Shown here: positions 1 through 64,000 of the stretch, piece after piece | How positions within the stretch are numbered: position 1 is the first letter of the stretch | Layout: each line of letters begins with the position of its first letter | Assembly (NCBI RefSeq): GCF_004791585.1 | Contig: NZ_SRUU01000018.1 | Coordinates: forward strand, 1-64,000 | Origin: Mesorhizobium sp. M1C.F.Ca.ET.210.01.1.1 | GTDB lineage: Bacteria > Pseudomonadota > Alphaproteobacteria > Rhizobiales > Rhizobiaceae | Length of the DNA: 64,000 nucleotides | Direction: 5' to 3' | Made by a program: the position numbers and the translations under genes | The notes under the pieces: model-generated | The model's input: only the letters and a program-made list of their open reading frames with translations | Database searches by the model: none | Told to the model about the DNA's origin: nothing

Positions 1-127
1 CTTCGCCAGGCGGCTAAAGACCCTTCACGGCCTCACGCCTTACGAAGCCATCTGCGCGGTATGGGCCAAACAGCCAGAAAGGTTCCGGCTCAATCCCGTC
101 CACTTGACCTCGGGACTGAACACCTAG
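1..127 (+). CDS. IS481-family transposase, C-terminal end (partial)
   Basis: The window opens inside a reading frame (frame starting at base 2) that ends at TAG 125-127. It encodes about 41 residues, including KTLHGLTPYEAI and ending LNPVHLTSGLNT. This matches the conserved C-terminus of IS481-type DDE integrases, which usually finish with a DP/NP-H-x-x-GLNT tail. The catalytic part lies outside the window, so it cannot be said whether the element is intact. Its stop codon overlaps the end of the convergent sulfotransferase gene by 4 bases, and no terminal inverted repeat was seen between them. Confidence 0.75.
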   Translation, partial: FARRLKTLHGLTPYEAICAVWAKQPERFRLNPVHLTSGLNT

Positions 128-1812
128 AGTTCAGCCAAGTCGCCTAGGGCATCGATCAGAGGCTGGATCCTGTCCGCGTAGTTCTTCCAGCGCTTGACCG
201 AGGTCTTGTAAATCGGCTGGCGAACCTGCCAGCGGCTGATCGTTCTGACCGCCCCTTCCTTCTCGAAGAAGCGAAGGCAGGCGTCATCCCAAGGGAGCCC
301 GAGGTGGTCGATCAGGCGACGCGATTGACCTTCCTGATCCGAAATCATGTCCTCGTAGCGATTTTCAAAGATGCGCCCAGGCAAAAGCGCCTTCCAATGC
401 GCCATAAGACGATCATATTCACGATAATACATACCCAAGTCGTGAAGATCAGACGTATAGTCGTGCGTTTCGTTGAGGTTCGAGGTAAAACAAGAAAAAC
501 AATTGTCGATCGCATCACGTTTGCAGTGGACAATGCGCGCATTCGGAAACATGATCGCGATCAAGCCAACTAGCTCAAAATTATGTGGCATCTTGTCCAC
601 GATACGCCGCGCCGTACCCGAGTACTGCCGCAAGTGTGCTAGGTAATCTTGCGCCAGCGTTTGAGATTGGCCGACCGTCATCGACTTTACTGGCTCTCCC
701 AAAACGCGGCCCACCTCTTCGTGCAAGCCACAGGCAATGGCAATACGTCTAAGTTTGGCAAGTTCTCCGGCGCCGTGAACCTCTGGATGGCTTGAGCAGA
801 TCTGCTCCGTCAGTGTCGTTCCGGAACGTGGCATTCCAACGACGAAAACCGGCACTTCGGAGGGGGCGCCAAATCCCGCCTTGGCCGCAAGAAGTTCCGC
901 GTCAAACAACTCGATCAGCAAATCCACTTTCTTCCGATAGGCAGCGATATCGAGCTTCTGCGTGGCAAATGTCTTGGCTTTCAGGTAGTGATCTATGGCG
1001 TCGTCAAAACGTTTGAGATCAGTCAAAATCTTGCCTGCCGCCATATGAAGCTCGTATGATCCAGCAGCGTCGACGACGGCTCGACGGTCAAGTTCGACAA
1101 GAATGGACTTAAGCTCTATCGGCTCACTTGAGAATTTTCTTGTGTTGACAAAGGCGTGGTAAGCTTCCGGGATGTTTAGTCCCAGGTCGACAGCTTCTTT
1201 CAGACAAGCCGCAGCTTCATCCATCCGCCCCAAGCTGCTGAGTGCGCGGGCTATGCCTAATCGCACTTCGGGATGATTATTGTTGATTTTGAGCACGCTA
1301 TTGTAGGCCGCCAAAGCCATATCAGCCTTTCCGAATTTGGTGCACGCTTGGCCTAATCCGCAAAGTGCGTCTACGAGATCAGGCTTAAGCTCGCAGGCGC
1401 GTTGCAGATGTTTGATCGCTGGCGGGAAGTCCCCGGCCTTCAACCAAGCTTCGCCGAGGCTGAGACGATAGTAAGGATTGTTAGGCTCTTGCATGGCCGC
1501 CCGCTCGAAATACTTGGCGGCCAGCTCGGCGTCGAAATCGACGCCCAGAGTTCCCAGAATGTATAAAGCGAGCGCATGCTCCGGCGTCCTCGCCAAAACG
1601 CGATGGCAGAGTTCTTCCGCCTCCGGCAGCCGTTCGGCTTTCTGCAGTTCCAGCGCCTGCCGCAACAACATGTCGTCGGCTTGCGCGCGAGACGGACTAC
1701 CCTTCGAAGACTGGCGCTTTGGCAGTCCGGCTTTTGGCGGGTGTGGGACCTTGGGCGGCGCGGATTGGGTCTTGAGGTGCTTGGCCCAGGCGGGCGGCAA
1801 TCGGTTGTTCAT
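124..1812 (-). CDS. TPR-repeat sulfotransferase
   Basis: This 562-residue protein has a basic, proline-rich N-terminus (about 1-45), then a run of tetratricopeptide repeats to about residue 300 (GLGQACTKFGKADMALAAYN is a typical unit), then a sulfotransferase domain. The 5'-phosphosulfate-binding loop is VGMPRSGTTLTEQ at about 325-337 and the 3'-phosphate-binding segment is RIVHCKRDAIDNCFS at about 426-440. Family knowledge says it transfers sulfate from PAPS to a carbohydrate or protein acceptor; the substrate cannot be read from sequence. TPR-sulfotransferase fusions are common in Rhizobiales. It sits alone, beside the transposase remnant, and is somewhat A/T-richer than the following genes, which suggests acquisition or IS-associated rearrangement. 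Confidence 0.85.
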   Translation of the reverse strand: MNNRLPPAWAKHLKTQSAPPKVPHPPKAGLPKRQSSKGSPSRAQADDMLLRQALELQKAERLPEAEELCHRVLARTPEHALALYILGTLGVDFDAELAAKYFERAAMQEPNNPYYRLSLGEAWLKAGDFPPAIKHLQRACELKPDLVDALCGLGQACTKFGKADMALAAYNSVLKINNNHPEVRLGIARALSSLGRMDEAAACLKEAVDLGLNIPEAYHAFVNTRKFSSEPIELKSILVELDRRAVVDAAGSYELHMAAGKILTDLKRFDDAIDHYLKAKTFATQKLDIAAYRKKVDLLIELFDAELLAAKAGFGAPSEVPVFVVGMPRSGTTLTEQICSSHPEVHGAGELAKLRRIAIACGLHEEVGRVLGEPVKSMTVGQSQTLAQDYLAHLRQYSGTARRIVDKMPHNFELVGLIAIMFPNARIVHCKRDAIDNCFSCFTSNLNETHDYTSDLHDLGMYYREYDRLMAHWKALLPGRIFENRYEDMISDQEGQSRRLIDHLGLPWDDACLRFFEKEGAVRTISRWQVRQPIYKTSVKRWKNYADRIQPLIDALGDLAEL

Positions 1813-1944
1813 TGCGCTTCGCTAGCAAAAGCGACCGAGAGAATCCAGTCCGGACCGCGATGCACGGTTGACACGCAGCACCCAGCCTTGCACCCGCCCA
1901 CCGCCCGCGCTAGCAAGAACCCCTCTTCCACGCGAGCCCTTGCC

Positions 1945-3057
1945 ATGCGCCAGCGCCCTCCCCTTACGCCGATCGTCGGTGCGCTTCCCACCACGGTGCC
2001 GTTCGTCGGGCCGGAAGCACAGGAGCGCGATCGCGGGCGGCCTTTTCGCGCCCGTATCGGCGCCAACGAGAGCAGTTTTGGTCCCTCGCCGCGTGTGATC
2101 GCCCGCATGGAGAGCGTTGCCCGCGACCAGTGGATGTATTGCGACCCGGACAATTACGAGCTGAAGGTCGCGGCGGCCGCGCACCACGATGTCAACGTCG
2201 AGAACGTGGTGGTGGGCGAAGGCATCGACGGCCTGCTTGGCCTCGTCGCCCGCATGTATGTCGCGCCGGGCGACACGGTGGTCACCTCACTTGGCGCCTA
2301 TCCCACCTTCAACTTCCACATCGCCGGCGTCGGCGGCCGGCTGGTGACGGTCCCGTATGTCGATGACAAGGAGGACCTGGAGGGGCTGCTGGCCGCGGTT
2401 CACCGGGAAAAGGCGCCGCTGGTCTATCTCTCCAACCCAGACAATCCGATGGGAAGCTGGTGGGAAGCGCCGCAGGTCATCCGCTTCATCGAAGCTTTGC
2501 CGGAAACCACCATGTTGGTGCTTGACGAGGCCTATGGCGAGCTGGGTCCGGCCTCGGCTCTGCCGCCGATCGATGTCGCGCGGCCAAACGTCGTGCGCAT
2601 GCGCACCTTCTCCAAGGCTTACGGACTGGCCGGCATACGCTGCGGCTACGCGGTGGCCGAACGTGAAGTGATCCGCGACTTCGAGAAGATACGCAACCAT
2701 TACGGCGTCAGCCGCATGGCGCAGATCGCCGGCCTCGAGGCGCTCGCCGACCAGGACTATCTGAATTCGGTGGTGGCCCGCGTGGCGGCCGGGCGGCGGC
2801 GCATCGCAGCCATCGCCGAGCAAAACGGCCTGAAGCCGCTGCCGTCGGCGACCAATTTCGTCACCATCGACTGCGGCCGCGACGGCGCCTTCGCGCTGAA
2901 GGTGATGCAGGCTCTCTTGTCGCGCGACGTGTTCATCCGCAAGCCGATGGCACCACGGCTCGATCGCTGCATCCGGGTCAGCGTCGGCCTCGACCATGAA
3001 CTCGACATCTTCGCCGAGGAACTGCCCGGCGCGCTGGCGGCGGCGCGAGGGAACTGA
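1945..3057 (+). CDS. Pyridoxal-phosphate aminotransferase, histidinol-phosphate aminotransferase-like
   Basis: Fold-type I aminotransferase of 370 residues from ATG 1945; the open frame extends further upstream, but that part runs antisense to the sulfotransferase gene. Visible signatures are the substrate-side segment ANESSFGPSP near 40, the Asn of YLSNPDNPMG (about 161-170), the cofactor-ring Asp in LVLDEAYGE (D194) and the Schiff-base lysine in TFSKAYGLAGIRCGY (K224). These fit the HisC/Cobd-like group, which moves an amino group between glutamate and an imidazole- or aromatic-type 2-oxo acid. No his genes are nearby, so a dedicated histidine role is not supported; it may be a broad-range paralogue. 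Confidence 0.85.
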   Translation: MRQRPPLTPIVGALPTTVPFVGPEAQERDRGRPFRARIGANESSFGPSPRVIARMESVARDQWMYCDPDNYELKVAAAAHHDVNVENVVVGEGIDGLLGLVARMYVAPGDTVVTSLGAYPTFNFHIAGVGGRLVTVPYVDDKEDLEGLLAAVHREKAPLVYLSNPDNPMGSWWEAPQVIRFIEALPETTMLVLDEAYGELGPASALPPIDVARPNVVRMRTFSKAYGLAGIRCGYAVAEREVIRDFEKIRNHYGVSRMAQIAGLEALADQDYLNSVVARVAAGRRRIAAIAEQNGLKPLPSATNFVTIDCGRDGAFALKVMQALLSRDVFIRKPMAPRLDRCIRVSVGLDHELDIFAEELPGALAAARGN

Positions 3058-3118
3058 CCGGCCGTTGCATTTGCCCTGTGCTGCTCCAGATTGATGGGGG
3101 CAGATTCTGGAGCGGACG

Positions 3119-3400
3119 ATGCAGGGTGAGCAAAGAGCCGTGCGGGCGCGCGTTTCCGGCATGGTGCAAGGCGTCAGCTACCGCGTCTGGACACGCAACG
3201 AAGCTGTGCGTCTCGGGCTGACGGGCTGGGTGCGCAACGAGCGCGACGGCTCGGTCGCGGCACTCATCGTCGGCGCCGATGCCGCGGTCGCCGCCATGAT
3301 CGACCGGCTTTGGCAAGGACCGCGGGGCGCGCTGGTCTCGAAGGTCGACGTCGAGGAGGCCTCCGACAACGTGCCTGCCGACTTCCGGATCATCGTCTAG
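3119..3400 (+). CDS. acyP: Acylphosphatase
   Basis: A 93-residue protein, the usual acylphosphatase length. It carries the phosphate-binding loop GMVQGVSYR with the catalytic Arg at 22, and the second signature [11 protein letters not shown] with the catalytic Asn at 40. The family hydrolyses carboxyl-phosphate bonds in acyl phosphates such as 1,3-bisphosphoglycerate or carbamoyl phosphate, in the cytoplasm. It begins 61 bases after the aminotransferase on the same strand; the gap has no obvious terminator, so the two may be co-transcribed. ATG 3119 is preceded by a purine-rich GGAGCGGACG stretch. Confidence 0.92.
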
Positions 3401-3457
3401 TTCTCATTGGCCTTCGCAAACCGATGCGAGGAATGAGTGTTCGATGCATCTTGAATT

Positions 3458-3473
3458 AATTGAACGTTCGTTT
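3458..3473. promoter_or_regulatory. Candidate TetR operator
   Basis: A perfect 8-bp palindrome GAACGTTC (3462-3469), with matching AA/TT ends two bases out on each side, lies 24 bases before the likely start of the TetR gene in an A/T-rich promoter stretch. TetR regulators usually bind such palindromes in their own promoter. The link to this regulator is inferred from position only. Confidence 0.4.
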
Positions 3474-3496
3474 TATTAATGCCATCAGAGGCAGAC

Positions 3497-4147
3497 ATGG
3501 CACGCACCACAGGCTCCGACGGGGAAAAAACCGAGGCGGCCGTCCGCGAGGCGGCGGTCAGCCTGATCGCGCGTCTCGGCTACGAAGCGATGTCGATGCG
3601 CCAACTGGCGGCCGAAGTTGGCGTGCAGGCCGCCGCGCTCTACCGCTACTTCCCGACCAAGGAGGACCTGCTGTTCACGCTGATGCGCGAGCATATGGAA
3701 GGCCTGCTGGAAGCCTGGAACGCGGCGCGTCCGGCGGCGGTCGACCCGGCGGCGCGGCTTGCCGCCTATGTCGAGAACCACATTGCCTTCCATATCGCGC
3801 GGCGCCACGCCACCCATGTCTCGAACATGGAGCTGCGCAGCCTCTCGCATGAGCGGCTGACACAGATTCTCAAGCTGCGTACCGCCTACGAGAAGGAGTT
3901 GCGCGCCATCCTGCGCGACGGCGCGGAGGCCGGCGTCTTCGAGATCGACGATGTCGGGCTCACCGCCATGGCACTGATCCAGATGATGACCGGCGTCATC
4001 GTCTGGTTCCGGCCGGGCGAGCGGCTGTCGATCGCTGAAGTCACCACGACATATCTTTCAATGACAATGCGGCTCGTCGGCGCGAAGATCGACGCCTACA
4101 GCGCCGCGCGTCCACTGGGACGCGCGAAGGACGCTGTGGCACTTTGA
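3497..4147 (+). CDS. TetR/AcrR-family transcriptional regulator of the leucine degradation cluster
   Basis: The start is put at ATG 3497 because AGAGG lies about 7 bases upstream; an in-frame ATG at 3479 has no such site. The 216-residue protein has an N-terminal helix-turn-helix ([37 protein letters not shown] split over about residues 15-50) with the family's [11 protein letters not shown] signature, then a helical ligand-binding domain. It lies 65 bases before ivd on the same strand. In proteobacteria, TetR or MerR regulators sensing acyl-CoA control these genes, so repression relieved by a pathway acyl-CoA is a reasonable inference. The family call is firm; the ligand is not known. Confidence 0.85.
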
Positions 4148-4153
4148 ATTTTG

Positions 4154-4197
4154 GCATGATCCTTTCCGAAGATCGGAGTCGATTTTCAGGGTCATGC
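4154..4197. repeat. Rhizobial intergenic palindrome (REP-like)
   Basis: GCATGATCC at 4154-4162 is matched by GGGTCATGC at 4189-4197, an inverted repeat with a weakly paired interior. It resembles the short GCATGATCC...GGATCATGC-type palindromes scattered in Rhizobiales intergenic DNA. It sits between the TetR gene and ivd and may act as a transcript-stabilising or attenuating hairpin. Confidence 0.5.
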
Positions 4198-4212
4198 GCG
4201 GGGAGGAACGGC

Positions 4213-5376
4213 ATGTACACCAATACGCTGAACTTCGGGCTTGATGCCGACGTCGAGGCCCTGCGCGATACCGTGCGGCGCTTCGCGCAGGACAAGATCG
4301 CGCCGATCGCGGCCGAGATCGACCGGTCCAACGAATTCCCGGCGCATCTGTGGGGCGAGCTCGGCGCGCTCGGCCTGCTTGGCATTACCGCCGATCCGGA
4401 TTTCGGCGGCAGCGGCATGGGCTATCTCGCGCATGTCGTGGCGATGGAGGAGATCTCGCGCGCGTCGGCCTCTGTCGGCCTTTCATACGGCGCGCACTCC
4501 AATCTCTGCGTCAACCAGATCAACCGCTGGGCGACGCCGGCGCAGAAGGAAAAATACCTCCCCGCGCTATGCTCGGGCGACAAGGTCGGCGCGCTGGCGA
4601 TGTCGGAGCCCGGCGCCGGCTCGGATGTGGTTTCGCTTAGGCTGCGCGCCGAAAAGCGCAACGACCGCTATGTGCTCAACGGCTCGAAAATGTGGATCAC
4701 CAATGGTCCCGACGCCGAAACGCTGGTGGTCTACGCCAAGACCGACCCGGAGCGCCATTCGCGCGGTATCACCGCCTTCATCGTTGAAAAGACCATGGCC
4801 GGGTTCTCGGTGGCGCAAAAGCTGGACAAGCTCGGCATGCGCGGTTCCAACACCGGCGAGCTCGTCTTCGAGAATGTCGAGGTGCCGTTCGACAATGTGC
4901 TGCATGAGGAAGGGCGCGGCGTCGAGGTGCTGATGTCGGGCCTCGATTATGAGCGTGCCGTGCTCTCCGGCGGGCCGATCGGGCTGATGGCGGCCTGCCT
5001 GGACGTCGCGGTCCCTTACGTGCATGAACGCAAGCAGTTCGGCCAGCCGATCGGCAGCTTCCAGCTTGTGCAGGGCAAGCTCGCCGACATGTACACGACG
5101 ATGAACGCCGCCCGCGCCTATGTCTATGCCGTGGCCGCCGCCTGCGACCGCGGCGAGACCACGCGCAAGGACGCCGCCGGCTGCGTGCTCTTCGCCGCCG
5201 AGAAGGCGACGCAAATGGCGCTCGACGCCATCCAGCTGCTCGGCGGCAACGGCTATATCAACGACTATCCGGCCGGCCGCCTGCTGCGCGACGCCAAGCT
5301 CTACGAGATCGGCGCCGGCACCAGCGAGATCCGCCGCTGGCTGATCGGCCGCGAGATCATGGCGGAGGGGGTGTGA
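4213..5376 (+). CDS. ivd: Isovaleryl-CoA dehydrogenase
   Basis: Start ATG 4213 has a GGGAGG site 6-12 bases upstream; the longer upstream frame would run through the intergenic palindrome. The 387-residue product is a typical acyl-CoA dehydrogenase: signature 1 [12 protein letters not shown] (about 129-140), catalytic base Glu247 in [12 protein letters not shown] placed as in isovaleryl-CoA dehydrogenases, and the C-terminal [10 protein letters not shown] and GAGTSEIRR segments. It oxidises isovaleryl-CoA to 3-methylcrotonyl-CoA with FAD, passing electrons to ETF and then the ETF-ubiquinone oxidoreductase, which is also in this window (21889-23568). Methylcrotonyl-CoA carboxylase genes downstream support leucine catabolism rather than a generic acyl-CoA role. 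Confidence 0.93.
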
Positions 5377-5393
5377 TGTCTCCCTCCGCCGCC

Positions 5394-5777
5394 TCAGCCG
5401 AATGCCTTGGGCAAGTCATCGGTTGGCTTGGCGACGATCTGGTGCGCATCGCGCCACAGCACCTCGCGCTGGCGCGCCGACCTGATGGAGCGCACGGGCA
5501 AGCCGCCCTCCTCGATCAGCCAGGCGCAGTAGCGCGCACGACTGATCGCTTCCTTGGCGTCCGGATGGAACCAGCAGATGCCCCAGATCGGACTACGGCG
5601 CTTGAAATGCCGGCCGACCCGGCCAGGAATGGGCAAATGCTGATTGAACCAGTCGAACTGGTTCTGCAGCTCGCCATGAATCCAATCCTGGCGGTGCAGG
5701 TACCAGGACGCGTGGAAAAAGCCGGTCTCCACCCGGCTTTTCGGATGGATCAGCGGCGTTACAAACCGCACATACAT
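5394..5777 (-). CDS. Conserved hypothetical protein inside the leucine cluster
   Basis: A 127-residue protein from ATG 5777 (a GTG at 5789 is an alternative). It is rich in Trp, His and Arg, with no signal peptide or membrane segment, and is probably a small cytoplasmic protein. I do not recognise a named family. It is transcribed against ivd and mccB, ends 17 bases from the ivd stop, and so splits an otherwise co-directional cluster. The codon composition is like that of its neighbours and the minus-strand frame reads as a compact globular protein, so I favour it over the overlapping plus-strand frame (5373-6014). Confidence 0.55.
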   Translation of the reverse strand: MYVRFVTPLIHPKSRVETGFFHASWYLHRQDWIHGELQNQFDWFNQHLPIPGRVGRHFKRRSPIWGICWFHPDAKEAISRARYCAWLIEEGGLPVRSIRSARQREVLWRDAHQIVAKPTDDLPKAFG

Positions 5778-6022
5778 AGTGACACCCACAGCGCCTCAAA
5801 GTGCCGTGTTCCTCTTGCTCAAATTCGGGACGTGGAAAGCCGCCCTTCGGCGGCGTCAGGCCATGGCCGAAGGGAGACATCTGGTGAAATGCATGGACAT
5901 GCCTTTCATCGTCGCCTCCTGAAGGTGTCACTCGTACAAAAGATGCCACGCCTGGCACGCAGCATCCGGGCGCGGGCTGTTACACTGGTTCCGTTGCGGC
6001 ATCAAGAGGTGTGAGGAAGAAC

Positions 6023-7630
6023 GTGGCCACCCTGCAAACCCAGATCTCCCCCTCCTCCGACAACTTCCGCGCCAATGCTGAACGCATGCGCGAGTTGGTC
6101 GCCGACATCGCCGAGAAGGCGGCCGGCATCGAGCGTGGCGGCTCCGACGAGGCGCGCGAGCGCCACCAGGGCCGCGGCAAGCTGTTGCCGCGCGAAAGGC
6201 TCGCGCAACTGCTCGACACCGGCTCGCCTTTCCTCGAGGTCGGCCAGTTCGCGGCATGGTCGATGTATGGCGAGGACATTCCGTCGGCAGGCATCATCAC
6301 CGGCATCGGCCGCGTCGAAGGCACTGAAGTGATGGTCGTCGTCAACGACGCCACGGTGAAAGGCGGCACCTACTATCCCGTGACGGTGAAGAAGCATTTG
6401 CGCGCGCAGGAGATCGCGCTGCAGAACAGGCTGCCTTGCGTCTATCTCGTCGACAGCGGCGGCGCGAACCTGCCCAACCAGGACGAGGTGTTTCCCGACC
6501 GCGAGCATTTCGGCCGCATCTTCTACAACCAGGCCAACATGTCGGCGGCCGGCATCCCGCAGATCGCCTGCGTCATGGGCTCCTGCACGGCCGGCGGCGC
6601 CTATGTGCCGGCGATGTCGGACGAGACGATCATGGTGCGCAACCAGGCGACCATTTTTCTGGGCGGGCCGCCGCTGGTGAAGGCCGCCACCGGTGAGGAT
6701 GTGAGCGCCGAGGAACTCGGCGGCGCCGATGTCCACACCAGGCTTTCCGGCGTTGCCGACCATTACGCCATGGACGACGAGCATGCGCTGGCCATTTGCC
6801 GGCGCATCGTCAGGAACCTCAATCGGAACAAGGCCGTAAGCCTGAACTTACAGAAACCGATTCCGCCGCTTCATGACCCGCATGAACTCTACGGCATCGT
6901 GCCGACCGACCTGCGCCAGCCCTATGACGTGCGCGAGGTGATCGCGCGCCTTGTCGACGGCTCGGAGTTCGACGAGTTCAAGCAGAATTACGGGACGACG
7001 CTGGTGACAGGCTTTGCGCATCTGCATGGCATGCCGGTCGGCATCCTGGGCAACAATGGCGTGCTCTTCTCGGAAAGCGCGCTGAAGGGCGCGCATTTCA
7101 TCGAACTCTGCTGCCAGCGCGGCATTCCGCTGATTTTCTTGCAAAACATCACCGGCTTCATGGTCGGGCGAAAGTACGAGGCCGGCGGCATCGCCAAGGA
7201 CGGGGCCAAGCTGGTCACGGCGGTCGCCACGGCACGGGTGCCGAAGCTCACCGTCATTGTCGGCGGCTCGTTCGGCGCCGGCAATTACGGCATGTGCGGG
7301 CGCGCCTATTCACCCCGTTTCCTGTGGATGTGGCCGAACGCGCGCATCTCGGTGATGGGCGGCGAGCAGGCAGCGACGGTACTTGCCATGGTCAAGCGCG
7401 AAGGCATCGAGCGCAAGGGTGGGCAATGGAGCGCCGAGGAGGAGGCGAAGTTCCGCAAGCCGATCCTGATGAAATACGAGCACGAGGGCCACCCGCTCTA
7501 TTCCTCGGCAAGGCTCTGGGACGACGGCATCATCGATCCGGCCAAGACGCGCGAGGTACTGGCGCTGAGCCTCTCGGCGGCGCTCAATGCCGGCATCGAG
7601 GAGACGAAGTTCGGCGTGTTCAGGATGTGA
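6023..7630 (+). CDS. mccB: 3-methylcrotonyl-CoA carboxylase, carboxyltransferase (beta) subunit
   Basis: GTG 6023 is chosen because GAGGAA lies 6 bases before it; an in-frame GTG at 6011 lies within that site. The 535-residue product has the two-lobed crotonase-like carboxyltransferase fold, with [16 protein letters not shown] and [16 protein letters not shown] in the N lobe and [36 protein letters not shown] and [16 protein letters not shown] in the C lobe. It moves CO2 from biotin to 3-methylcrotonyl-CoA, giving 3-methylglutaconyl-CoA. Its partner MccA is encoded 1.1 kb downstream. The hydratase and HMG-CoA lyase that finish the pathway are not in this window. Confidence 0.95.
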
Positions 7631-7632
7631 CG

Positions 7633-8163
7633 ATGAGCGGTGTCAGCGACAGGATCCGCGTCCACACCGGCGACATCACGAAGCTCGCGGTGGATGCCAT
7701 CGTCAACGCCGCCAATTCCTCGCTGCTCGGCGGCGGCGGCGTCGACGGCGCCATCCACCGCGCGGCAGGCCCTGAACTGGACGCCGAGTGCCGCGCGCTC
7801 AATGGCTGCAACACCGGCGATGCCAAGTTGACCAGGGGCTATCGTCTGCCGGCACGCTACGTCATCCATACGGTCGGGCCAGTCTGGCACGGCGGCGGCA
7901 GGGGCGAGGCGAAACTGCTTGCCTGCTGCTACCGGCGCTCGCTCGAAATCGCCCGCGCCCAAGGCTGTCAGATGGTCGCCTTCCCGGCGATTTCGACCGG
8001 CATCTACGGCTATCCCAAGGACGAGGCGACCGGCATTGCTGTCGAAACCGTAGCTGACTTTCTGCGGCAAAACCCGGCGCCCGAAACCGTTACTTTTTGC
8101 TGCTTCGACGAACAGGTGGCCGAACTATACCGCCGTGCCGTTGCTGATCTTGGAAAAGGCTGA
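7633..8163 (+). CDS. Macrodomain O-acetyl-ADP-ribose deacetylase
   Basis: Starting 2 bases after the mccB stop, this 176-residue protein is a stand-alone MacroD-type macrodomain. Visible motifs are [20 protein letters not shown] (ADP-ribose binding, with the conserved Asn and Asp), a phosphate loop [12 protein letters not shown], and AGPELDAEC and [10 protein letters not shown]. The family hydrolyses O-acetyl-ADP-ribose and can remove mono-ADP-ribose from proteins. Translational coupling to mccB is likely from the spacing. Placement between the two carboxylase subunit genes suggests a link with protein deacylation during acyl-CoA breakdown, but that is inference. Confidence 0.92.
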
Positions 8164-8282
8164 ACTTATGGACCAGCAGATTCCTCAGTGCAGGCAAGGG
8201 CGAATTATGGTCGGATGGCTAGCACCGGTGAAAAATATTCGTTACTGCTCATCCTGCATTTTCAAATGGGGATGGGGTCAAA

Positions 8283-8660
8283 ATGGGATTGAAATATTCA
8301 CGGAACGCGGCTGCCTCGATACTTGCCTGTTTGCTTATGTTCGTTGCTCCGGGCGTCGGCTCAGCGGAATCGCTGGCCGGCAAGATTGGCGACAAACGCT
8401 TTGCTCCAACTCTTTCGCTCGATCCGAAGGAAGCCTGCTACAAATCCTACCTTGCCTATATCGCCGCAAGCGGCCATTCGGCTTACGCTACGACCTTCTA
8501 TTCGCGCGTCGTCGATCTTCACATTTTCTGCAGCGTGAAGCTCAACGCGCCTTCGCAGAAGGCCGCGGAGGATATCGCCTTGCGTGCCTGTCAGAGCGGC
8601 TTCAAAAGGTGGAAGGTCAAGACCGCCAGCGGCGGCTGCGCGATCGCGGCTTCGAAATAG
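8283..8660 (+). CDS. Small secreted protein of unknown function
   Basis: A 125-residue protein with a clear Sec signal: a basic start (MGLKYSRN), a hydrophobic core to about residue 20 and a likely cleavage after GVGSA. The mature part has four cysteines (in EACYK, IFCSV, RACQS and GGCAI), suggesting two periplasmic disulfides. A segment KAAEDIALRACQSGFKRW resembles the helix of DUF4189/'caspase-like' small secreted repeats in rhizobia, but I cannot name the family. It lies between the macrodomain gene and mccA, 49 bases before the latter, so it probably travels in the same transcript. Confidence 0.7.
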   Translation: MGLKYSRNAAASILACLLMFVAPGVGSAESLAGKIGDKRFAPTLSLDPKEACYKSYLAYIAASGHSAYATTFYSRVVDLHIFCSVKLNAPSQKAAEDIALRACQSGFKRWKVKTASGGCAIAASK

Positions 8661-8709
8661 GCCGGCGCATTTCGGACTGGCGCCGCCCGTCGCAAACCCG
8701 GGAGGCTCC

Positions 8710-10674
8710 ATGTTCGGCAAGATCCTGATCGCCAATCGCGGCGAGATCGCCTGCCGCGTCATCCGCACCGCGCGCAAGCTGGGCTTGTGGACTGTCGCCG
8801 TCCATTCGGACGCAGACGCCCGCGCCCTGCATGCCGAGATGGCGGACGAGGCGGTGCATATCGGCCCCTCGCCCGTCGGCGAAAGCTATCTGCGCGGCGA
8901 CAAGATCATTGCCGCGGCACTCGCCACCGGCGCGCAAGCCATCCATCCCGGCTACGGCTTCCTGTCGGAAAACCCCGACTTCGTCGACGAGGTGACGGCG
9001 GCCGGGCTCGTCTTCATCGGGCCCTCCGCCGCCTCAATCCGGGCCATGGGGCTGAAGGACGCCGCCAAGCGGCTGATGGAAAAGGCGGGCGTCCCGGTGG
9101 TGCCCGGCTATCACGGCGAAGCGCAGGAGATCGTGCTGCTCGCCTCCAAGGCGCGCGAGATCGGCTATCCCGTGCTGATCAAGGCGCGCGCGGGCGGCGG
9201 CGGCAAGGGCATGCGCCGCGTCGACCACCCGGATGATTTCTCCGAGGCGCTATCCGGAGCGCGGCGCGAGGCCAAGGCCGCTTTCGGCGACGACCGCGTG
9301 CTGGTGGAAAAATATGTCGACAAGCCGCGCCATATCGAAGTCCAGGTGTTCGGCGACAATTTCGGCAATGCCGTGCATCTGTTCGAACGCGACTGCTCGG
9401 CGCAACGGCGCCACCAGAAGGTGATCGAGGAGGCGCCCGCCCCCGGCATGACGCCGGCGCTGCGCAAGGCGATGACGGAAGCCGCGGTTAAGGCCGCCAA
9501 GGCGATCAGCTATTCCGGCGCCGGCACGATCGAATTCATTGTCGATGCGTCCAATGGCCTGAAAGCCGACCGCTTCTGGTTCATGGAGATGAACACGCGC
9601 CTCCAGGTCGAGCACCCCGTCACCGAGATGGTCACCGGCGTCGACCTGGTGGAGTGGCAGCTTCGAGTCGCCTCCGGCGAGAGGCTGCCGAAAACGCAAA
9701 GCGAGATCGCGCTTGCCGGCCATGCCTTCGAGGCGCGCGTCTATGCCGAGGACGCGGCCAAGGGATTTTTGCCGGCGACTGGCACGCTGCACCATCTGCG
9801 GTTTCCGAACTCAGCACCAGATGGAGCCGCCATGCGGATCGAAACCGGCGTGCGGGCCGGCGACGCCATCTCGCCCTTCTATGACCCGATGATCGCCAAG
9901 CTGGTGGTGCACGCCAAGGACAGAAACACCGCGCTTGCGGCATTGCGCGAGGCGCTGGCCCGGACGGAAGTTGCCGGCTCGACCGTCAACACCGCCTTCC
10001 TGGCGTCGCTTGCGGCTGATGCCGATTTCGCCGCCGGCGATGTCGACACCGGCCTGATCGGCAGGCACCAGGACGCGCTCGTTGCGGTTGCCGCGCCAAG
10101 CGATGAAGCAATCGCCGCGGCGGCGCTGGCGGCGACCGACGCAGGGGCGCCGGGCCCGGCCGCCGATCCGTGGTCCTCGCTTGTCGGCTACGCGCATTTC
10201 CATACGCTTGCTCGCCGCATCCGCCTGCGTTACGGCGAGGAGAACATCCTGGCGCGCATCTCGGCGAGACCAGACGGGCGATTCCAGGTGGCGCTGGAGG
10301 CGCCGCATGACGCGATCAACGCGCACGACCTCAGGAACCTGCCGCGCACCGCCCGCTGGCCGGGTCACGTCACAGTGTTCGAAGGCGCTGTCGGCCATAC
10401 TTTCGCGGCGCCGGATCCGCTCGCTAAGGCGGATGAGGCAGCGTCGGCCACTGGGAGCCTGCGCGCGCCGATGCCGGGGCTGGTCAAGCTGGTGCGCGCG
10501 GCGGCGGGCGATGCCGTGATCAAGGGCCAGCCGCTCCTGATCCTCGAGGCGATGAAGATGGAGCACACCATTGCCGCCCCGCATGACGGGGTGATCGCCG
10601 AGATCGCGGGAGAAGGCGCGCAGGTGAGCGACGGCACTGTGCTGGTGCGCTTTGTCGAGGACGGCCAGACCTAG
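8710..10674 (+). CDS. mccA: 3-methylcrotonyl-CoA carboxylase, biotin-containing (alpha) subunit
   Basis: Start ATG 8710 follows GGAGG by 5 bases; the open frame extends back but overlaps the secreted protein gene. The 654-residue product has the biotin carboxylase N domain (KILIANRGEIACRVIRTARK), the ATP-grasp glycine loop KARAGGGGKGMRR, EHPVTEMVTGVDLVEWQ, a BT linker domain and a C-terminal biotinyl domain with the attachment lysine K616 in LEAMKMEH. It carboxylates its own biotin with ATP and bicarbonate. Position after mccB identifies it as MccA rather than acetyl- or propionyl-CoA carboxylase. A bidirectional hairpin terminator follows at 10740. Confidence 0.95.
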   Translation: MFGKILIANRGEIACRVIRTARKLGLWTVAVHSDADARALHAEMADEAVHIGPSPVGESYLRGDKIIAAALATGAQAIHPGYGFLSENPDFVDEVTAAGLVFIGPSAASIRAMGLKDAAKRLMEKAGVPVVPGYHGEAQEIVLLASKAREIGYPVLIKARAGGGGKGMRRVDHPDDFSEALSGARREAKAAFGDDRVLVEKYVDKPRHIEVQVFGDNFGNAVHLFERDCSAQRRHQKVIEEAPAPGMTPALRKAMTEAAVKAAKAISYSGAGTIEFIVDASNGLKADRFWFMEMNTRLQVEHPVTEMVTGVDLVEWQLRVASGERLPKTQSEIALAGHAFEARVYAEDAAKGFLPATGTLHHLRFPNSAPDGAAMRIETGVRAGDAISPFYDPMIAKLVVHAKDRNTALAALREALARTEVAGSTVNTAFLASLAADADFAAGDVDTGLIGRHQDALVAVAAPSDEAIAAAALAATDAGAPGPAADPWSSLVGYAHFHTLARRIRLRYGEENILARISARPDGRFQVALEAPHDAINAHDLRNLPRTARWPGHVTVFEGAVGHTFAAPDPLAKADEAASATGSLRAPMPGLVKLVRAAAGDAVIKGQPLLILEAMKMEHTIAAPHDGVIAEIAGEGAQVSDGTVLVRFVEDGQT

Positions 10675-10735
10675 AGCAATTCCAGGAAAAGTGTGTAACG
10701 AGGTTCGGCGATTCCATGAATCGCAGAAACGCTCT
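10673..10735. repeat. Rhizobial intergenic repeat (AGAGCAATTCC type)
   Basis: The unit begins AGAGCAATTCCAGGAAAAG at the mccA stop codon and ends GCTCT at 10731-10735, so that AGAGC/GCTCT close an imperfect palindrome. A clearly related copy starts at 42053. It overlaps the last two bases of mccA's stop. Confidence 0.6.
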
Positions 10736-10739
10736 AAAA

Positions 10740-10766
10740 AAATGGCCGGGACGAACCCGGCCATTT
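10740..10766. terminator. Bidirectional intrinsic terminator between mccA and the ABC binding-protein gene
   Basis: An 11-bp perfect stem, AAATGGCCGGG (10740-10750) and CCCGGCCATTT (10756-10766), with a 5-base loop. A-tracts on the left and T residues on the right allow termination of both convergent genes. Confidence 0.85.
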
Positions 10767-10784
10767 CCATGAATGCAGAGCCGA

Positions 10785-11906
10785 TTACGGCTTGATCGGC
10801 GCGTATTTGCCGTCGTGCCACTGGTTGATGTCATAGCTGGCGTTCTTCAGGTCGCCCTTCTCATCGAAGATGACGTCGCCGACGACGGTGCTGATCGGCT
10901 TGCCGTCCTTCAGCGCCTCGGCGACCTTGCCCGGATCGTCGGTGCCGGCGCGCTTGACGCCTTCGGCCACTGCCTGGATCACGGCATAGGAGAACAGCGT
11001 GAAGCCTTCCGGCGTGAAGCCGCCGGCCTTGATCTTGGCCACGGCGTCCTTGGCTTCTGGCTTCGACTGCGGGTCCGACGGGAAGACAAACATGGTGCCT
11101 TCACCGGCCGGGCCGGCGACCTGCCAGAATTCCGGCGTGGCGATCGAGTCCGGCATGATCAGCTGGAACTTGACGTTCTGCTCGGCAGCCTGGCGCAGGA
11201 TGAGGCCGGCCTCGGGATGATAGCCGCCGAAATAGACGACATCGGTCTTGAGCGACTTGAGCTTGGTCACCAAGGCCGAATAATCCTTCTCGCCGGCGTT
11301 GATGCCTTCATAATCGACTTCTTTCAGACCACCAGCGTTCATCGTCGCCTTGACCACGTCGGCAACGCCCTGACCGTAGGCGCTCTTGTCGTGCAGGACG
11401 ACGACGTTCTTGCCGGCATATTTCTTGGCGATCCACGGACCGATGAAAGCGCCCTGCGCGTCGTCACGCGTGTAGAGGCGCATGATCGTCGGCCAGCCGG
11501 ACTTGGCCGCGGCGTCGGTCAGCACCGGATTGGACGAGGCCGGGCTCATCATCAGAGTGCCGGATTCGGCATAGACGGCGGAGGCCGGAATGCTCGAACC
11601 CGAACAGGCATGGCCATCGACGAACTTGACGCCGTTGGCGACGATGCGGTTGGCCACCGACACCGCCTGCTTCGGGTCGCACTGGTCGTCCTCGATGTCG
11701 AGCTTGATCTTGGAGCCGTTGATGCCGCCCGCCGCGTTGATGGCTTCGGCGGCGGCCTGCGCGCCCTGCTTGAACTGATCGCCGATCGTGGCGAGCTGTC
11801 CGGTCATCGGGCCGACCACCGAAATGGTGATGTCGTCGGCGAAAGCAGCCGGAGCGCTCATCATCAGGCCCAATGCGGCCGCGCTCAAAATACCCAATCT
11901 TTTCAT
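10785..11906 (-). CDS. Branched-chain amino acid ABC transporter, periplasmic binding protein
   Basis: Start ATG at 11906 follows GGAGGAG by about 10 bases. The 373-residue protein has a Sec signal peptide (MKRLGILSAAALGLMMSA, cleavage near AFADD) and a two-lobed Peripla_BP_6 (LivJ/LivK) domain with GPMTGQLATIGDQFKQGAQ, DDQCDPKQAVSVANRIV and a conserved Cys pair (DQCDP, GHACSGSS). It would deliver leucine, isoleucine or valine to a Liv-type ABC permease, whose genes are not nearby. Convergent placement next to leucine degradation genes makes leucine a sensible ligand, though separate promoters are needed. Confidence 0.92.
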   Translation of the reverse strand: MKRLGILSAAALGLMMSAPAAFADDITISVVGPMTGQLATIGDQFKQGAQAAAEAINAAGGINGSKIKLDIEDDQCDPKQAVSVANRIVANGVKFVDGHACSGSSIPASAVYAESGTLMMSPASSNPVLTDAAAKSGWPTIMRLYTRDDAQGAFIGPWIAKKYAGKNVVVLHDKSAYGQGVADVVKATMNAGGLKEVDYEGINAGEKDYSALVTKLKSLKTDVVYFGGYHPEAGLILRQAAEQNVKFQLIMPDSIATPEFWQVAGPAGEGTMFVFPSDPQSKPEAKDAVAKIKAGGFTPEGFTLFSYAVIQAVAEGVKRAGTDDPGKVAEALKDGKPISTVVGDVIFDEKGDLKNASYDINQWHDGKYAPIKP

Positions 11907-12285
11907 GACAATAGAACTCCTCCACTTGCGCACGGCCGCCCGGCCGCGCTTCTTCCACAGAGCCGGGACAATTCCACCCTTCGCCGGAACTGTCGAGAGG
12001 ACAATGTATGCCGCTTTGGTTCATTCCGGCGGGCATTTCTTGGGCCAAGCCGTCATAAAAACAGCGCTTCGAAGGCCGCAAAAAATGCAGAAGCCGCGCC
12101 GGCCTTGTCCCGGCCGGTCGCGGCTTTTGCAGTCGAGCTTCCTCAGCGCCCCGCGCCCGAACCCGCTCGCTTCCCTGTCTTAGCGCGCAGCTTGGCGTTT
12201 TCGCCCGCCGCGTTCTTGTTCTTGTCAGCCGGCCGTCTTCTCGCGGCCTTGTCCCCTGAATATCCTCAGCCTCAGGCCCGCGAGG
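11907..12285. other. Intergenic region, promoter side of the binding-protein gene
   Basis: 379 bases without a convincing gene. It holds the upstream region of the ABC binding-protein gene and, at 12091-12126, a strong hairpin. A basic, histone-tail-like minus-strand frame near 12143-12264 lacks a start codon and ribosome site. Confidence 0.6.
12091..12126 (-). terminator. Strong hairpin, probable terminator of the Sel1 gene
   Basis: AAGCCGCGCCGGCC (12091-12104) pairs with GGCCGG-T-CGCGGCTT (12112-12126) with one bulged base, a 14-bp stem. On the minus strand a T-run (TTTTTT) follows a few bases after the stem. It lies 160 bases beyond the Sel1 stop codon. Confidence 0.55.
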
Positions 12286-12552
12286 TCAGTGCATCGTCAT
12301 CCATTCGCGCGCCTCACGCAGCGCCTTGGCGATCTCGACCTTCGACATCGAGGCCGACAGTTCCGAGCGCAGCTCGGCGGCGCGGACCGAACCCTTGATC
12401 GCGGCGATGTTGAACCATTTGTGGGCGGCGACGACGTCGGTATCGCAGTCGCGGCCGGTCGCATACATCATGCCCAGTTCGAAAAGAATGTCGGCCTGGG
12501 CAGTTGCCCCCATGGCGCCGAAGCCGGCTTCAAGCATTTCAAAACGTGCCAT
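12286..12552 (-). CDS. Small Sel1-repeat-like protein
   Basis: An 88-residue protein containing about one and a half Sel1-like repeats: ADILFELGMMYATGRDCD and VAAHKWFNIAAIKGSVRA follow the alternating-helix pattern of the family (G-x-Y-x-G ... A-x-x-W-x-x-x-A-A). There is no signal peptide. Sel1 proteins are protein-interaction scaffolds; partners cannot be inferred here. Single-repeat forms of this length are found in Mesorhizobium. It is a lone gene with its own A/T-rich upstream region. Confidence 0.8.
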   Translation of the reverse strand: MARFEMLEAGFGAMGATAQADILFELGMMYATGRDCDTDVVAAHKWFNIAAIKGSVRAAELRSELSASMSKVEIAKALREAREWMTMH

Positions 12553-12921
12553 TTCAATCCCCTGTCTGGCTCCCGAGAGCTGCCTCCTTCTGTCCCAGTT
12601 GTCCCTTGGGGCGGGCCGCTCTTTCGATGCTTTCGAGGATGAGGCCTGGCCTTGAATCCGTCGTTAAATGGCTTGCTTAATTTGAAGAAAACAAAGCTAA
12701 AACAAGAGGTAAACGCGAAAAACTGTTAAGCATAGGAATGGCGCAATTCAGCCGATTTGCGCAAAATTCGATGAAAATTTCAGGCATCGGAATCAAGACT
12801 TCGCTAACCACGGAAACCGAAGCCTTTTTCCGCTTGCGTTCATTTTCAGTGGCCGACGGGGCCAAAATCCTTGCAACCTTCCGTGGCGGCACCGCTTTCG
12901 TTTTGGCAGCGGCTGGACTAG
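12553..12921. other. Intergenic region between divergent Sel1 and DUF2147 genes
   Basis: About 370 bases with no supported gene. The part near 12660-12780 is A/T-rich and is likely to hold the two divergent promoters. The only clear structure is the inverted repeat at 12922-12937. Confidence 0.6.
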
Positions 12922-12937
12922 CTTACGTTTGCGTAAG
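12922..12937 (+). promoter_or_regulatory. Perfect inverted repeat CTTACG-TTTG-CGTAAG, candidate operator
   Basis: A 6-bp perfect dyad with 4-base spacer, 51 bases before the DUF2147 start codon. It looks like the TTACG-N-CGTAA class of sites; I recall similar motifs for MerR-family regulators of branched-chain amino acid and fatty acid genes, but this was not checked. It could also be a small hairpin in the leader. Confidence 0.4.
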
Positions 12938-12988
12938 GGACAGGGAGGCGGACCGGAGCCCCGCCGGAACCCATTGGAGGAGGACATT

Positions 12989-13330
12989 ATGTTTCGAAAA
13001 GTGAGCCTGGCCCTCGCGGCCACCTTGATCATGGCGGGCGCGGCATGGGCCGACCCGATCGAAGGCAATTGGAAGACACAGGCCGGCTCGACGGCGGCGA
13101 TCGCAGGCAGCGACTCGTTCTCGATCACGCTGAAGTCCGGCAAGTATTCCGGCAAGACGATCGGCTCCTTCAAGGCGGCCGGCGACAACAAATACACCGG
13201 CACCATAACCGACCCGGAAACCGACAAGACCTATTCCGGCAAGGCGACGCTTTCGGGCACCTCGCTCAAGATGAGCGGCTGCGTCTTTGGCGGACTGATC
13301 TGCAAGAGCCAGACCTGGCACAAGCTCTGA
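12989..13330 (+). CDS. DUF2147 periplasmic protein
   Basis: Start ATG 12989 follows a perfect GGAGGAGG. The 113-residue protein has a signal peptide (MFRKVSLALAATLIMAGAAWA) and a compact beta-rich DUF2147 domain beginning DPIEGNWKT and ending GCVFGGLICKSQTWHKL, the usual end of this family. The domain's function is not established; it is exported and lipocalin-like. The last 18 bases of the gene are the left copy of a direct repeat whose other copy lies 4.2 kb downstream. A terminator follows at 13354. Confidence 0.9.
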   Translation: MFRKVSLALAATLIMAGAAWADPIEGNWKTQAGSTAAIAGSDSFSITLKSGKYSGKTIGSFKAAGDNKYTGTITDPETDKTYSGKATLSGTSLKMSGCVFGGLICKSQTWHKL

Positions 13331-13332
13331 TC
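13315..13332 (+). repeat. Left copy of 18-bp direct repeat (att-like)
   Basis: CTGGCACAAGCTCTGATC, covering the final codons and stop of the DUF2147 gene, recurs exactly at 17514-17531. Each copy is followed by a terminator with nearly the same stem. The enclosed DNA is A/T-richer, so the pair may be integration-site duplications or the relic of a tandem paralogue. Confidence 0.65.
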
Positions 13333-13353
13333 AGCCAATACCAGATCGTCCGA

Positions 13354-13380
13354 AAAACGGGGCCCGAGCGGCCCCGTTTT
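13354..13380 (+). terminator. Intrinsic terminator of the DUF2147 gene
   Basis: Perfect stem AAAACGGGGCC (13354-13364) and GGCCCCGTTTT (13370-13380) with loop CGAGC, followed by C and T residues; placed 23 bases after the stop codon. Confidence 0.9.
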
Positions 13381-13382
13381 CT

Positions 13383-13748
13383 CAGTATTCTCGGTAGCCG
13401 CTCAGGTTCCGCATGGTTATGTTCCGTTATTTGCAGCTTTTCGCGGCCTTTGGCGGCAGCCTGAATGTAGCCCCATCCGGGCCAACCGAGGACCTCAGGC
13501 CCAAGCCCCATAACGGCACCGAGCGGTGGCGCCTCGCCCGCGTAATCGGCGTCTTAGCTTCGATACTGCGCTTTTCTTGATCGTGTTTTTGCGGCGACCA
13601 TGAGCCGCACGGCTTCGCCGCGATTGGACGGGCTAGTGTATTCCGCTTTTTGGGGGGTCTGGCACGACGACTTGATTGCTCAGAAGAATTTCATGGCGTA
13701 GGCTTTCAGAAATTTGCGCAGCCATTTCAAAGCGGAGGCGTCCGACAA
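13383..13748. other. Intergenic region at the left end of the A/T-rich island
   Basis: 366 bases in which I see no supported gene. Short frames on both strands lack ribosome sites. The last 20 bases carry the GGAGG site of the PIN-like gene. Composition drops towards that of the island from about 13560. Confidence 0.6.
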
Positions 13749-15032
13749 ATGAGTGGTACTCTGCGCAGCGTTTTCTATGGCCACTATTCCCTTACCGATG
13801 AGGAGCGGAAACGGCTCTGGAAAGAGGCTATTCTAGTTCCCGATACAAATTCCTTGCTATACCTCTTCAAGCTTATGCCGACGGCGCGAGACGAATTGCT
13901 GGCGGCTTTCAAGTCATTTAACGATCGACTGTGGCTGCCGCATCAGGTTGGTAGAGAATTCCATGAGCGCTGGCGATCAGCAGCGAAGTCAAACCGGGCC
14001 GAATACGAAAATCTCAAGGTCGAATTTCAAAAGAATAAAGGGAAACTCACTGCATCTCTTAACAACTTTAAGCGTTACCAGCCTTGGGAAGACAACGCGC
14101 TCATTGCCAAACTTCCCGAGCTTTTTGACAGTATCCTGAAGGAAGTAGATGGAGCCATAGCCAAACTGCCCGATCCTGAGACTACGTTCGAAGCTGTGGC
14201 GGCGCTGTTCGACGGCAAGGTAGCTTCGCGGCCTGAGGACTTGGCTTTGAGGACCAAGGAGGCTGAACGCCGACGGAAGGATAGAATTCCCCCCGGCTAT
14301 ATGGACGAAGGACCGGGAGATTATCTGATCTGGGCAGAGATGATGGAAAAGGCAAAGTCGGACAAGGTTCCGATCCTTCTCGTCACAGATGACCAAAAGG
14401 AGGATTGGTGGTGGAAAGATTCTCCGGATGATTTTATCGGCCCAAGATCAGAGCTGCGCTACGAATTTTTCGATCGAACTGGACAATCGTTTTACGCATA
14501 CAGGCCCGCGCATTTCCTCGCGCTTGTTCGCCAAAGCGACAGCGCTCTTGTCTCGGATGCGACTGTGCAAGAGATGCAAAGAGTGCAGAACAGGCGCTTG
14601 GTGTCGGCTTCATCGCTGCGTATCAGGTCCAAGATTAGGGAGTTATCTGAAGAAATCTTACTAAAGCCTGGAGCATCCGAAGAAACAATTCTGCCTTATG
14701 CGGCGGAAATCGCTACAACGTTAAACCTACTCGACCTCACCATTGCGGCGCGAGCGGAAGGAAAGATTACGGGGGACGACCCTAAATTGCTTCAAAAGCA
14801 TGCTGACGATCTGAAGTCTGATGCGCTTAGTGGTGTTTTATATTCCGATGATGGCGCGCTTGGTGCCTACAACCTTGCTAAATTCAACGACCTTATTAAC
14901 CTCCTACGTGATAGGGAGTACTGGAACGAGCTTGAGCACGTATTGAGTCGGCTTGCGTCGACGCGCGAACTTCGCGAACGGATGGACGAGGCACGCCAAT
15001 TGCGGGACTCGCAGGATCGGGGCACCTCCTGA
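13749..15032 (+). CDS. PIN-like domain (PIN_8 type) protein, putative nuclease
   Basis: ATG 13749 has GGAGG 10 bases upstream. The 427-residue protein carries a large PIN-like domain in about the first 260 residues: first acidic motif VPDTNSLLYLF, then LWLPHQVGREFHERW with the conserved Glu, and the C-terminal acidic motif LLVTDDQKEDWWW followed by GQSFYAYRPAHFLALV. This order and spacing match the PIN_8 group, predicted metal-dependent RNases often found in defence islands. The rest (about 280-427) is helical and charged, possibly an oligomerisation or partner-binding region. The first Asp and the TDD are all present, so it may be active. No antitoxin-like small gene precedes it. A hand count for 14101-14160 gives 27 G+C of 60, far below neighbours outside the island. 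Confidence 0.8.
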   Translation: MSGTLRSVFYGHYSLTDEERKRLWKEAILVPDTNSLLYLFKLMPTARDELLAAFKSFNDRLWLPHQVGREFHERWRSAAKSNRAEYENLKVEFQKNKGKLTASLNNFKRYQPWEDNALIAKLPELFDSILKEVDGAIAKLPDPETTFEAVAALFDGKVASRPEDLALRTKEAERRRKDRIPPGYMDEGPGDYLIWAEMMEKAKSDKVPILLVTDDQKEDWWWKDSPDDFIGPRSELRYEFFDRTGQSFYAYRPAHFLALVRQSDSALVSDATVQEMQRVQNRRLVSASSLRIRSKIRELSEEILLKPGASEETILPYAAEIATTLNLLDLTIAARAEGKITGDDPKLLQKHADDLKSDALSGVLYSDDGALGAYNLAKFNDLINLLRDREYWNELEHVLSRLASTRELRERMDEARQLRDSQDRGTS

Positions 15033-15089
15033 GCGTATCCAATTGCCGGGCTGCGCATCCTTCAGACACTTCCCCACGACGCTGGGCAG

Positions 15090-15336
15090 GTGGCCGGCAT
15101 CCGCTGCGCCCGGTGTAGCGTAACGCGCTGCTACAAGCCTACAGAGCTTCGAGAGGTGATTGGGAACGTCACGATTGATGAGGTTCGAGACAAGGTACGC
15201 TGCCAAGGATGCAAAAGCAGGCAGTGGATGAGCGCCCAGCTTTTTCATCCCACGGGAGAGCAGGGCGCACACCATCCGCTACAGACGCCTCGTGGAAATC
15301 CGCTGGGAGAAGCGCGTAATCTGGCGGGACGAATAG
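15090..15336 (+). pseudogene. Frameshifted zinc-ribbon protein gene
   Basis: From GTG 15090 the frame encodes IRCARCSVTRCYKPTEL and KVRCQGCKSRQ, two CxxC knuckles of a small zinc ribbon. Past about 15255 this frame loses similarity, while the +1 frame continues with RYRRLVEIRWEKRVIWRDE and a TAG at 15334-15336. That tail is what I expect of the small Rhizobiales proteins that combine this ribbon with a Val-Ile-Trp-Arg-Asp ending. I read it as one gene broken by a single-base shift, probably also shortened at its start, because the frame opens directly at the PIN gene's stop. Found 58 bases after that gene. Confidence 0.5.
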
Positions 15337-15417
15337 CGGGAGTAATCGGCGTAAGTGGATAAGTTGCCCAGGTCGCACCGAGGCTGCTGCGGAAAATCCA
15401 GCGAAGAATGACCTATG

Positions 15418-15504
15418 CTACTCTATGGCTGCGGCAACCGCAGGTATCGTCGGACCGACTACTAAAGCGAAGAAAGTGACTGCTATCGCTATCAATCTTC
15501 TCAT
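15418..15504 (-). CDS. Tiny signal-peptide-like open frame, probable gene remnant
   Basis: A 28-codon frame starts at ATG 15504, preceded on the minus strand by a strong GGAGGAG at about 5 bases. It reads MRRLIAIAVTFFALVVG, then PTIPAVAAAIE and TAG: basic start, hydrophobic core and an AVA-type cleavage site, with almost no mature part. It is either the 5' end of a truncated secreted-protein gene or a very small peptide. Nothing in the following bases restores a longer frame. Confidence 0.35.
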   Translation of the reverse strand: MRRLIAIAVTFFALVVGPTIPAVAAAIE

Positions 15505-15658
15505 TTTCTCCTCCAAGACACGGACGCGTTGAAAGTGAGACCACAACAGCAAATGCGATAAGTAGCATTCCGACATCAGAGACGGCAATTATCAAGCTCG
15601 CGGGTGCTATGCGCACACAGACTGGTAAGACACTCGCGAATGGCGTTTGCAAATATTG

Positions 15659-16363
15659 TCAAACGGCCTCATTCGGCCCGTGATTGTGATAGCGGGCCTT
15701 CTCGGGCCCAATTATGAAGTTGGGTCCCGGCAATCTGCTAGCAACGTTGTATCGATGACAGAACTCTGTGTGGCGCCTCTCGTCGTCAAAGCCATCATTG
15801 TACCAAATGCAGCCCCAAACATAGATATACGTTTTCGTGCCCCTGGCCGGTTTTTCAGGAGGCGGGGCACCTTCATCTGCCCCTCTGCGAACGACCGCTC
15901 CCGGGTGGACGGTGCCTATATTTTCTGCGGTGTCTTCATCGACCGGGAAGTCCGCAAGATCCCGATCTGCCGAAACTCGCATTTTCACAACCATTTTGAC
16001 CTTGGTTGCAAAAACTTGCCCTACATTTTGAAGTGCGATCTGTCCAATAATGCGCGGCTCGACCCGCTTCATCCGATGGACCCCTGCGGGGGCAACGCTT
16101 AGGTATGCTCGCAATTCCTTCCTACTGGTGCTCTCGCTTTGAATAAGCGCGCGAGTGGCCGTGCGGTTGGCAGCAATAGATATGACCAGTGTGGCTATGA
16201 GACCGCCGAGGCCCGCCACCGACACCCCAAGCTGCCACCAAGCCGCCGTCGCCATTGATCGGTCGGCATCAGTCTCCTCCGCAAGGAGCGGTGCAATCCC
16301 CGCGCCGATAACAAATGATGCACACGTAAAGGCGAATGCACTCCGCCGAATCCAGCCAAACAT
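15659..16363 (-). CDS. Membrane-anchored protein of unknown function
   Basis: A 234-residue protein. It begins with a signal-like hydrophobic segment (about 8-28), followed by a second membrane helix (WWQLGVSVAGLGGLIATLVISI, about 42-65, written here in two parts by function: anchor and exit), then an extended soluble domain from about residue 70 (AYLSVAPAG, IALQNVGQVFATKVKM). This layout, two N-terminal helices plus a beta-rich domain, is typical of hypothetical proteins on rhizobial mobile DNA; I cannot name a function. It is divergent from the ClpP-like gene, with only 18 bases between the longest frames. Confidence 0.7.
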   Translation of the reverse strand: MFGWIRRSAFAFTCASFVIGAGIAPLLAEETDADRSMATAAWWQLGVSVAGLGGLIATLVISIAANRTATRALIQSESTSRKELRAYLSVAPAGVHRMKRVEPRIIGQIALQNVGQVFATKVKMVVKMRVSADRDLADFPVDEDTAENIGTVHPGAVVRRGADEGAPPPEKPARGTKTYIYVWGCIWYNDGFDDERRHTEFCHRYNVASRLPGPNFIIGPEKARYHNHGPNEAV

Positions 16364-16381
16364 TTCGGTGCCCCTCGATGT

Positions 16382-17320
16382 GTGCCCAAATTAACCCGAA
16401 CTCAAACAAGACCCTTGAAATACCCCGTTCACAGGTTCTTACTTGCAGTGGGTGTGGTGGGGCTCTGTCAGCTCGTGCGAATAGTTTCTCTAGTTCTGGC
16501 AGTTGGGTCAATTGTCGCGGCAGCGACATGTCAAGTTGCTGCTCTAGAGTACACTCCTGTGTCCTCCCCAGGTGAGCAGCCAGTCCTTGTGGTCTCCGGT
16601 GAATTTGGCGCCAATGAGCCCCTGAACGCCTTTAGCAACGCGGTTGTGAGCAGCGGGGCCAGGGTAATCGTATTCAACTCCCCCGGCGGCAACGTCGGCA
16701 CTGCAATACAGCTGGGACGCATGATCCGTGCGGCTGGATTGGACACCCTTCAGGTTCGCCAATTGCAATGCGCCTCTGCTTGCTCATTGGCCTTCTTAGG
16801 TGGCGTCCGCCGCGTTGCCGAGACGGGCTCCATTGGCGTCCACAGGGCGTCATTCGATACGAATAGCGGAATGTCCGCCGACGAGGCAGTGGCGCAAATC
16901 CAGGCCGGAACCGCCCAGGTCATGTCCTACATGACGGAAATGGGAGTAGACCCCAAACTCATGCAGGTGGCCTTGAGCTACGATAGGTCCGACATGCGGT
17001 ACCTATCGGCCAGCGAAATGGCCGAACTGCGGGTGACCAATGTAGCAGTGAGCCTACCGCCGGTAGATACGTCCCTGCTGCCGCCGAGGCCCAATACTGC
17101 GCCAAAGAAAAGCACTACATCGCAAGAGACGCAGAACCCAGCGCCGGTCGTCCGTGCCAAGCCGAGCCGTGAACAACGCGAGGCAGCCGATCCAGGACCG
17201 GCGCCGAAATCAAAAACGGCGGCGCGAAAGTCCAGATATCGCACCTGCAGCGGCATTGACGGCACCTTTGAGGTTCCCGCGTCCCAGAGATGTCCGCTGA
17301 GCGGCTACGCGCATTATTGA
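16382..17320 (+). CDS. Periplasmic ClpP/crotonase-fold serine protease-like protein
   Basis: The open frame starts at GTG 16382; GTG 16475 is a plausible alternative because it would place the signal peptide (MRIVSLVLAVGSIVAAAT) at the N-terminus and leave room for divergent promoters. The mature domain has a ClpP-like fold: VIVFNSPGGNVGTAIQLG, then CASACSLAFLGGVRR with the presumed nucleophile Ser, and GSIGVHRASF with the His. This is the arrangement of COG3904-type predicted periplasmic proteases. The C-terminal 80 residues are Pro/Ala/Lys-rich, ending in a short Cys pair (RTCSGIDG, SQRCPLSG). Substrates are unknown. It belongs to the A/T-rich island. Confidence 0.75.
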   Translation: MPKLTRTQTRPLKYPVHRFLLAVGVVGLCQLVRIVSLVLAVGSIVAAATCQVAALEYTPVSSPGEQPVLVVSGEFGANEPLNAFSNAVVSSGARVIVFNSPGGNVGTAIQLGRMIRAAGLDTLQVRQLQCASACSLAFLGGVRRVAETGSIGVHRASFDTNSGMSADEAVAQIQAGTAQVMSYMTEMGVDPKLMQVALSYDRSDMRYLSASEMAELRVTNVAVSLPPVDTSLLPPRPNTAPKKSTTSQETQNPAPVVRAKPSREQREAADPGPAPKSKTAARKSRYRTCSGIDGTFEVPASQRCPLSGYAHY

Positions 17321-17513
17321 TGGGCATTCGACAGCAGGGGACCTGCGACCAAAATTGCAAGAAATCTGTGTCGGCATTTCCGTATAGGACAAGAGCCGAT
17401 TTCCCCCCGTGGCCCTCAGAGAAACTCGTCGGCCCTATCCCGCAATACTAACGGACGGGAACGAGCCCCGTTGCATCGTACTCCTCGTACAATCTGCAAA
17501 ATAGAAGCTTTAT

Positions 17514-17531
17514 CTGGCACAAGCTCTGATC
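17514..17531 (+). repeat. Right copy of 18-bp direct repeat (att-like)
   Basis: Exact copy of 13315-13332. Here the upstream frame would read LQNRSFIWHKL then stop, so only the WHKL end of a DUF2147 gene is kept. The 8 bases ATCTGCAA a little further upstream are also shared with the left side, at slightly different spacing. Confidence 0.65.
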
Positions 17532-17550
17532 GGGCTCAAATGATGGGATG

Positions 17551-17573
17551 AACGGGGCCCGCGCGGCCCCGTT
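17551..17573 (+). terminator. Intrinsic terminator, relative of the one at 13354
   Basis: Stem AACGGGGCC (17551-17559) and GGCCCCGTT (17565-17573), loop CGCGC, followed by TTCTTTT. The stem core equals that after the DUF2147 gene, though no complete gene now ends just upstream. Confidence 0.8.
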
Positions 17574-17583
17574 TTCTTTTCGA

Positions 17584-17708
17584 GCGCCCGTTCGGGCGCG
17601 TCGCCGGCCAAGCCGTTCCGGCAGCTAAAGCTCCTCGCGCGATGACCAGCTTTAGCGCCTTGTTCCTTACGCACGGTCGCTCTCCCAAAAGCGTCGCGCA
17701 CTTTTGGG
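17584..17708. other. Cluster of three inverted repeats, possible structured RNA
   Basis: Three successive perfect dyads: GCGCCCG/CGGGCGC (17584-17590, 17593-17599), GCTAAAGCT/AGCTTTAGC (17624-17632, 17648-17656) and CCCAAAAG/CTTTTGGG (17684-17691, 17701-17708). Such density in 125 bases suggests a structured transcript or stacked terminators; no known RNA family was recognised. Confidence 0.4.
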
Positions 17709-17826
17709 CGACGTGCGCCAGCCGGACCAAAATCCGTGTCAATCAATTTGAACGGCAGATGAATACCGGTCTCAGAACCGGTTCAGAGGCATTCGGGCAT
17801 CCTCCTCACCATTGAAGGAGAGACCA

Positions 17827-17979
17827 ATGCTTGTCCGCCGCTTCACCATCGTCTGCCTGCTGATGAGCCTGTTCGGCATGTTCTTCGCCATCCTGGTGGC
17901 GGAGGCCGGCCGCCCTGCCCGCTCATCGGGAATGGCTGACACCTGCCGGCTGGACTGCATGAACCATTTCGACCGCTGA
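17827..17979 (+). CDS. Small membrane peptide (50 residues)
   Basis: ATG 17827 is preceded by AAGGAGAGA with good spacing. The peptide reads MLVRRFTIVCLLMSLFGMFF, AILVAEAGRP, then a polar tail with two cysteines (DTCRLDCMNHFDR). One hydrophobic segment after a basic start indicates either a membrane anchor or an exported peptide. No family is known to me. It is followed 32 bases later by a second small hydrophobic gene on the same strand. Confidence 0.6.
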   Translation: MLVRRFTIVCLLMSLFGMFFAILVAEAGRPARSSGMADTCRLDCMNHFDR

Positions 17980-18011
17980 ACCGACCAATACTCGAAACGG
18001 GAACGACCACC

Positions 18012-18206
18012 ATGAACCGCATCGCCACCACCACCCTCAAGACCCTTCGGCTCCTGCCGCGGGCGGTGCTCATCCTGATGCTGCTTGCCGCCCCGGTGCT
18101 GGCGGTGCCGATGATGCGCGCCGACACCGGCTCGATCATCGAGGCGCCGACGCCGAAGAAGGCGGGCATCGGCTTTGTGCTGCTCGTCAGCCTGCAGCGC
18201 GGCTGA
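18012..18206 (+). CDS. Small membrane protein (64 residues)
   Basis: Reads MNRIATTTLKTLRLLPRAVL, then a hydrophobic ILMLLAAPVLAVPMM segment and a short tail with a second weakly hydrophobic stretch (GIGFVLLVSLQRG). It lies 32 bases after the 50-residue peptide gene and 85 before amn, all on the plus strand. The upstream region has a modest AACGGGAACGA purine stretch. Function unknown; pairing with the previous small gene suggests a two-gene unit. Confidence 0.5.
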   Translation: MNRIATTTLKTLRLLPRAVLILMLLAAPVLAVPMMRADTGSIIEAPTPKKAGIGFVLLVSLQRG

Positions 18207-18291
18207 CACGGTCGAAGAAAAATACAACGCAAGGCGGGCTTCGCGCCCGCCTCCCCCTCCCAAGCGCTCCTCCAAATCCCTATATTGGGCC

Positions 18292-19794
18292 ATGGAAAAG
18301 CGAATCTACCCACAAGCCATCGAATCGGTCGTCATGCCGGAGCCTTTCGGCAGGCAGAGCTTCCACGACGCCAAAAAAGCGGTCGCGACGCTGCAGATGC
18401 TCTACGACCGCAACACCAAGTTCCTGCGCGACTCCTTCGCCAAGCTTGCCGCAGGCGGCGACGAGAGCAAGCGCTACCGCGCCTTCTACCCGCAGATCGG
18501 CGTCACCACGACCTCGTTCACCCAGATCGACTCGCGCCAGGCCTACGGCCATATGCCGACGCCCGGGCACTTCGCCACCACCATCACCCAGCCGCAGCTG
18601 TTCGAGAACTATCTCGTCGAGCAGCTGCGGCTCATCATGCGCAATCACGGCGTGCAGGTGACGGTGTCGGAATCGACGACGCCGATCCCGCTGCATTTCG
18701 CCTTCCTGGAAGGCACCTATGTCGACGGGACGGCCGCCGAGCGCATCAAGCGGCCGATCCGCGACCTGTTCGACGTGCCGGACCTCGACGGCACCGACGA
18801 CCAGATCGCCAACGGCACCTTCGAAGTCGCGTTCGGCGAGCCAAGGCCGCTGGCGCCGTTCACCGCGCAGCGCATCGACTATTCGCTGCACCGCATGTCG
18901 CATTACACGGCGACCAGCCCGCAGCATTTCCAGAATTTCGTGCTGTTCACCAACTACCAGTTCTATATCGACGAGTTCGTCGCCCGGGCCCGCGACCTGA
19001 TGGAGAAGGGCGGAGGCGGCTACACCGAATTCATCGAACCGGGCAATGTGGTGACAAAGGCGGGAGCCAATGCGGCGAGTGAAGGCACGCCGCCTGCGCG
19101 CCTGCCGCAGATGCCCGCCTATCACCTGAAGAAGCCCGGCCACGGCGGCATCACCATGGTCAATATCGGCGTCGGCCCCTCCAACGCCAAGACCATCACC
19201 GACCATATCGCGGTGCTGAGGCCGCATGCCTGGGTGATGCTCGGCCACTGCGCGGGCCTGCGCAACACGCAGGCGCTGGGCGACTATGTGCTGGCGCATG
19301 CCTATGTGCGCGAGGACCATGTGCTGGACGACGACCTGCCGGTCTGGGTGCCGATCCCGCCGCTGGCCGAGATCCAGGTGGCGCTGCAGGAAGCGGTCGC
19401 CGAAGTGACCGGACTTTCCGGCTATGACCTCAAGCGCATCATGCGCACCGGCACCGTCGCCACCATCGACAACCGCAACTGGGAACTGCGCGACCAGCGC
19501 GGACCGGTGCAGCGCCTGTCGCAGTCCCGCGCCATCGCGCTCGACATGGAATCGGCGACGATCGCGGCCAACGGCTTCCGCTTCCGCGTGCCTTACGGCA
19601 CGCTCCTCTGTGTCTCCGACAAGCCGCTGCATGGCGAGTTGAAGCTGCCCGGCATGGCGACCGAGTTCTACAAGCGGCAGGTGGCCCAGCATCTCACCAT
19701 CGGCATCAGGGCGATGGAGAAGCTGGCCGATATGCCGATGGAACGACTGCACTCGCGCAAGCTGAGAAGTTTTTCCGAAACGGCCTTCCAGTAG
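18292..19794 (+). CDS. amn: AMP nucleosidase
   Basis: 500 residues from ATG 18292, a normal length for bacterial AMP nucleosidase. The N-terminal regulatory domain covers about the first 190 residues (with RYRAFYPQIGV and GHMPTPGHFATTITQP). The catalytic nucleoside-phosphorylase fold follows, with GHGGITMVNIGVGPSNAKTI split around residue 285, HAWVMLGHCAGLR, and the acid AIALDMESATIAANG near the C-terminus. It hydrolyses AMP to adenine and ribose 5-phosphate and is usually activated by ATP and inhibited by phosphate, balancing the adenylate pool. The longer upstream frame lacks a ribosome site. Confidence 0.95.
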   Translation: MEKRIYPQAIESVVMPEPFGRQSFHDAKKAVATLQMLYDRNTKFLRDSFAKLAAGGDESKRYRAFYPQIGVTTTSFTQIDSRQAYGHMPTPGHFATTITQPQLFENYLVEQLRLIMRNHGVQVTVSESTTPIPLHFAFLEGTYVDGTAAERIKRPIRDLFDVPDLDGTDDQIANGTFEVAFGEPRPLAPFTAQRIDYSLHRMSHYTATSPQHFQNFVLFTNYQFYIDEFVARARDLMEKGGGGYTEFIEPGNVVTKAGANAASEGTPPARLPQMPAYHLKKPGHGGITMVNIGVGPSNAKTITDHIAVLRPHAWVMLGHCAGLRNTQALGDYVLAHAYVREDHVLDDDLPVWVPIPPLAEIQVALQEAVAEVTGLSGYDLKRIMRTGTVATIDNRNWELRDQRGPVQRLSQSRAIALDMESATIAANGFRFRVPYGTLLCVSDKPLHGELKLPGMATEFYKRQVAQHLTIGIRAMEKLADMPMERLHSRKLRSFSETAFQ

Positions 19795-19902
19795 CGGCCC
19801 GTCAGGAAACTGCGAGGCAATTCGCCGTCTTGCTAGGGCCGCAATTTGGCCGATAAGCAGGCCGAGCAAATTGCCAGCGGCATTCGGCAGACCACGACTG
19901 AC

Positions 19903-20940
19903 ATGACAACAGGCGGCGCGCGCTCGAACATGATGGCTGGGGTGGCATTCCTGGCGATGGTGGCACTCTCGGCCTGGCTGCTGGCCGGGTTCCTCGGCGC
20001 GTTGCATCCGGCGCTCGATTCATTCTCGCATTTTCGCATTCATCTGAGCGTGCTTACGGCGCTGCTGGCGCTATCTCTGCTGGCCGGCTCCTACCGGCTG
20101 CAGGCGGCAGCGGCGCTGCTCTTCGCCATCGCCTGCTTCGCCACGACGACAAGCGCGCTGCCCCGGCTGTGGCCGCAGCAGGCGGTCGCCAGGCCTGCCG
20201 ACCGGATCGTCTACAGCCTGCTGCAGATGAACCTGCGCTTCGATAATCCGACGCCGAAAAAGGTGCTGTCGCTGATCGCCCGGACCAACCCCGATGTGAT
20301 CACCCTCGACGAGGTGTCGGGGATGTGGACGACCGAGCTTGGCTATATCACCAGCGCCTATCCGTACCGGATCCTTTGCCCCTATCCCAACGGCGTATTC
20401 GGCGTTGCGCTGCTGTCGCGGCGGCCCTTCGCCGCCGGCACCGCGCCGCATTGCGAGCCGCGCGGCGCGATGGCGACCGCCACGATCGATTTCGGCGGCA
20501 CCGGCGTCGACGTCGCCGCGATCCATCTGAGCTGGCCCTGGCCGCGCGAGCAATACTGGCAGATCGGCGAACTGACGGAGCCGCTTGCCGCGCTCGGCAA
20601 AACCGCGATCATGGCCGGCGACTGCAACGCCGCACCATGGAGCGCGGCCGTGCAGCGCGTCGCCTCGATCGGCGGACTGACCGTGATGCCGTCGGCCGGG
20701 CCGACCTGGATGCACCGGAAGCTGCCCGACTTCCTGCGGCGCTTCGCCGGCCTGCCGATCGACCAGGTGTTCAGCAAGGGCGGGGTGACCATCCATTCGG
20801 CGACACGGCTGGAGGACGCCGGCTCGGACCATCTGCCGGTGCTGGTCGAGTTCTCGCTGCGGCCTGATGACAGGAGGCCCAAGGACGAGCATGAGACGGC
20901 ACTGGCGTCGAGCGGCTCATCTACCTGGCCACGCGGCTGA
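19903..20940 (+). CDS. Membrane-bound endonuclease/exonuclease/phosphatase family protein
   Basis: Start taken at ATG 19903; an in-frame TTG at 19846 would add 19 residues. About three membrane helices fill residues 10-105 (AGVAFLAMVALSAWLLAGFL, LTALLALSLLAGSYR, AAAALLFAIACFA). The soluble domain has the EEP motifs: LLQMNLRFDN (Asn), DVITLDEVSG (catalytic Glu), AAIHLSWPW, IMAGDCNAAPW (Asp/Asn) and AGSDHLPVLVEF (final Asp-His pair). EEP enzymes cut phosphodiester bonds; membrane-anchored forms usually face the periplasm. A nucleic acid or a lipid head group is possible as substrate. Confidence 0.85.
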   Translation: MTTGGARSNMMAGVAFLAMVALSAWLLAGFLGALHPALDSFSHFRIHLSVLTALLALSLLAGSYRLQAAAALLFAIACFATTTSALPRLWPQQAVARPADRIVYSLLQMNLRFDNPTPKKVLSLIARTNPDVITLDEVSGMWTTELGYITSAYPYRILCPYPNGVFGVALLSRRPFAAGTAPHCEPRGAMATATIDFGGTGVDVAAIHLSWPWPREQYWQIGELTEPLAALGKTAIMAGDCNAAPWSAAVQRVASIGGLTVMPSAGPTWMHRKLPDFLRRFAGLPIDQVFSKGGVTIHSATRLEDAGSDHLPVLVEFSLRPDDRRPKDEHETALASSGSSTWPRG

Positions 20941-21073
20941 ACTGGCTTCGAGCCAATCCCACAAGACAATGTGCCGCAGTTCTCGGACCTGAACGCCGAG
21001 GGGCCCAATGCGCGCGACGTCGGTGCCTGCGCCCCCTGCAAATAGCACGCGATCAGGTTGAAGGGTTCTGGAC

Positions 21074-21667
21074 CTACGTCCCCATCAAAGCCGCGATCAG
21101 ATGCTCGACATGGCCGCCGTCGCGGTGCTCGCGGGCATCGAAAGCATTCTGCCTGGCTTCGTATTCGGCATAGGTGGCCTGGATGCGCTGGCGCGCCTCG
21201 CGGCGCGCCTTGTAGCAATAGGGGTCGCCGGCAACGCGCAGGCCGACAATCGACCGCTCGGTGGCGCGCATCATTTCCCTGGCGATGCGGCCATGGGTTT
21301 GTTCATGGGCGCGCACGCCGGCGAAGAACCGGTTCCAGCGCGTTTTCAGCGCTGGCGTCGCCGGCGAAGCGACGCGCGGAAAGGTGTAGAAGAGATTGAG
21401 CGTGCCGTTTGCCTGCTTGAGCCGGCAGGCGCCCTTGTCCTGGATGACACCGAGCTCCCAGTCGACCGTGTAGGCGGTCTGGGCGATGGCATGCGTCATG
21501 AAGCCATGCTTGGGGCCTCTGCTGTCCATGGCTGCGACCAGCGCCGCGCCGGAATTGCCTGCAATGTCATAGCTGCGTGTCTGGACCAGCACCCTCGTGC
21601 CGGCCAAGGCTTGCGGCGCACACAGGGCGCCAATCGTGATGAGGCATGTCAGAACCGCCACGCGCAT
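21074..21667 (-). CDS. DUF922 predicted secreted metalloprotease-like protein
   Basis: ATG 21667 is preferred over ATG 21673 because GGGAGAG then has usable spacing. The roughly 197-residue protein has a signal peptide (MRVAVLTCLITIGALCAPQALA) and a DUF922 domain with QTAYTVDWELG and the metal-binding-like RAHEQTHGRIA (HExxH type) near residue 130. The family is described as a predicted Zn-dependent secreted protease. Four cysteines outside the signal are few enough for disulfides (KGACRL, DPYCYK). It is downstream of and convergent with the EEP gene, with no terminator evident. Confidence 0.85.
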   Translation of the reverse strand: MRVAVLTCLITIGALCAPQALAGTRVLVQTRSYDIAGNSGAALVAAMDSRGPKHGFMTHAIAQTAYTVDWELGVIQDKGACRLKQANGTLNLFYTFPRVASPATPALKTRWNRFFAGVRAHEQTHGRIAREMMRATERSIVGLRVAGDPYCYKARREARQRIQATYAEYEARQNAFDAREHRDGGHVEHLIAALMGT

Positions 21668-21734
21668 GGCCATCTCTCCCTAGCCGCGGATAAGGGAACC
21701 ACAAGCCCGGCATGGTTTCAATATTTCTACTGTC

Positions 21735-21921
21735 TCACATGTCGTGATGGACCCAGCCTTCGCCGACTTTCTCTTTGGACGGCGGTCGAGACGGCCCGGT
21801 CTGAATCGTCGCTCACATGCCCTGATAGACCGGGCCTTCGCCGGCTTTCTCTTGGGCGGCGGTCGAGACGGCCCGGTCGGGACGTCGCTCACATGCTCTG
21901 ATACACCGGGCCTTCGCCGCC
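21735..21921 (-). repeat. Tandem partial duplication of the ETF-QO gene 3' end
   Basis: Three consecutive related units: 21735-21812 (78 bp), 21813-21888 (76 bp) and the true gene end from 21889 to about 21921. Each begins TCACATG on the plus strand. On the minus strand, units 3, 2 and 1 end in VYQSM-stop, VYQGM-stop and VHHDM-stop respectively. Divergence rises away from the gene, implying old stepwise duplication. Confidence 0.8.
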
Positions 21922-23568
21922 TTGTGGGGGCACCCAGTTGATGTTCTGGTTCGGGTCCTTGATGTCGCAGGTCTTGCAGTGGACGCAGTTCTGCGCGTTG
22001 ATGACGAAGCGCACATCCTTGGCGGAAGGATCGGCTGCCGCATTGCCGTCCTTGTCGACCCATTCATAGACGCCGGCCGGGCAGTAGCGCGTCGAAGGTC
22101 CGGCGAAGACATCGTGCTCGGAACGCTGCTGCAGCGCCGCGTCGCCGACGATCAAGTGCACCGGCTCGTTCTCCTCGTGATTGGTGTTGGACAAGAACAC
22201 CGAGGAAAGCCGATCGAAGGTGAGCACGCCGTCCGGCTTGGGATAGGCGATCTTCTGATGCTTGGCTGCCGGCTCCAGCGTCGCATAATCGGCCTTGCCG
22301 TGCTTCAGCGTGCCGAAGGGCGAGAAGCCGAACAGCGTGTTCAGCCACATATCCAGCCCGCCGACGGCGACGCCGACGATGGTGCCGAAGCGCGACCACA
22401 GCGGCTTGACGTTGCGAACCTTCTTAAGGTCCTTGCCGATGTCGCTGCCGCGCCAGGCGTCTTCGTAAGCCGCGAGTTCGTCATTGGCGCGGCCCGCGGC
22501 GATGGCGTCCGCAACTTTCTCGGCCGCCAGCATGCCGGACAGCACCGCATTGTGCGAACCCTTGATGCGCGGCACGTTGACGAAGCCGGCCGCGCAACCC
22601 ATCAGCGCGCCGCCCGGGAACGAAAGCTTCGGCACCGACTGCCAGCCGCCCTCGGTGATGGCGCGCGCGCCATAGCCGATCCGCTTGGCGCCTTCGAAAG
22701 TGCCCTTGATCGCCGGATGCGTCTTGAAGCGCTGGAACTCCTCGAAGGGCGACAGCCAAGGGTTCTTGTAGTTGAGGTGGACGACGAAGCCGACCGCCAC
22801 CTGGTTGTCCTCCAGATGATAGAGGAAGGAGCCGCCGCCGGTCTTCATATCGAGCGGCCAGCCGAAGGAGTGCTGCACCAGCCCCGGCTTGTGGTTCTCC
22901 GGCTTGACCTGCCACAGTTCCTTGAGGCCGATGCCGAACTTGCCCGGCTCGCGGCCATCGGCAAGCCTGTATTTCGCGATCAGCTGCTTGGCCAAAGAGC
23001 CGCGCGCGCCTTCGCCGATCAGCACATATTTGCCCATCAGCGCCATGCCGGGCGCGTAGGCCGGACCATGCGTTCCGTCCTTCTCGACGCCCATGTCGCC
23101 GGTGATGACGCCGGTGACGGCGCCCGCATCATTGTAGACGAGGCTGGCGGCGGCAAAGCCCGGATAGATCTCGACGCCCAGGGCCTCGGCCTTGGTCGCC
23201 AGCCAGCGGCAGACATTGCCGAGCGAGACGATGAAGTTGCCGTGATTGTTCATCAGCGGCGGCATCAGGAAGTTGGGCAGCCGGAACGAGCCTGCGGGAC
23301 CCAGCACCAGGAAATGATCATCGGTGACGGGCGTTTTGAACGGATGGCCTTCCTCCTCACGCCAGCCGGGCAGCAGGCGGTCGATGCCGATCGGATCGAC
23401 GACGGCGCCGGAGAGGATGTGGGCGCCGACCTCGCCACCCTTTTCCAGCACCACGACGGACAGATCGGGGTTGAGCTGCTTCAGACGGATGGCCGCGGCA
23501 AGGCCGGCCGGACCGGCGCCGACGATCACCACGTCGAATTCCATGCTCTCGCGTTCGATCTCGCTCAT
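21889..23568 (-). CDS. Electron transfer flavoprotein-ubiquinone oxidoreductase
   Basis: Start ATG 23568 has GAGGGG a few bases upstream. The 559-residue protein has the FAD-binding dinucleotide fold VVIVGAGPAGLAAAIRLKQ, EKGGEVGAHILSGAV, the ubiquinone/FAD domain with GEGARGSLAKQL, and the C-terminal 4Fe-4S region CPAGVYEW ... NCVHCKTCDIKDP with four Cys. It passes electrons from ETF, reduced by acyl-CoA and sarcosine-type dehydrogenases, into the quinone pool at the membrane. Isovaleryl-CoA dehydrogenase and the GcvT-fused dehydrogenase in this window are both potential ETF donors. The gene's end is partly duplicated downstream. Confidence 0.96.
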   Translation of the reverse strand: MSEIERESMEFDVVIVGAGPAGLAAAIRLKQLNPDLSVVVLEKGGEVGAHILSGAVVDPIGIDRLLPGWREEEGHPFKTPVTDDHFLVLGPAGSFRLPNFLMPPLMNNHGNFIVSLGNVCRWLATKAEALGVEIYPGFAAASLVYNDAGAVTGVITGDMGVEKDGTHGPAYAPGMALMGKYVLIGEGARGSLAKQLIAKYRLADGREPGKFGIGLKELWQVKPENHKPGLVQHSFGWPLDMKTGGGSFLYHLEDNQVAVGFVVHLNYKNPWLSPFEEFQRFKTHPAIKGTFEGAKRIGYGARAITEGGWQSVPKLSFPGGALMGCAAGFVNVPRIKGSHNAVLSGMLAAEKVADAIAAGRANDELAAYEDAWRGSDIGKDLKKVRNVKPLWSRFGTIVGVAVGGLDMWLNTLFGFSPFGTLKHGKADYATLEPAAKHQKIAYPKPDGVLTFDRLSSVFLSNTNHEENEPVHLIVGDAALQQRSEHDVFAGPSTRYCPAGVYEWVDKDGNAAADPSAKDVRFVINAQNCVHCKTCDIKDPNQNINWVPPQGGEGPVYQSM

Positions 23569-23820
23569 CGACCCCTCACTGGCTCGCCATGTTCTCGCAT
23601 TTTGCTGGCTCACGCGTTGCATAGCGCATCAAATCGCGCCGCGAAACCGGCGCTGACGTGACAAAGCCGATTTCGACAAAGAGTCGCGGTTTTCCGGCGA
23701 TGCAAGCCCGTTCGATCGGACCAGGCGAAGCATCCAACAGGGCCAGCCGATTGGAAAGTGCGCCGCCGGCCCCACGTTTTTAATTGTTCGACGGCTTGCT
23801 TATCGGCAATACTTGACCCC

Positions 23821-24459
23821 ATGCGCACTCCCGAGCCATCCGGCTTTTCATCGAAGCGCTTACTCTTCACGCCCGGCGTGCTCTGCCGCGCGGTTCTTCC
23901 ACTCCTCTTCCTGATCGCCCCGGTGCAAGCCGATCCGCAGAAGGTGTGGGCGGCCGGCGCCTACTCCTTTTCCGACGAGCTTGGCGGCTTCCGCATCACC
24001 GGTGCCTCCGGAATCGGCACCAAGGACGATCCGCTGGTCATCACCGAGGAGCTGAACTCGGCGACGCCGGTGACGCTGACCATCCGCGCCAGAAGGCCGA
24101 TCGAAGCCTTCGGCAGGGCGGGCGACGTCGCCAATGGCATCATGTACATGCGCATCGACGTGCTCAACAACAGCGCGCTCCCCTGGGTGGAATTCCAGTT
24201 CGAGCTGCAGGAAATCCTCGACCAGCCGAGCGTGTTCGGCGACGGCCTGTCCTTCGACCAGCGCAACAAGACGCCCGACAACATCATCTCAAGCAACTTC
24301 GCCGATTTCGACCGCCAGTTCGAACCCTATGACCGGCTGCTGTTCAAGAACGGCAAGGTCGACCCGCTGAGGACCGCTACCTTCGAGTTCCTGATCACTG
24401 ACTACACGCCGCGCTGGACGTTTTATCTGGTGCAGGATCCGCGCATACCGACCGGCTGA
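23821..24459 (+). CDS. Secreted hypothetical protein upstream of uracil-DNA glycosylase
   Basis: 212 residues from ATG 23821. Basic start, hydrophobic segment VLCRAVLPLLFLIAPVQA (about 20-37) with cleavage before DPQKV. The mature part is beta-rich with no cysteines (GGFRITGASGIGTKDDPLVI, PWVEFQFELQEIL, TPRWTFYLVQDPR). I recognise it as a conserved Rhizobiales protein but not by family name. It ends 49 bases before the glycosylase gene on the same strand; this may be incidental, since a periplasmic protein has no obvious link with DNA repair. Confidence 0.65.
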   Translation: MRTPEPSGFSSKRLLFTPGVLCRAVLPLLFLIAPVQADPQKVWAAGAYSFSDELGGFRITGASGIGTKDDPLVITEELNSATPVTLTIRARRPIEAFGRAGDVANGIMYMRIDVLNNSALPWVEFQFELQEILDQPSVFGDGLSFDQRNKTPDNIISSNFADFDRQFEPYDRLLFKNGKVDPLRTATFEFLITDYTPRWTFYLVQDPRIPTG

Positions 24460-24508
24460 TCGACCGCTCCAACTTGCAAAATGCCGCCGCGCGGACGATG
24501 GTGGCGCC

Positions 24509-25420
24509 ATGACTGCCGCTTCCCTCAAAACCCCAGCCGAACTCGCCGAGCTGCTCGCTTTCTATGCCAGCGCCGGCGTCGACGAGGCGCTGGAAGACGC
24601 GCCCGTAGACCGGTTCGCCGAGGCCCGGCCGAGGCAGGCCGAGCGCGCGCCAGCGCCGGTCGCGCCTGCCCGAGAAAGCCGGGCCGAGCAACGGGCACCC
24701 GAGCCGGGTTTGAACAGGATGCCCGAGCGACCGGCGGCAGCGCCGGGGTTGGACGTAAGCCGGGTGCCGGACGCGCCTGCCCGCCCGATGGCGGCTGCCA
24801 CGGTCCCCGACGAGGGGCAGATCATGCTGGCGCGGCAACTGGCGGCCAGCGCATCGACGCTAGACGAGCTGCGCCAGCACATGGCGGCCTTCGACGGCTG
24901 CAACCTCAAATTCACCGCCAAGAACCTGGTCTTCGCCGACGGCAACCCGAATGCCGACCTGATGCTGGTCGGCGAGGCGCCGGGCCGCGACGAGGATCTC
25001 GAAGGCCTGCCCTTCGTCGGCCGCTCCGGCCGGCTGCTCGACCTGATGCTCGCCGCGATCGGCCTCGACCGGACCTCGGCCTACATCGCCAACGTCATCC
25101 CGTGGCGGCCGCCGGGAAACCGCACGCCGACGCCGCACGAAACCGAGATCTGCCGGCCGTTCATCGAAAGGCAGATCGAGCTGGTCAATCCGAAGGTGCT
25201 GGTCAATCTCGGCGGACCGTCGGCCAAGACCCTGCTCAACACCACCGAGGGCATCCTCAGGCTGCGCGGCAACTGGCGCGTCCACACGACCGCATCGGGA
25301 ACCGCCATTCCTGCCATGCCGACACTGCACCCGGCCTATCTGCTGCGGACGCCGGCGCACAAGAAGCTGGCGTGGCGGGACTTCCTCGAGGTGAAGGCGA
25401 AGCTGAGGGGGTTGGCGTGA
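24509..25420 (+). CDS. Uracil-DNA glycosylase, family 4/5-like
   Basis: 303 residues. Residues 1-100 are an Ala/Pro/Arg-rich, probably disordered extension. The catalytic domain has LMLVGEAPGRDEDLEGLPFVG (motif 1, about 152-171), IANVIPWRPPGN and TLHPAYLLR (motif 2 His). This is the family 4-type SPO1-related UDG superfamily, removing uracil from DNA. Only two cysteines are present (C131 in GCNLKF, C215 in EICRPF), whereas classical family 4 enzymes use four to bind a 4Fe-4S cluster, so cluster binding here is doubtful. Similar reduced forms occur in alphaproteobacteria. Confidence 0.9.
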   Translation: MTAASLKTPAELAELLAFYASAGVDEALEDAPVDRFAEARPRQAERAPAPVAPARESRAEQRAPEPGLNRMPERPAAAPGLDVSRVPDAPARPMAAATVPDEGQIMLARQLAASASTLDELRQHMAAFDGCNLKFTAKNLVFADGNPNADLMLVGEAPGRDEDLEGLPFVGRSGRLLDLMLAAIGLDRTSAYIANVIPWRPPGNRTPTPHETEICRPFIERQIELVNPKVLVNLGGPSAKTLLNTTEGILRLRGNWRVHTTASGTAIPAMPTLHPAYLLRTPAHKKLAWRDFLEVKAKLRGLA

Positions 25421-25428
25421 TTGCCCTT

Positions 25429-25456
25429 CCCTTCTCCCCTCACAAGGGGAGAAGGG
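25429..25456 (+). terminator. Perfect 12-bp hairpin after the glycosylase gene
   Basis: CCCTTCTCCCCT (25429-25440) and AGGGGAGAAGGG (25445-25456), loop CACA, 8 bases after the stop codon. There is no T-run, so it may be a repeat-type hairpin that protects the transcript end rather than a classical terminator. Confidence 0.6.
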
Positions 25457-25511
25457 GGAGCATAACCTCCCAGGTAATTGAACTCCTCCCCTCCCGCCCT
25501 ACTCATCCCTC

Positions 25512-26324
25512 ATGACAACATCCGAAATCTCCGCCGGAAGCCTGATCCGCGAATGGCGCACGCGCCGGCGCATGAGCCAGCTCGATCTCGCCATGGAGGC
25601 CGACATCTCGCAGCGGCATCTCTCCTTCGTCGAAAGCGGCCGCGCCCAGCCGTCGCGCGAGATGGTGCTGCATCTGGCCGAGCAGCTTTCGATCCCGCTG
25701 CGCCAGCGCAACCAGCTCCTGCTCGCCGCGGGCTTTGCGCCGAGCTTCGGCGAAAGGCCGCTGACCGACGCGACGCTTGCACCGGCATTTGCCGCGGTCG
25801 AGACCGTGCTGAGAGGCCACGAGCCCTTCCCTGCCCTTGCTGTGGACCGGCACTGGAACCTCGTTTCCGCCAATGCGGCGATCGGCCCGTTCCTCGCCGA
25901 CGTCTCGGAGCCGTCGCTGCTCACGCCGCCGGTGAATGTGCTGAGGCTCAGCCTCCATCCGGGCGGCGTCGCGCCGCGCATCGTCAACCTTGCCGAGTGG
26001 CGCGCGCATCTCCTGGAGCGCCTCAAGCACCAGAATGATGCCACCGGCGATCCGGTGCTGATCGAATTGGAGCAGGAGCTGCGCGGCTACCCGTCCGGGC
26101 TGAAGAGCAGCCGACCTGCGCCGGTGGAGCCGAGCGCCATCGTGCATCCGCTCAGGCTCGCGCATGGCGACACAGTGTTGTCCTTCATCAGCACGATCAC
26201 GGTGTTCGGCACGCCGCTCGACGTCACGCTGTCAGAACTGGCGATTGAATCTTTTTTCCCGGCCGACGAGCAGACACGGACGGTGCTGGTGCGGCTGGCG
26301 AAGGAGCGGGCTGCGGCTTCGTAG
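25512..26324 (+). CDS. XRE-family regulator with MmyB-like ligand-binding domain
   Basis: 270 residues. An N-terminal helix-turn-helix (GSLIREWRTRRRMSQLDLA then DISQRHLSFVESGRAQPSR, residues 8-50) is followed by a MmyB-like PAS-type domain (ALAVDRHWNLVSANAAIGPF) and a C-terminal segment GDTVLSFISTITVFGTPLDV typical of this group. These regulators are often next to the genes they control; here the convergent DMT transporter gene starts on the other strand, so the target is unclear. Structures of relatives suggest a hydrophobic ligand. Confidence 0.88.
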   Translation: MTTSEISAGSLIREWRTRRRMSQLDLAMEADISQRHLSFVESGRAQPSREMVLHLAEQLSIPLRQRNQLLLAAGFAPSFGERPLTDATLAPAFAAVETVLRGHEPFPALAVDRHWNLVSANAAIGPFLADVSEPSLLTPPVNVLRLSLHPGGVAPRIVNLAEWRAHLLERLKHQNDATGDPVLIELEQELRGYPSGLKSSRPAPVEPSAIVHPLRLAHGDTVLSFISTITVFGTPLDVTLSELAIESFFPADEQTRTVLVRLAKERAAAS

Positions 26325-26326
26325 CC

Positions 26327-27274
26327 TTATCCCTGCGGCGGAGTGGCCCGCCTTGTCCGCGTGCGCTCCAGACCCAGCTGCCTTTCGCGCCAGATGATGA
26401 AGGTGCCGGCGGCCACCACGATCACGCCGCCTACAAGCGTGTTCAGCGACGTCACGTCGCCGAAGACGAAATAGCCGACGACAACGCCGAGGATCATCGA
26501 GGTGTATTCGAAAGGCGCCACGACCGAGGCCTCGGCATGGCGATAGGCGGCTGTCATCAGGATCTGGCCGAGCCCGCCGCAGAAGCCGGCCACGACAAGC
26601 AGCGCGGCCTGCATCGGCGTCAGCGCCTGCCAGCCGAAAGGCAATGTGAACAGCGCCAGCACGCTTGCCGTCGAGGAGAACCACAGCACGATGGTCGCCG
26701 TCTTCTCGGTCTGCACGAGATTGCGCACCAGAAGCATGGCGACGGCCGAGATCGCCGCGGCGATCAGCGCCGCCATGACGCCCAGCACTTCCTGATCGTC
26801 GAGCGCCTCGTCGGAATTCAAGAGCGTCAGTTCCGGCCAGGAGATGATGAGCACGCCAATGAGACCGACGGCAACCGCGCTCCAGCGATAGACGCGGATC
26901 GTCTCGCCGAGGAAGACCGAGGAGAACACCACGACCAGCAGCGGCTGGGCATAGTTCAGCGTGATCGCCTCCGGCAGCGGCAACCTGGTCAGCGCGAAGA
27001 AACCGAGCCCCATGGCGCCGACGCCGACGAGCCCGCGGGCGATGTGGTTGAACGGCCGTTTCGTGGTGAATGCCGTGCCAAGCTGTCCCGTGAACGCCAG
27101 GAAGGCGATGATCGGGAAGATGGCGAAGAAGGAGCGGAAGAAGACGATCTGCCCGGCGGGAACATCGCCGGCCGCCTTGATGCAGGTCTGCATGCTGACG
27201 AAGACCGCCACGGAGACGATCTTGAGCGCAATGCCGCGCAGCGTGCTGTGGCCGACGGCATGATCGACGGTCAT
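26327..27274 (-). CDS. DMT-superfamily (EamA) transporter
   Basis: 315 residues from ATG 27274; the frame stays open for another 1.7 kb, but that is antisense to pepN and is not used. Ten hydrophobic segments form two EamA repeats, e.g. GQIVFFRSFFAIFPIIAFLA in the first and SVVAPFEYTSMILGVVVGYF with VGGVIVVAAGTFIIW in the second. EamA proteins export metabolites or amino acids; substrate unknown. It ends 2 bases from the XRE stop codon and diverges from pepN over 153 bases. Confidence 0.9.
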   Translation of the reverse strand: MTVDHAVGHSTLRGIALKIVSVAVFVSMQTCIKAAGDVPAGQIVFFRSFFAIFPIIAFLAFTGQLGTAFTTKRPFNHIARGLVGVGAMGLGFFALTRLPLPEAITLNYAQPLLVVVFSSVFLGETIRVYRWSAVAVGLIGVLIISWPELTLLNSDEALDDQEVLGVMAALIAAAISAVAMLLVRNLVQTEKTATIVLWFSSTASVLALFTLPFGWQALTPMQAALLVVAGFCGGLGQILMTAAYRHAEASVVAPFEYTSMILGVVVGYFVFGDVTSLNTLVGGVIVVAAGTFIIWRERQLGLERTRTRRATPPQG

Positions 27275-27427
27275 CTTGCCTCGTGACGATGGTCGGAAAC
27301 GAAGCCCAGAAATAGACCCTGGCGCGGTTTTGTCGAGTGACTGTTTCGTGTAAAGAGCGCGGACTTCACAATTCCTGCGCCAGCAACGCCCGCTGTCCGC
27401 ACGAAAATCGACAGGAAAACCAACGGA

Positions 27428-30073
27428 ATGCGCACCGATACCGGCCAAGTCTTCAAACTCGAAGACTATCGCCCCAGCGACTATCTCATTCCGCGGACCG
27501 AACTCGATTTCCGCCTGTCGCCGGATGCCACGCGTGTCACTGCCCTGCTTACCGTCGAGCGGCGCGAGGGCGTCGCCGTTTCGGCGCCGCTGGTCCTCGA
27601 CGGCGACGGGCTGACGCTGCTCGGCGTGGCGATAGACGGGCGTGCGCTCGCGCCGGCGGAGTACCAGGCGACGCCGGACCAGCTGACCATTCTGACGCCG
27701 CCGGCGGCACGGCGCTTCGAGCTTCGTCTCGAGACCGAGATCGCGCCGTCCAGCAACGAGGCCCTGATGGGCCTCTACCGGTCCAGCAATGTCTATTGCA
27801 CGCAGTGCGAGGCAGAGGGCTTTCGCCGCATCACCTATTTCCTCGACCGCCCCGACATCCTGTCGGTCTACACCGTGCGGATCGAGGCGCCGCACAACGA
27901 AGCGCCTCTGCTGCTCTCCAACGGCAACCCGATTGAAAGCGGCGCGCTGGCCGACGGCCGGCACTATGCCGTCTGGCATGACCCCTTCCCCAAGCCGTCC
28001 TATCTCTTCGCGCTGGTGGCCGGCGCGCTCGGCAAGGTCGCCGGCAGCTTCACCACCATGTCCGGCCGCGAGGTCGAGCTCGGCATCTATGTCGAGCCAG
28101 GCAAGGAACGGCTTGCCGGCTACGCGATGGATGCGCTGAAGCGTTCGATGAAGTGGGACGAGGAAGCCTTCGGCCGCGAGTACGACCTCGACGTCTTCAA
28201 CATCGTCGCCGTCTCCGACTTCAACATGGGCGCGATGGAGAACAAGGGCCTCAACATCTTCAATGACAAATATGTGCTGGCCGACGAGGAGACCGCGACC
28301 GATGCCGATTTCGCCAATATCGAGGCGATCATCGCGCATGAGTATTTCCACAATTGGACCGGCAACAGAATCACTTGCCGCGACTGGTTCCAGCTCTGCC
28401 TGAAGGAAGGGCTGACGGTTTACCGCGACCACGAATTCTCCGCCGACCAGCGCTCGCGGGCGGTCAAGCGCATCGCCGAGGTGCGCACGCTGCGCGCGCA
28501 TCAATTCCCCGAGGACCAGGGGCCGCTGGCGCACCCCGTGCGGCCGCGCCGCTACCGCGAGATCAACAACTTCTATACCGCGACCGTCTACGAGAAGGGC
28601 TCGGAGGTGGTGCGCATGATCCGCACCATCCTCGGCGCCGAACTCTTCCGCGCCGGCATGGACCTCTATTTCGAGCGGCATGACGGCGAGGCCGCGACCA
28701 TCGAGGATTTCCTCAAAGTGTTCGAGGACGTTTCGGGCCGTGACCTCGCGCAGTTCGCGCTCTGGTACCATCAGGCCGGCACGCCGAACCTGACGGTCAG
28801 TTCCTCCTACAATGCGGCGGCGAAGGCATTCACGCTGGAGATCGAACAGTCGGTGCCGCCGACGCCGTCGGAAAGCCGCAAGCGGCTGATGCACATTCCG
28901 CTGGCCTTCGGGCTGGTCGGCGCCGGCGGCAAGCCGGTCGCCTGGGCGGCCGCCGACGGCGCCACCGTCGAGGACGGCGTCATCCATATCCGCAAGCGGC
29001 GACACACGGTAAGCTTCTCAGGCGTTTCAGAGCGGCCGTCCGTGTCGCTCAACCGCGGCTTCTCGGCGCCGATCACGCTTTCGGTGCAGCAGAAGGCCGA
29101 GGATCAGTTCTTCCTCGCCAGCCATGACAGCGATTCCTTCTCGCGCTGGCAGGCGTCCAACACGCTGCTGACCGATGCGCTGATCGCGGCCTTCCGCCAG
29201 GTGCTGGGCGGCAGGGCGCCGGCCTTTTCGCAAGAGCTCGCCGAGCTTGCCGGCAGGATCGGAGGCGACGAGACGCTGGAGCCGGCCTACCGGGCGCTGG
29301 CGCTGGCGCTTCCCGGCGAGGCCGACATTGCCCGTGACATCGGCAAGGGCATCGACCCCGACGCCATCTTCGCCGCCCGCGAGGCACTGGCGCGGACCAT
29401 CGCCGTGGCGAACCGCGGGGGCTTCCGCGCGCTCTACGACAACCTCGCCGACAAGGGTCCGTTCACACCCGACGCCGCGAGCGCCGGACGGCGGGCGCTG
29501 CGCAACATCCTGCTCGACTATCTTTCGCTGCTGCCAGAGGGCGCGGCACTTGCCGGACGGCACTTCCATGCCGCCACCAATATGACCGACCGCGCCGCCG
29601 CTCTCACTGTGCTGGCGCACCGCCATGCCGGCACACGCCAAGCAGAGGAGGCGCTGGCGACCTTCGAGGCGAGGTATCGCGGGGATGCGCTGGTGCTCGA
29701 CAAATGGTTCCAGATCCAGGCAGGCGTGCCTGGCGAGCGGACCGTTGAAAAGGTGCGCGCGCTGATGCAGCATCCCGCGTTCTCGATCGCCAATCCCAAC
29801 CGGGTGCGCTCGCTGATCGGCACCTTCTCCAGCGCCAACCAGACCGGCTTCCATCGTACCGACGGCCAGGGCTACCGCCTCTTCGCCGAGACCGTGCTCG
29901 AGGTCGAGAAGCGCAACCCGCAGGTGGCGGCACGGCTGGCGACAGCGCTCAGGTCCTGGCGCTCGCTGGAACCGGTCCGGCAGAACAAGGCCAGGCAGGC
30001 GCTGCTGCAGATCGCCAATGCCGAGAACCTGTCTGCCGATCTGCGCGACATCGTGGAGCGGACACTGGCGTAG
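27428..30073 (+). CDS. pepN: Aminopeptidase N (M1 family)
   Basis: 881 residues, typical of bacterial PepN. The exopeptidase motif GAMENKG is at 268-274. The zinc site HEYFHNWTGN has His304, Glu305 and His308, and the third ligand Glu327 follows in LCLKEGLTVYRD, giving the HExxH-x18-E pattern. The C-terminal DUF3458 domains extend to the end. It removes N-terminal residues from peptides in the cytoplasm and is the main aminopeptidase in many proteobacteria. Start ATG 27428 follows a purine-rich AGGAAAACC. Confidence 0.97.
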   Translation: MRTDTGQVFKLEDYRPSDYLIPRTELDFRLSPDATRVTALLTVERREGVAVSAPLVLDGDGLTLLGVAIDGRALAPAEYQATPDQLTILTPPAARRFELRLETEIAPSSNEALMGLYRSSNVYCTQCEAEGFRRITYFLDRPDILSVYTVRIEAPHNEAPLLLSNGNPIESGALADGRHYAVWHDPFPKPSYLFALVAGALGKVAGSFTTMSGREVELGIYVEPGKERLAGYAMDALKRSMKWDEEAFGREYDLDVFNIVAVSDFNMGAMENKGLNIFNDKYVLADEETATDADFANIEAIIAHEYFHNWTGNRITCRDWFQLCLKEGLTVYRDHEFSADQRSRAVKRIAEVRTLRAHQFPEDQGPLAHPVRPRRYREINNFYTATVYEKGSEVVRMIRTILGAELFRAGMDLYFERHDGEAATIEDFLKVFEDVSGRDLAQFALWYHQAGTPNLTVSSSYNAAAKAFTLEIEQSVPPTPSESRKRLMHIPLAFGLVGAGGKPVAWAAADGATVEDGVIHIRKRRHTVSFSGVSERPSVSLNRGFSAPITLSVQQKAEDQFFLASHDSDSFSRWQASNTLLTDALIAAFRQVLGGRAPAFSQELAELAGRIGGDETLEPAYRALALALPGEADIARDIGKGIDPDAIFAAREALARTIAVANRGGFRALYDNLADKGPFTPDAASAGRRALRNILLDYLSLLPEGAALAGRHFHAATNMTDRAAALTVLAHRHAGTRQAEEALATFEARYRGDALVLDKWFQIQAGVPGERTVEKVRALMQHPAFSIANPNRVRSLIGTFSSANQTGFHRTDGQGYRLFAETVLEVEKRNPQVAARLATALRSWRSLEPVRQNKARQALLQIANAENLSADLRDIVERTLA

Positions 30074-30089
30074 CGATGGAGCGCCCCAG

Positions 30090-31693
<1,604 letters not shown>

Positions 31694-33133
31694 TCAGGCG
31701 CTCGCGCTGTTTGCAACCGCTTGCGCTGCGCCGCGTGGCCGCGCGATCAGCACCAACACGATGAGCAGCGCGAGCGCCAGCATGGCGGAGCCGGCGGCGA
31801 GCGCCGCGCCGAAGCGATAGGCGAGCAGATCCCGGCCACCCAGCGGGCCGGCGCCGATCACGGCGACCGCGACAAGAACGGCAAGGCCGAGCGAATTGCC
31901 GAGCTGATGGGCGACGTTGACGACGCCCGAGCCAGCGCCGGCATCCTCCGACGCCACGCCGGCGATGCCCGATGTGGTCAACGGGCTGAGTGTCATGCCT
32001 TGGCCGGCGCCGATCAGCATCATCGGTAATGCCACGCCCGTCCAATAATCCGTGCCAAACGAGGCGCGGCTGAGCCAGGCCATACCGAAAAGTGCAAGGG
32101 CGAGGCCGCCAGCGAGCACACGCCCATTGCTGAGCCGGCGCGTCAGCTGCGGTACTACCATCGCCACCGTGAAGTTCATCATTGTCATCGGCAGGAAAGC
32201 CATGCCGGTGAGCGAGGCCCCGTAGGCAAGGACCCCTTGCAAATATTGCGTGGTGAAGAAAAAGAAACCTATCATGGCACCGAGGAACAGGATGCGAGCG
32301 GCGTAGGCGCCGGCGCGCTCACGGCTGGCGAACAGCCGCAGCGGCATGATCGGCTGCTTTGCCTTCCATTCGTTGAGTATGAAGATACCGAGCAGGACCG
32401 CGGCACCGGTCAGCGAGGCCTGGGTAACACTGTCCGCCCAGCCGCTGTCGGCCGAACGGATGAAGCCGTAGACAAGGGCCGCCATGCCGACGGTCGAGGT
32501 CAGCGCGCCGATAATGTCGAGCTGACCGGCACTCTGTTCGGTCTCAGCGATATATCGCCGCGCCGCGACGATCATGGCGATGCCGATCGGCAGATTGATC
32601 AAGAAGCCGACGCGCCACGAGATCCAATCGGCCAGAAGGCCGCCCAGCACCAGCCCCACGCTCGCCGCGATGCCGGCTACGGCGCTATAATAGGATACGG
32701 CGCGCGTGCGCTCTGGTCCTTCGTCGAAGGTAGTCTGCAGCAAGGCGAGCGTCGAGGGTGCCAGAATAGCTGCGCCGAAGCCTTGAACGGCGCGTGTGCC
32801 GATCATCCAAGCGACCGATTGCGCGGCTCCGATCGCCAGCGAGGCAAAAGTGAAAAGGGCGAGGCCGACCATGAGCATGCGCCGGCGGCCGAGAATATCG
32901 CCCGCCCGCGCACCCAAGAGCAGGAAGCCACCAAAGGTCAAGGTATAGGCACTCTGTACCCATGCCAGCCCGGCGTCCGTGAAGCCGAGTCCTTGATGAA
33001 TCCTGGGCAGACCGGTGAGCACGATCGAAGTGTCGAGCACAATCATCACGTAGCTGACCAGGATTATCGCCAGGATGGCGGCCTTGTTCAATCCGGACGC
33101 TGCGGCCTGCGAGCCGGCTCCTTTGGTGTTCAT
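31694..33133 (-). CDS. MFS multidrug efflux transporter, DHA2 (EmrB/QacA) type
   Basis: 479 residues from ATG 33133. Fourteen hydrophobic segments are expected; seen clearly are motif LDTSIVLTGLPRI in helix 1, the A-motif GARAGDILGRRRMLMVGL, and VLGGLLADWISWRVGFLINL, the antiporter motif of DHA2 exporters. It would export drugs or toxic metabolites with proton antiport. It leads the operon with the aldo/keto reductase (27-base gap). The adjacent LysR regulator is the probable controller. Confidence 0.93.
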   Translation of the reverse strand: MNTKGAGSQAAASGLNKAAILAIILVSYVMIVLDTSIVLTGLPRIHQGLGFTDAGLAWVQSAYTLTFGGFLLLGARAGDILGRRRMLMVGLALFTFASLAIGAAQSVAWMIGTRAVQGFGAAILAPSTLALLQTTFDEGPERTRAVSYYSAVAGIAASVGLVLGGLLADWISWRVGFLINLPIGIAMIVAARRYIAETEQSAGQLDIIGALTSTVGMAALVYGFIRSADSGWADSVTQASLTGAAVLLGIFILNEWKAKQPIMPLRLFASRERAGAYAARILFLGAMIGFFFFTTQYLQGVLAYGASLTGMAFLPMTMMNFTVAMVVPQLTRRLSNGRVLAGGLALALFGMAWLSRASFGTDYWTGVALPMMLIGAGQGMTLSPLTTSGIAGVASEDAGAGSGVVNVAHQLGNSLGLAVLVAVAVIGAGPLGGRDLLAYRFGAALAAGSAMLALALLIVLVLIARPRGAAQAVANSASA

Positions 33134-33199
33134 GGTCAATGTCCTGGTTGATGTGCTGCCGACATTCGCGACTGCAGGTGACCGACATTTAACGCGTGC

Positions 33200-33212
33200 A
33201 TCGCTATGCGAT
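33200..33212. promoter_or_regulatory. Candidate LysR operator
   Basis: ATCGC-TAT-GCGAT, a perfect 5-bp dyad with 3-base spacer, in the 121-base divergent region between the MFS and LysR genes. LysR proteins bind interrupted dyads in exactly this setting; assignment is by position. Confidence 0.4.
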
Positions 33213-33254
33213 TAGACGCTAGAATGCGCATGAGCTTATGAGGAAGATTCATGA

Positions 33255-34148
<894 letters not shown>

Positions 34149-34317
34149 GGCCGCTTATCATCAGGAAACCAGCGTCAGGCCATATATTTCAATCAACTTT
34201 TAATCTTTTTTGGCCCCGCCTCTGGACAAGGCGAATCACCTTTGATTCTTTACTGACGATTCGGGCGTGCGGCGTAGCCGGGTCGTCAAGTATGCGGCAA
34301 ATCGGGGAGTGCCATTT

Positions 34318-36639
34318 ATGGCCAAGACGGACGCGTGGGGCGCGCCCGGAGGGAAGGCTTTTGCGCGTCGCGAGGCAAGGGGCGACGGGCTTGCCGGCAA
34401 CGCGCGCCTGATCGCGGAGCCCGCCTACCAGCGGCTGCTGGCGGCGGAGCCGCTGCTGCGCCGCGCGATACCGGCGCTGATCGTCATCTTCCTGATCGTC
34501 ATCGCCGCACTGCGCTTCCTGTCGCTGGTGAACGAGCGCGACGAGGTCGAACGGGAGACCAAGGCGGTGCTGTCGCTCGCCGCTGGGCAGATGGCGCAAG
34601 CAATCACCGCAGACGCGAGCGCGGCTGGCGCCAATGCCACGGATCTCCTTGAGACCACCAGCCGCCAGGGTGCCATGGGCCGCAGCCATGTGCTGGCCAT
34701 CACCGACGGCGCCTTCAAGATCATCGCCGTATCGCCGTTGTCGACAGGCTGGCAGGGGCGCGCGCTCGACAGCCTCGTGCTCGGCGGCCAGCCGCTGTTC
34801 ATGTTCGGCGATCGCGCCGGCGTGATGGATGTCAGCATCGGCGGCAAGGACTGGCTTGCCGCCGTCAGTCTCGCGGGCGACCGCAAGAATGCCGCGGCGG
34901 TGCTCGTGCCCAAGGAGGTGGTGTTCGAGAGCTGGCGCAAGACTGTGTCGCTCAACGTCACGCTGTTCGTTTTGACGGCAGGCGTGCTGATCGTCATCCT
35001 CTATGCCTATTTTGGCCAGGCGGCGCGCGCCCAGGCGGCAGACCGCATCTATCTCGAAGCCCACCAGCGCATCGACATGGCGCTGGTGCGCGGCCGCTGC
35101 GGGTTGTGGGACTGGGACATGGTGCGCGGCAAGATGTACTGGTCGCGCTCGATGTACGACATGCTGGGCTACGAGCCCTGCGATACGATGCTGTCGTTCG
35201 GCGAGGTCGACGAGATCATTCATCCCGACGACGGCGATCTCTTCGAGCTCGCCAACCGCATCGTCGAGCGCGAGATCGACCATATAGACCAGGTGTTCCG
35301 CATGCGCCATGCCGACGGGCAGTGGGTGTGGATGCGCGCCCGCGCCCAGGTGATCGATCCGGAGGCGCCGGAGATCCAGCTGATCGGCATCGCCGTCGAC
35401 GTCACCGAGCAGCGCCACCTGGCGCTGCGCTCGGAAGCGGCCGACATGCGGCTCAGGACCGCGATCGAGAACATCAACGAATCCTTCGTGCTGTGGGACG
35501 CCGCCGAGCGGCTGATCATGTGCAACTCCAAATTCCAGAAGGACAACGGGCTATCGGACCGCGACGTGGTGCCGGGCGCGACCCGCGACATGCTGGAGGA
35601 GCGCATGCTCGCCTTCGCCTCGGAGCGCAGGCTCGCCAATGCCAACGGTCCGCATGGCGGCGTGACGCTGGAGCGTCAGCTCGCCGACGGCCGCTGGCTC
35701 CAAGTCAACGAGCTCAGGACCCGCGATGGCGGCATCGTCTCGGTCGGCTCCGACATCACCCAGATCAAGCTGCACCAGGAAAAGCTGGTCGACAGCGAGC
35801 GCCGGCTGATGGCGACGATCCACGACCTCAGCCTCGCGCGCCGCGCCGAGGAGGAACGCGCCAAGGAGCTGGTCGAGCTCAACCGCAAATACATGAAGGA
35901 GACCGAGCGCGCCGAGGCCGCCAACCGGGCCAAATCGGAGTTTCTCGCCAACATGTCGCATGAATTGCGCACGCCGCTCAACGCCATCATCGGCTTCTCG
36001 GAACTGATGGAACAGCGCCTGTTCGGGCCGCTCGGTTCCGAACGCTACGAGGAATATGCCAGCGACATCAACGGCAGCGGCAAATACCTGCTCGGCGTCA
36101 TCAACGACATACTCGACATGTCGAAGATCGAAGCCGGCCAGTTCTCGCTCGACCGCGAGGAGATCGACCTCTGCCCGCTGATCAAGGAAACGGTACGCGT
36201 CATCTCGCTGCAGGCGGCGGAAAAGTCGATCAAGGTCGAGACGCGCATCGCCGACTCCATGCGGCTTTACGCCGACCGCCGCGCCATCAAGCAGATCGCC
36301 ATCAACCTCTTGTCCAACGCGGTGAAGTTCACCGGCCAGGGCGGCCATATCACGGTCCGGGCGCGCAGCGCCTCAGGCGCGCTGGTGCTGACCATCGAGG
36401 ACAATGGCTGCGGTATCCCGAAACAGGCGTTGAGCAAGCTCGGCCGGCCGTTCGAGCAGGTTCAGAACCAGTTCTCCAAGAACCACACCGGCTCAGGGCT
36501 TGGGCTGGCCATATCGCGCTCGCTCGCCGAACTGCAGGGCGGCGCGCTGAAGATCCGCTCGACCGAGGGCGTCGGCACCATCGTGTCGGTGCGCATCCCG
36601 CTGAAGAAGCCGCCGCCCACGGTGAAGGCTGCGGCCTGA
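34318..36639 (+). CDS. PAS-domain sensor histidine kinase
   Basis: 773 residues from ATG 34318. Two membrane helices (about 50-68 and 216-236) enclose a periplasmic sensor domain. Then come a PAS domain (GLWDWDMVRGKMYWSRSMYD, HADGQWVWMRARAQ), a second PAS (NINESFVLWDAAERLIMCNS), a coiled linker, the HisKA H-box SHELRTPLNAIIGFSE with His548, and HATPase N, G1 and G2 boxes (INLLSNAVKFT, EDNGCGIPK, GSGLGLAIS). It autophosphorylates and signals to an unlinked response regulator, as no receiver gene is adjacent. It converges with glnE. Confidence 0.93.
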   Translation: MAKTDAWGAPGGKAFARREARGDGLAGNARLIAEPAYQRLLAAEPLLRRAIPALIVIFLIVIAALRFLSLVNERDEVERETKAVLSLAAGQMAQAITADASAAGANATDLLETTSRQGAMGRSHVLAITDGAFKIIAVSPLSTGWQGRALDSLVLGGQPLFMFGDRAGVMDVSIGGKDWLAAVSLAGDRKNAAAVLVPKEVVFESWRKTVSLNVTLFVLTAGVLIVILYAYFGQAARAQAADRIYLEAHQRIDMALVRGRCGLWDWDMVRGKMYWSRSMYDMLGYEPCDTMLSFGEVDEIIHPDDGDLFELANRIVEREIDHIDQVFRMRHADGQWVWMRARAQVIDPEAPEIQLIGIAVDVTEQRHLALRSEAADMRLRTAIENINESFVLWDAAERLIMCNSKFQKDNGLSDRDVVPGATRDMLEERMLAFASERRLANANGPHGGVTLERQLADGRWLQVNELRTRDGGIVSVGSDITQIKLHQEKLVDSERRLMATIHDLSLARRAEEERAKELVELNRKYMKETERAEAANRAKSEFLANMSHELRTPLNAIIGFSELMEQRLFGPLGSERYEEYASDINGSGKYLLGVINDILDMSKIEAGQFSLDREEIDLCPLIKETVRVISLQAAEKSIKVETRIADSMRLYADRRAIKQIAINLLSNAVKFTGQGGHITVRARSASGALVLTIEDNGCGIPKQALSKLGRPFEQVQNQFSKNHTGSGLGLAISRSLAELQGGALKIRSTEGVGTIVSVRIPLKKPPPTVKAAA

Positions 36640-36688
36640 ACTGCGGCCTGAAGTTTCGAAACGCTGGCGCGAAAGAATGAGACGCGGG

Positions 36689-39664
36689 TCAATCCCGCGA
36701 GGCCGCGTCCGCACGAAGCAGAAGGTCGAAATCCTTCCGGACCTTCCGCGACGTCTGCTTGAGATGTGCTTCCAGCACACCGAAATCCGGCAGGTCGGTG
36801 ACCGCCAGAAGCAGATCCGAAAGCCCCGGCGGGACATCGTCGCGCTGGAACTCACCGGTAAGGCAAAGCCTGATCATCTGTGTCAGGGCGAGATAGAGCC
36901 GCCAGGCCTCGCAAAGCTCCTGCCTGACATCGACGCCGGCGAATTGGGGCGCGAGCCGCGCCAGCACGTCCGCCGTCGCCGTGATCCGGCGGCCGGGCTC
37001 GACATTGCCGGTGATGACCGCCACCTGGGCAATGAATTCGAGGTCGATGAGGCCGCCGGGGATCAGCTTGATGTCCCAGAGGTCGCGCGGCGGCTTTTCC
37101 TTTTCGATCAGCGCCCGCATCTCGGAGGCTTCCGCCTTCACCTTGGCGCCGTCGCGCGGCATCGCGAGCACCGCCGCGACATCCTCCTCGACCTCGGCGC
37201 AGAGTTCAGCGTCACCGCCGATGGCGCGTGCCCTGGCCAGCGCCATGTGCTCCCAGGTCCAAGCGTCCTGACGCTGGTACTTCTTGAAAGCGTCGACATG
37301 CGTGGCGACCGGCCCCTTGTTGCCGGATGGGCGCAGGCGAAGGTCGAGCTCGTAAAGCACGCCTTCGGCGGTCGGCGCGGAGACGGCAGCAATCAGCCGC
37401 TGCGTCATGCGGGTATAGTAGTGCGACGGCGCCAGCGGCTTCTCGCCATCGGAGTCCTCCGCATCCGCATCGTGATCGTAGAGCAGGATGAGGTCGACGT
37501 CGGAGCCGGCGGTAAGCTCGCGGCTGCCGAGCTTGCCCATGCCGAGCAGCGCCACTCTGCCGCCTGCGATCCTGCCGTGGCGCTGCGCGAACTCGGCAAT
37601 GACCGCGTTGAGCGCGGCCTCGATGGTGAGGTCGGCGAGGTCGGAGAAGGCGCGCCCTGCCCGCGCGGGATCGATCGAACCGGCCAGCAGGCGCACGCCG
37701 ATCAGGAATTTCTGCTCGGAGGCGAAGATGCGGAGGCGATCCAGCACGTCCTCATAGGCGCGGTCGCCCTCGAGGAAGGCGGCAAGACGCGCCGAAAGAT
37801 AGGCTCGGTCCGGCAGTTCGGTGAGCAGCGCCGGGTCGAGCAGACCATCGAAGACATGCGGGCGGCGTGTGATGATGGCGGCGAGCCGCGGCGCCGCGCC
37901 CATGATCGTCGCCATAAGCTTGAGCAGCGCAGGGTTCGATTGCAGCAGCGAGAAGAGCTGGATGCCGGCCGGCAGGCCGGCGAGGAACTCGTCGAAGCGA
38001 ATCAGCGCTTCATCGGCGCGCCGCGTCTGGCCGAAGGCTTGCAGCAGCGCTGGCGTCAGCTCCGTCAGCCGCTCGCGCGCTTCCGCCGACTGGGTGACGC
38101 GGTAGCGGCCGAAATGCCAGCCGCGGATGACGCGGCAGATGTCGCTTGGCCGCTGGAAACCGAGGCGATGCAAGGTCTGCAGCGTGTCGGGATCGTCGAC
38201 ATCGCCGGTGAAGACCAGGTTGCCGACGCCGGCCGAGAGTTCAGGCGCCGTCTCGAACAGCGCCGCGTAATGGCGCTCGACCTGCTGCAGCGAGGCGCGG
38301 AAGGCTTCGGCAAACGCCGCCTCGCCGGCAAAGCCGAGCATCAGCGCGATGCGCTCCAGCTCCTCGTCATCGTCAGGCAGGACATGCGTCTGCTCGTCGG
38401 CCACCATCTGGATGGCGTGCTCGACACGGCGCAGGAACCAGTATTGCCGGGTGAGCGCGTCGCGCGCATCCGCCGTGATCCAGCCGCGCGCGGCGAGCGC
38501 GCCGAGCATCGGCACCGTCTCGCGGCCGCGCAGCTCCGGGAAGCGGCCGCCGGCAATCAGTTGCTGCGTCTGAACGAAGAACTCGATCTCGCGAATGCCG
38601 CCGCGGCCGAGCTTGACGTTGTGGCCCTTGACCGCGATCTCGCCATGGCCCTTGTGGGCATGGATCTGGCGCTTGATCGAATGGACGTCGGCGATCGCGG
38701 CATAGTCCATGTATTTGCGCCAGACATAGGGCAGCAATTCCTTGAGGAAGGCGACACCCGCAGCGAGGTCGCCGGCCACCGGCCGCGCCTTGATCATGGC
38801 GGCGCGCTCCCAGTTCTGGCCTCGCGCCTCGTAATAGCGAAGCGCCGCCTCGACCGGGATCGCCAGCGGCGTCGAGCCGGGATCGGGACGCAGCCGCAGA
38901 TCGGTGCGGAAGACATAGCCGTGCTCGGTGCGGTCCTGCAGGATGCGCACGAGGCGGCGGGTGAGGCGCGAGAACAGCTCCGTCGCGTCGAGCGGATCGA
39001 CGACGGCCGGCGCATCGGGATCGAAGAAGACGACGAGGTCGATGTCGGAGGAGAAATTCAGCTCATGCGCGCCGAGCTTGCCCATGCCGAGCAGGATCCA
39101 GCCCGAGCCGCGCGCCGGCTCCTTCGGATCGGGCAGCTTGAGCTTGCCCTGCCCGTGCGCGTCCAAGAGCAGGAAATCGACGGCGGCACGTGTTGAGGCA
39201 TCGGCCAGGTCGCTGAGACGGCGCACCGTCACCATGGTCTCGGCCTCGCCTGAAAGGTCGGCAAGCGCAATCAGGAAATGCGCTTCGGCCTTCCATTGCC
39301 TGAGCTCCATCATCAGGCTGGTTTCCGAAACAGTCTCGGCCCGCGCCGCGCGGCCGATCGCTTTGCCGATCTCGTTGAGCCGCGCTTCGATCGTCTGGTC
39401 GAACAGCGTGTCGAGGATGGCCGGCCGGCGGCGGGCCGTGTCGCGCAGGAACGGCGACAGGTCGAAGATGGCGGCAAGCAGATCCTGCGGCGGTCCCTCG
39501 CCTGCCAGGAACGTAGCGAGACGCACAAGGCCGTCTTCCTCGGCGGCGTCCGCGATCTCGGACAATTCCCGCCGCGCATGGTCGCCGTCGAGTGGGCGAA
39601 GCGCCAGCGTCGGGTGGAGCTGCCATCCGTTTTCGATCTTCTTCTTTGCCATCCTCGCCGCCAT
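36689..39664 (-). CDS. glnE: Bifunctional glutamine synthetase adenylyltransferase/adenylyl-removing enzyme
   Basis: 991 residues. Two nucleotidyltransferase domains: GMGKLGAHELNFSSDIDLVV at about 190 and GMGKLGSRELTAGSDVDLIL at about 705, each with the G-S/D-x-D-x-D metal site, separated by helical GlnD-like regions. The N-terminal half removes AMP from glutamine synthetase and the C-terminal half adds it, responding to PII proteins and so to nitrogen state. Its ATG shares one base with the upstream kinase stop (TGATG), pointing to translational coupling. An in-frame TTG precedes the ATG. Confidence 0.96.
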   Translation of the reverse strand: MAARMAKKKIENGWQLHPTLALRPLDGDHARRELSEIADAAEEDGLVRLATFLAGEGPPQDLLAAIFDLSPFLRDTARRRPAILDTLFDQTIEARLNEIGKAIGRAARAETVSETSLMMELRQWKAEAHFLIALADLSGEAETMVTVRRLSDLADASTRAAVDFLLLDAHGQGKLKLPDPKEPARGSGWILLGMGKLGAHELNFSSDIDLVVFFDPDAPAVVDPLDATELFSRLTRRLVRILQDRTEHGYVFRTDLRLRPDPGSTPLAIPVEAALRYYEARGQNWERAAMIKARPVAGDLAAGVAFLKELLPYVWRKYMDYAAIADVHSIKRQIHAHKGHGEIAVKGHNVKLGRGGIREIEFFVQTQQLIAGGRFPELRGRETVPMLGALAARGWITADARDALTRQYWFLRRVEHAIQMVADEQTHVLPDDDEELERIALMLGFAGEAAFAEAFRASLQQVERHYAALFETAPELSAGVGNLVFTGDVDDPDTLQTLHRLGFQRPSDICRVIRGWHFGRYRVTQSAEARERLTELTPALLQAFGQTRRADEALIRFDEFLAGLPAGIQLFSLLQSNPALLKLMATIMGAAPRLAAIITRRPHVFDGLLDPALLTELPDRAYLSARLAAFLEGDRAYEDVLDRLRIFASEQKFLIGVRLLAGSIDPARAGRAFSDLADLTIEAALNAVIAEFAQRHGRIAGGRVALLGMGKLGSRELTAGSDVDLILLYDHDADAEDSDGEKPLAPSHYYTRMTQRLIAAVSAPTAEGVLYELDLRLRPSGNKGPVATHVDAFKKYQRQDAWTWEHMALARARAIGGDAELCAEVEEDVAAVLAMPRDGAKVKAEASEMRALIEKEKPPRDLWDIKLIPGGLIDLEFIAQVAVITGNVEPGRRITATADVLARLAPQFAGVDVRQELCEAWRLYLALTQMIRLCLTGEFQRDDVPPGLSDLLLAVTDLPDFGVLEAHLKQTSRKVRKDFDLLLRADAASRD

Positions 39665-41145
39665 CAATGCGTCTCCCGTACCGGGAAACTCATGACTACG
39701 GACAATCCGGGATTGGCGGGCACAAGATCAAGCCTGCCGCTGTGGAAAGTCATGATCGCCTTGGCGAGGCTGAGCCCCAGGCCCGAACCCGGCTGCGAAC
39801 GGCTCTTTTCCAGCCGCACGAAGCGCTCGGTGGCCCTGGCGCGGTCGGCGTCGTCGGGGATGCCGTGACCATTGTCGGTGACGGTGAGCTTGATCTCGCC
39901 GCCCGCGCGCGACAGCGTGACCAGCACTTTCGGGCTCTCGGCGGCGCCGGTCGAGTATTTGATCGCGTTGTCGACGATGTTCGACAGCGCCTGGCCGATC
40001 AGCTCGCGGTTGCCGTTGATGGTGACGGCTTCGGGTACGGTGGCCTCCAGCGCAACGCCCGCCTCCTCCGCCACCGGCTCGTAGAGCTCGACGACATCGC
40101 TCACCGTGGCGGCCAGGTCGACCGGACTGGTCGTCTCGGAGGAGTAGCCGGCCTCCAGACGCGAGATCATCAGGATCGCGTTGAACGTCTTGATGAGCTG
40201 GTCGGACTCGGCGATCGTGCCCTCCAGCGCCTGACGGTAGTCGGTCGTCTTGTGCTTGCCGGCAAGTGTGGCCTCGGCCCGGTTGCGCAGCCGGGTCAGC
40301 GGCGTCTTCAGGTCGTGGGCGATGTTGTCGGAGACCTGCTTCAGCCCCTCGTTCAGCATGGCGATGCGGGCGAGCATCGTGTTGAGGTTTGCCGACAGGC
40401 GGTCGAATTCATCGCCGGCGCCGGTGACCGGCAGGCGTCCGGAAAGGTCGCCGCCCATGATGCGGCGGCTTGCGTCGGACACGCTATCGATGCGCTTCAG
40501 CGCCGCGCGCCCGACAAAGAACCAGATCAAAAGCCCGCCGAGCCCCATCATCCCCAGCGCCAGCATCAGCGAACGCCTGATGACGGCGCGGAAGCGTTCG
40601 GGCTCGCCGAGGTCGCGCCCGACCAGCATGATCATCTGGTTGGGGAGTCTCAGCACCAGCGCGATCGCATTGTGGCCCTTCTCGCCTTCGGACTGCGGAC
40701 TGATCTCACCAGTCTGGGGCGTCTGGGGCGTCTGGTCCGCCGCCCCGCTGCGCAACCGATCGAGCTCGCCCTCGCCGAAGCGCTGGTAGGAAAAAGGCTC
40801 GGTGGTCCAACCCTCGGTCTCGATGACCCCCGGCGCCAGGCTCTGCACGTTGCCGGTCAGGATCTGGCCGTTGGTGTCGGCGATCAGATAGAGATTGGCG
40901 CCGGGCTGGCGAGAGCGGTTTTCGACCACGCGCACCAGCACCGGCAGACCGCCGCGCTGGTAGGCCTGGGCGAGGCCCAGCACCTCGTCGTTGATGGTCT
41001 CCTGGGTCTGCGCGGTCAGCATGCGCGCCGACAACGAGGTCATGTAGAAGACCAGCAGCACAGCGCAGAGCGCGAAGAGCAGGAGATAAAGCGCCGAAAG
41101 CCGGGCTGCCGTCGTCCTCATGATGGCCGGCAGGGAAAGAGCCAT
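39664..41145 (-). CDS. Two-component sensor histidine kinase upstream of glnE
   Basis: 493 residues from ATG 41145. N-terminal helix (LSALYLLLFALCAVLLVFYM), periplasmic loop including a TPQTPQT repeat, second helix near 190-212, HAMP domain (SRRIMGGDLSGRLPV), H-box VSDNIAHDLKTPLTRLRN, then N box (SNIVDNAIKYST) and G boxes (DNGHGIP, GSGLGLSLAK). It pairs with the OmpR-type regulator encoded 7 bases upstream. The same degP-regulator-kinase-glnE order is known in Sinorhizobium. The stimulus is unknown; degP linkage suggests envelope stress. Confidence 0.93.
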   Translation of the reverse strand: MALSLPAIMRTTAARLSALYLLLFALCAVLLVFYMTSLSARMLTAQTQETINDEVLGLAQAYQRGGLPVLVRVVENRSRQPGANLYLIADTNGQILTGNVQSLAPGVIETEGWTTEPFSYQRFGEGELDRLRSGAADQTPQTPQTGEISPQSEGEKGHNAIALVLRLPNQMIMLVGRDLGEPERFRAVIRRSLMLALGMMGLGGLLIWFFVGRAALKRIDSVSDASRRIMGGDLSGRLPVTGAGDEFDRLSANLNTMLARIAMLNEGLKQVSDNIAHDLKTPLTRLRNRAEATLAGKHKTTDYRQALEGTIAESDQLIKTFNAILMISRLEAGYSSETTSPVDLAATVSDVVELYEPVAEEAGVALEATVPEAVTINGNRELIGQALSNIVDNAIKYSTGAAESPKVLVTLSRAGGEIKLTVTDNGHGIPDDADRARATERFVRLEKSRSQPGSGLGLSLAKAIMTFHSGRLDLVPANPGLSVVMSFPVRETH

Positions 41146-41152
41146 TTGCTCC

Positions 41153-41827
41153 CTAGCCGCCTTTCAGCATGTAGCCGGCGCCGCGGATCGTATGCAGGAT
41201 CGGCTTGTCGAAGCCCTTTTCGATCTTGCCGCGCAGGCGCGAGACGTGGACGTCGATGACGTTGGTCTGCGGGTCGAAATGATAGTCCCAAACATTCTCG
41301 AGCAGCATTGTGCGCGTCACCACCTGGCCGGCATGGCGCATCAGATATTCGAGCAGGCGGAACTCGCGCGGCTGCAGCGTGATCTCGCGGCCGGCGCGCT
41401 TGACCGAATGCGAAAGCCGGTCGAGCTCGAGGTCGCCGACGCGGTAGACCGTCTCGGACTCGCGCGCACTGGCGCGGCGGTTGAGTACCTCGACGCGGGC
41501 GAGCAGTTCGGAAAAGGCGTAAGGCTTGGTCAGGTAGTCGTCGCCGCCGGCGCGCAAGCCGGTGACGCGGTCGTCGACCTCGCCTAGCGCCGACAGGATC
41601 AGCACCGGCGTGGTGTTGCCGCGCGAGCGGAGCGCTGCGATCACCGACAGGCCGTCGCGGCGCGGCATCATGCGATCGACCACCATCACGTCATAGTCGC
41701 CGGCATCGGCCAGCGCGAAACCGGTCTCGCCGTCGCCGGCGACATGGGCGGTGTGGCCCGCCTCGGCGAAAGCTTTCTTGAGATAGTCCGCAGCCTCGCG
41801 ATCGTCTTCCATGACGAGAATCTTCAT
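41153..41827 (-). CDS. OmpR-family response regulator
   Basis: 224 residues from ATG 41827; the longer frame upstream lacks a ribosome site. Receiver domain with acidic pair in LVMEDDREAA, phosphoacceptor Asp51 (MVVDRMMP), conserved Thr/Ser (LILSALGEVDDR) and Lys (LTKPYAFSELL). The C-terminal winged helix has LQPREFRLLEYLMRHAGQVV and IDVHVSRLRGKIEKG. It is co-transcribed with the kinase downstream. It is downstream of degP by 331 bases that include an intergenic repeat, so it may have its own promoter. Confidence 0.95.
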   Translation of the reverse strand: MKILVMEDDREAADYLKKAFAEAGHTAHVAGDGETGFALADAGDYDVMVVDRMMPRRDGLSVIAALRSRGNTTPVLILSALGEVDDRVTGLRAGGDDYLTKPYAFSELLARVEVLNRRASARESETVYRVGDLELDRLSHSVKRAGREITLQPREFRLLEYLMRHAGQVVTRTMLLENVWDYHFDPQTNVIDVHVSRLRGKIEKGFDKPILHTIRGAGYMLKGG

Positions 41828-42158
41828 GGAGCCGTTATACGCGATTTCACTGGAAGGTTGAGGGGCAGCCATGACTCCGCGCCTTTGTGTTCACCAGCCG
41901 CATGTCGTGATCCCGAAACCGGTAAAGCGGCAGCGGGTGATGGGAACCCGCTGCCGCCAGGAGCGAAACACGGTGACTGACTGACGTGCTCGGCCCCATG
42001 TTTTCCCGGCGGCGGCTCGGGGGTGTTGACGCCGCTGCAAGGAAAAGTCGCCAGAGCAATTCCGGGAAAAGCGTGAAGCGGCTTTCCGTTCGGAATTGCG
42101 TCAAACAAAGCGACAGAGCGGTTCCGCGTGTCCGTGAACGATGAACCGCTCTATCAGA
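41828..42158. other. Intergenic region between degP and the response regulator
   Basis: 331 bases without a gene. It holds a long repeat at 42053-42152 and, before it, a stretch with two further weak inverted segments (GTGACTGACTGACGTG near 41971). The likely promoter of the regulator-kinase-glnE unit lies here. Confidence 0.6.
42053..42152. repeat. Rhizobial intergenic repeat (AGAGCAATTCC type), longer copy
   Basis: Begins AGAGCAATTCCGGGAAAAG like the copy at 10673 and continues CGTGAAGCGGCTTTCCG, GGAATTGCG. AGAGCGGTTC near 42114 and GAACCGCTCT at 42143-42152 are inverted, giving a two-hairpin unit. It lies immediately beyond the degP stop codon. Confidence 0.65.
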
Positions 42159-43709
42159 TCAGCCCTTGCCGACCGGCAGCGCGACGAAGCGGTTGCTATC
42201 GTCGCGGGTGATCTGCATCAGCACGGCCTTGCGGCCCGCCTTGGCGGCGTCCGTCATCGCCTTGGAGACGTCGTCGGTGGTGTTCACCTCGTTCGAATTG
42301 ATCGAGGTGATGACGTCGCCGGGCTGGATGCCGCGGTCGGCCGCATCGCTTTCCGGGTCGACATCGGTTACCACAAGGCCCTTGCCGTTTTCCGACTTGG
42401 TGACGGTCAGGCCGAGATCGGAAAGCGTGTCGGCCTTGGCGGCAGGCGCCGACTGCTTGTTGTTGTCGTCATTCGAGGCCTGCTTGTCGCTCGAAGGCAG
42501 GGTCCCGAGATCGACCTTGACCGTCTCGTTCTTGCCGTTGCGCCAGACGGTGACGTCGACCGATTTGCCGGGCTGATAGGCGCCGATCACGCGGGCAAGT
42601 TCCTTCGGCGAGGCGACATCCTTGCCGTCGACCTGGGTGATGACGTCGCCGGCCACGATGCCGGCCTTCTTGCCGGGACCGGCGTCCTGGGCGCTCGAAA
42701 CCAGCGCGCCCTTGTCCGACTTCAGGCCGAGCGACTCAGCGATGTCGGAGGTGACCGGCTGGATTTCGACGCCGAGCCAGCCGCGCTGCACGGAGCCGTT
42801 CTTCATCAGGTCTTCGACGACCTGCTTGGCGGTCGAGGCCGGAATGTCGAAGGCGATGCCGACGCTGCCGCCTGACGGCGAGAAGATGGCGGTGTTGATG
42901 CCGATCACTTGGCCGTTGAGGTTGAAGGTCGGGCCGCCGGAATTGCCGCGGTTGACCGAGGCATCGATCTGGATGAAGTCGTCATAGGGGCCGGCGCCGA
43001 TGTCGCGGCCGCGGGCCGAGACGATGCCTGCCGTGACGGTGCCGCCGAGGCCGAACGGATTGCCGACGGCCACCACCCAGTCGCCGATGCGGATCTTGGA
43101 GTCGTCGGCGAAGTCGACATAGGTGAACTTGCCGCCGCCGTCGACCTTCAGCACGGCGAGGTCGGTGCGCGGATCGGTGCCGATCAGCTTGGCGTCGAGT
43201 TCCTTGCCGTCATTGGTGACGACGGTGAAGTCCGAGCCTTCCGAAACGACGTGGTTGTTGGTGACGAGGTAGCCGTCCTCGGAAATGAAGAAGCCCGAGC
43301 CTTGGGCAACCGGGCGCGGCCCGCCATTGCCGTGGTTGCGATGGCCGAACGGCCGCATGCCGAACTGCTGGCCACCCTGGTCGCCGAAGCCGCGGAACTC
43401 CTTGAAGAAGCGGCGCAGCTGCGGATTGTCGGGCAGGTTGTCGAAGCCGTCCTGGTCGTCGGAACCGTCATCGGCCGTCGGCTGGACCTTGGCCTTGACC
43501 TTGACGCTGACGACCGCCGGCGAGACGTGCTCGACGACATCGGCGAAGCTCGGGACCTGCGGCGCCTCGACACGCACCGCATCGGCCAGCACGGGGGCGG
43601 TGCCGGTGGCGAGCATGCCCGCGCCGACCGCGCCGACGACAGCCAGGGAAGCGACGGCGGCCATCAGGCGCTTGCGGGTGCCGGAATATGAATTGGGGGC
43701 AATATTCAT
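42159..43709 (-). CDS. degP: Periplasmic serine endoprotease DegP/HtrA
   Basis: 516 residues from ATG 43709. Signal region RKRLMAAVASLAVVGAVGAG, trypsin-like domain with catalytic His in YLVTNNHVV, Asp in DPRTDLAVLK and Ser in NRGNSGGPTF, and two PDZ domains (GWLGVEIQP..., DLGLTVTKSENGKGLVV). A Gly/Arg/His-rich insert GDQGGQQFGMRPFGHRNHG lies in the LA-loop region. DegP degrades or refolds misfolded envelope proteins. It lies between the cytochrome maturation genes and a two-component system, as in other Rhizobiales. Confidence 0.96.
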   Translation of the reverse strand: MNIAPNSYSGTRKRLMAAVASLAVVGAVGAGMLATGTAPVLADAVRVEAPQVPSFADVVEHVSPAVVSVKVKAKVQPTADDGSDDQDGFDNLPDNPQLRRFFKEFRGFGDQGGQQFGMRPFGHRNHGNGGPRPVAQGSGFFISEDGYLVTNNHVVSEGSDFTVVTNDGKELDAKLIGTDPRTDLAVLKVDGGGKFTYVDFADDSKIRIGDWVVAVGNPFGLGGTVTAGIVSARGRDIGAGPYDDFIQIDASVNRGNSGGPTFNLNGQVIGINTAIFSPSGGSVGIAFDIPASTAKQVVEDLMKNGSVQRGWLGVEIQPVTSDIAESLGLKSDKGALVSSAQDAGPGKKAGIVAGDVITQVDGKDVASPKELARVIGAYQPGKSVDVTVWRNGKNETVKVDLGTLPSSDKQASNDDNNKQSAPAAKADTLSDLGLTVTKSENGKGLVVTDVDPESDAADRGIQPGDVITSINSNEVNTTDDVSKAMTDAAKAGRKAVLMQITRDDSNRFVALPVGKG

Positions 43710-43839
43710 GGGTTTCGTATCCTCTTTCGAAGGGATGCGCTCAGGCGAAGCATCCTCGGGCAAGAGGATTAGAGCCGCGCACATTACGGCGCCATTTCCG
43801 ATACATGAAAGTTTTGTAATGTTCGTCGTGCGGGCCGGC

Positions 43840-44304
43840 TCAGTCGCGGCTCAGCATCTTATCCAGCGCCGCCTGCTCTTCCGCTGATAGCACTACCGAT
43901 GCCGAACGGCGCGAGCGGGCGCTCAGCACAATGAAGATGCCGCCGGCCAAAAGCAGAAGCACAGGCGTGCCCCACAAAAGCGCGTTGCGCAGGCTGAAGC
44001 GCGGCTTCAGGAGCACGAACTCGCCGTAGCGCGAAACGATATAGTCCATCACCTGCTGGTCGGTGTCGCCGGCGACGAGGCGCTGGCGCACGAGGATGCG
44101 CAGGTCGCGGGCAAGGTCGGCGTCGGATTCGTCGATCGACTGGTTCTGGCAGACCATGCAGCGCAAGCCCTCGGAGAGAGCGCGCGCCCTCGCCTCCAAT
44201 GCCGGGTCGGGCAGCACCTCGTCGGGCTTCACCGCTTGCGCGGCGCCGGCGAAGACCAGGGCCAGCAGCAGGACCAGCGAGGCGAGCGAAAATTTCGCCT
44301 TCAT
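43840..44304 (-). CDS. cycL: c-type cytochrome maturation protein CycL (CcmH)
   Basis: 154 residues from ATG 44304, overlapping the cycK stop by 4 bases (ATGA). A signal peptide ([20 protein letters not shown]) is followed by the redox motif [20 protein letters not shown] and a C-terminal membrane helix. In system I cytochrome biogenesis, CcmH keeps the apocytochrome CxxCH reduced and presents it to CcmF. The last gene of cycHJKL. Confidence 0.95.
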
Positions 44305-46292
44305 GTCGGGCTCGCGGATGCGGCGGCGGCAGCCGGCGTCCGCCGCTTGGCCGGCGCGCCGACGCGCAGGCGTCGGTCGGCGAGCGACATGGCGGCGCCT
44401 GCCATCATCACCAGGCCGCCGCCCCAGATCAGCGTCACCAGCGGCTTCCACCACAGGCGCACGACGACGGAGCCGTCATTGCCTTCGTCGCCGAGCGACA
44501 GATAAAGCTGGCTCAAGCCCAGCGTCCTGATGCCGGACTCGGTCGTCACCATCTGCCGCACCGGATAAAAGCGTTTTGCCGAGGTGATCTCGCCATCGGC
44601 ATTGCCATCAGCGCCTATCAACTGGAAGCGGCCGCGATCCTCGGTGAAGTTCGGACCTTTCCGAGGAAAGAGCCCCTCGAAGCGAAGCGTGTGGCCGGAA
44701 AGCTCCACCGTCTCGCCGGCGCGCATGGTGAGGATCTTCTCGGTGCCGAACGACAGCGTGCCGACGATGCCGAGCAAGGTCAGCCCGAGGCCGAGATGGG
44801 CAAGGGCTGTGCCGAAGACCGAGCGTGGCAGGCCGGCAAAGCGCCTCAGCATCACGGCCGGCGCCACCGAGCCGACGCCTGATTTGACGGCAAGGTCGGT
44901 AAGCGCGCCTGCGACCAGCCAAACGGCGAGCCCGACGCCAATCGCGGCGAAGACCGAGGCGCCGTCGATGAACAGTCCGGTGGTGAGCACCGCGGCGAGC
45001 GCCAGTGCGAAGGCAGCCATCAGGCGCTGGGACGCGGCGAAGACATCGCCGCGCTTCCAGGCAAGCAGCGGCCCGAACGGCACGATGGCGAGCAACGGCA
45101 GCATCAGCGGACCGAAGGTCAGGTCGAAGAACGGCGCTCCGACCGAGATCTTGCCGCCGGTGATGGCTTCGAGCGCCAGCGGGTAAAGCGTGCCGACGAA
45201 GACCGTCGCGGCAGCCGTTGTGAGGAAGAGATTGTTGAGGACCAGCGCGCCTTCGCGCGAGGTCGGGTGGAACAGGCCGCCAGCGGTCAGCGTGGAAGCA
45301 CGCAGAGCGAACAGCGCCAGCGAGCCGCCGATGAACAGCGTCAGGATGCAGAGGATGAAGACGCCGCGCGCGGGGTCGGTGGCGAAGGCGTGCACGGAGG
45401 TCAGCACGCCAGAGCGGACCAGGAAGGTGCCGAGCAGCGACAGCGAGAAGGTGAGGATCGCGAGCAGCAGCGTCCAGATCTTCAGCGCCGAGCGCTTCTC
45501 CATGACGATCGCAGAATGGAGCAGCGCGGTGCCGGCGAGCCAGGGCATGAAGGAGGCGTTCTCGACCGGATCCCAGAACCAGAAGCCACCCCAGCCGAGC
45601 TCGTAATAGGCCCAATAGGAGCCCATGGCGATGCCGCCGGTCAGGAACATCCAGGCGACGAGCGTCCAGGGCCGCACCCAGCGCGCCCAGGAGGCGTCGA
45701 TGCGGCCTTCGATCAGGGCGGCGACCGAGAAGGAGAAGCAGATCGAGAAACCGACATAGCCGAGATAGAGCAGCGGCGGATGAACGGCGAGGCCGAGATC
45801 CTGCAGGATCGGGTTGAGGTCGCGGCCTTCGATCGGCGCCGGGTTGAGCCGAATGAAGGGATTGGACGTCGCCAGGATGAACAGGAAGAAGGCGGCGCCG
45901 ATCATGCCCTGCACGGCAAGCACATTGGCCTTGAGCGTCGCCGGCAGGTTTGAGCCGAAAACGGCGACGAGCGCGCCGAAGAAGGTCAGGATCAGCACCC
46001 AGAGCAGCATCGAGCCCTCGTGGTTTCCCCAGGTGCCGGTGATCTTGTAGATCATCGGCTGCAGCGAATGGGAGTTCTCCCAGACGCTCGCCACAGAGAA
46101 ATCGGAGCCGGCATAGGCGGCGGCGAGCGCCGCGAAGGACAGCGCGGTGAGCGCGAAGCCGGTGACCGCGACCGGACCGCCGACCGCCATCAGCCGCTGG
46201 TTGCCGGTGCGGGCGCCGACCAGCGGCACCAGCATCTGCACCAGCGACAGCGCAAAGGCGAGGACGAGGGCGAAATGTCCGGTCTCTACCAT
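44301..46292 (-). CDS. cycK: Haem lyase CycK (CcmF)
   Basis: 663 residues with about 15 membrane helices. The tryptophan-rich haem-handling WWD motif is [20 protein letters not shown], and conserved His residues occur in [11 protein letters not shown] and [11 protein letters not shown]. CcmF receives haem from CcmE and, with CcmH, ligates it to apocytochrome c in the periplasm. Cytochrome c is needed for respiration, including during symbiosis. It is in an operon with cycJ 2 bases upstream and cycL 4-base overlapped downstream. Confidence 0.97.
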
Positions 46293-46294
46293 TG

Positions 46295-46735
46295 TCAGTT
46301 CGTGCTTTCCTGCCAGACGCCCTTCGCCTTCAGGCCGTCGGCGACTTCCTTGGGCATATAGCGCTCGTCATGTTTGGCTAAAACGCTGTCGGCGACGAAG
46401 ACACCGTCCGGGCCGAATGTCCCTTCTGTGATAACGCCCTGATCCTCGCGGAAAAGGTCGGGCAGGATGCCGGTATAGGTGACCTTGACCGACTTCTCCT
46501 TGTCGGTGACCGAGAAAGCGACGGTGGCGCCCTGCCCGCGCACGATGGTACCCTTTTCGACGAGCCCGCCCAGCCTGATGCGCTGCCCGGGCTGGACGGT
46601 CGCCGTGGCGAGATCGGCCGGCATGTAGAAATAGGAGGCCTTCTGGCCGAGCGCATAGAAGGTGAGCCCGGCGGCAGCGCCGAGGAAGGCCAACCCCGCC
46701 ACAATCACCGACAATCGCTTCTGCTTGCGGGTCAT
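46295..46735 (-). CDS. cycJ: Haem chaperone CycJ (CcmE)
   Basis: 146 residues: N-terminal signal anchor ([20 protein letters not shown]), OB-fold beta domain, and the covalent haem-binding [11 protein letters not shown] with His and Tyr. CcmE holds haem delivered by CcmABCD and passes it to CcmF. It starts 3 bases after the cycH stop. Confidence 0.97.
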
Positions 46736-46738
46736 CTC

Positions 46739-47875
46739 TTACTCCGTCGCCGTCACGCCGAGGGAGGCGGCAAGGGCGGTGAATTTCTTGGCCTGCTCGC
46801 TGTCGGCGCCGAAGGCGGCTACAGCGCGGCCGAGCGCGTCGCGCGCCTGATCGGTCTTGCCGAGCACGACGTAGGAACGAATGAGCCGCATCCATCCTTC
46901 CTCGTCGCGCGGATTTTGCTTCAGCCGGTCGTCAAGGCCGGCGACCATGGTCTCGATCATCGCCTGCCGGTCCTGCGGCGACATCTGCTGCGCCGCCTCG
47001 ACAGCTTGAGCATCCGGTCCGTTGGCCGGCGTGCTCGCCGCAACCGACGGCTCACCCGTCTCGGCGAGCGCTTGCTGGACGGCGCTGCGCCAGGGCGAAT
47101 CCGGCGCTAGCCGACCCAGCATCTTTTGCCAGGCGGCAGCGGCTTCGGCCTTCCTGCCTTCCTGGGCAAGCCCCATCGCCAGATAGAAGTTCGCCTTGGG
47201 GTTGGCGGGATCGAGCTTCAAGGCTGCCTCGAAGGCGCCTTGCGCCTCGGCCGTGACGATGCCGCCGGCCGCATTGGCGATCGCCTCGCCGAGGCCCGCC
47301 TGGCGGGCGGCACTGTCGCCGTCGAGGCGGATGGCGTTGCGATAGGCCGTCACCGCGTCGGTATAGCGCTGCAGGCGCAGATAGACCGGCGCCAGCACGT
47401 CCCAGCCCTTGCCGTCCGACGGGTTGGCGGCGAGATGCGCCTCGGCGCGGGCGACCAGCTCGTCGACCGAGGAATCGGCCGGGCTCTTGGCGAGCCGTTC
47501 TGCAAGTGGCTGCGACGGCAGGTCCGGCGAGCCGAGCGCGCCGTAAAGCCCCCAGCTCACCAGCGGCACAACCAGCACGGCGGCAGTGGCGACCAGCCTT
47601 GCGGTTCGCGAGGGGCGCGACACTTCCACGCCCGACTGGGCGCTCGGTCCGAGACGCAGGATGCGACGGCCGATCTCGGCACGCGCTTCCTCGGCCTCGC
47701 CCGGCTGGATCAGGCCGCGCGCCATGTCGCGGTCGAGCTCGGAAAGCTGATCGCGATAGACTTCGAGGTCGTGATCGCCGGCGGCCGACGCGCCTTTCGG
47801 GCCGCCGGCCAGCGGCAGCAGGACCGCCAGGCTGGCGCCGAGCGTGAGCATTGCGGCTATGATCCAGAACAGCAT
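46739..47875 (-). CDS. cycH: c-type cytochrome maturation protein CycH (CcmI)
   Basis: 378 residues from ATG 47875. First helix [19 protein letters not shown], the cytoplasmic leucine-rich segment [20 protein letters not shown] typical of CcmI, a second helix ([19 protein letters not shown]) and a TPR-containing periplasmic domain ([40 protein letters not shown]). CcmI chaperones apocytochrome c to the CcmF/H ligation complex. First gene of cycHJKL, with likely promoter in the 117 bases upstream. Confidence 0.95.
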
Positions 47876-47992
47876 GGCTATTCCAATAACGGCAGAGCCC
47901 TGCCCTGCCAACACGACCTTCGTGCGACGCTTTGACGGCGGATGCGTCGCCCGGCCTTGATCGATATCAATCGCGACGACCGTTGGCTAAAA

Positions 47993-48430
47993 TTAGGTCA
48001 GCGGCGTCCAGCTGCCATCGGCATTGCGGCAGGCCGTGCCGCGCGCGGTAACGCCCGACGTGCCGGTGTACACGGTGTGGGTATACTGGCGGCAGTCCTG
48101 CGAGCCGACACGGTAGGGTTGGGCGGCAACGACCTCGCCGTAATGGGTCGAGCTGTCGCCCTTCCATGTCACCTTCTGGCCGCTGGTATTGTATTCCAGC
48201 GCCTTGTATTCCGCCTCCAGCCCCTTGCGCTTTTCTGCATCGCTCAAACCGGAGCCGATCGAGCCGCCAATGAGCCCGCCATTCATCGCCGCGACGATGC
48301 TGGTTCCCACCTTGCCGGCGGCCGGCGGCGTGGCGACAGGCGTGACCGGAGAGGTCGGGCCACCCCTGCCCAGCGTGGTGCAGCCCGAAACGGCCATCAG
48401 GGCGGAAACGAGCGCGACGCGAATCTTCAT
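47993..48430 (-). CDS. Outer membrane lipoprotein with glycine-zipper segment
   Basis: 145 residues from ATG 48430. Signal peptide with lipobox ALMAVSGC, so the Cys is probably lipidated. A glycine-zipper stretch (MNGGLIGGSIGSGLSDAEKR) is followed by a C-terminal domain WKGDSSTHYGEVVAAQPY and SQDCRQYTHTV, the pattern of 17-kDa surface antigen/RT0821-type proteins. These support envelope integrity. It lies between cycH and feuQ on the same strand. Confidence 0.88.
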   Translation of the reverse strand: MKIRVALVSALMAVSGCTTLGRGGPTSPVTPVATPPAAGKVGTSIVAAMNGGLIGGSIGSGLSDAEKRKGLEAEYKALEYNTSGQKVTWKGDSSTHYGEVVAAQPYRVGSQDCRQYTHTVYTGTSGVTARGTACRNADGSWTPLT

Positions 48431-48445
48431 GCCAGGAACCGGTTC

Positions 48446-48499
48446 TCTTGAACGGGATGGATTTCTTGAGCGAGCTGGACTTCTTGAGCGAGATGGATT
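48446..48499 (-). repeat. Three tandem 18-bp repeats upstream of the lipoprotein gene
   Basis: Units TCTTGAACGGGATGGATT, TCTTGAGCGAGCTGGACT and TCTTGAGCGAGATGGATT (plus strand) lie just upstream of the lipoprotein start. The 18-bp period and location in the leader suggest slippage or a binding array. Confidence 0.7.
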
Positions 48500-48594
48500 G
48501 GGGGCCGCGCCATCCGCGAGGATGGCAAGGCCATAGTGTTGATATTTGTCGGAAATTTGGCCGCAGCCGGCCGCGCGCAAATCGATAAAAAACA

Positions 48595-49983
48595 TCACTG
48601 GAGGCTCCGCAATCTCACCACCGCCCTCAAGCCGCCCATGGCGGATCTTTCCAGCGCCAGGGCGCCTCCATACTCGTTGACGAGGTCGGCGACAATGGCA
48701 AGTCCCAGCCCGGTCCCCGGCTTCGTCTCGTCCAGTCTCTTGCCACGCTTCAACACTTCCCGCGCGCTGTCCTCGGGAATGCCGGGGCCGTCATCCTCTA
48801 CAACGATTTCAAACAGGTTGGCGCTTCCCGCAACCGTGGCGACCGAGACCGATACTGCGCTCCTTGCCCATTTCATGGCATTGTCGAGCAGATTGCCGAG
48901 CAATTCCTCCAGATCCTCGCGCTCGCCGGCAAAGACGATCTCGGCGGGCGGCGGCGACAGCGTCATCTTCGTCTGAGGGTTGAGTTTTTGCAGCACACGC
49001 ACCATGCGCTCGACCAATGGCTTCACCGGCGTGCGGAAGACGACGCTGTCGCGCTGGGCGGCGACGCGGGCGCGCTGCAGATAGTGGTCGACCTGCTTCT
49101 GCATCGAAGCGGCCTGCTCGGCGATGAGCTGGCCCTTGGCGCCGCCAAGCGCACGGCCCTCGTTGATCAGCACGGCAAGCGGCGTCTTCAGCGAGTGGGC
49201 GAGGTTGCCGACCTGGGTTCGGGAGCGCTCGACGATGCGCTTGTTGTTCTCGATCAGCGCGTTGGTCTCGCTGGCCAAAGGCTCGATCTCGGCAGGGAAG
49301 CGTCCGTCGAGCCGCTGCGCGGTGCCCTCGCGCACCATGGCCAGCGCGTTGCGCACGCGGCGCAAGGGCTGCAGGCCGAGCAGGATGGCGATGGCGTTGA
49401 TGGCGATCATGCCGACGCCGAACAGCGAAAGGTAGGTGAGCAGGCGGCGCTGGAAGCTCGCGATCTCCTGCTCGAGCTCGCTGTGGTTGCCCATGACGCG
49501 GAAGCGCGCGGCGCGGTTCTTGGCGTCGAGCACGAACTCGCTCTCGAACACTTCGAGCTCCTCGCCCTTGATGCCTTCGGTCGCGTAGCTGCGCTGGAAG
49601 TTCGCGTTGAAGGGCACTTCGGCGACGCTCGGCGACAGGATCGAGGTCGTCATCGAGGAGGAATGGATCTCGCCGTGGACGTCTTCGGAAGCAGGCTCGA
49701 CGGACCAGTACCAGCCGGAATTCGGCTGGGAGAAGCGCAGATCGCCAAGGTCAGGCGAACCGGTGAGCGCGCCGCTGTCGGAGATGCCGACGGAGCCGAT
49801 CAGGTTGAACAGATGCGCCGAAAGCAGGCTGTCGAAGCCGCGCTCGCTGGCCTGACGGTAAAGCGTGGTGATGAGGGTGAAGATGACGACGAGCGTCAGG
49901 ATCGCCCAGATCGTCGAAAAGCCGATGACGCGGAAGGTCAGCGAGCGCGGCCAGAGCCGCAGCCTGGAAAGCCACGTTCCCAT
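48595..49983 (-). CDS. feuQ: Sensor histidine kinase FeuQ
   Basis: 462 residues. Helix 1 (STIWAILTLVVIFTLITTLY), periplasmic sensor domain, second helix (YLSLFGVGMIAINAIAILLG), a HAMP-like segment (QPLRRVRNALAMVREGTAQR), H-box NLAHSLKTPLAVLINEGRA as in PhoQ/FeuQ kinases, then LGNLLDNAMKWAR, EDDGPGIPEDS and GTGLGLAIVADL. In Sinorhizobium meliloti, FeuQ controls FeuP and the export of cyclic beta-glucans; the same neighbours support this assignment. It starts 19 bases after feuP. Confidence 0.9.
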   Translation of the reverse strand: MGTWLSRLRLWPRSLTFRVIGFSTIWAILTLVVIFTLITTLYRQASERGFDSLLSAHLFNLIGSVGISDSGALTGSPDLGDLRFSQPNSGWYWSVEPASEDVHGEIHSSSMTTSILSPSVAEVPFNANFQRSYATEGIKGEELEVFESEFVLDAKNRAARFRVMGNHSELEQEIASFQRRLLTYLSLFGVGMIAINAIAILLGLQPLRRVRNALAMVREGTAQRLDGRFPAEIEPLASETNALIENNKRIVERSRTQVGNLAHSLKTPLAVLINEGRALGGAKGQLIAEQAASMQKQVDHYLQRARVAAQRDSVVFRTPVKPLVERMVRVLQKLNPQTKMTLSPPPAEIVFAGEREDLEELLGNLLDNAMKWARSAVSVSVATVAGSANLFEIVVEDDGPGIPEDSAREVLKRGKRLDETKPGTGLGLAIVADLVNEYGGALALERSAMGGLRAVVRLRSLQ

Positions 49984-50002
49984 TGGCTTCAGCGGTTCCG
50001 CG

Positions 50003-50668
50003 TCACGCCTCCGGCTCTCGCATGCGATAGCCCATGCCTCGCACGGTTTCGATCATGTCGATGCCCATCTTCTTGCGAAGCCGCCCGACAAACACCTCGA
50101 TGGTGTTGGAATCGCGGTCGAAATCCTGATCGTAGAGATGTTCGACCAGTTCGGTGCGCGACACCACCTCGCCCATATGGTGCATCAGATAGGCCAGCAG
50201 CCGGAACTCATGCGAGGTGAGCTTCAGCGGCACGCCGCTGACATCGGCCTTGGAGGCCTTGGTGTCGAGCCTCAGCGGCCCGCAGGTGAGCTCGGACGAA
50301 GCGTGTCCGGCGGCGCGACGGATCAGCGCCCTCACCCTCGCCAGCACCTCCTCGATGTGGAAAGGTTTGGTGACATAGTCGTCCGCGCCGGCGTCGATGC
50401 CGGCGACCTTGTCGCTCCAGCGGTCGCGCGCGGTCAGGATCAGCACCGGCATCTTGCGCCCGCCGCGCCGCCAGCGTTCGACGACGCTGATGCCGTCCAT
50501 CTGCGGCAGGCCGATATCGAGGACGACGGCGTCGTAAGGCTCGGTGTCGCCGAGGAAATGCCCCTCCTCGCCGTCATAGGCGCGGTCGACGACATAGCCG
50601 GCGTCGACCAGCGCATCCGCCAGTTGCCGGTTGAGATCCTTGTCATCCTCGACGACGAGCACGCGCAT
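50003..50668 (-). CDS. feuP: Response regulator FeuP
   Basis: 221 residues. Receiver domain with acidic residues in LVVEDDKDLNR, phosphoacceptor Asp51 in VVLDIGLPQMDG, and DYVTKPFHIEEVL. Winged-helix C-terminus includes SHEFRLLAYLMHHMGEVVSR and IEVFVGRLRKKMG. FeuP was first linked to iron uptake in Rhizobium leguminosarum and later to ndvA and osmotic adaptation in S. meliloti. Paired with FeuQ. Confidence 0.92.
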   Translation of the reverse strand: MRVLVVEDDKDLNRQLADALVDAGYVVDRAYDGEEGHFLGDTEPYDAVVLDIGLPQMDGISVVERWRRGGRKMPVLILTARDRWSDKVAGIDAGADDYVTKPFHIEEVLARVRALIRRAAGHASSELTCGPLRLDTKASKADVSGVPLKLTSHEFRLLAYLMHHMGEVVSRTELVEHLYDQDFDRDSNTIEVFVGRLRKKMGIDMIETVRGMGYRMREPEA

Positions 50669-50748
50669 GGTTTTGAGCCTGTTGAGGGTGGAGATATAGG
50701 CCGATTCCGCCGGCCTGGGAAACGAAGCCTGTCAGAGGGAAAAAGGGG

Positions 50749-51048
50749 TCAGTTCAGCGGCACCACGATCTCGGAGCGGCGTGGGCGCTGGCCATCCTTG
50801 CCAGGCACCAGCACGACGATGATGCAGACCTGCTGGCCGCCGCGCGTCGCCTGCGAGGCCTTGGCGAGCGTGCCGCCATTCTGCGCGGCGACCTGCTGGC
50901 CGATCGCGTAGCAATCGCTGGCGGCAAGCACGACCGGCCCGTCGACCGACGGCTGGGTGACCGGCAGGGCGATCGCCTGCGACGCAAAAAGGCCGGCTGC
51001 GGCAAGCGCCAGCGTCGCGGTGCGGATATGGGAGCGGAGCGTTTTCAT
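50749..51048 (-). CDS. Small periplasmic protein upstream of feuP, probable FeuN
   Basis: 99 residues from ATG 51048, with a signal peptide (RTATLALAAAGLFASQAIA) and a short mature part with two Cys (ASDCYAIGQ, GGQQVCIIVVLV) that resembles PepSY-like periplasmic modulators. In S. meliloti a small periplasmic protein, FeuN, encoded just upstream of feuPQ, damps FeuQ signalling. Position, size and export all fit; I infer homology from synteny and have not aligned them. Confidence 0.6.
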   Translation of the reverse strand: MKTLRSHIRTATLALAAAGLFASQAIALPVTQPSVDGPVVLAASDCYAIGQQVAAQNGGTLAKASQATRGGQQVCIIVVLVPGKDGQRPRRSEIVVPLN

Positions 51049-51293
51049 GATCACGGTTCTAACGCATCCGTGCTGAACGTGAAATGAACGGTGAACGGCC
51101 GAAAATCCATGCCCGCAATACCCCCTTAGTATTCGTTTTTGCGCGAGACCAATGAGTGCGATCTGCTGCCCAGCCCTCCTCAAGCCGTGCTCTCGAATTC
51201 ATAGCCGGGAAATCACCGGTGCGGCTACGGTTTTCGGGCACGCGATTGTGCTCTAGTTAGCGCCCGTAAAGTGAATGACCACGGGAGCACGCC

Positions 51294-51680
51294 ATGACGC
51301 GTGAGGACCTTGCCGACCGCTACAAAGGCTACATCGCCTGCCTCAACGAACAGGACTGGGACAATCTCGGCCGGTTCGTCGGCGAAGAGGTGCAATATAA
51401 TGGCGAGACGGTCGGGCTTTCGGGCTATCGCCGGATGCTGGAGGGCGATTTCCAGGCCATTCCCGACCTGCGTTTCAACATCGAGCTCCTCGTTGCAGAG
51501 CCGCCGCGCGTGGCGGCACGCCTGCATTTCGACTGCAGGCCCAAGGGAATGCTGTTCGGCCTGCCGGTGAACGGCAAGCGCGTCTCCTTCGCCGAGAACG
51601 TCATCTATGACTTCCAGGATGGGCGGATACGCGAGGTCTGGTCGGTCATCGACAAGGCCGCGATCCAGGCACAACTTTAG
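51294..51680 (+). CDS. SnoaL-like ester cyclase family protein
   Basis: 128 residues, one alpha+beta-barrel domain of the NTF2/SnoaL superfamily: YKGYIACLNEQDWDNLGRFV at the start, FQAIPDLRFNIELLVAEPP, and VIYDFQDGRIREVWSVIDKA at the end, as in ester cyclase-like polyketide cyclase relatives. Possible roles range from small-molecule isomerase to stress protein; substrate cannot be stated. Solitary gene. Confidence 0.85.
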   Translation: MTREDLADRYKGYIACLNEQDWDNLGRFVGEEVQYNGETVGLSGYRRMLEGDFQAIPDLRFNIELLVAEPPRVAARLHFDCRPKGMLFGLPVNGKRVSFAENVIYDFQDGRIREVWSVIDKAAIQAQL

Positions 51681-51696
51681 AGCCGGGATACTGTTC

Positions 51697-52104
51697 TCAA
51701 GCGCTTTCCTGGGTCAGCGCGCGAAAGCGCAGCAGTCCGTGATTGACCGCAAGGTCCTCGTCATAGCGCGCCTCGGCGAATTCCAGCGACAGGCGCGTCT
51801 GACCGCGCGGGCCGATGGAGAGCGCCGCGCCGTCGAGACGGGCCCTGATGCTGTCCATGATGAGCCGCGTCTCGGCCTCGCCCTGGGCCTTCGACCAGAC
51901 ATGCAACGTGATGAGTTGGTCGTCATTGTTGTCGGTACCGGTGTCGAGATCGAAGGCGCTGGTGCGGCCGTAGGTCACGTTGGGATAGGCCGCCTTGTCG
52001 CTTGCCTGCTCGAGCAGTCCGGCGCCGCCCAGCAGCGCCGACAGGGACGCGTCGGTCTTCAGCCTCAGGAACAAGGCCTGCATCAAATCGCCAGGCGCCG
52101 TCAT
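51697..52104 (-). CDS. DUF3168 protein (phage/GTA tail-associated), orphan
   Basis: 135 residues. The start MTAPGDLMQALFLRLKTDAS and the body AAYPNVTYGRTSAFDLDTGT, QLITLHVWSKAQGEAETRLI match DUF3168, a component of gene transfer agent and tailed phage head-tail junctions. No other structural gene is nearby, so it is either a relic of a GTA/prophage or was moved alone. The frame is intact and reads normally. Confidence 0.8.
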   Translation of the reverse strand: MTAPGDLMQALFLRLKTDASLSALLGGAGLLEQASDKAAYPNVTYGRTSAFDLDTGTDNNDDQLITLHVWSKAQGEAETRLIMDSIRARLDGAALSIGPRGQTRLSLEFAEARYDEDLAVNHGLLRFRALTQESA

Positions 52105-52245
52105 CTATCGTCCATCGCAAACAGCCTTCGGTTCGTCGCAAACCTGATCGGCAACGTAACCACGCTCGCGATCCGATACCAGATCGCGAATCGCTTTGAC
52201 TGTAGCGTGAACGGCGAAGGTCTCGAAAATATTATGCTTTCGGAC

Positions 52246-53799
52246 TCACGACACAGGCGCCGCGCCGCCTTCTTCGGTGCGCCGCGCGATGAATTCGTCG
52301 AGCACGCCGGTTGCGGCGGCTGCGGATTGCGGCGGCTGGAAATCGGAGAGGATCCGCTTCCAGATGCCGGTGGCGCGCTCCGTCGCGCTCTTCGAACCGG
52401 ACTGCGTCCAGTTGCCGAAATTCGACCAGTCGGCGACGAGCGGTTCGTAGAAGGCGGTGCGGTAGCGCGTCATGGTGTGGGCGGCCGAGAAGAAATGACC
52501 GCCAGGCTGCACCTCGGCGATGGCCTCGAAGCCGATGGCGTCGGCGTCGCCGGGCGTCTTGGCGCAAAGCTCGGCGACCGTCTGCAAGGCCTCGATGTCG
52601 GTGATCAGCTTCTCGAAGGAAACGCTCAGGCCGCCTTCCAGCCAGCCGGCCGCGTGGATGCAGACGGTGGCGCCGGCAAGCACCGAGCCCCATAATGCGA
52701 ACTGCGTCTCGTGCGCGGCCTGCGCGTCGGAAATATTGGCGGCGCTGCCGCCGCCGGAGCGCCACGGCAGGCCGGTGAAGCGCGCGAGCTGGCCGGCGCC
52801 CAAGGTCGCCTTGACATGCTCCGGCGTGCCGAAGGCCGGCGCGCCCGACTTCATGTCGACATTGGAGGAGAAGGAGCCGTAGACCACCGGCGCTCCGGGG
52901 CGCACGACCTGGGCCAGCGTCAGCCCGGCCAGCGCCTCGGCATGCTGCAGCGTCAGCGCGCCCGCGACCGTGATCGGCGCCATGGCGCCCGCCAGGCAGA
53001 AAGGCGTGATGATCGATATCTGGCCGGCACGGGCAAAGTCGATGATGCCTTGCGCCATAGGAATATCGAGCTGGCGCGGCGAGTTGGTGTTGATGACAGT
53101 GTAGCTGTGGGCGCCGCCGACGAACTCGTCCTCGGAGAGGCCGCGCGCCAGCCGGACCATCTCGAAACTGTCCTCGACCTGCGGCGTGCCGCGCGCGAAG
53201 ATGAAAGGCACCTTGTCGGACAGCGTCAGTTGCGCCCGGCCGGTGGCATAGTGGCGAAAGCGGGTGTCGACATCCTGCGGCTCGACGCAGGGGCCGAGCA
53301 TATGCAGCACGTCGAAATGCTGCACCAGCCGGATGAAATCCTCGAAAGCCTGGAGCGTGCCCGGCCGCCGGCCGCGCTCGAGATCGGTGACGTTGGGAGC
53401 GCCGCAGCCGGCGAGGAAGGTCATGGTGCCGAGTTCGAGATCGAGATCGCGGGAGCGATCGCCGGCTCGGGTCGCGATCGAGCGCGGCGCGGCGGCAAGT
53501 GCCGCCGTCACGATGTCGCGGCCGATCTTCACCATCTGGCTGTCCTCGTCGACCAGCGCGCCGGCCCTGGCAAAGATAGCGCGCGCTTCGCGCAGCAGGA
53601 CCTTGATGCCGAGTTCCTCCAGCACGCGCAGCGCCGTGTCGTGAATGGCGGCGACCTGGTCGTCGGAGAAGACAGGCTGCGGCAGGAACGAATTCTTCAA
53701 TGAACGGTAGTTCGGACGGCGGCTCGACTCGCTGCCCGCCTCGCCGGTTCGTCCGCGCCTGCGTTCACGCCTCAGATCGCGTGCGGCCTCGTCCATCAT
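52246..53799 (-). CDS. Trimethylamine methyltransferase (MttB)-superfamily protein, non-pyrrolysine
   Basis: 517 residues. The N-terminus is Arg-rich (about 1-30), then the MttB TIM-barrel with LGTMTFLAGCGAPNVTDLER, QLTLSDKVPFIFARGT, GGAHSYTVINTNSPRQLD and ATVCIHAAGWLEGG. No in-frame amber codon is used, so it is a non-Pyl member of the broad family, which includes glycine betaine methyltransferases (MtgB). These pass a methyl group to a corrinoid protein; no corrinoid protein gene is in this window. Ends 12 bases before the GcvT-type dehydrogenase gene starts on the same strand (coordinate order reversed), so the two form one operon with the dehydrogenase first. Confidence 0.9.
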   Translation of the reverse strand: MMDEAARDLRRERRRGRTGEAGSESSRRPNYRSLKNSFLPQPVFSDDQVAAIHDTALRVLEELGIKVLLREARAIFARAGALVDEDSQMVKIGRDIVTAALAAAPRSIATRAGDRSRDLDLELGTMTFLAGCGAPNVTDLERGRRPGTLQAFEDFIRLVQHFDVLHMLGPCVEPQDVDTRFRHYATGRAQLTLSDKVPFIFARGTPQVEDSFEMVRLARGLSEDEFVGGAHSYTVINTNSPRQLDIPMAQGIIDFARAGQISIITPFCLAGAMAPITVAGALTLQHAEALAGLTLAQVVRPGAPVVYGSFSSNVDMKSGAPAFGTPEHVKATLGAGQLARFTGLPWRSGGGSAANISDAQAAHETQFALWGSVLAGATVCIHAAGWLEGGLSVSFEKLITDIEALQTVAELCAKTPGDADAIGFEAIAEVQPGGHFFSAAHTMTRYRTAFYEPLVADWSNFGNWTQSGSKSATERATGIWKRILSDFQPPQSAAAATGVLDEFIARRTEEGGAAPVS

Positions 53800-53811
53800 G
53801 TCCAGTCCTCC

Positions 53812-56223
53812 CTATTGCCGCATCGCATTGCCTTCGGGGTCGTATGGCGAGGCCGCGATGACACGCGCCGGCCGTTCGACACCGACAATGTGGACGCAAA
53901 GCGCCGTCCCCTGCGCGGCGAATTCGTCGTCGACCAACGCCAGGGCGACGCTCTTGCCGACGGTGTATCCGTAGCCGCCGGAGGTGACGAAGCCGACGCG
54001 GCGGCCCTTGTGCCAGACCGGCTCGAAGCCGCTGGCATCGGCGTCGACCGCGTCGACTTCCAGCGTCACGATCCGTCGCGCGACGCCCGCCTCGCGTTCC
54101 TTGAGCGCCGCCTCGCGGCCAGTGAAATCGCCCTTGTCGAAGGCGATGAAACGGTCGAGCCCAGTCTGTCCAGGCGTGTAGCCTTGCGTGAACTCGCGCG
54201 ACCAGATGCCGAAACTCTTTTCCAACCGCAGCGCATTCAGCGCGTAATAGCCGATCTCGGCGAGGCCGAGATCCTCGCCGGCGGCAAGCAGCGTCTCGCG
54301 CAGGGTCGAATGCAAGGTGGCCGGGCAGTTGATTTCGAAGCCGAGATCGCCGACGATCGACAGCCGGGCGACGCGGGCACGTACCATGCCGATGTCGAAC
54401 ACGCTGCAGGCCATGAACGGCAAGGTCCTGGCGGAGATGTCCCGATGGGTGGTGCGTTCGACGATCTTCCTTGCGTTGGGTCCGGTGACGAGAAAGCCGG
54501 ACACAGTGTCGGAGATGTCAGTAACGGAGACGCCTTCGGCCATATGCGCCTCGAACCAGCGCATGTGGAATTCGCGCAGGTAGTAGGAGCCCATGATCCA
54601 GTATTCGCCGCCGCCCCAGTTGAGCACGGTGAGATCGCCCTTCAGCCGCCCGTCATGGCCAAGCATCGGCGCAAGCTTCGCGCGGCCGGGCTTCGGCAGC
54701 CTGCAGGCGAGCAGCCGGTCGAGCCAGGCCTCGGCGCCGGGTCCTGACACGGCATAGCGCGAGAAGGCCGTCGTATCGACGAGGCCGGCGGCGCGGCGGA
54801 CCTGCAGCACCTCGTCGCCGACGATGTCGAAGGCATTGGAGCGCTTCAGCGTCGTCTCCTCGCGAAAGCCCATCGGCGCGAAATAGGCCGGGATTTCCAG
54901 ACCCCAGGACGCCGTCCACTCGGCGCCGGCGGCGCTCATGCCGTCATAGGCGCCGGGACGCTTGAGCGGCCGCCCGGCAGGCAGGCGCTCGTTGGGGAAG
55001 GTCATGACGAAGCGGCGGGCGTAGAACTGGCGCGTCGTTTGCCTGAGATACTCGCGGTTGGCGGCGAAGGCGCCGTAGCGGGCGATGTCCATGCCGAAGA
55101 TGTCGGCCTGCGGCTCGCCATAGATCATCCACTCGGCCAGCGACTTGCCGACGCCGCCGCCCTGGCTGAAGCCGGCCATGACGCCGCAGGCGACCCAGTA
55201 GTTGCTGAGCCCCCTGACCGGGCCGACCAGCGGATTGCCGTCCGGCGTGAAGGTGAAGGCGCCGTTCACCCATTTGCGGATGCCGGCCTTCGCCAGGCAG
55301 GGGAAGCGCTGGTAGGCCTTGGAAAGTTCCGGGCTGATGCGGTCGATGTCCTCCGGGATGAGCTCGATGCCGTAGTCCCAGGGCGCGCCGTCCATGTTCC
55401 AGTGTTTTGGGTTCTGCTCGTAGACGCCGAGCAGCACGCCCTTCCGCTCCTGCCGCAGATAGGAGAAGCCGTCGAGATCGACGGCAAGGCCGAGCTCCTT
55501 GTCGAGGGCAGCGACTTCCGGAATGTCCTCGGTGACGAAATAGTGGTGCTCCATCGGCGTCACCGGCAGGTCGACGCCGGCCATGAGCCCGACCTGCTTG
55601 GCCCACAGGCCGCCGGCATTGACGACATGTTCGGCGACGATCGTGCCCTTCTCGGTGACGACGTCCCAGCCGCCATCGGCACGCGGCTTCAGCTCGACGA
55701 CGCGGTTGCGCAGGATCACGTCGGCGCCGCGCTTCTTCGCAGCGCCCGCATAAGCCTGCGTCGTGCCATAAGGGTCGAGATGGCCTTCGTTGGAATCGTA
55801 GAGGCCGCCCAGCACATCGCTGACATCGACGATCGGGCACATCTGCTTGATCTCTTCAGGCGTCACCAGGCGGGCCGTCTCGATGCCGACCGACTGGAAT
55901 ACCGCCCACGCCGATTTCAGCCATTCCCAGCGCTGCGGGTCGCTCGCCATGTTGACGCCGCCGGTCATGTGCAGACCGGCGTTCTGGCCGGACTCGGCCT
56001 CGATCTCGCGATAGAGCTTGATCGTGTAGTCCTGCAGCGCGGCGACATTGGGATCGGCGTTGAGCGCATGGAAGCCGGCGGCCGCGTGCCAGGTGGAGCC
56101 GGCCGTCAATTCGGCCCGTTCGATGAGCGCGACATCGCTCCAGCCGAACCGAGTGAGATGGTAGAGCACCGAGGCGCCGACCACGCCTCCTCCGATGACA
56201 ACTGCCCGGTAATGCGACTTCAC
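53812..56223 (-). CDS. FAD-dependent oxidoreductase fused to GcvT domain (dimethylglycine/sarcosine dehydrogenase-like)
   Basis: GTG 56223 is chosen because GGGAGAGG is just upstream. The 803-residue product has a DAO-type FAD fold (YRAVVIGGGVVGASVLYHLT), the flavin-binding AGSTWHAAAGFH with the conserved His of dimethylglycine/sarcosine dehydrogenases, and a C-terminal folate-binding GcvT/GCV_T_C tandem (from about residue 430; KSFGIWSREFTQGYTP, KGDFTGREAAL). It likely oxidises an N-methylated amine, sending electrons to ETF and C1 units to tetrahydrofolate. It is in one operon with the MttB-like gene. Confidence 0.93.
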   Translation of the reverse strand: MKSHYRAVVIGGGVVGASVLYHLTRFGWSDVALIERAELTAGSTWHAAAGFHALNADPNVAALQDYTIKLYREIEAESGQNAGLHMTGGVNMASDPQRWEWLKSAWAVFQSVGIETARLVTPEEIKQMCPIVDVSDVLGGLYDSNEGHLDPYGTTQAYAGAAKKRGADVILRNRVVELKPRADGGWDVVTEKGTIVAEHVVNAGGLWAKQVGLMAGVDLPVTPMEHHYFVTEDIPEVAALDKELGLAVDLDGFSYLRQERKGVLLGVYEQNPKHWNMDGAPWDYGIELIPEDIDRISPELSKAYQRFPCLAKAGIRKWVNGAFTFTPDGNPLVGPVRGLSNYWVACGVMAGFSQGGGVGKSLAEWMIYGEPQADIFGMDIARYGAFAANREYLRQTTRQFYARRFVMTFPNERLPAGRPLKRPGAYDGMSAAGAEWTASWGLEIPAYFAPMGFREETTLKRSNAFDIVGDEVLQVRRAAGLVDTTAFSRYAVSGPGAEAWLDRLLACRLPKPGRAKLAPMLGHDGRLKGDLTVLNWGGGEYWIMGSYYLREFHMRWFEAHMAEGVSVTDISDTVSGFLVTGPNARKIVERTTHRDISARTLPFMACSVFDIGMVRARVARLSIVGDLGFEINCPATLHSTLRETLLAAGEDLGLAEIGYYALNALRLEKSFGIWSREFTQGYTPGQTGLDRFIAFDKGDFTGREAALKEREAGVARRIVTLEVDAVDADASGFEPVWHKGRRVGFVTSGGYGYTVGKSVALALVDDEFAAQGTALCVHIVGVERPARVIAASPYDPEGNAMRQ

Positions 56224-56264
56224 GAGCCTCTCCCTCTCGTTGGAGGCTCTCACGATATATCTCC

Positions 56265-56294
56265 TGGACATATGTGTCTAGACACTTCTGTCCA
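56265..56294. promoter_or_regulatory. 30-bp palindromic operator between TetR and dehydrogenase genes
   Basis: Left arm TGGACATATGTGTCT (56265-56279) and right arm AGACACTTCTGTCCA (56280-56294) match at 13 of 15 positions, with the core GTGTCTAGACAC perfect. It lies 41 bases from the dehydrogenase start and 40 from the TetR start, the position expected for a shared repressor site. Confidence 0.75.
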
Positions 56295-56334
56295 GAGCTT
56301 GCGCTGCGTTTCGCGCTATGCCTATTGTGCGGCC

Positions 56335-56973
56335 ATGATCATGACCTCTCCCCAGGCCGAACCGGTCCCCGGCAACATCAAGGTCACGCGCTCGGACTGG
56401 ATCAACCTGGCGCTCGAGACGCTGATTTCAGACGGAATCGAGAGCGTGCGCGTGCTCACGCTGAGCCAGAAGCTCGGTGTCTCGCGCTCGAGCTTCTATT
56501 GGTATTTCGAAAGCCGGCAGGATCTGCTCGACCAGTTGCTCAAGCATTGGCATGAGACCAATACCAAGGCGATCGTCGAGCGCGCCCAGCGCCCGGCCGC
56601 AACCATCATCATGGGCGTGCTTAACGTGTTCGAATGCTGGGCCGACGAGCGCATGTTCGACCCGAGGCTCGATTTCGCCGTCCGCGAATGGGCACGCCGT
56701 TCCGACGACGTGCGGCGCATGATCGACCAGGCCGACGACGATCGCCTCACCGCTATCCGCGACATGTACCGCCGACACGGCTATGACGAGGAGAATGCCT
56801 TCATCCGGGCGCGTGTGCTCTATTATATGCAGATCGGCTACTACGTGCTCGACCTAAAGGAACCGGTCGAGGCCAGGGTCAGCCATCTCGCCGCCTATCT
56901 GCGCGCCTTCACCGGCCAGGAGCCGACCGAGGCGGATGTTGCGCATTTCATGCGCTTCATCGCAGCGCGGTGA
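56335..56973 (+). CDS. TetR-family regulator of the methylamine/betaine module
   Basis: 212 residues from ATG 56335 (ATG 56341 is an alternative). HTH region WINLALETLISDGIESVRVL and LSQKLGVSRSSFYWYFESRQ (about 20-60), then a helical ligand domain (LYYMQIGYYVLDLKEPVEAR). The layout, divergent from the dehydrogenase/MttB operon across a palindrome, implies local repression relieved by substrate. Related rhizobial genes show the same three-gene layout. Confidence 0.88.
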   Translation: MIMTSPQAEPVPGNIKVTRSDWINLALETLISDGIESVRVLTLSQKLGVSRSSFYWYFESRQDLLDQLLKHWHETNTKAIVERAQRPAATIIMGVLNVFECWADERMFDPRLDFAVREWARRSDDVRRMIDQADDDRLTAIRDMYRRHGYDEENAFIRARVLYYMQIGYYVLDLKEPVEARVSHLAAYLRAFTGQEPTEADVAHFMRFIAAR

Positions 56974-57198
56974 TAGAGCTCCAAATATTTGCTTTTTGCG
57001 CAATTACGGACGGAAAACCGGCGCACACCTTTCGTGGAATTGCTCCAGGCAAAATCAACCTTGGCGTTCAACAAAGCTTGGGTGTGGCTTCGCTGCCCTT
57101 GTGAGCGGTGCTAAAATGGCCGATTAGTCTTGCAGGGGTGGCGCCCGAAACTGTCCATGCGGGTTTCGGTCGAAAGCGCGTTGGGGCGGAAGTCTGGA

Positions 57199-59355
57199 AT
57201 GGCAAGTCCTTCGAAACCACGCAAGAGGAGAGGCCGGATCGCCTCGGCGGCTCTCGCTGTCGACGCGTGGCTCGATTCGTCTCTCTATGAGATCGGCTTC
57301 AAGGCGCGCGAATTCTGGGAAGCGGCAACCATCTTTTCCCGCCGTTTCCGCCTGCACGGCTGGCGGCGCGCCATCATCGAGGTGCTGAGCGAGGGCTTCA
57401 CCATGGGCGCCGGCGGCTTCGTGGTGCTTTTGGCGCTCGCCATGCCGGCCTTCGAGATTACCGGCGGCGACTGGCGCAACCAGGGCGACTTCGCCGTCAC
57501 CTTCCTCGACCGCTACGGCAACGAGATCGGCCAGCGCGGCATCATCCAGCGCGATTCCGTGCCCGTCGACGAGATGCCGGACATCGTCATCAAGGCGGTG
57601 CTGGCGACCGAGGACCGGCGCTTCTTCGATCATTACGGCATCGACGTGCTCGGCCTGTCGCGCGCGATCTTCGAGAATGTGCGCGCCAATTCGGTGGTCC
57701 AGGGCGGCTCCAGCATCACCCAGCAACTCGCCAAGAACCTGTTCCTTTCCAACGAGCGCACCTTGGAGCGCAAGATCAAGGAAGCGTTTCTCTCGCTATG
57801 GCTTGAGGCAAACCTCTCCAAGAAGGAGATCCTGCAGCTCTACCTCGACCGTGCCTACATGGGCGGCGGCACGTTCGGCATCGAGGCGGCGGCGGATTTC
57901 TATTTCGGCAAGAGCGTCAAGGACCTGAACCTCGCCGAGGCGGCGATGCTTGCCGGCCTGTTCAAGGCGCCGACCAAATACGCGCCGCACATCAACCTGC
58001 CGGCCGCCCGCGCGCGCGCCAATGTTGTGCTCTCCAATCTGGTCGATTCCGGCTTCATGACCGAGGGACAGGTGCTGCAGGCGCGGCTGCATCCGGCCGA
58101 TGTCGTCGACCGCGGCGAACAGAAGAGCCCCGACTATTTCCTCGACTGGGCCTTCGACGAGGTGAAGAAGATCGCCAAGCCAGGCCAGCATTCGCTGGTT
58201 GCCCATACGACCTTCGACGCCAATATCCAGAAGGCGGCGGAAGAGTCGGTCGAGTACCACCTTCGCCAGTTCGGCAAGGAATACAACGTCACCGAAGGCG
58301 CGGTGGTGGTGATCGAGACCAACGGCGCGGTGCGCGCCATCGTCGGCGGCCGCGACTATGGCGCAAGCCAGTTCAACCGCGCCACCAAGGCACTGCGCCA
58401 GACCGGGTCGTCGTTCAAGCCTTATGTCTATGCCACGGCGATGGAGCATGGCTTCACGCCGGACTCGGTGGTTTCCGGCGGCCCCGTCAGCTGGGGCAAC
58501 TGGTCGCCGCACAATTACAGCGGCGGATCGGCGGGCAATGTCACGCTGCTGACCGCAATCGCCAAGTCGATCAACACCGTGCCGGTGCGGCTCGCCAAGG
58601 ATCATCTCGGCATCGCCCCGATCAAGGCTATGGCGGAATCGATGGGTGTCGAATCGCCGCTGGAATCGCACAAGACCATGGTGCTCGGCACATCCCTCAT
58701 GACGGTGATGGATCAGGCGACGGGCTACAGCGTCTTTGCGCAAAACGGCTTCGTCGGCTCCAGGCACGGCATCACCCAACTCGTCACCCGCACCGGCGAC
58801 GTGGTCTATGACTGGACCAAGGACGCGCCGCCGCCCCACCGGGTGCTGTCGGAAAAGGCGCTGAAATACATGAACACCATGCTGGCCGCGGTGCCGGTGA
58901 TCGGCACGGCCAGGCGCGCGCAGCTTCCCAACATCGTCGTCGCCGGCAAGACCGGCACCACGCAATCCTACCGCGATGCATGGTTCGTCGGTTTCACCGG
59001 CAACTACACGGCCGCCGTCTGGCTCGGCAATGACGACTTCACGCCCAGCAACAAGATGACCGGCGGTTCGCTGCCGGCGATGGTGTGGCAGCGGCTGATG
59101 GTCTATGCGCACCAGAACATCGACCTGAAGCCGATCCCAGGTATCGATCATCCGTTCGTCGACCCGGAGGTGGCGGCCAAGGCCGAGGAGGCGGCGAAGA
59201 AGGAGGCCGCGGATGCCACTGCGCAAGCGGAGGCCGAGCGCCCGCCGGTGCTTTCCAGCCGCACCACCCAGATGCTGAGGGACATGACCAAGGCATTCCA
59301 GGCAGCGCCGGTCCTCGACGCGCCAACCCTGCCGGAGACGCTGTCGGCGCTTTAG
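57199..59355 (+). CDS. Penicillin-binding protein 1A-type bifunctional peptidoglycan synthase
   Basis: 718 residues from ATG 57199. Signal anchor (GFVVLLALAMPAFEIT, about 75-90), glycosyltransferase domain with ATEDRRFFDHYGIDVLGLSR and SITQQLAKNLFLSNERTLER, then transpeptidase domain with the active Ser in RQTGSSFKPYVYA, SxN in SINTVPVRLA and KTG in VAGKTGTTQSYRD. It polymerises lipid II and cross-links peptides in the periplasm. The C-terminal 70 residues are Ala/Glu/Lys-rich. The longer frame upstream lacks a ribosome site. Confidence 0.95.
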   Translation: MASPSKPRKRRGRIASAALAVDAWLDSSLYEIGFKAREFWEAATIFSRRFRLHGWRRAIIEVLSEGFTMGAGGFVVLLALAMPAFEITGGDWRNQGDFAVTFLDRYGNEIGQRGIIQRDSVPVDEMPDIVIKAVLATEDRRFFDHYGIDVLGLSRAIFENVRANSVVQGGSSITQQLAKNLFLSNERTLERKIKEAFLSLWLEANLSKKEILQLYLDRAYMGGGTFGIEAAADFYFGKSVKDLNLAEAAMLAGLFKAPTKYAPHINLPAARARANVVLSNLVDSGFMTEGQVLQARLHPADVVDRGEQKSPDYFLDWAFDEVKKIAKPGQHSLVAHTTFDANIQKAAEESVEYHLRQFGKEYNVTEGAVVVIETNGAVRAIVGGRDYGASQFNRATKALRQTGSSFKPYVYATAMEHGFTPDSVVSGGPVSWGNWSPHNYSGGSAGNVTLLTAIAKSINTVPVRLAKDHLGIAPIKAMAESMGVESPLESHKTMVLGTSLMTVMDQATGYSVFAQNGFVGSRHGITQLVTRTGDVVYDWTKDAPPPHRVLSEKALKYMNTMLAAVPVIGTARRAQLPNIVVAGKTGTTQSYRDAWFVGFTGNYTAAVWLGNDDFTPSNKMTGGSLPAMVWQRLMVYAHQNIDLKPIPGIDHPFVDPEVAAKAEEAAKKEAADATAQAEAERPPVLSSRTTQMLRDMTKAFQAAPVLDAPTLPETLSAL

Positions 59356-59364
59356 GTTTTGATC

Positions 59365-59465
59365 GTGCGCACGTCCTTGTCCCGAAGCCGTTAACCGGGA
59401 GACATGTTTTATATCCTGCGCATATCTTTGTCCCGAAACCCGGTTCCCACTTTCGGGAGGCATGC
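59365..59465. repeat. Two rhizobial intergenic palindromic units
   Basis: Unit 1, GTGCGCACGTCCTTGTCCC to about 59406, and unit 2, CTGCGCATATCTTTGTCCC to GGAGGCATGC at 59465, share the CTTTGTCCCGAAxCCGGTT theme. They follow the PBP gene and end at the convergent DUF930 gene. Confidence 0.6.
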
Positions 59466-60518
59466 TTAGTGGAGACTGGGCAATCTGAGACGGGCCCATT
59501 CGCCGGGTGGGATCTCAGCGCCGACACGGAAGTTGAATGACAAGACCCTCGTCGCATCGGCGTCGACCTCACACCGGAAGCTTAGGCGGTACCATGTGGT
59601 TGTCGTGCTGAAGGCGGCCTCTGGAGGGCTAAGAACATTGCCCACCTTCAGCGGAATCGATGGCAGCCATTTGGGAGAATAGGAGGCGTCCCGCAATTCC
59701 TGGTTCAAAACGCTGCCGCAAAGGTTGGCAACCCGCTGGTCGCGAGACACACCAGTCGTGGAGCTTGCGGCCAGCGCATCACCGGTAGCGCCGCGCGAGT
59801 ACAGCTTTCGAACACCCGGGAGGCCCGCATAGATCGGCGATGCAGACACGGCGGCACTGGTGGAACTTGGCGCCCCGGCACTCTTGCTTCGGGACTTCGA
59901 GAGCCTCGCAGGCCTGAACTTCAGCGCATTTGCGAGTTTGGACTTTGGCTTTTCGGTTGCAGCCGGAAGCTCGACTTTGCCATCGCTCTCAGCACCCAAC
60001 GGCGTTGGCGCCACGGCGGTCTGCTTTTCGGCGATTTGCGCTCCTGCCTCTTGTTTGTCTGCCTGCTGCTTATCCGCGTCCTCAGTTGCCTGCTTCTCCT
60101 CACTCTGTGTGGGTTTGGCATCCGCGGCGGCGGTTGCCGGCTTCTCGAGGTCTGCCGGGCCGGCAGGCTGGCTGTCCGCAGGCTTCGGCACGGCAGGCGT
60201 CTTCGAATCGCTATCCTTGGCCGGCGGCGCGTTGTCTCGATCACCGCCCCCATCCGGGGATTTCCTCGGCCCGGTATCCTTGTCGCCGTAATGAAAAACC
60301 GGCTCCAGCACAGCGATTGGCGGTGGCTTCGGTGGTTGCTTTTCCGGCGGAGGCGGCTTTTCGACTTTCTGCTCGGGCGGCTTTTCCTTTGGCTGCGGTG
60401 CGGGCTGAGGTTTCGGTTTCGGCGGCTCGGGCGGAGGCACAAGCGCGACATTGATCGGCTGTTCCTGGTCCGGCTGCTGGGAAGGTCTCGGCAGGCCATA
60501 GACCAGAAACGCTGCCAT
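59466..60518 (-). CDS. TonB-like DUF930 protein, apparently frameshifted near its start
   Basis: The 350-residue frame from ATG 60518 begins MAAFLVYGLPRPSQQ, followed by a Pro/Lys-rich periplasmic spacer (PPPEPPKPKPQPAP) and a C-terminal DUF930 domain (SRDQRVANLCGSVLNQEL, TTTTWYRLSFRCEVDADATR). A hydrophobic start without basic residues is odd. In the other minus frame, from ATG 60585, the sequence MKGETEERRWNLAWALPASL and ILH gives exactly the missing N-terminus; removing one G near 60514 joins them as SLILHAAFLVYGLP. I read it as one gene of about 373 codons with a one-base insertion or a sequencing error. Confidence 0.75.
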   Translation of the reverse strand: MAAFLVYGLPRPSQQPDQEQPINVALVPPPEPPKPKPQPAPQPKEKPPEQKVEKPPPPEKQPPKPPPIAVLEPVFHYGDKDTGPRKSPDGGGDRDNAPPAKDSDSKTPAVPKPADSQPAGPADLEKPATAAADAKPTQSEEKQATEDADKQQADKQEAGAQIAEKQTAVAPTPLGAESDGKVELPAATEKPKSKLANALKFRPARLSKSRSKSAGAPSSTSAAVSASPIYAGLPGVRKLYSRGATGDALAASSTTGVSRDQRVANLCGSVLNQELRDASYSPKWLPSIPLKVGNVLSPPEAAFSTTTTWYRLSFRCEVDADATRVLSFNFRVGAEIPPGEWARLRLPSLH

Positions 60519-60780
60519 GCAGGATCAGCGACGCGGGCAAGGCCCAAGCCAAATTCCAACGCCGTTCTTCTGTCTCGCCCTTCATCCCGATCGATGTGGA
60601 GCGAAATGGCGGCGGCTTCAAGCACAGGCCTCGGATTGGATGGCCACCCACGGCGCCGCAGGAGGAAGCCGCCATTTGCATGCCGGTATCACCTGAATAT
60701 CGCCACGCCATAGAGCGAGCCGGCTTGCCACGAGGCCCCGCGCCGCGATATCCCCGAGCAACTCCTCTTTTTCCGGCCTC

Positions 60781-61365
60781 ATGCTCAGAAACGCATTCCT
60801 CACGCTGCTATCGCTTGCCATAGCCATCGGGCTGGGCGGCGGCAGCGTCTGGTATGCGTTGAACGCGCAGGACGGCGTCGGCGCGATCCGCATCGGCCAA
60901 TGGACCGCCTTCCCCGAAATCGGCACCCAGACCGCCGACCCCTATTCGAAGGCGCGAGTGGCCCGCGAGGGGGTGCTGGCGCTCGGCCGGGCGGAGGGGC
61001 TCACATTCGTCGCCGAGCGCGACGAGACCGGCGAGCCGCTGAAGCGGCAATGCGCCTATACGATCGAGGGCAGCTATCCGACCGCCCGATTCTGGACGCT
61101 TTATGCCGCCGACCAGTCGCTGGGCGTCATCGGCACCGGCAAGGCGAGACAGGCAGCGTTGCAATCCTACGAGGTGCTGCGCCAGCCCGACAATGCGGTC
61201 GCCATCTCGGTCGGCGACCGCCCTGCCCCCGGTAACTGGCTGCTTACCAGCGGTTTCGGCAGGATGTATTTCGTGCTGACCTTCTACGACACGCCGATCG
61301 CCTCGAGCACGGGCCTCTCCGACGTGACGCTGCCGCGCATCCTGAAGGCGGGCTGCCATGCGTAG
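60781..61365 (+). CDS. DUF1214 membrane-anchored protein
   Basis: 194 residues: N-terminal helix (LRNAFLTLLSLAIAIGLGGG), then a DUF1214 domain ending FVLTFYDTPIASSTGL, SDVTLPRILKAGCHA. In other bacteria, DUF1214 is the C-terminal half of a DUF1254/DUF1214 protein; here the two halves are separate, overlapping genes (8 bases with the next). Likely inner-membrane anchored with a periplasmic domain; function not known. Confidence 0.85.
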   Translation: MLRNAFLTLLSLAIAIGLGGGSVWYALNAQDGVGAIRIGQWTAFPEIGTQTADPYSKARVAREGVLALGRAEGLTFVAERDETGEPLKRQCAYTIEGSYPTARFWTLYAADQSLGVIGTGKARQAALQSYEVLRQPDNAVAISVGDRPAPGNWLLTSGFGRMYFVLTFYDTPIASSTGLSDVTLPRILKAGCHA

Positions 61366-61906
61366 GCTGCTGCACGCCCTGATCCTCGGCCTGCTTGGCG
61401 CCGGCATCGTGCATATCGTGGTGCTGTTCCTGGTGCCGGAGTTTTCGGAACGCGATGCCTGGTCACGGCTGGCGATGGCCTCCGACCTCTACAAGATGAC
61501 GCGTCTGGACGCCGAAGCCGGCGGCGCGCCGGTGGTGAAGTCGGTCGACCCGATGTTCTACGCGGCCGCCTGCCGCTTCGACCTCGCCGACGGGCTGGTG
61601 CGGATCCGGGCGCCGGGCGACGTGCCGTTCTGGTCGGCTTCGGTCTATGACCGCAGCGGCCACAACATCTATTCCTTCAACGACCACAACGCGAACAGCG
61701 AGAAGCTCGATGCCGTTGTGCTGACGCCGGCGCAGATGATCGACGTGCGGCGCGATCTTCCGGAGGAATTGCAGGGCGCGATCTTCGTCGAGGCGCCGAT
61801 CGAGGAAGGCATCTTCGTCGTCCGCGCCTTCGTGCCGGACGACAGCTGGAAGCCGATCGTGTCACGCTTTCTCGAGCAGAGCGCCTGCGAGTTGCAGGAC
61901 TACTGA
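61358..61906 (+). CDS. DUF1254 membrane-anchored protein
   Basis: 182 residues: membrane helix (LLHALILGLLGAGIVHIVVL) followed by a DUF1254 domain (SVDPMFYAAACRFDLADGLV, SASVYDRSGHNIYSFNDHNA, EGIFVVRAFVP). It overlaps the DUF1214 gene by 8 bases and is probably translationally coupled; the two products presumably associate. Confidence 0.87.
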   Translation: MRRLLHALILGLLGAGIVHIVVLFLVPEFSERDAWSRLAMASDLYKMTRLDAEAGGAPVVKSVDPMFYAAACRFDLADGLVRIRAPGDVPFWSASVYDRSGHNIYSFNDHNANSEKLDAVVLTPAQMIDVRRDLPEELQGAIFVEAPIEEGIFVVRAFVPDDSWKPIVSRFLEQSACELQDY

Positions 61907-61913
61907 GTCAGCA

Positions 61914-62102
61914 TCAGTGATGCGGCACTGGAGGCCGCGGCGACCCCGGCTTGTCCGGCCCGTCCGGGCGCGCCGCGCCGGCTTGCGGCTGCTGCTCGTA
62001 GCGGACGCCGGGGAAGATGATGACCGCGGCCGCCGTATCGGCAGCGTGATTTACTCGATTGACCGGTGCCGTTCTCGGCACAAAAGACAGGACCATGCCC
62101 AT
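61914..62102 (-). CDS. Small conserved basic/proline-rich protein
   Basis: 62 residues from ATG 62102 (second ATG 62096), with AGAGGA upstream. Reads MGMVLSFVPRTAPVNR, then AAVIIFPGVRYEQQ and a Pro/Gly-rich tail. The SFVPR and IIFPGVRYE segments recur in small Mesorhizobium proteins as I remember; function unknown. Convergent with the DUF1254 gene with 7 bases between. Confidence 0.6.
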   Translation of the reverse strand: MGMVLSFVPRTAPVNRVNHAADTAAAVIIFPGVRYEQQPQAGAARPDGPDKPGSPRPPVPHH

Positions 62103-62273
62103 GGTTCGCGCATTCCTCTCGGTTGGACCGGAGCACAACGCAACGCCTCCAAAGTTGATTAAGGCGGGCAGAGGGTTAACGGAGCGCTAACGGATCGCGG
62201 CTAATTTGATCTTTGTTCCCTGGAGACGCGTAACCCGGCCAGGCCGGATGGCGCGAAGCAGGGTCTGTGTCGA

Positions 62274-63299
62274 GTGTCGGGCGTATCCTCCGTGTCTTCT
62301 TCGGATTTCAGGCAAATCGCTATCCGGACCGAAGCGGGAAAAGCTGAAAGGCTGTTCCGCGCCGCCGTGTCGGCCTTCTGCTCGCTGACGCGGCCCTCGC
62401 GCCGTGAGATCGCCCAGCTTGAGGATCTGACGCTGCCGCTGTTCGACGAGGTCTCGGTCGAATCGCGCCGCTATGTTGCCGCCGCCCTTTCCGAATGCGA
62501 GTACGCGCCGGCCGCGCTGGTGCGGCGGCTGGCCGAGGAGCCGGTCGAGATCGCGGCGGCGCTGCTCACCCGCTCGAAGGCGCTGAGCGACATCGACCTC
62601 ATCGCGCTGATCGGTCGCCACGGCCTGCCGCACGCGCGCGCGATCGCCCGCCGCAAGGAGCTCAATCCGACCATCGCCCAGCTGATCCGCGCGCTGGAGA
62701 AGCCGACGCTGGTCAAGACGCGGCCACCGGACACGGTCACCAAGCTCGCGCCGGCGAAAACGGAGCCCGCTTCCACGACGCAAGACCGCCGCCCGGATCC
62801 CGGAGTCGCCGAAGAGGATGCGCGACGCCGCCTGCGTTCGATGATGCGCCCCGCCGGCGAAGGTGTCGCCGTCAACCTTTTCCTCGGCCAGCCAACCTAT
62901 GTGAGGCTGCGCGAGACGGCGCTGACCGGTAACGCCGCCTTCTTCCAGACGGCGCTTGCCGATGCCCTGGACATCGATTTCGCCACGGCCCGCTCGGTGA
63001 CCGAGCAGTCGAGCTACGCCGCGCTGCTTGCGGCGCTCAAGGCGCTCGACCTCAGCGAGGACAGGGCCTTCCTGATCGCGGTTGCGGTCTACGCGAGCGA
63101 GTTCCCGCATCCGCAGGCGATCCGGCTGTTCCTCGACCGCTACCGGCTGCTGCATCGCGAGGCGGCGCTCGACAAGGTGCGGGCCTGGAAGGCCGAGACC
63201 CTGTCGCGGGCGATCCGCGGCAACGCCGCCGAGACGGCAAGCGCCGAGCGCCAGGCGTCGAACAGCGGCGGCACGACCCCCAGCCTCAAGGCATCCTGA
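62274..63299 (+). CDS. DUF2336 protein
   Basis: 341 residues from GTG 62274. Helical repeat-like protein: REIAQLEDLTLPLFDEVSVE, SRRYVAAALSECEYAPAALV, AEEPVEIAAALLTRSKALSD and a C-terminal half after a Pro/Thr linker. This is the DUF2336 pattern of HEAT-like alpha repeats in alphaproteobacteria; role unknown, no signal peptide. Lone gene between convergent and unrelated neighbours. Confidence 0.82.
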   Translation: MSGVSSVSSSDFRQIAIRTEAGKAERLFRAAVSAFCSLTRPSRREIAQLEDLTLPLFDEVSVESRRYVAAALSECEYAPAALVRRLAEEPVEIAAALLTRSKALSDIDLIALIGRHGLPHARAIARRKELNPTIAQLIRALEKPTLVKTRPPDTVTKLAPAKTEPASTTQDRRPDPGVAEEDARRRLRSMMRPAGEGVAVNLFLGQPTYVRLRETALTGNAAFFQTALADALDIDFATARSVTEQSSYAALLAALKALDLSEDRAFLIAVAVYASEFPHPQAIRLFLDRYRLLHREAALDKVRAWKAETLSRAIRGNAAETASAERQASNSGGTTPSLKAS

Positions 63300-63627
63300 C
63301 CGGCTTAAAGCGCCTCGCGCTGAAAGATCCAGGCGACACGCTTTAAGTCTTTGTTTTGATGTCGTTGTCCCAGAACCGCAGCACACATCCGGGCGACATG
63401 CACTAGGCCGTGAACCCATAGATGCGGCATGACCAACTTTGGGTGATATGCGGTCAGGCCGCTTCAGGGCTGGCAGATGATAAAGCGGCGCTCCGGTGTC
63501 GCAAAAGTCGTCGCGTAGGGCCGACTTTTCTACCTGACATTTGCGACAGATTTTTCGCTTGAAAATCAACGAGCCGATGTCGTCGCGACTCGGTATTTCC
63601 GCGACACGACAAAGTGACAAGCACCTC
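63300..63627. other. Intergenic region with repeat and nested hairpins
   Basis: No gene seen. Contains the repeat at 63305-63404 and mutually exclusive dyads: TGTCGCAAA/TTTGCGACA (63498-63506, 63540-63548) and AAAAGTCG/CGACTTTT (63503-63510, 63522-63529). Confidence 0.5.
63305..63404. repeat. Rhizobial intergenic repeat
   Basis: TTAAAGCG near 63305 and CGCTTTAA near 63340 form a dyad, followed by GTTGTCCCAGAACCGCAG and GGGCGACATGCACTA, recalling the GTCCCGAAxCCG theme at 59365. Confidence 0.45.
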
Positions 63628-63658
63628 TTGACTTAGAGCGCACTCTAACTCGTAGCTT
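63628..63658 (+). promoter_or_regulatory. MerR-type promoter with 19-bp spacer
   Basis: TTGACT (63628-63633) and TAGCTT (63653-63658) are separated by 19 bases, the overlong spacing of MerR-controlled promoters. The dyad TTAGAG-CGCA-CTCTAA (63633-63648) fills the spacer, as in SoxR/CueR-like sites. It lies 31 bases before the MerR gene. Confidence 0.75.
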
Positions 63659-63688
63659 TCTGAGCGTCGTGACGAAAGAAGGGCGTTG

Positions 63689-64000
63689 ATGAAGATTGGC
63701 GAGCTGGCGAAGCGTTCGGGACTGTCTGCCTACACTATCCGTTACTATGAGCGGATCGGGCTGTTTCCCTATGCCGACAGGGACCAATCGGGCCAACGCG
63801 ACTACGACGCATCAATCCTGATCTGGATAGAATTTCTCGATCGTCTCAAAACGACCGGGATGCCTATTCGGGAAATGCTGCGTTACGCGGCCTTGCGGGA
63901 GCGCGGCGTCGACACGGAAGCGGAGCGCAGCGCGTTGCTCGAAGAGCACCGTGAGCGTGTCCGTGCGCATGTGGCCAAACTGCAAGCCTGCCTTCTCGTC
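63689..64000 (+). CDS. MerR-family transcriptional regulator (partial, runs off the window)
   Basis: 104 codons visible from ATG 63689 with GAAGGG upstream. Reads MKIGELAKRSGLSAYTIRYY, ERIGLFPYADR, the winged HTH of MerR, then a long helix (LRERGVDTEAERSALLEEHR) of the dimerisation coil. No metal-binding Cys is seen in the part available. It probably autoregulates from the palindrome upstream. Confidence 0.92.
   Translation, partial: MKIGELAKRSGLSAYTIRYYERIGLFPYADRDQSGQRDYDASILIWIEFLDRLKTTGMPIREMLRYAALRERGVDTEAERSALLEEHRERVRAHVAKLQACLLV

Follow-up and report, generated by a model that had tools for sequence, protein, structure and literature searches.

The window analysed here is a 64,000-nt stretch of Mesorhizobium sp. 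M1C.F.Ca.ET.210.01.1.1 (contig NZ_SRUU01000018.1). Between its DUF2147 gene and amn lies an insert that encodes a PIN_8 nuclease-like protein, a broken zinc-ribbon gene, a membrane-like protein and an exported ClpP-like protein (Table 1). The 3′ end of DUF2147 carries CTGGCACAAGCTCTGATC, an 18-bp direct repeat whose second, identical copy stands at the other end of the insert. A 27-nt terminator follows each copy, with 96% identity between the two and a spacing of 4195. The exact repeat and the near-identical twin terminators had both been described in a first-pass annotation of this DNA, and both are confirmed. About 0.08 exact 18-bp pairs are expected by composition in 64 kb. The window contains three further exact repeats of at least 18 bp, so the duplication of CTGGCACAAGCTCTGATC is by itself weak evidence.

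The insert (4131 bp) has a G+C content of 55.2%; the window as a whole has 64.0%, and the lowest value of any 4131-bp stretch outside it is 60.9% when sampled in 100-bp steps. Its tetranucleotide distance is 0.415, and none of 259 other stretches exceeds 0.195. The composition of the insert is foreign. This agrees with the A/T-rich interior noticed earlier, for which a hand count of 27/60 G+C at 14101-14160 was reproduced, and an interior of normal composition, which would have spoken against an island, is not what we found.

Table 1. Features of the DUF2147-amn locus, with positions in the window. Genomes of the congener sample are given by their handles (G numbers).
Feature	Position	Strand	Basis
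DUF2147, intact target gene	12989..13330	+	PF09917, E 5.7e-14
Left repeat copy, native DUF2147 3′ end, apparently intact attB half	13315..13332	+	Same end type in empty congeners
Left spacer and terminator, clade-B type	13333..13382	+	Scores G084 39, G086 37; G086 88%
Foreign low-G+C insert, probable LSR-island relic	13383..17513	.	Composition; enlarged gap in 10/142 genomes including the window
PIN_8 nuclease-like protein, 427 aa	13749..15032	+	PF18476
Frame-shifted zinc-ribbon gene	15090..15362	+	Comparison with intact 105-aa relative in G077
Membrane-like protein, 234 aa	15659..16363	-	62-66% relative in G143
Exported ClpP-like protein, 281 aa	16475..17320	+	Relative at same site in G135; PHROG protease matches
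Putative LSR-island right end with 44-bp P arm (17470-17513)	17356..17513	+	G127 island-end match
Right repeat copy, putative attR, P arm joined to native DUF2147 end	17514..17531	+	Layout as in seven LSR genomes and G024
Right spacer and terminator, clade-A (own) type	17532..17577	+	Best scores G139 32, G047 29.5
amn (AMP nucleosidase), right flank	18292..19794	+	PF10423, E 1.3e-51; 96% DNA to G047

The PIN-like protein recognised in the first reading carries a complete PIN_8 domain (E 1.6e-44; 153 bits against the curated 26.1; profile positions 1-227 of 227). Among 394 sampled family genomes, 8 have relatives with E ≤ 1e-10, the window's own genome counted. This is a minimum for the group, since G075, which carries a 56% relative at another location, is not among these matches. 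Relatives are also present in 38 of 72,556 plasmid records, each below 60% identity, and no close plasmid source was found among these records. Among the matches listed, the literature on PIN_8 consisted of plant auxin papers. A phage-defence role for the protein would be a guess by analogy, and PADLOC matched none of four window proteins to a known defence system. The zinc-ribbon gene had been called broken, and it is indeed frame-shifted relative to the intact G077 gene. Its closer relatives are located elsewhere in the congeners, and weak relatives (29-31%) are found in the islands of G127 and G090 that are described below. The intact gene of G077 adjoins a relative of the ClpP-like gene. 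In the window, the PIN_8 and zinc-ribbon genes may have come in with the ClpP-like gene or separately from it. The membrane-like protein is unmatched in Pfam, NCBIfam and PHROGs, and its relative in G143 is split into two pieces in different frames. A further 56-aa minus-strand frame is unmatched in Pfam and in the island loci.

Two PHROG protease matches (E 1.3e-5 and 1.7e-5) agree with the earlier ClpP-like assignment; the protein is unmatched in Pfam and NCBIfam and its predicted fold is unusable (mean pLDDT 47.8). A sequence search of the PDB gave one weak match (E 0.78). The relative that G135 carries at the DUF2147 site shares 84% DNA identity over 719 nt; relatives at 89% are found elsewhere in G077 and G098, and the window's own genome has a second relative on another contig. 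The whole insert, or its left third, was found at the DUF2147 site in none of the other congeners of the 146-genome sample. A search with the left 378 bp of the insert produced, apart from the self-match, just short matches (about 19-47 bp) at E 0.001 or worse; at E ≤ 0.1 there were matches in 56 of the 146 genomes, the window's own counted. We judged the short matches to be chance and did not take them as relatives.

We compared the locus across 146 genomes of the genus, including the window's own 6.8-Mb genome. The left-flank query, which consists of the upstream gene and DUF2147, was found in 145 genomes, with some distant ones matching its first part alone. A match to amn was also found in 145, in one case as weak as E 8e-4. 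Both flanks are on one contig in 142 genomes, which form the gap survey; G122 (left flank unmatched), G033 (amn unmatched), and G090 and G073 (two contigs) were left out. Each gap was counted from where the left-flank match begins up to amn and was called enlarged above 2.3 kb, a limit of our own choice. The gap is enlarged in 10 of the 142 genomes, the window among them, and not enlarged in the other 132. Most of the latter (126, with G018 shortened by a contig edge) have gaps of 0.9-1.9 kb. The remaining six, at 2.17-2.21 kb, are distant small genomes with a DUF2147 relative of 46-53%, and matches to the LSR described below and to the insert proteins are absent from their gaps. The comparison with congeners suggested earlier thus found genomes with a single site and no insert. 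With 132 of 142 gaps not enlarged and an insert of foreign composition, it is hardly conceivable that the gene order of the window is ancestral and was lost in its relatives.

A large serine recombinase (LSR) with E ≤ 1e-60 is present in eight of the 146 genomes. In seven of them (G127, G119, G118, G115, G080, G081, and G090) a gene of about 500 aa lies directly behind DUF2147; the eighth, G129, has only a fragment at another location. In the six LSR genomes whose two flanks share a contig, the islands measure 7.7-18.7 kb, and in G090 the LSR and attR are on separate contigs. All seven full LSRs have Recombinase and Zn_ribbon_recom domains, and two have an N-terminal resolvase domain within the 0.001 limit. 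The LSR of G127 is the most divergent of the seven, with 66-68% to that of G118. The order in an intact island is DUF2147, attL, LSR gene, cargo, attR, native terminator, amn. At the left end, DUF2147 changes at CTGG to an end supplied by the island, behind which come an inverted repeat and the LSR start. At the right end, an arm is followed by CTGGCACAAGCTCTGATC and then by the native terminator. These comparisons support the 3′ end of DUF2147 as the integration site of an LSR island family. The enlarged gap of G066 is different: it contains ORFs that look P450-like and glycosyltransferase-like by eye and has no LSR match, and it was counted as enlarged and excluded from the family.

The cargo of the islands was scanned with PADLOC for chosen ORFs from four of the seven islands, with G080, G081, and G090 outside the scan. 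The G127 island carries a CBASS cyclase and 2TM effector. Type I restriction-modification proteins were found in the islands of G119 (M, S, and R), G118 (M and R), and G115 (M), and two large cargo proteins of G119, one HSP70-like and one peptidoglycan-binding, have no PADLOC match. The islands point to the 3′ end of DUF2147 as a place in Mesorhizobium where LSR elements land repeatedly, with variable cargo, part of which is phage defence. Natural attB, attL, and attR candidates from several species come with it.

The right end of the insert resembles the right end of one of these islands. For the terminal 170 bp at the right of the G127 island, the top match in the 64 kb is at 17356-17500 (69%, E 1.1e-7), and the runner-up has E 1.2. 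Within the P arm, 31 of 44 positions are identical between G127 and the window, compared with 23 of 44 at the next best place, and shuffling the arm 20000 times never gave 31. The island end of G090 also matches part of the window's right end (E 0.001). A model built from eight arms matches the window at 17477-17510 (E 0.0033). When G127 is removed, the model ranks the window site second at E 5.9 and misses the G127 arm, while the leave-one-out control recovers all seven other arms at E 2.3e-10 or better. Ungapped, the window arm is identical to these seven at 20-24 of 44 positions, which is the background level. Because the window match vanishes from the model without G127, our assignment of the right end is taken from the direct comparison with G127 alone. 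The best reading of the right repeat copy is as an attR of the LSR island family at the DUF2147 3′ end, and, as the match is limited to G127, the window and G127 elements would belong to one sub-type.

The right end also bears on two other explanations. Tyrosine-integrase islands typically show an exact short repeat and restore the gene end, so the insert might be an island of that kind with an 18-bp core, which brought its own gene end and terminator and later lost its integrase. We consider this quite improbable: the right end matches the LSR island of G127, the recombinase is an LSR in all seven genomes with an identified recombinase at the site, and the five insert ORFs searched in Pfam include no tyrosine integrase. 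The other explanation is one of two models offered by the first-pass annotation, in which the body of a tandem DUF2147 paralogue was replaced. It would leave foreign DNA before the second repeat copy and a terminator after it, as is seen here, but the sequence before that copy corresponds to an island end. In addition, tblastn finds one DUF2147 match per locus in all 38 empty-site loci and in 18 of 20 further loci, with none in the other two, and we consider the paralogue model very improbable. The competing model, site-specific insertion into the gene's 3′ end, gains from the empty sites and full recombinase islands among the congeners and from the G127 right-end match. The lack of an integrase had been raised as a weakness of insertion. 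The window has no LSR match, in line with that observation, but the objection loses its force because in the relatives the LSR adjoins the left end, the part that appears to have been lost in the window.

The left end of the window differs from that of an intact island. An HMM of the attL arm found nothing better than E 5.2 over the window; in leave-one-out positive controls the same kind of model recovered the arms of G127 (3.4e-9) and G135 (1.3e-11). The attL arm, unlike the P arm, is similar between G127 and the other islands. The LSR gene is unmatched in the window and in the whole of its own genome. Since attL and the LSR were both tested for and both are missing, we filed the insert as a relic and not as an intact member of the family. 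Judged by its sequence, the left repeat is an intact gene end followed by a terminator of another clade's type, with no island end.

For the clade assignment we placed 10 of the 38 empty-site genomes into group A and 13 into group B; the site comparison excluded the other 15. Group B was chosen partly by spacer similarity to the left copy, and a tree of the upstream sequence backs A and B as clades. In the tree of the 830 bp ending with DUF2147, the window is inside clade A with support 100/99. Within DUF2147, 15 of 16 informative sites at 13000-13221 are of clade A. Further along the gene, 13255 and 13259 are B-type and 13288 and 13294 are neither. In the left spacer (13336-13350), eight of nine informative sites are B-type and one is neither. 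The right spacer scores 20.5 with both G084 and G086, the two genomes that score highest with the left one. The two terminators thus belong to two different Mesorhizobium clades, a point that the first-pass annotation had missed. Upstream of DUF2147, at 12944-12984, 9 of 11 informative sites are B-type, so the mixing of A and B extends beyond the junction. Some recombination with clade-B DNA seems to be needed, which may have overwritten attL and the LSR, carried PIN_8 in with it, or taken place through a circle.

In a variant account of the relic's left end, the mixture would come from a single crossover. A clade-B segment from attB to attR would leave as a circle (P-core-Y_B) and enter a clade-A attB at the 18-bp core, which would place the B terminator on the left and the P arm on the right. 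The exact core and the change from A-type gene sites (15 of 16 at 13000-13221) to B-type spacer sites (8 of 9) agree with this reading. However, it requires a donor of the same structure and none was seen, and to our knowledge strict LSRs do not recombine attR-type with attB sites. The B-type bases at 13255 and 13259 hint at an A-to-B switch upstream of the core, and this hint is weak because G075, a clade-A genome, has the window's base at 13255. On balance we regard entry as a circle as unlikely.

We consider it likely that the insert is a decayed, immobilised relic of the LSR islands that use the DUF2147 3′ end as their integration site. Two other genomes support the presence of relics at this site. 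G135 keeps an attL arm there, with no LSR match and no attR, and G024 retains both arms and a 46-residue scrap of the LSR. Compared with these, the window is, as far as its sequence tells, one of three relics at the DUF2147 site. In the history that we propose, an LSR island would have integrated at the DUF2147 3′ end of the window's clade-A ancestor. Recombination with clade-B DNA, within or close to that 3′ end, would then have overwritten the island end with attL and the LSR. The outer joint of this exchange may have been non-homologous, or the donor may have had a prior insert behind its terminator. The cargo, including the PIN_8 and ClpP-like genes, would have been kept, normal excision between attL and attR should fail, and an apparently complete attB would have been restored at the left copy. 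We think that overwriting of the left end by clade-B DNA in this manner is about equally likely to be right or wrong.

With the recombinase and one end gone, the cargo is probably stranded in the chromosome, and the landing site looks open again, as the left site has the appearance of a complete attB. The clade-specific terminators of the window would indicate that DNA of the other clade took the place of one island end, a possible route to cargo fixation. In a wider form of this idea, importing an empty-site allele from another species would both lock the cargo of an LSR island and rebuild attB; we put it forward tentatively and find it somewhat doubtful. If true, an integration hotspot would gain permanent cargo yet stay open to the next island. 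The SCC elements of staphylococci, the best-known parallel, are LSR islands in the 3′ end of a gene whose end is kept in direct repeats, and SCC copies without the recombinase exist as stranded relics. By analogy, the islands described here would resemble SCC in their location at a gene 3′ end and in their relics, and they differ in host and target.

We found no paper that names the DUF2147 3′ end as an integration site, in a search that covered main texts and few subscription journals. The matches for DUF2147 together with integration concern other subjects, as judged by their titles and the beginnings of their abstracts. Site-specific islands of the same genus are known from the ICEs and IMEs of Mesorhizobium (PMC8627217), and DUF2147 is unnamed in the main text of that paper. 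It is likewise unnamed in the main text of a survey of LSR integrative elements (PMC10083194). The elements described in that text appear to share with the present islands a terminal LSR gene, attB/attP sites, and a preferred target gene; here the target is the DUF2147 3′ end, and the copy in the window is without LSR and attL. According to the same text, the target genes of LSRs are enriched in DNA competence genes (PMC10083194), and two relatives of the LSR studied here sit inside a gene that we read by eye as dprA. Our scan of named genomes for the LSR gave two loci, one of them in Mesorhizobium sp. M7A.T.Ca.US.000.02.2.1.

Relatives of the large serine recombinase (LSR) are present in or beside dprA-like genes, whose identity was read by eye, at loci L112:4416-5072 and L084:10001-11545. 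In the congener G129, a fragment of such a relative is followed by an insertion-sequence-like ORF, and a Rhizobium MAG carries a full-length relative gene with 41% identity. A competence gene may be a second target of the LSR family. The DUF2147-amn gap itself is enlarged in a different way in G066 (L057), where it contains ORFs that, read by eye, resemble P450 and glycosyltransferase genes; an LSR match was looked for in this enlarged gap and none was found.

In G077, one of the two closest relatives of the window's ClpP-like gene (89% at the DNA level) is found outside the DUF2147 site and is immediately preceded by a zinc-ribbon gene that is intact; an additional zinc-ribbon copy lies about 5 kb further on (L031:1121-2430, L116:9600-15431). 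The C-terminal end of the window's ClpP-like gene (17217-17320) has numerous short matches at other places in congener genomes, the pattern expected of a shared tail domain.

Directly 5' of DUF2147, positions 12944-12984 are of clade-B type at 9 of the 11 clade-informative bases; the gene itself is of clade-A type. Besides the island-site pair, the window contains three exact repeats of at least 18 bp.

Further exact repeats in the window
Feature	First copy	Second copy
Exact repeat, at least 18 bp	21780	21857
Exact repeat, at least 18 bp	37526	39071
Exact repeat, at least 18 bp	45785	54258
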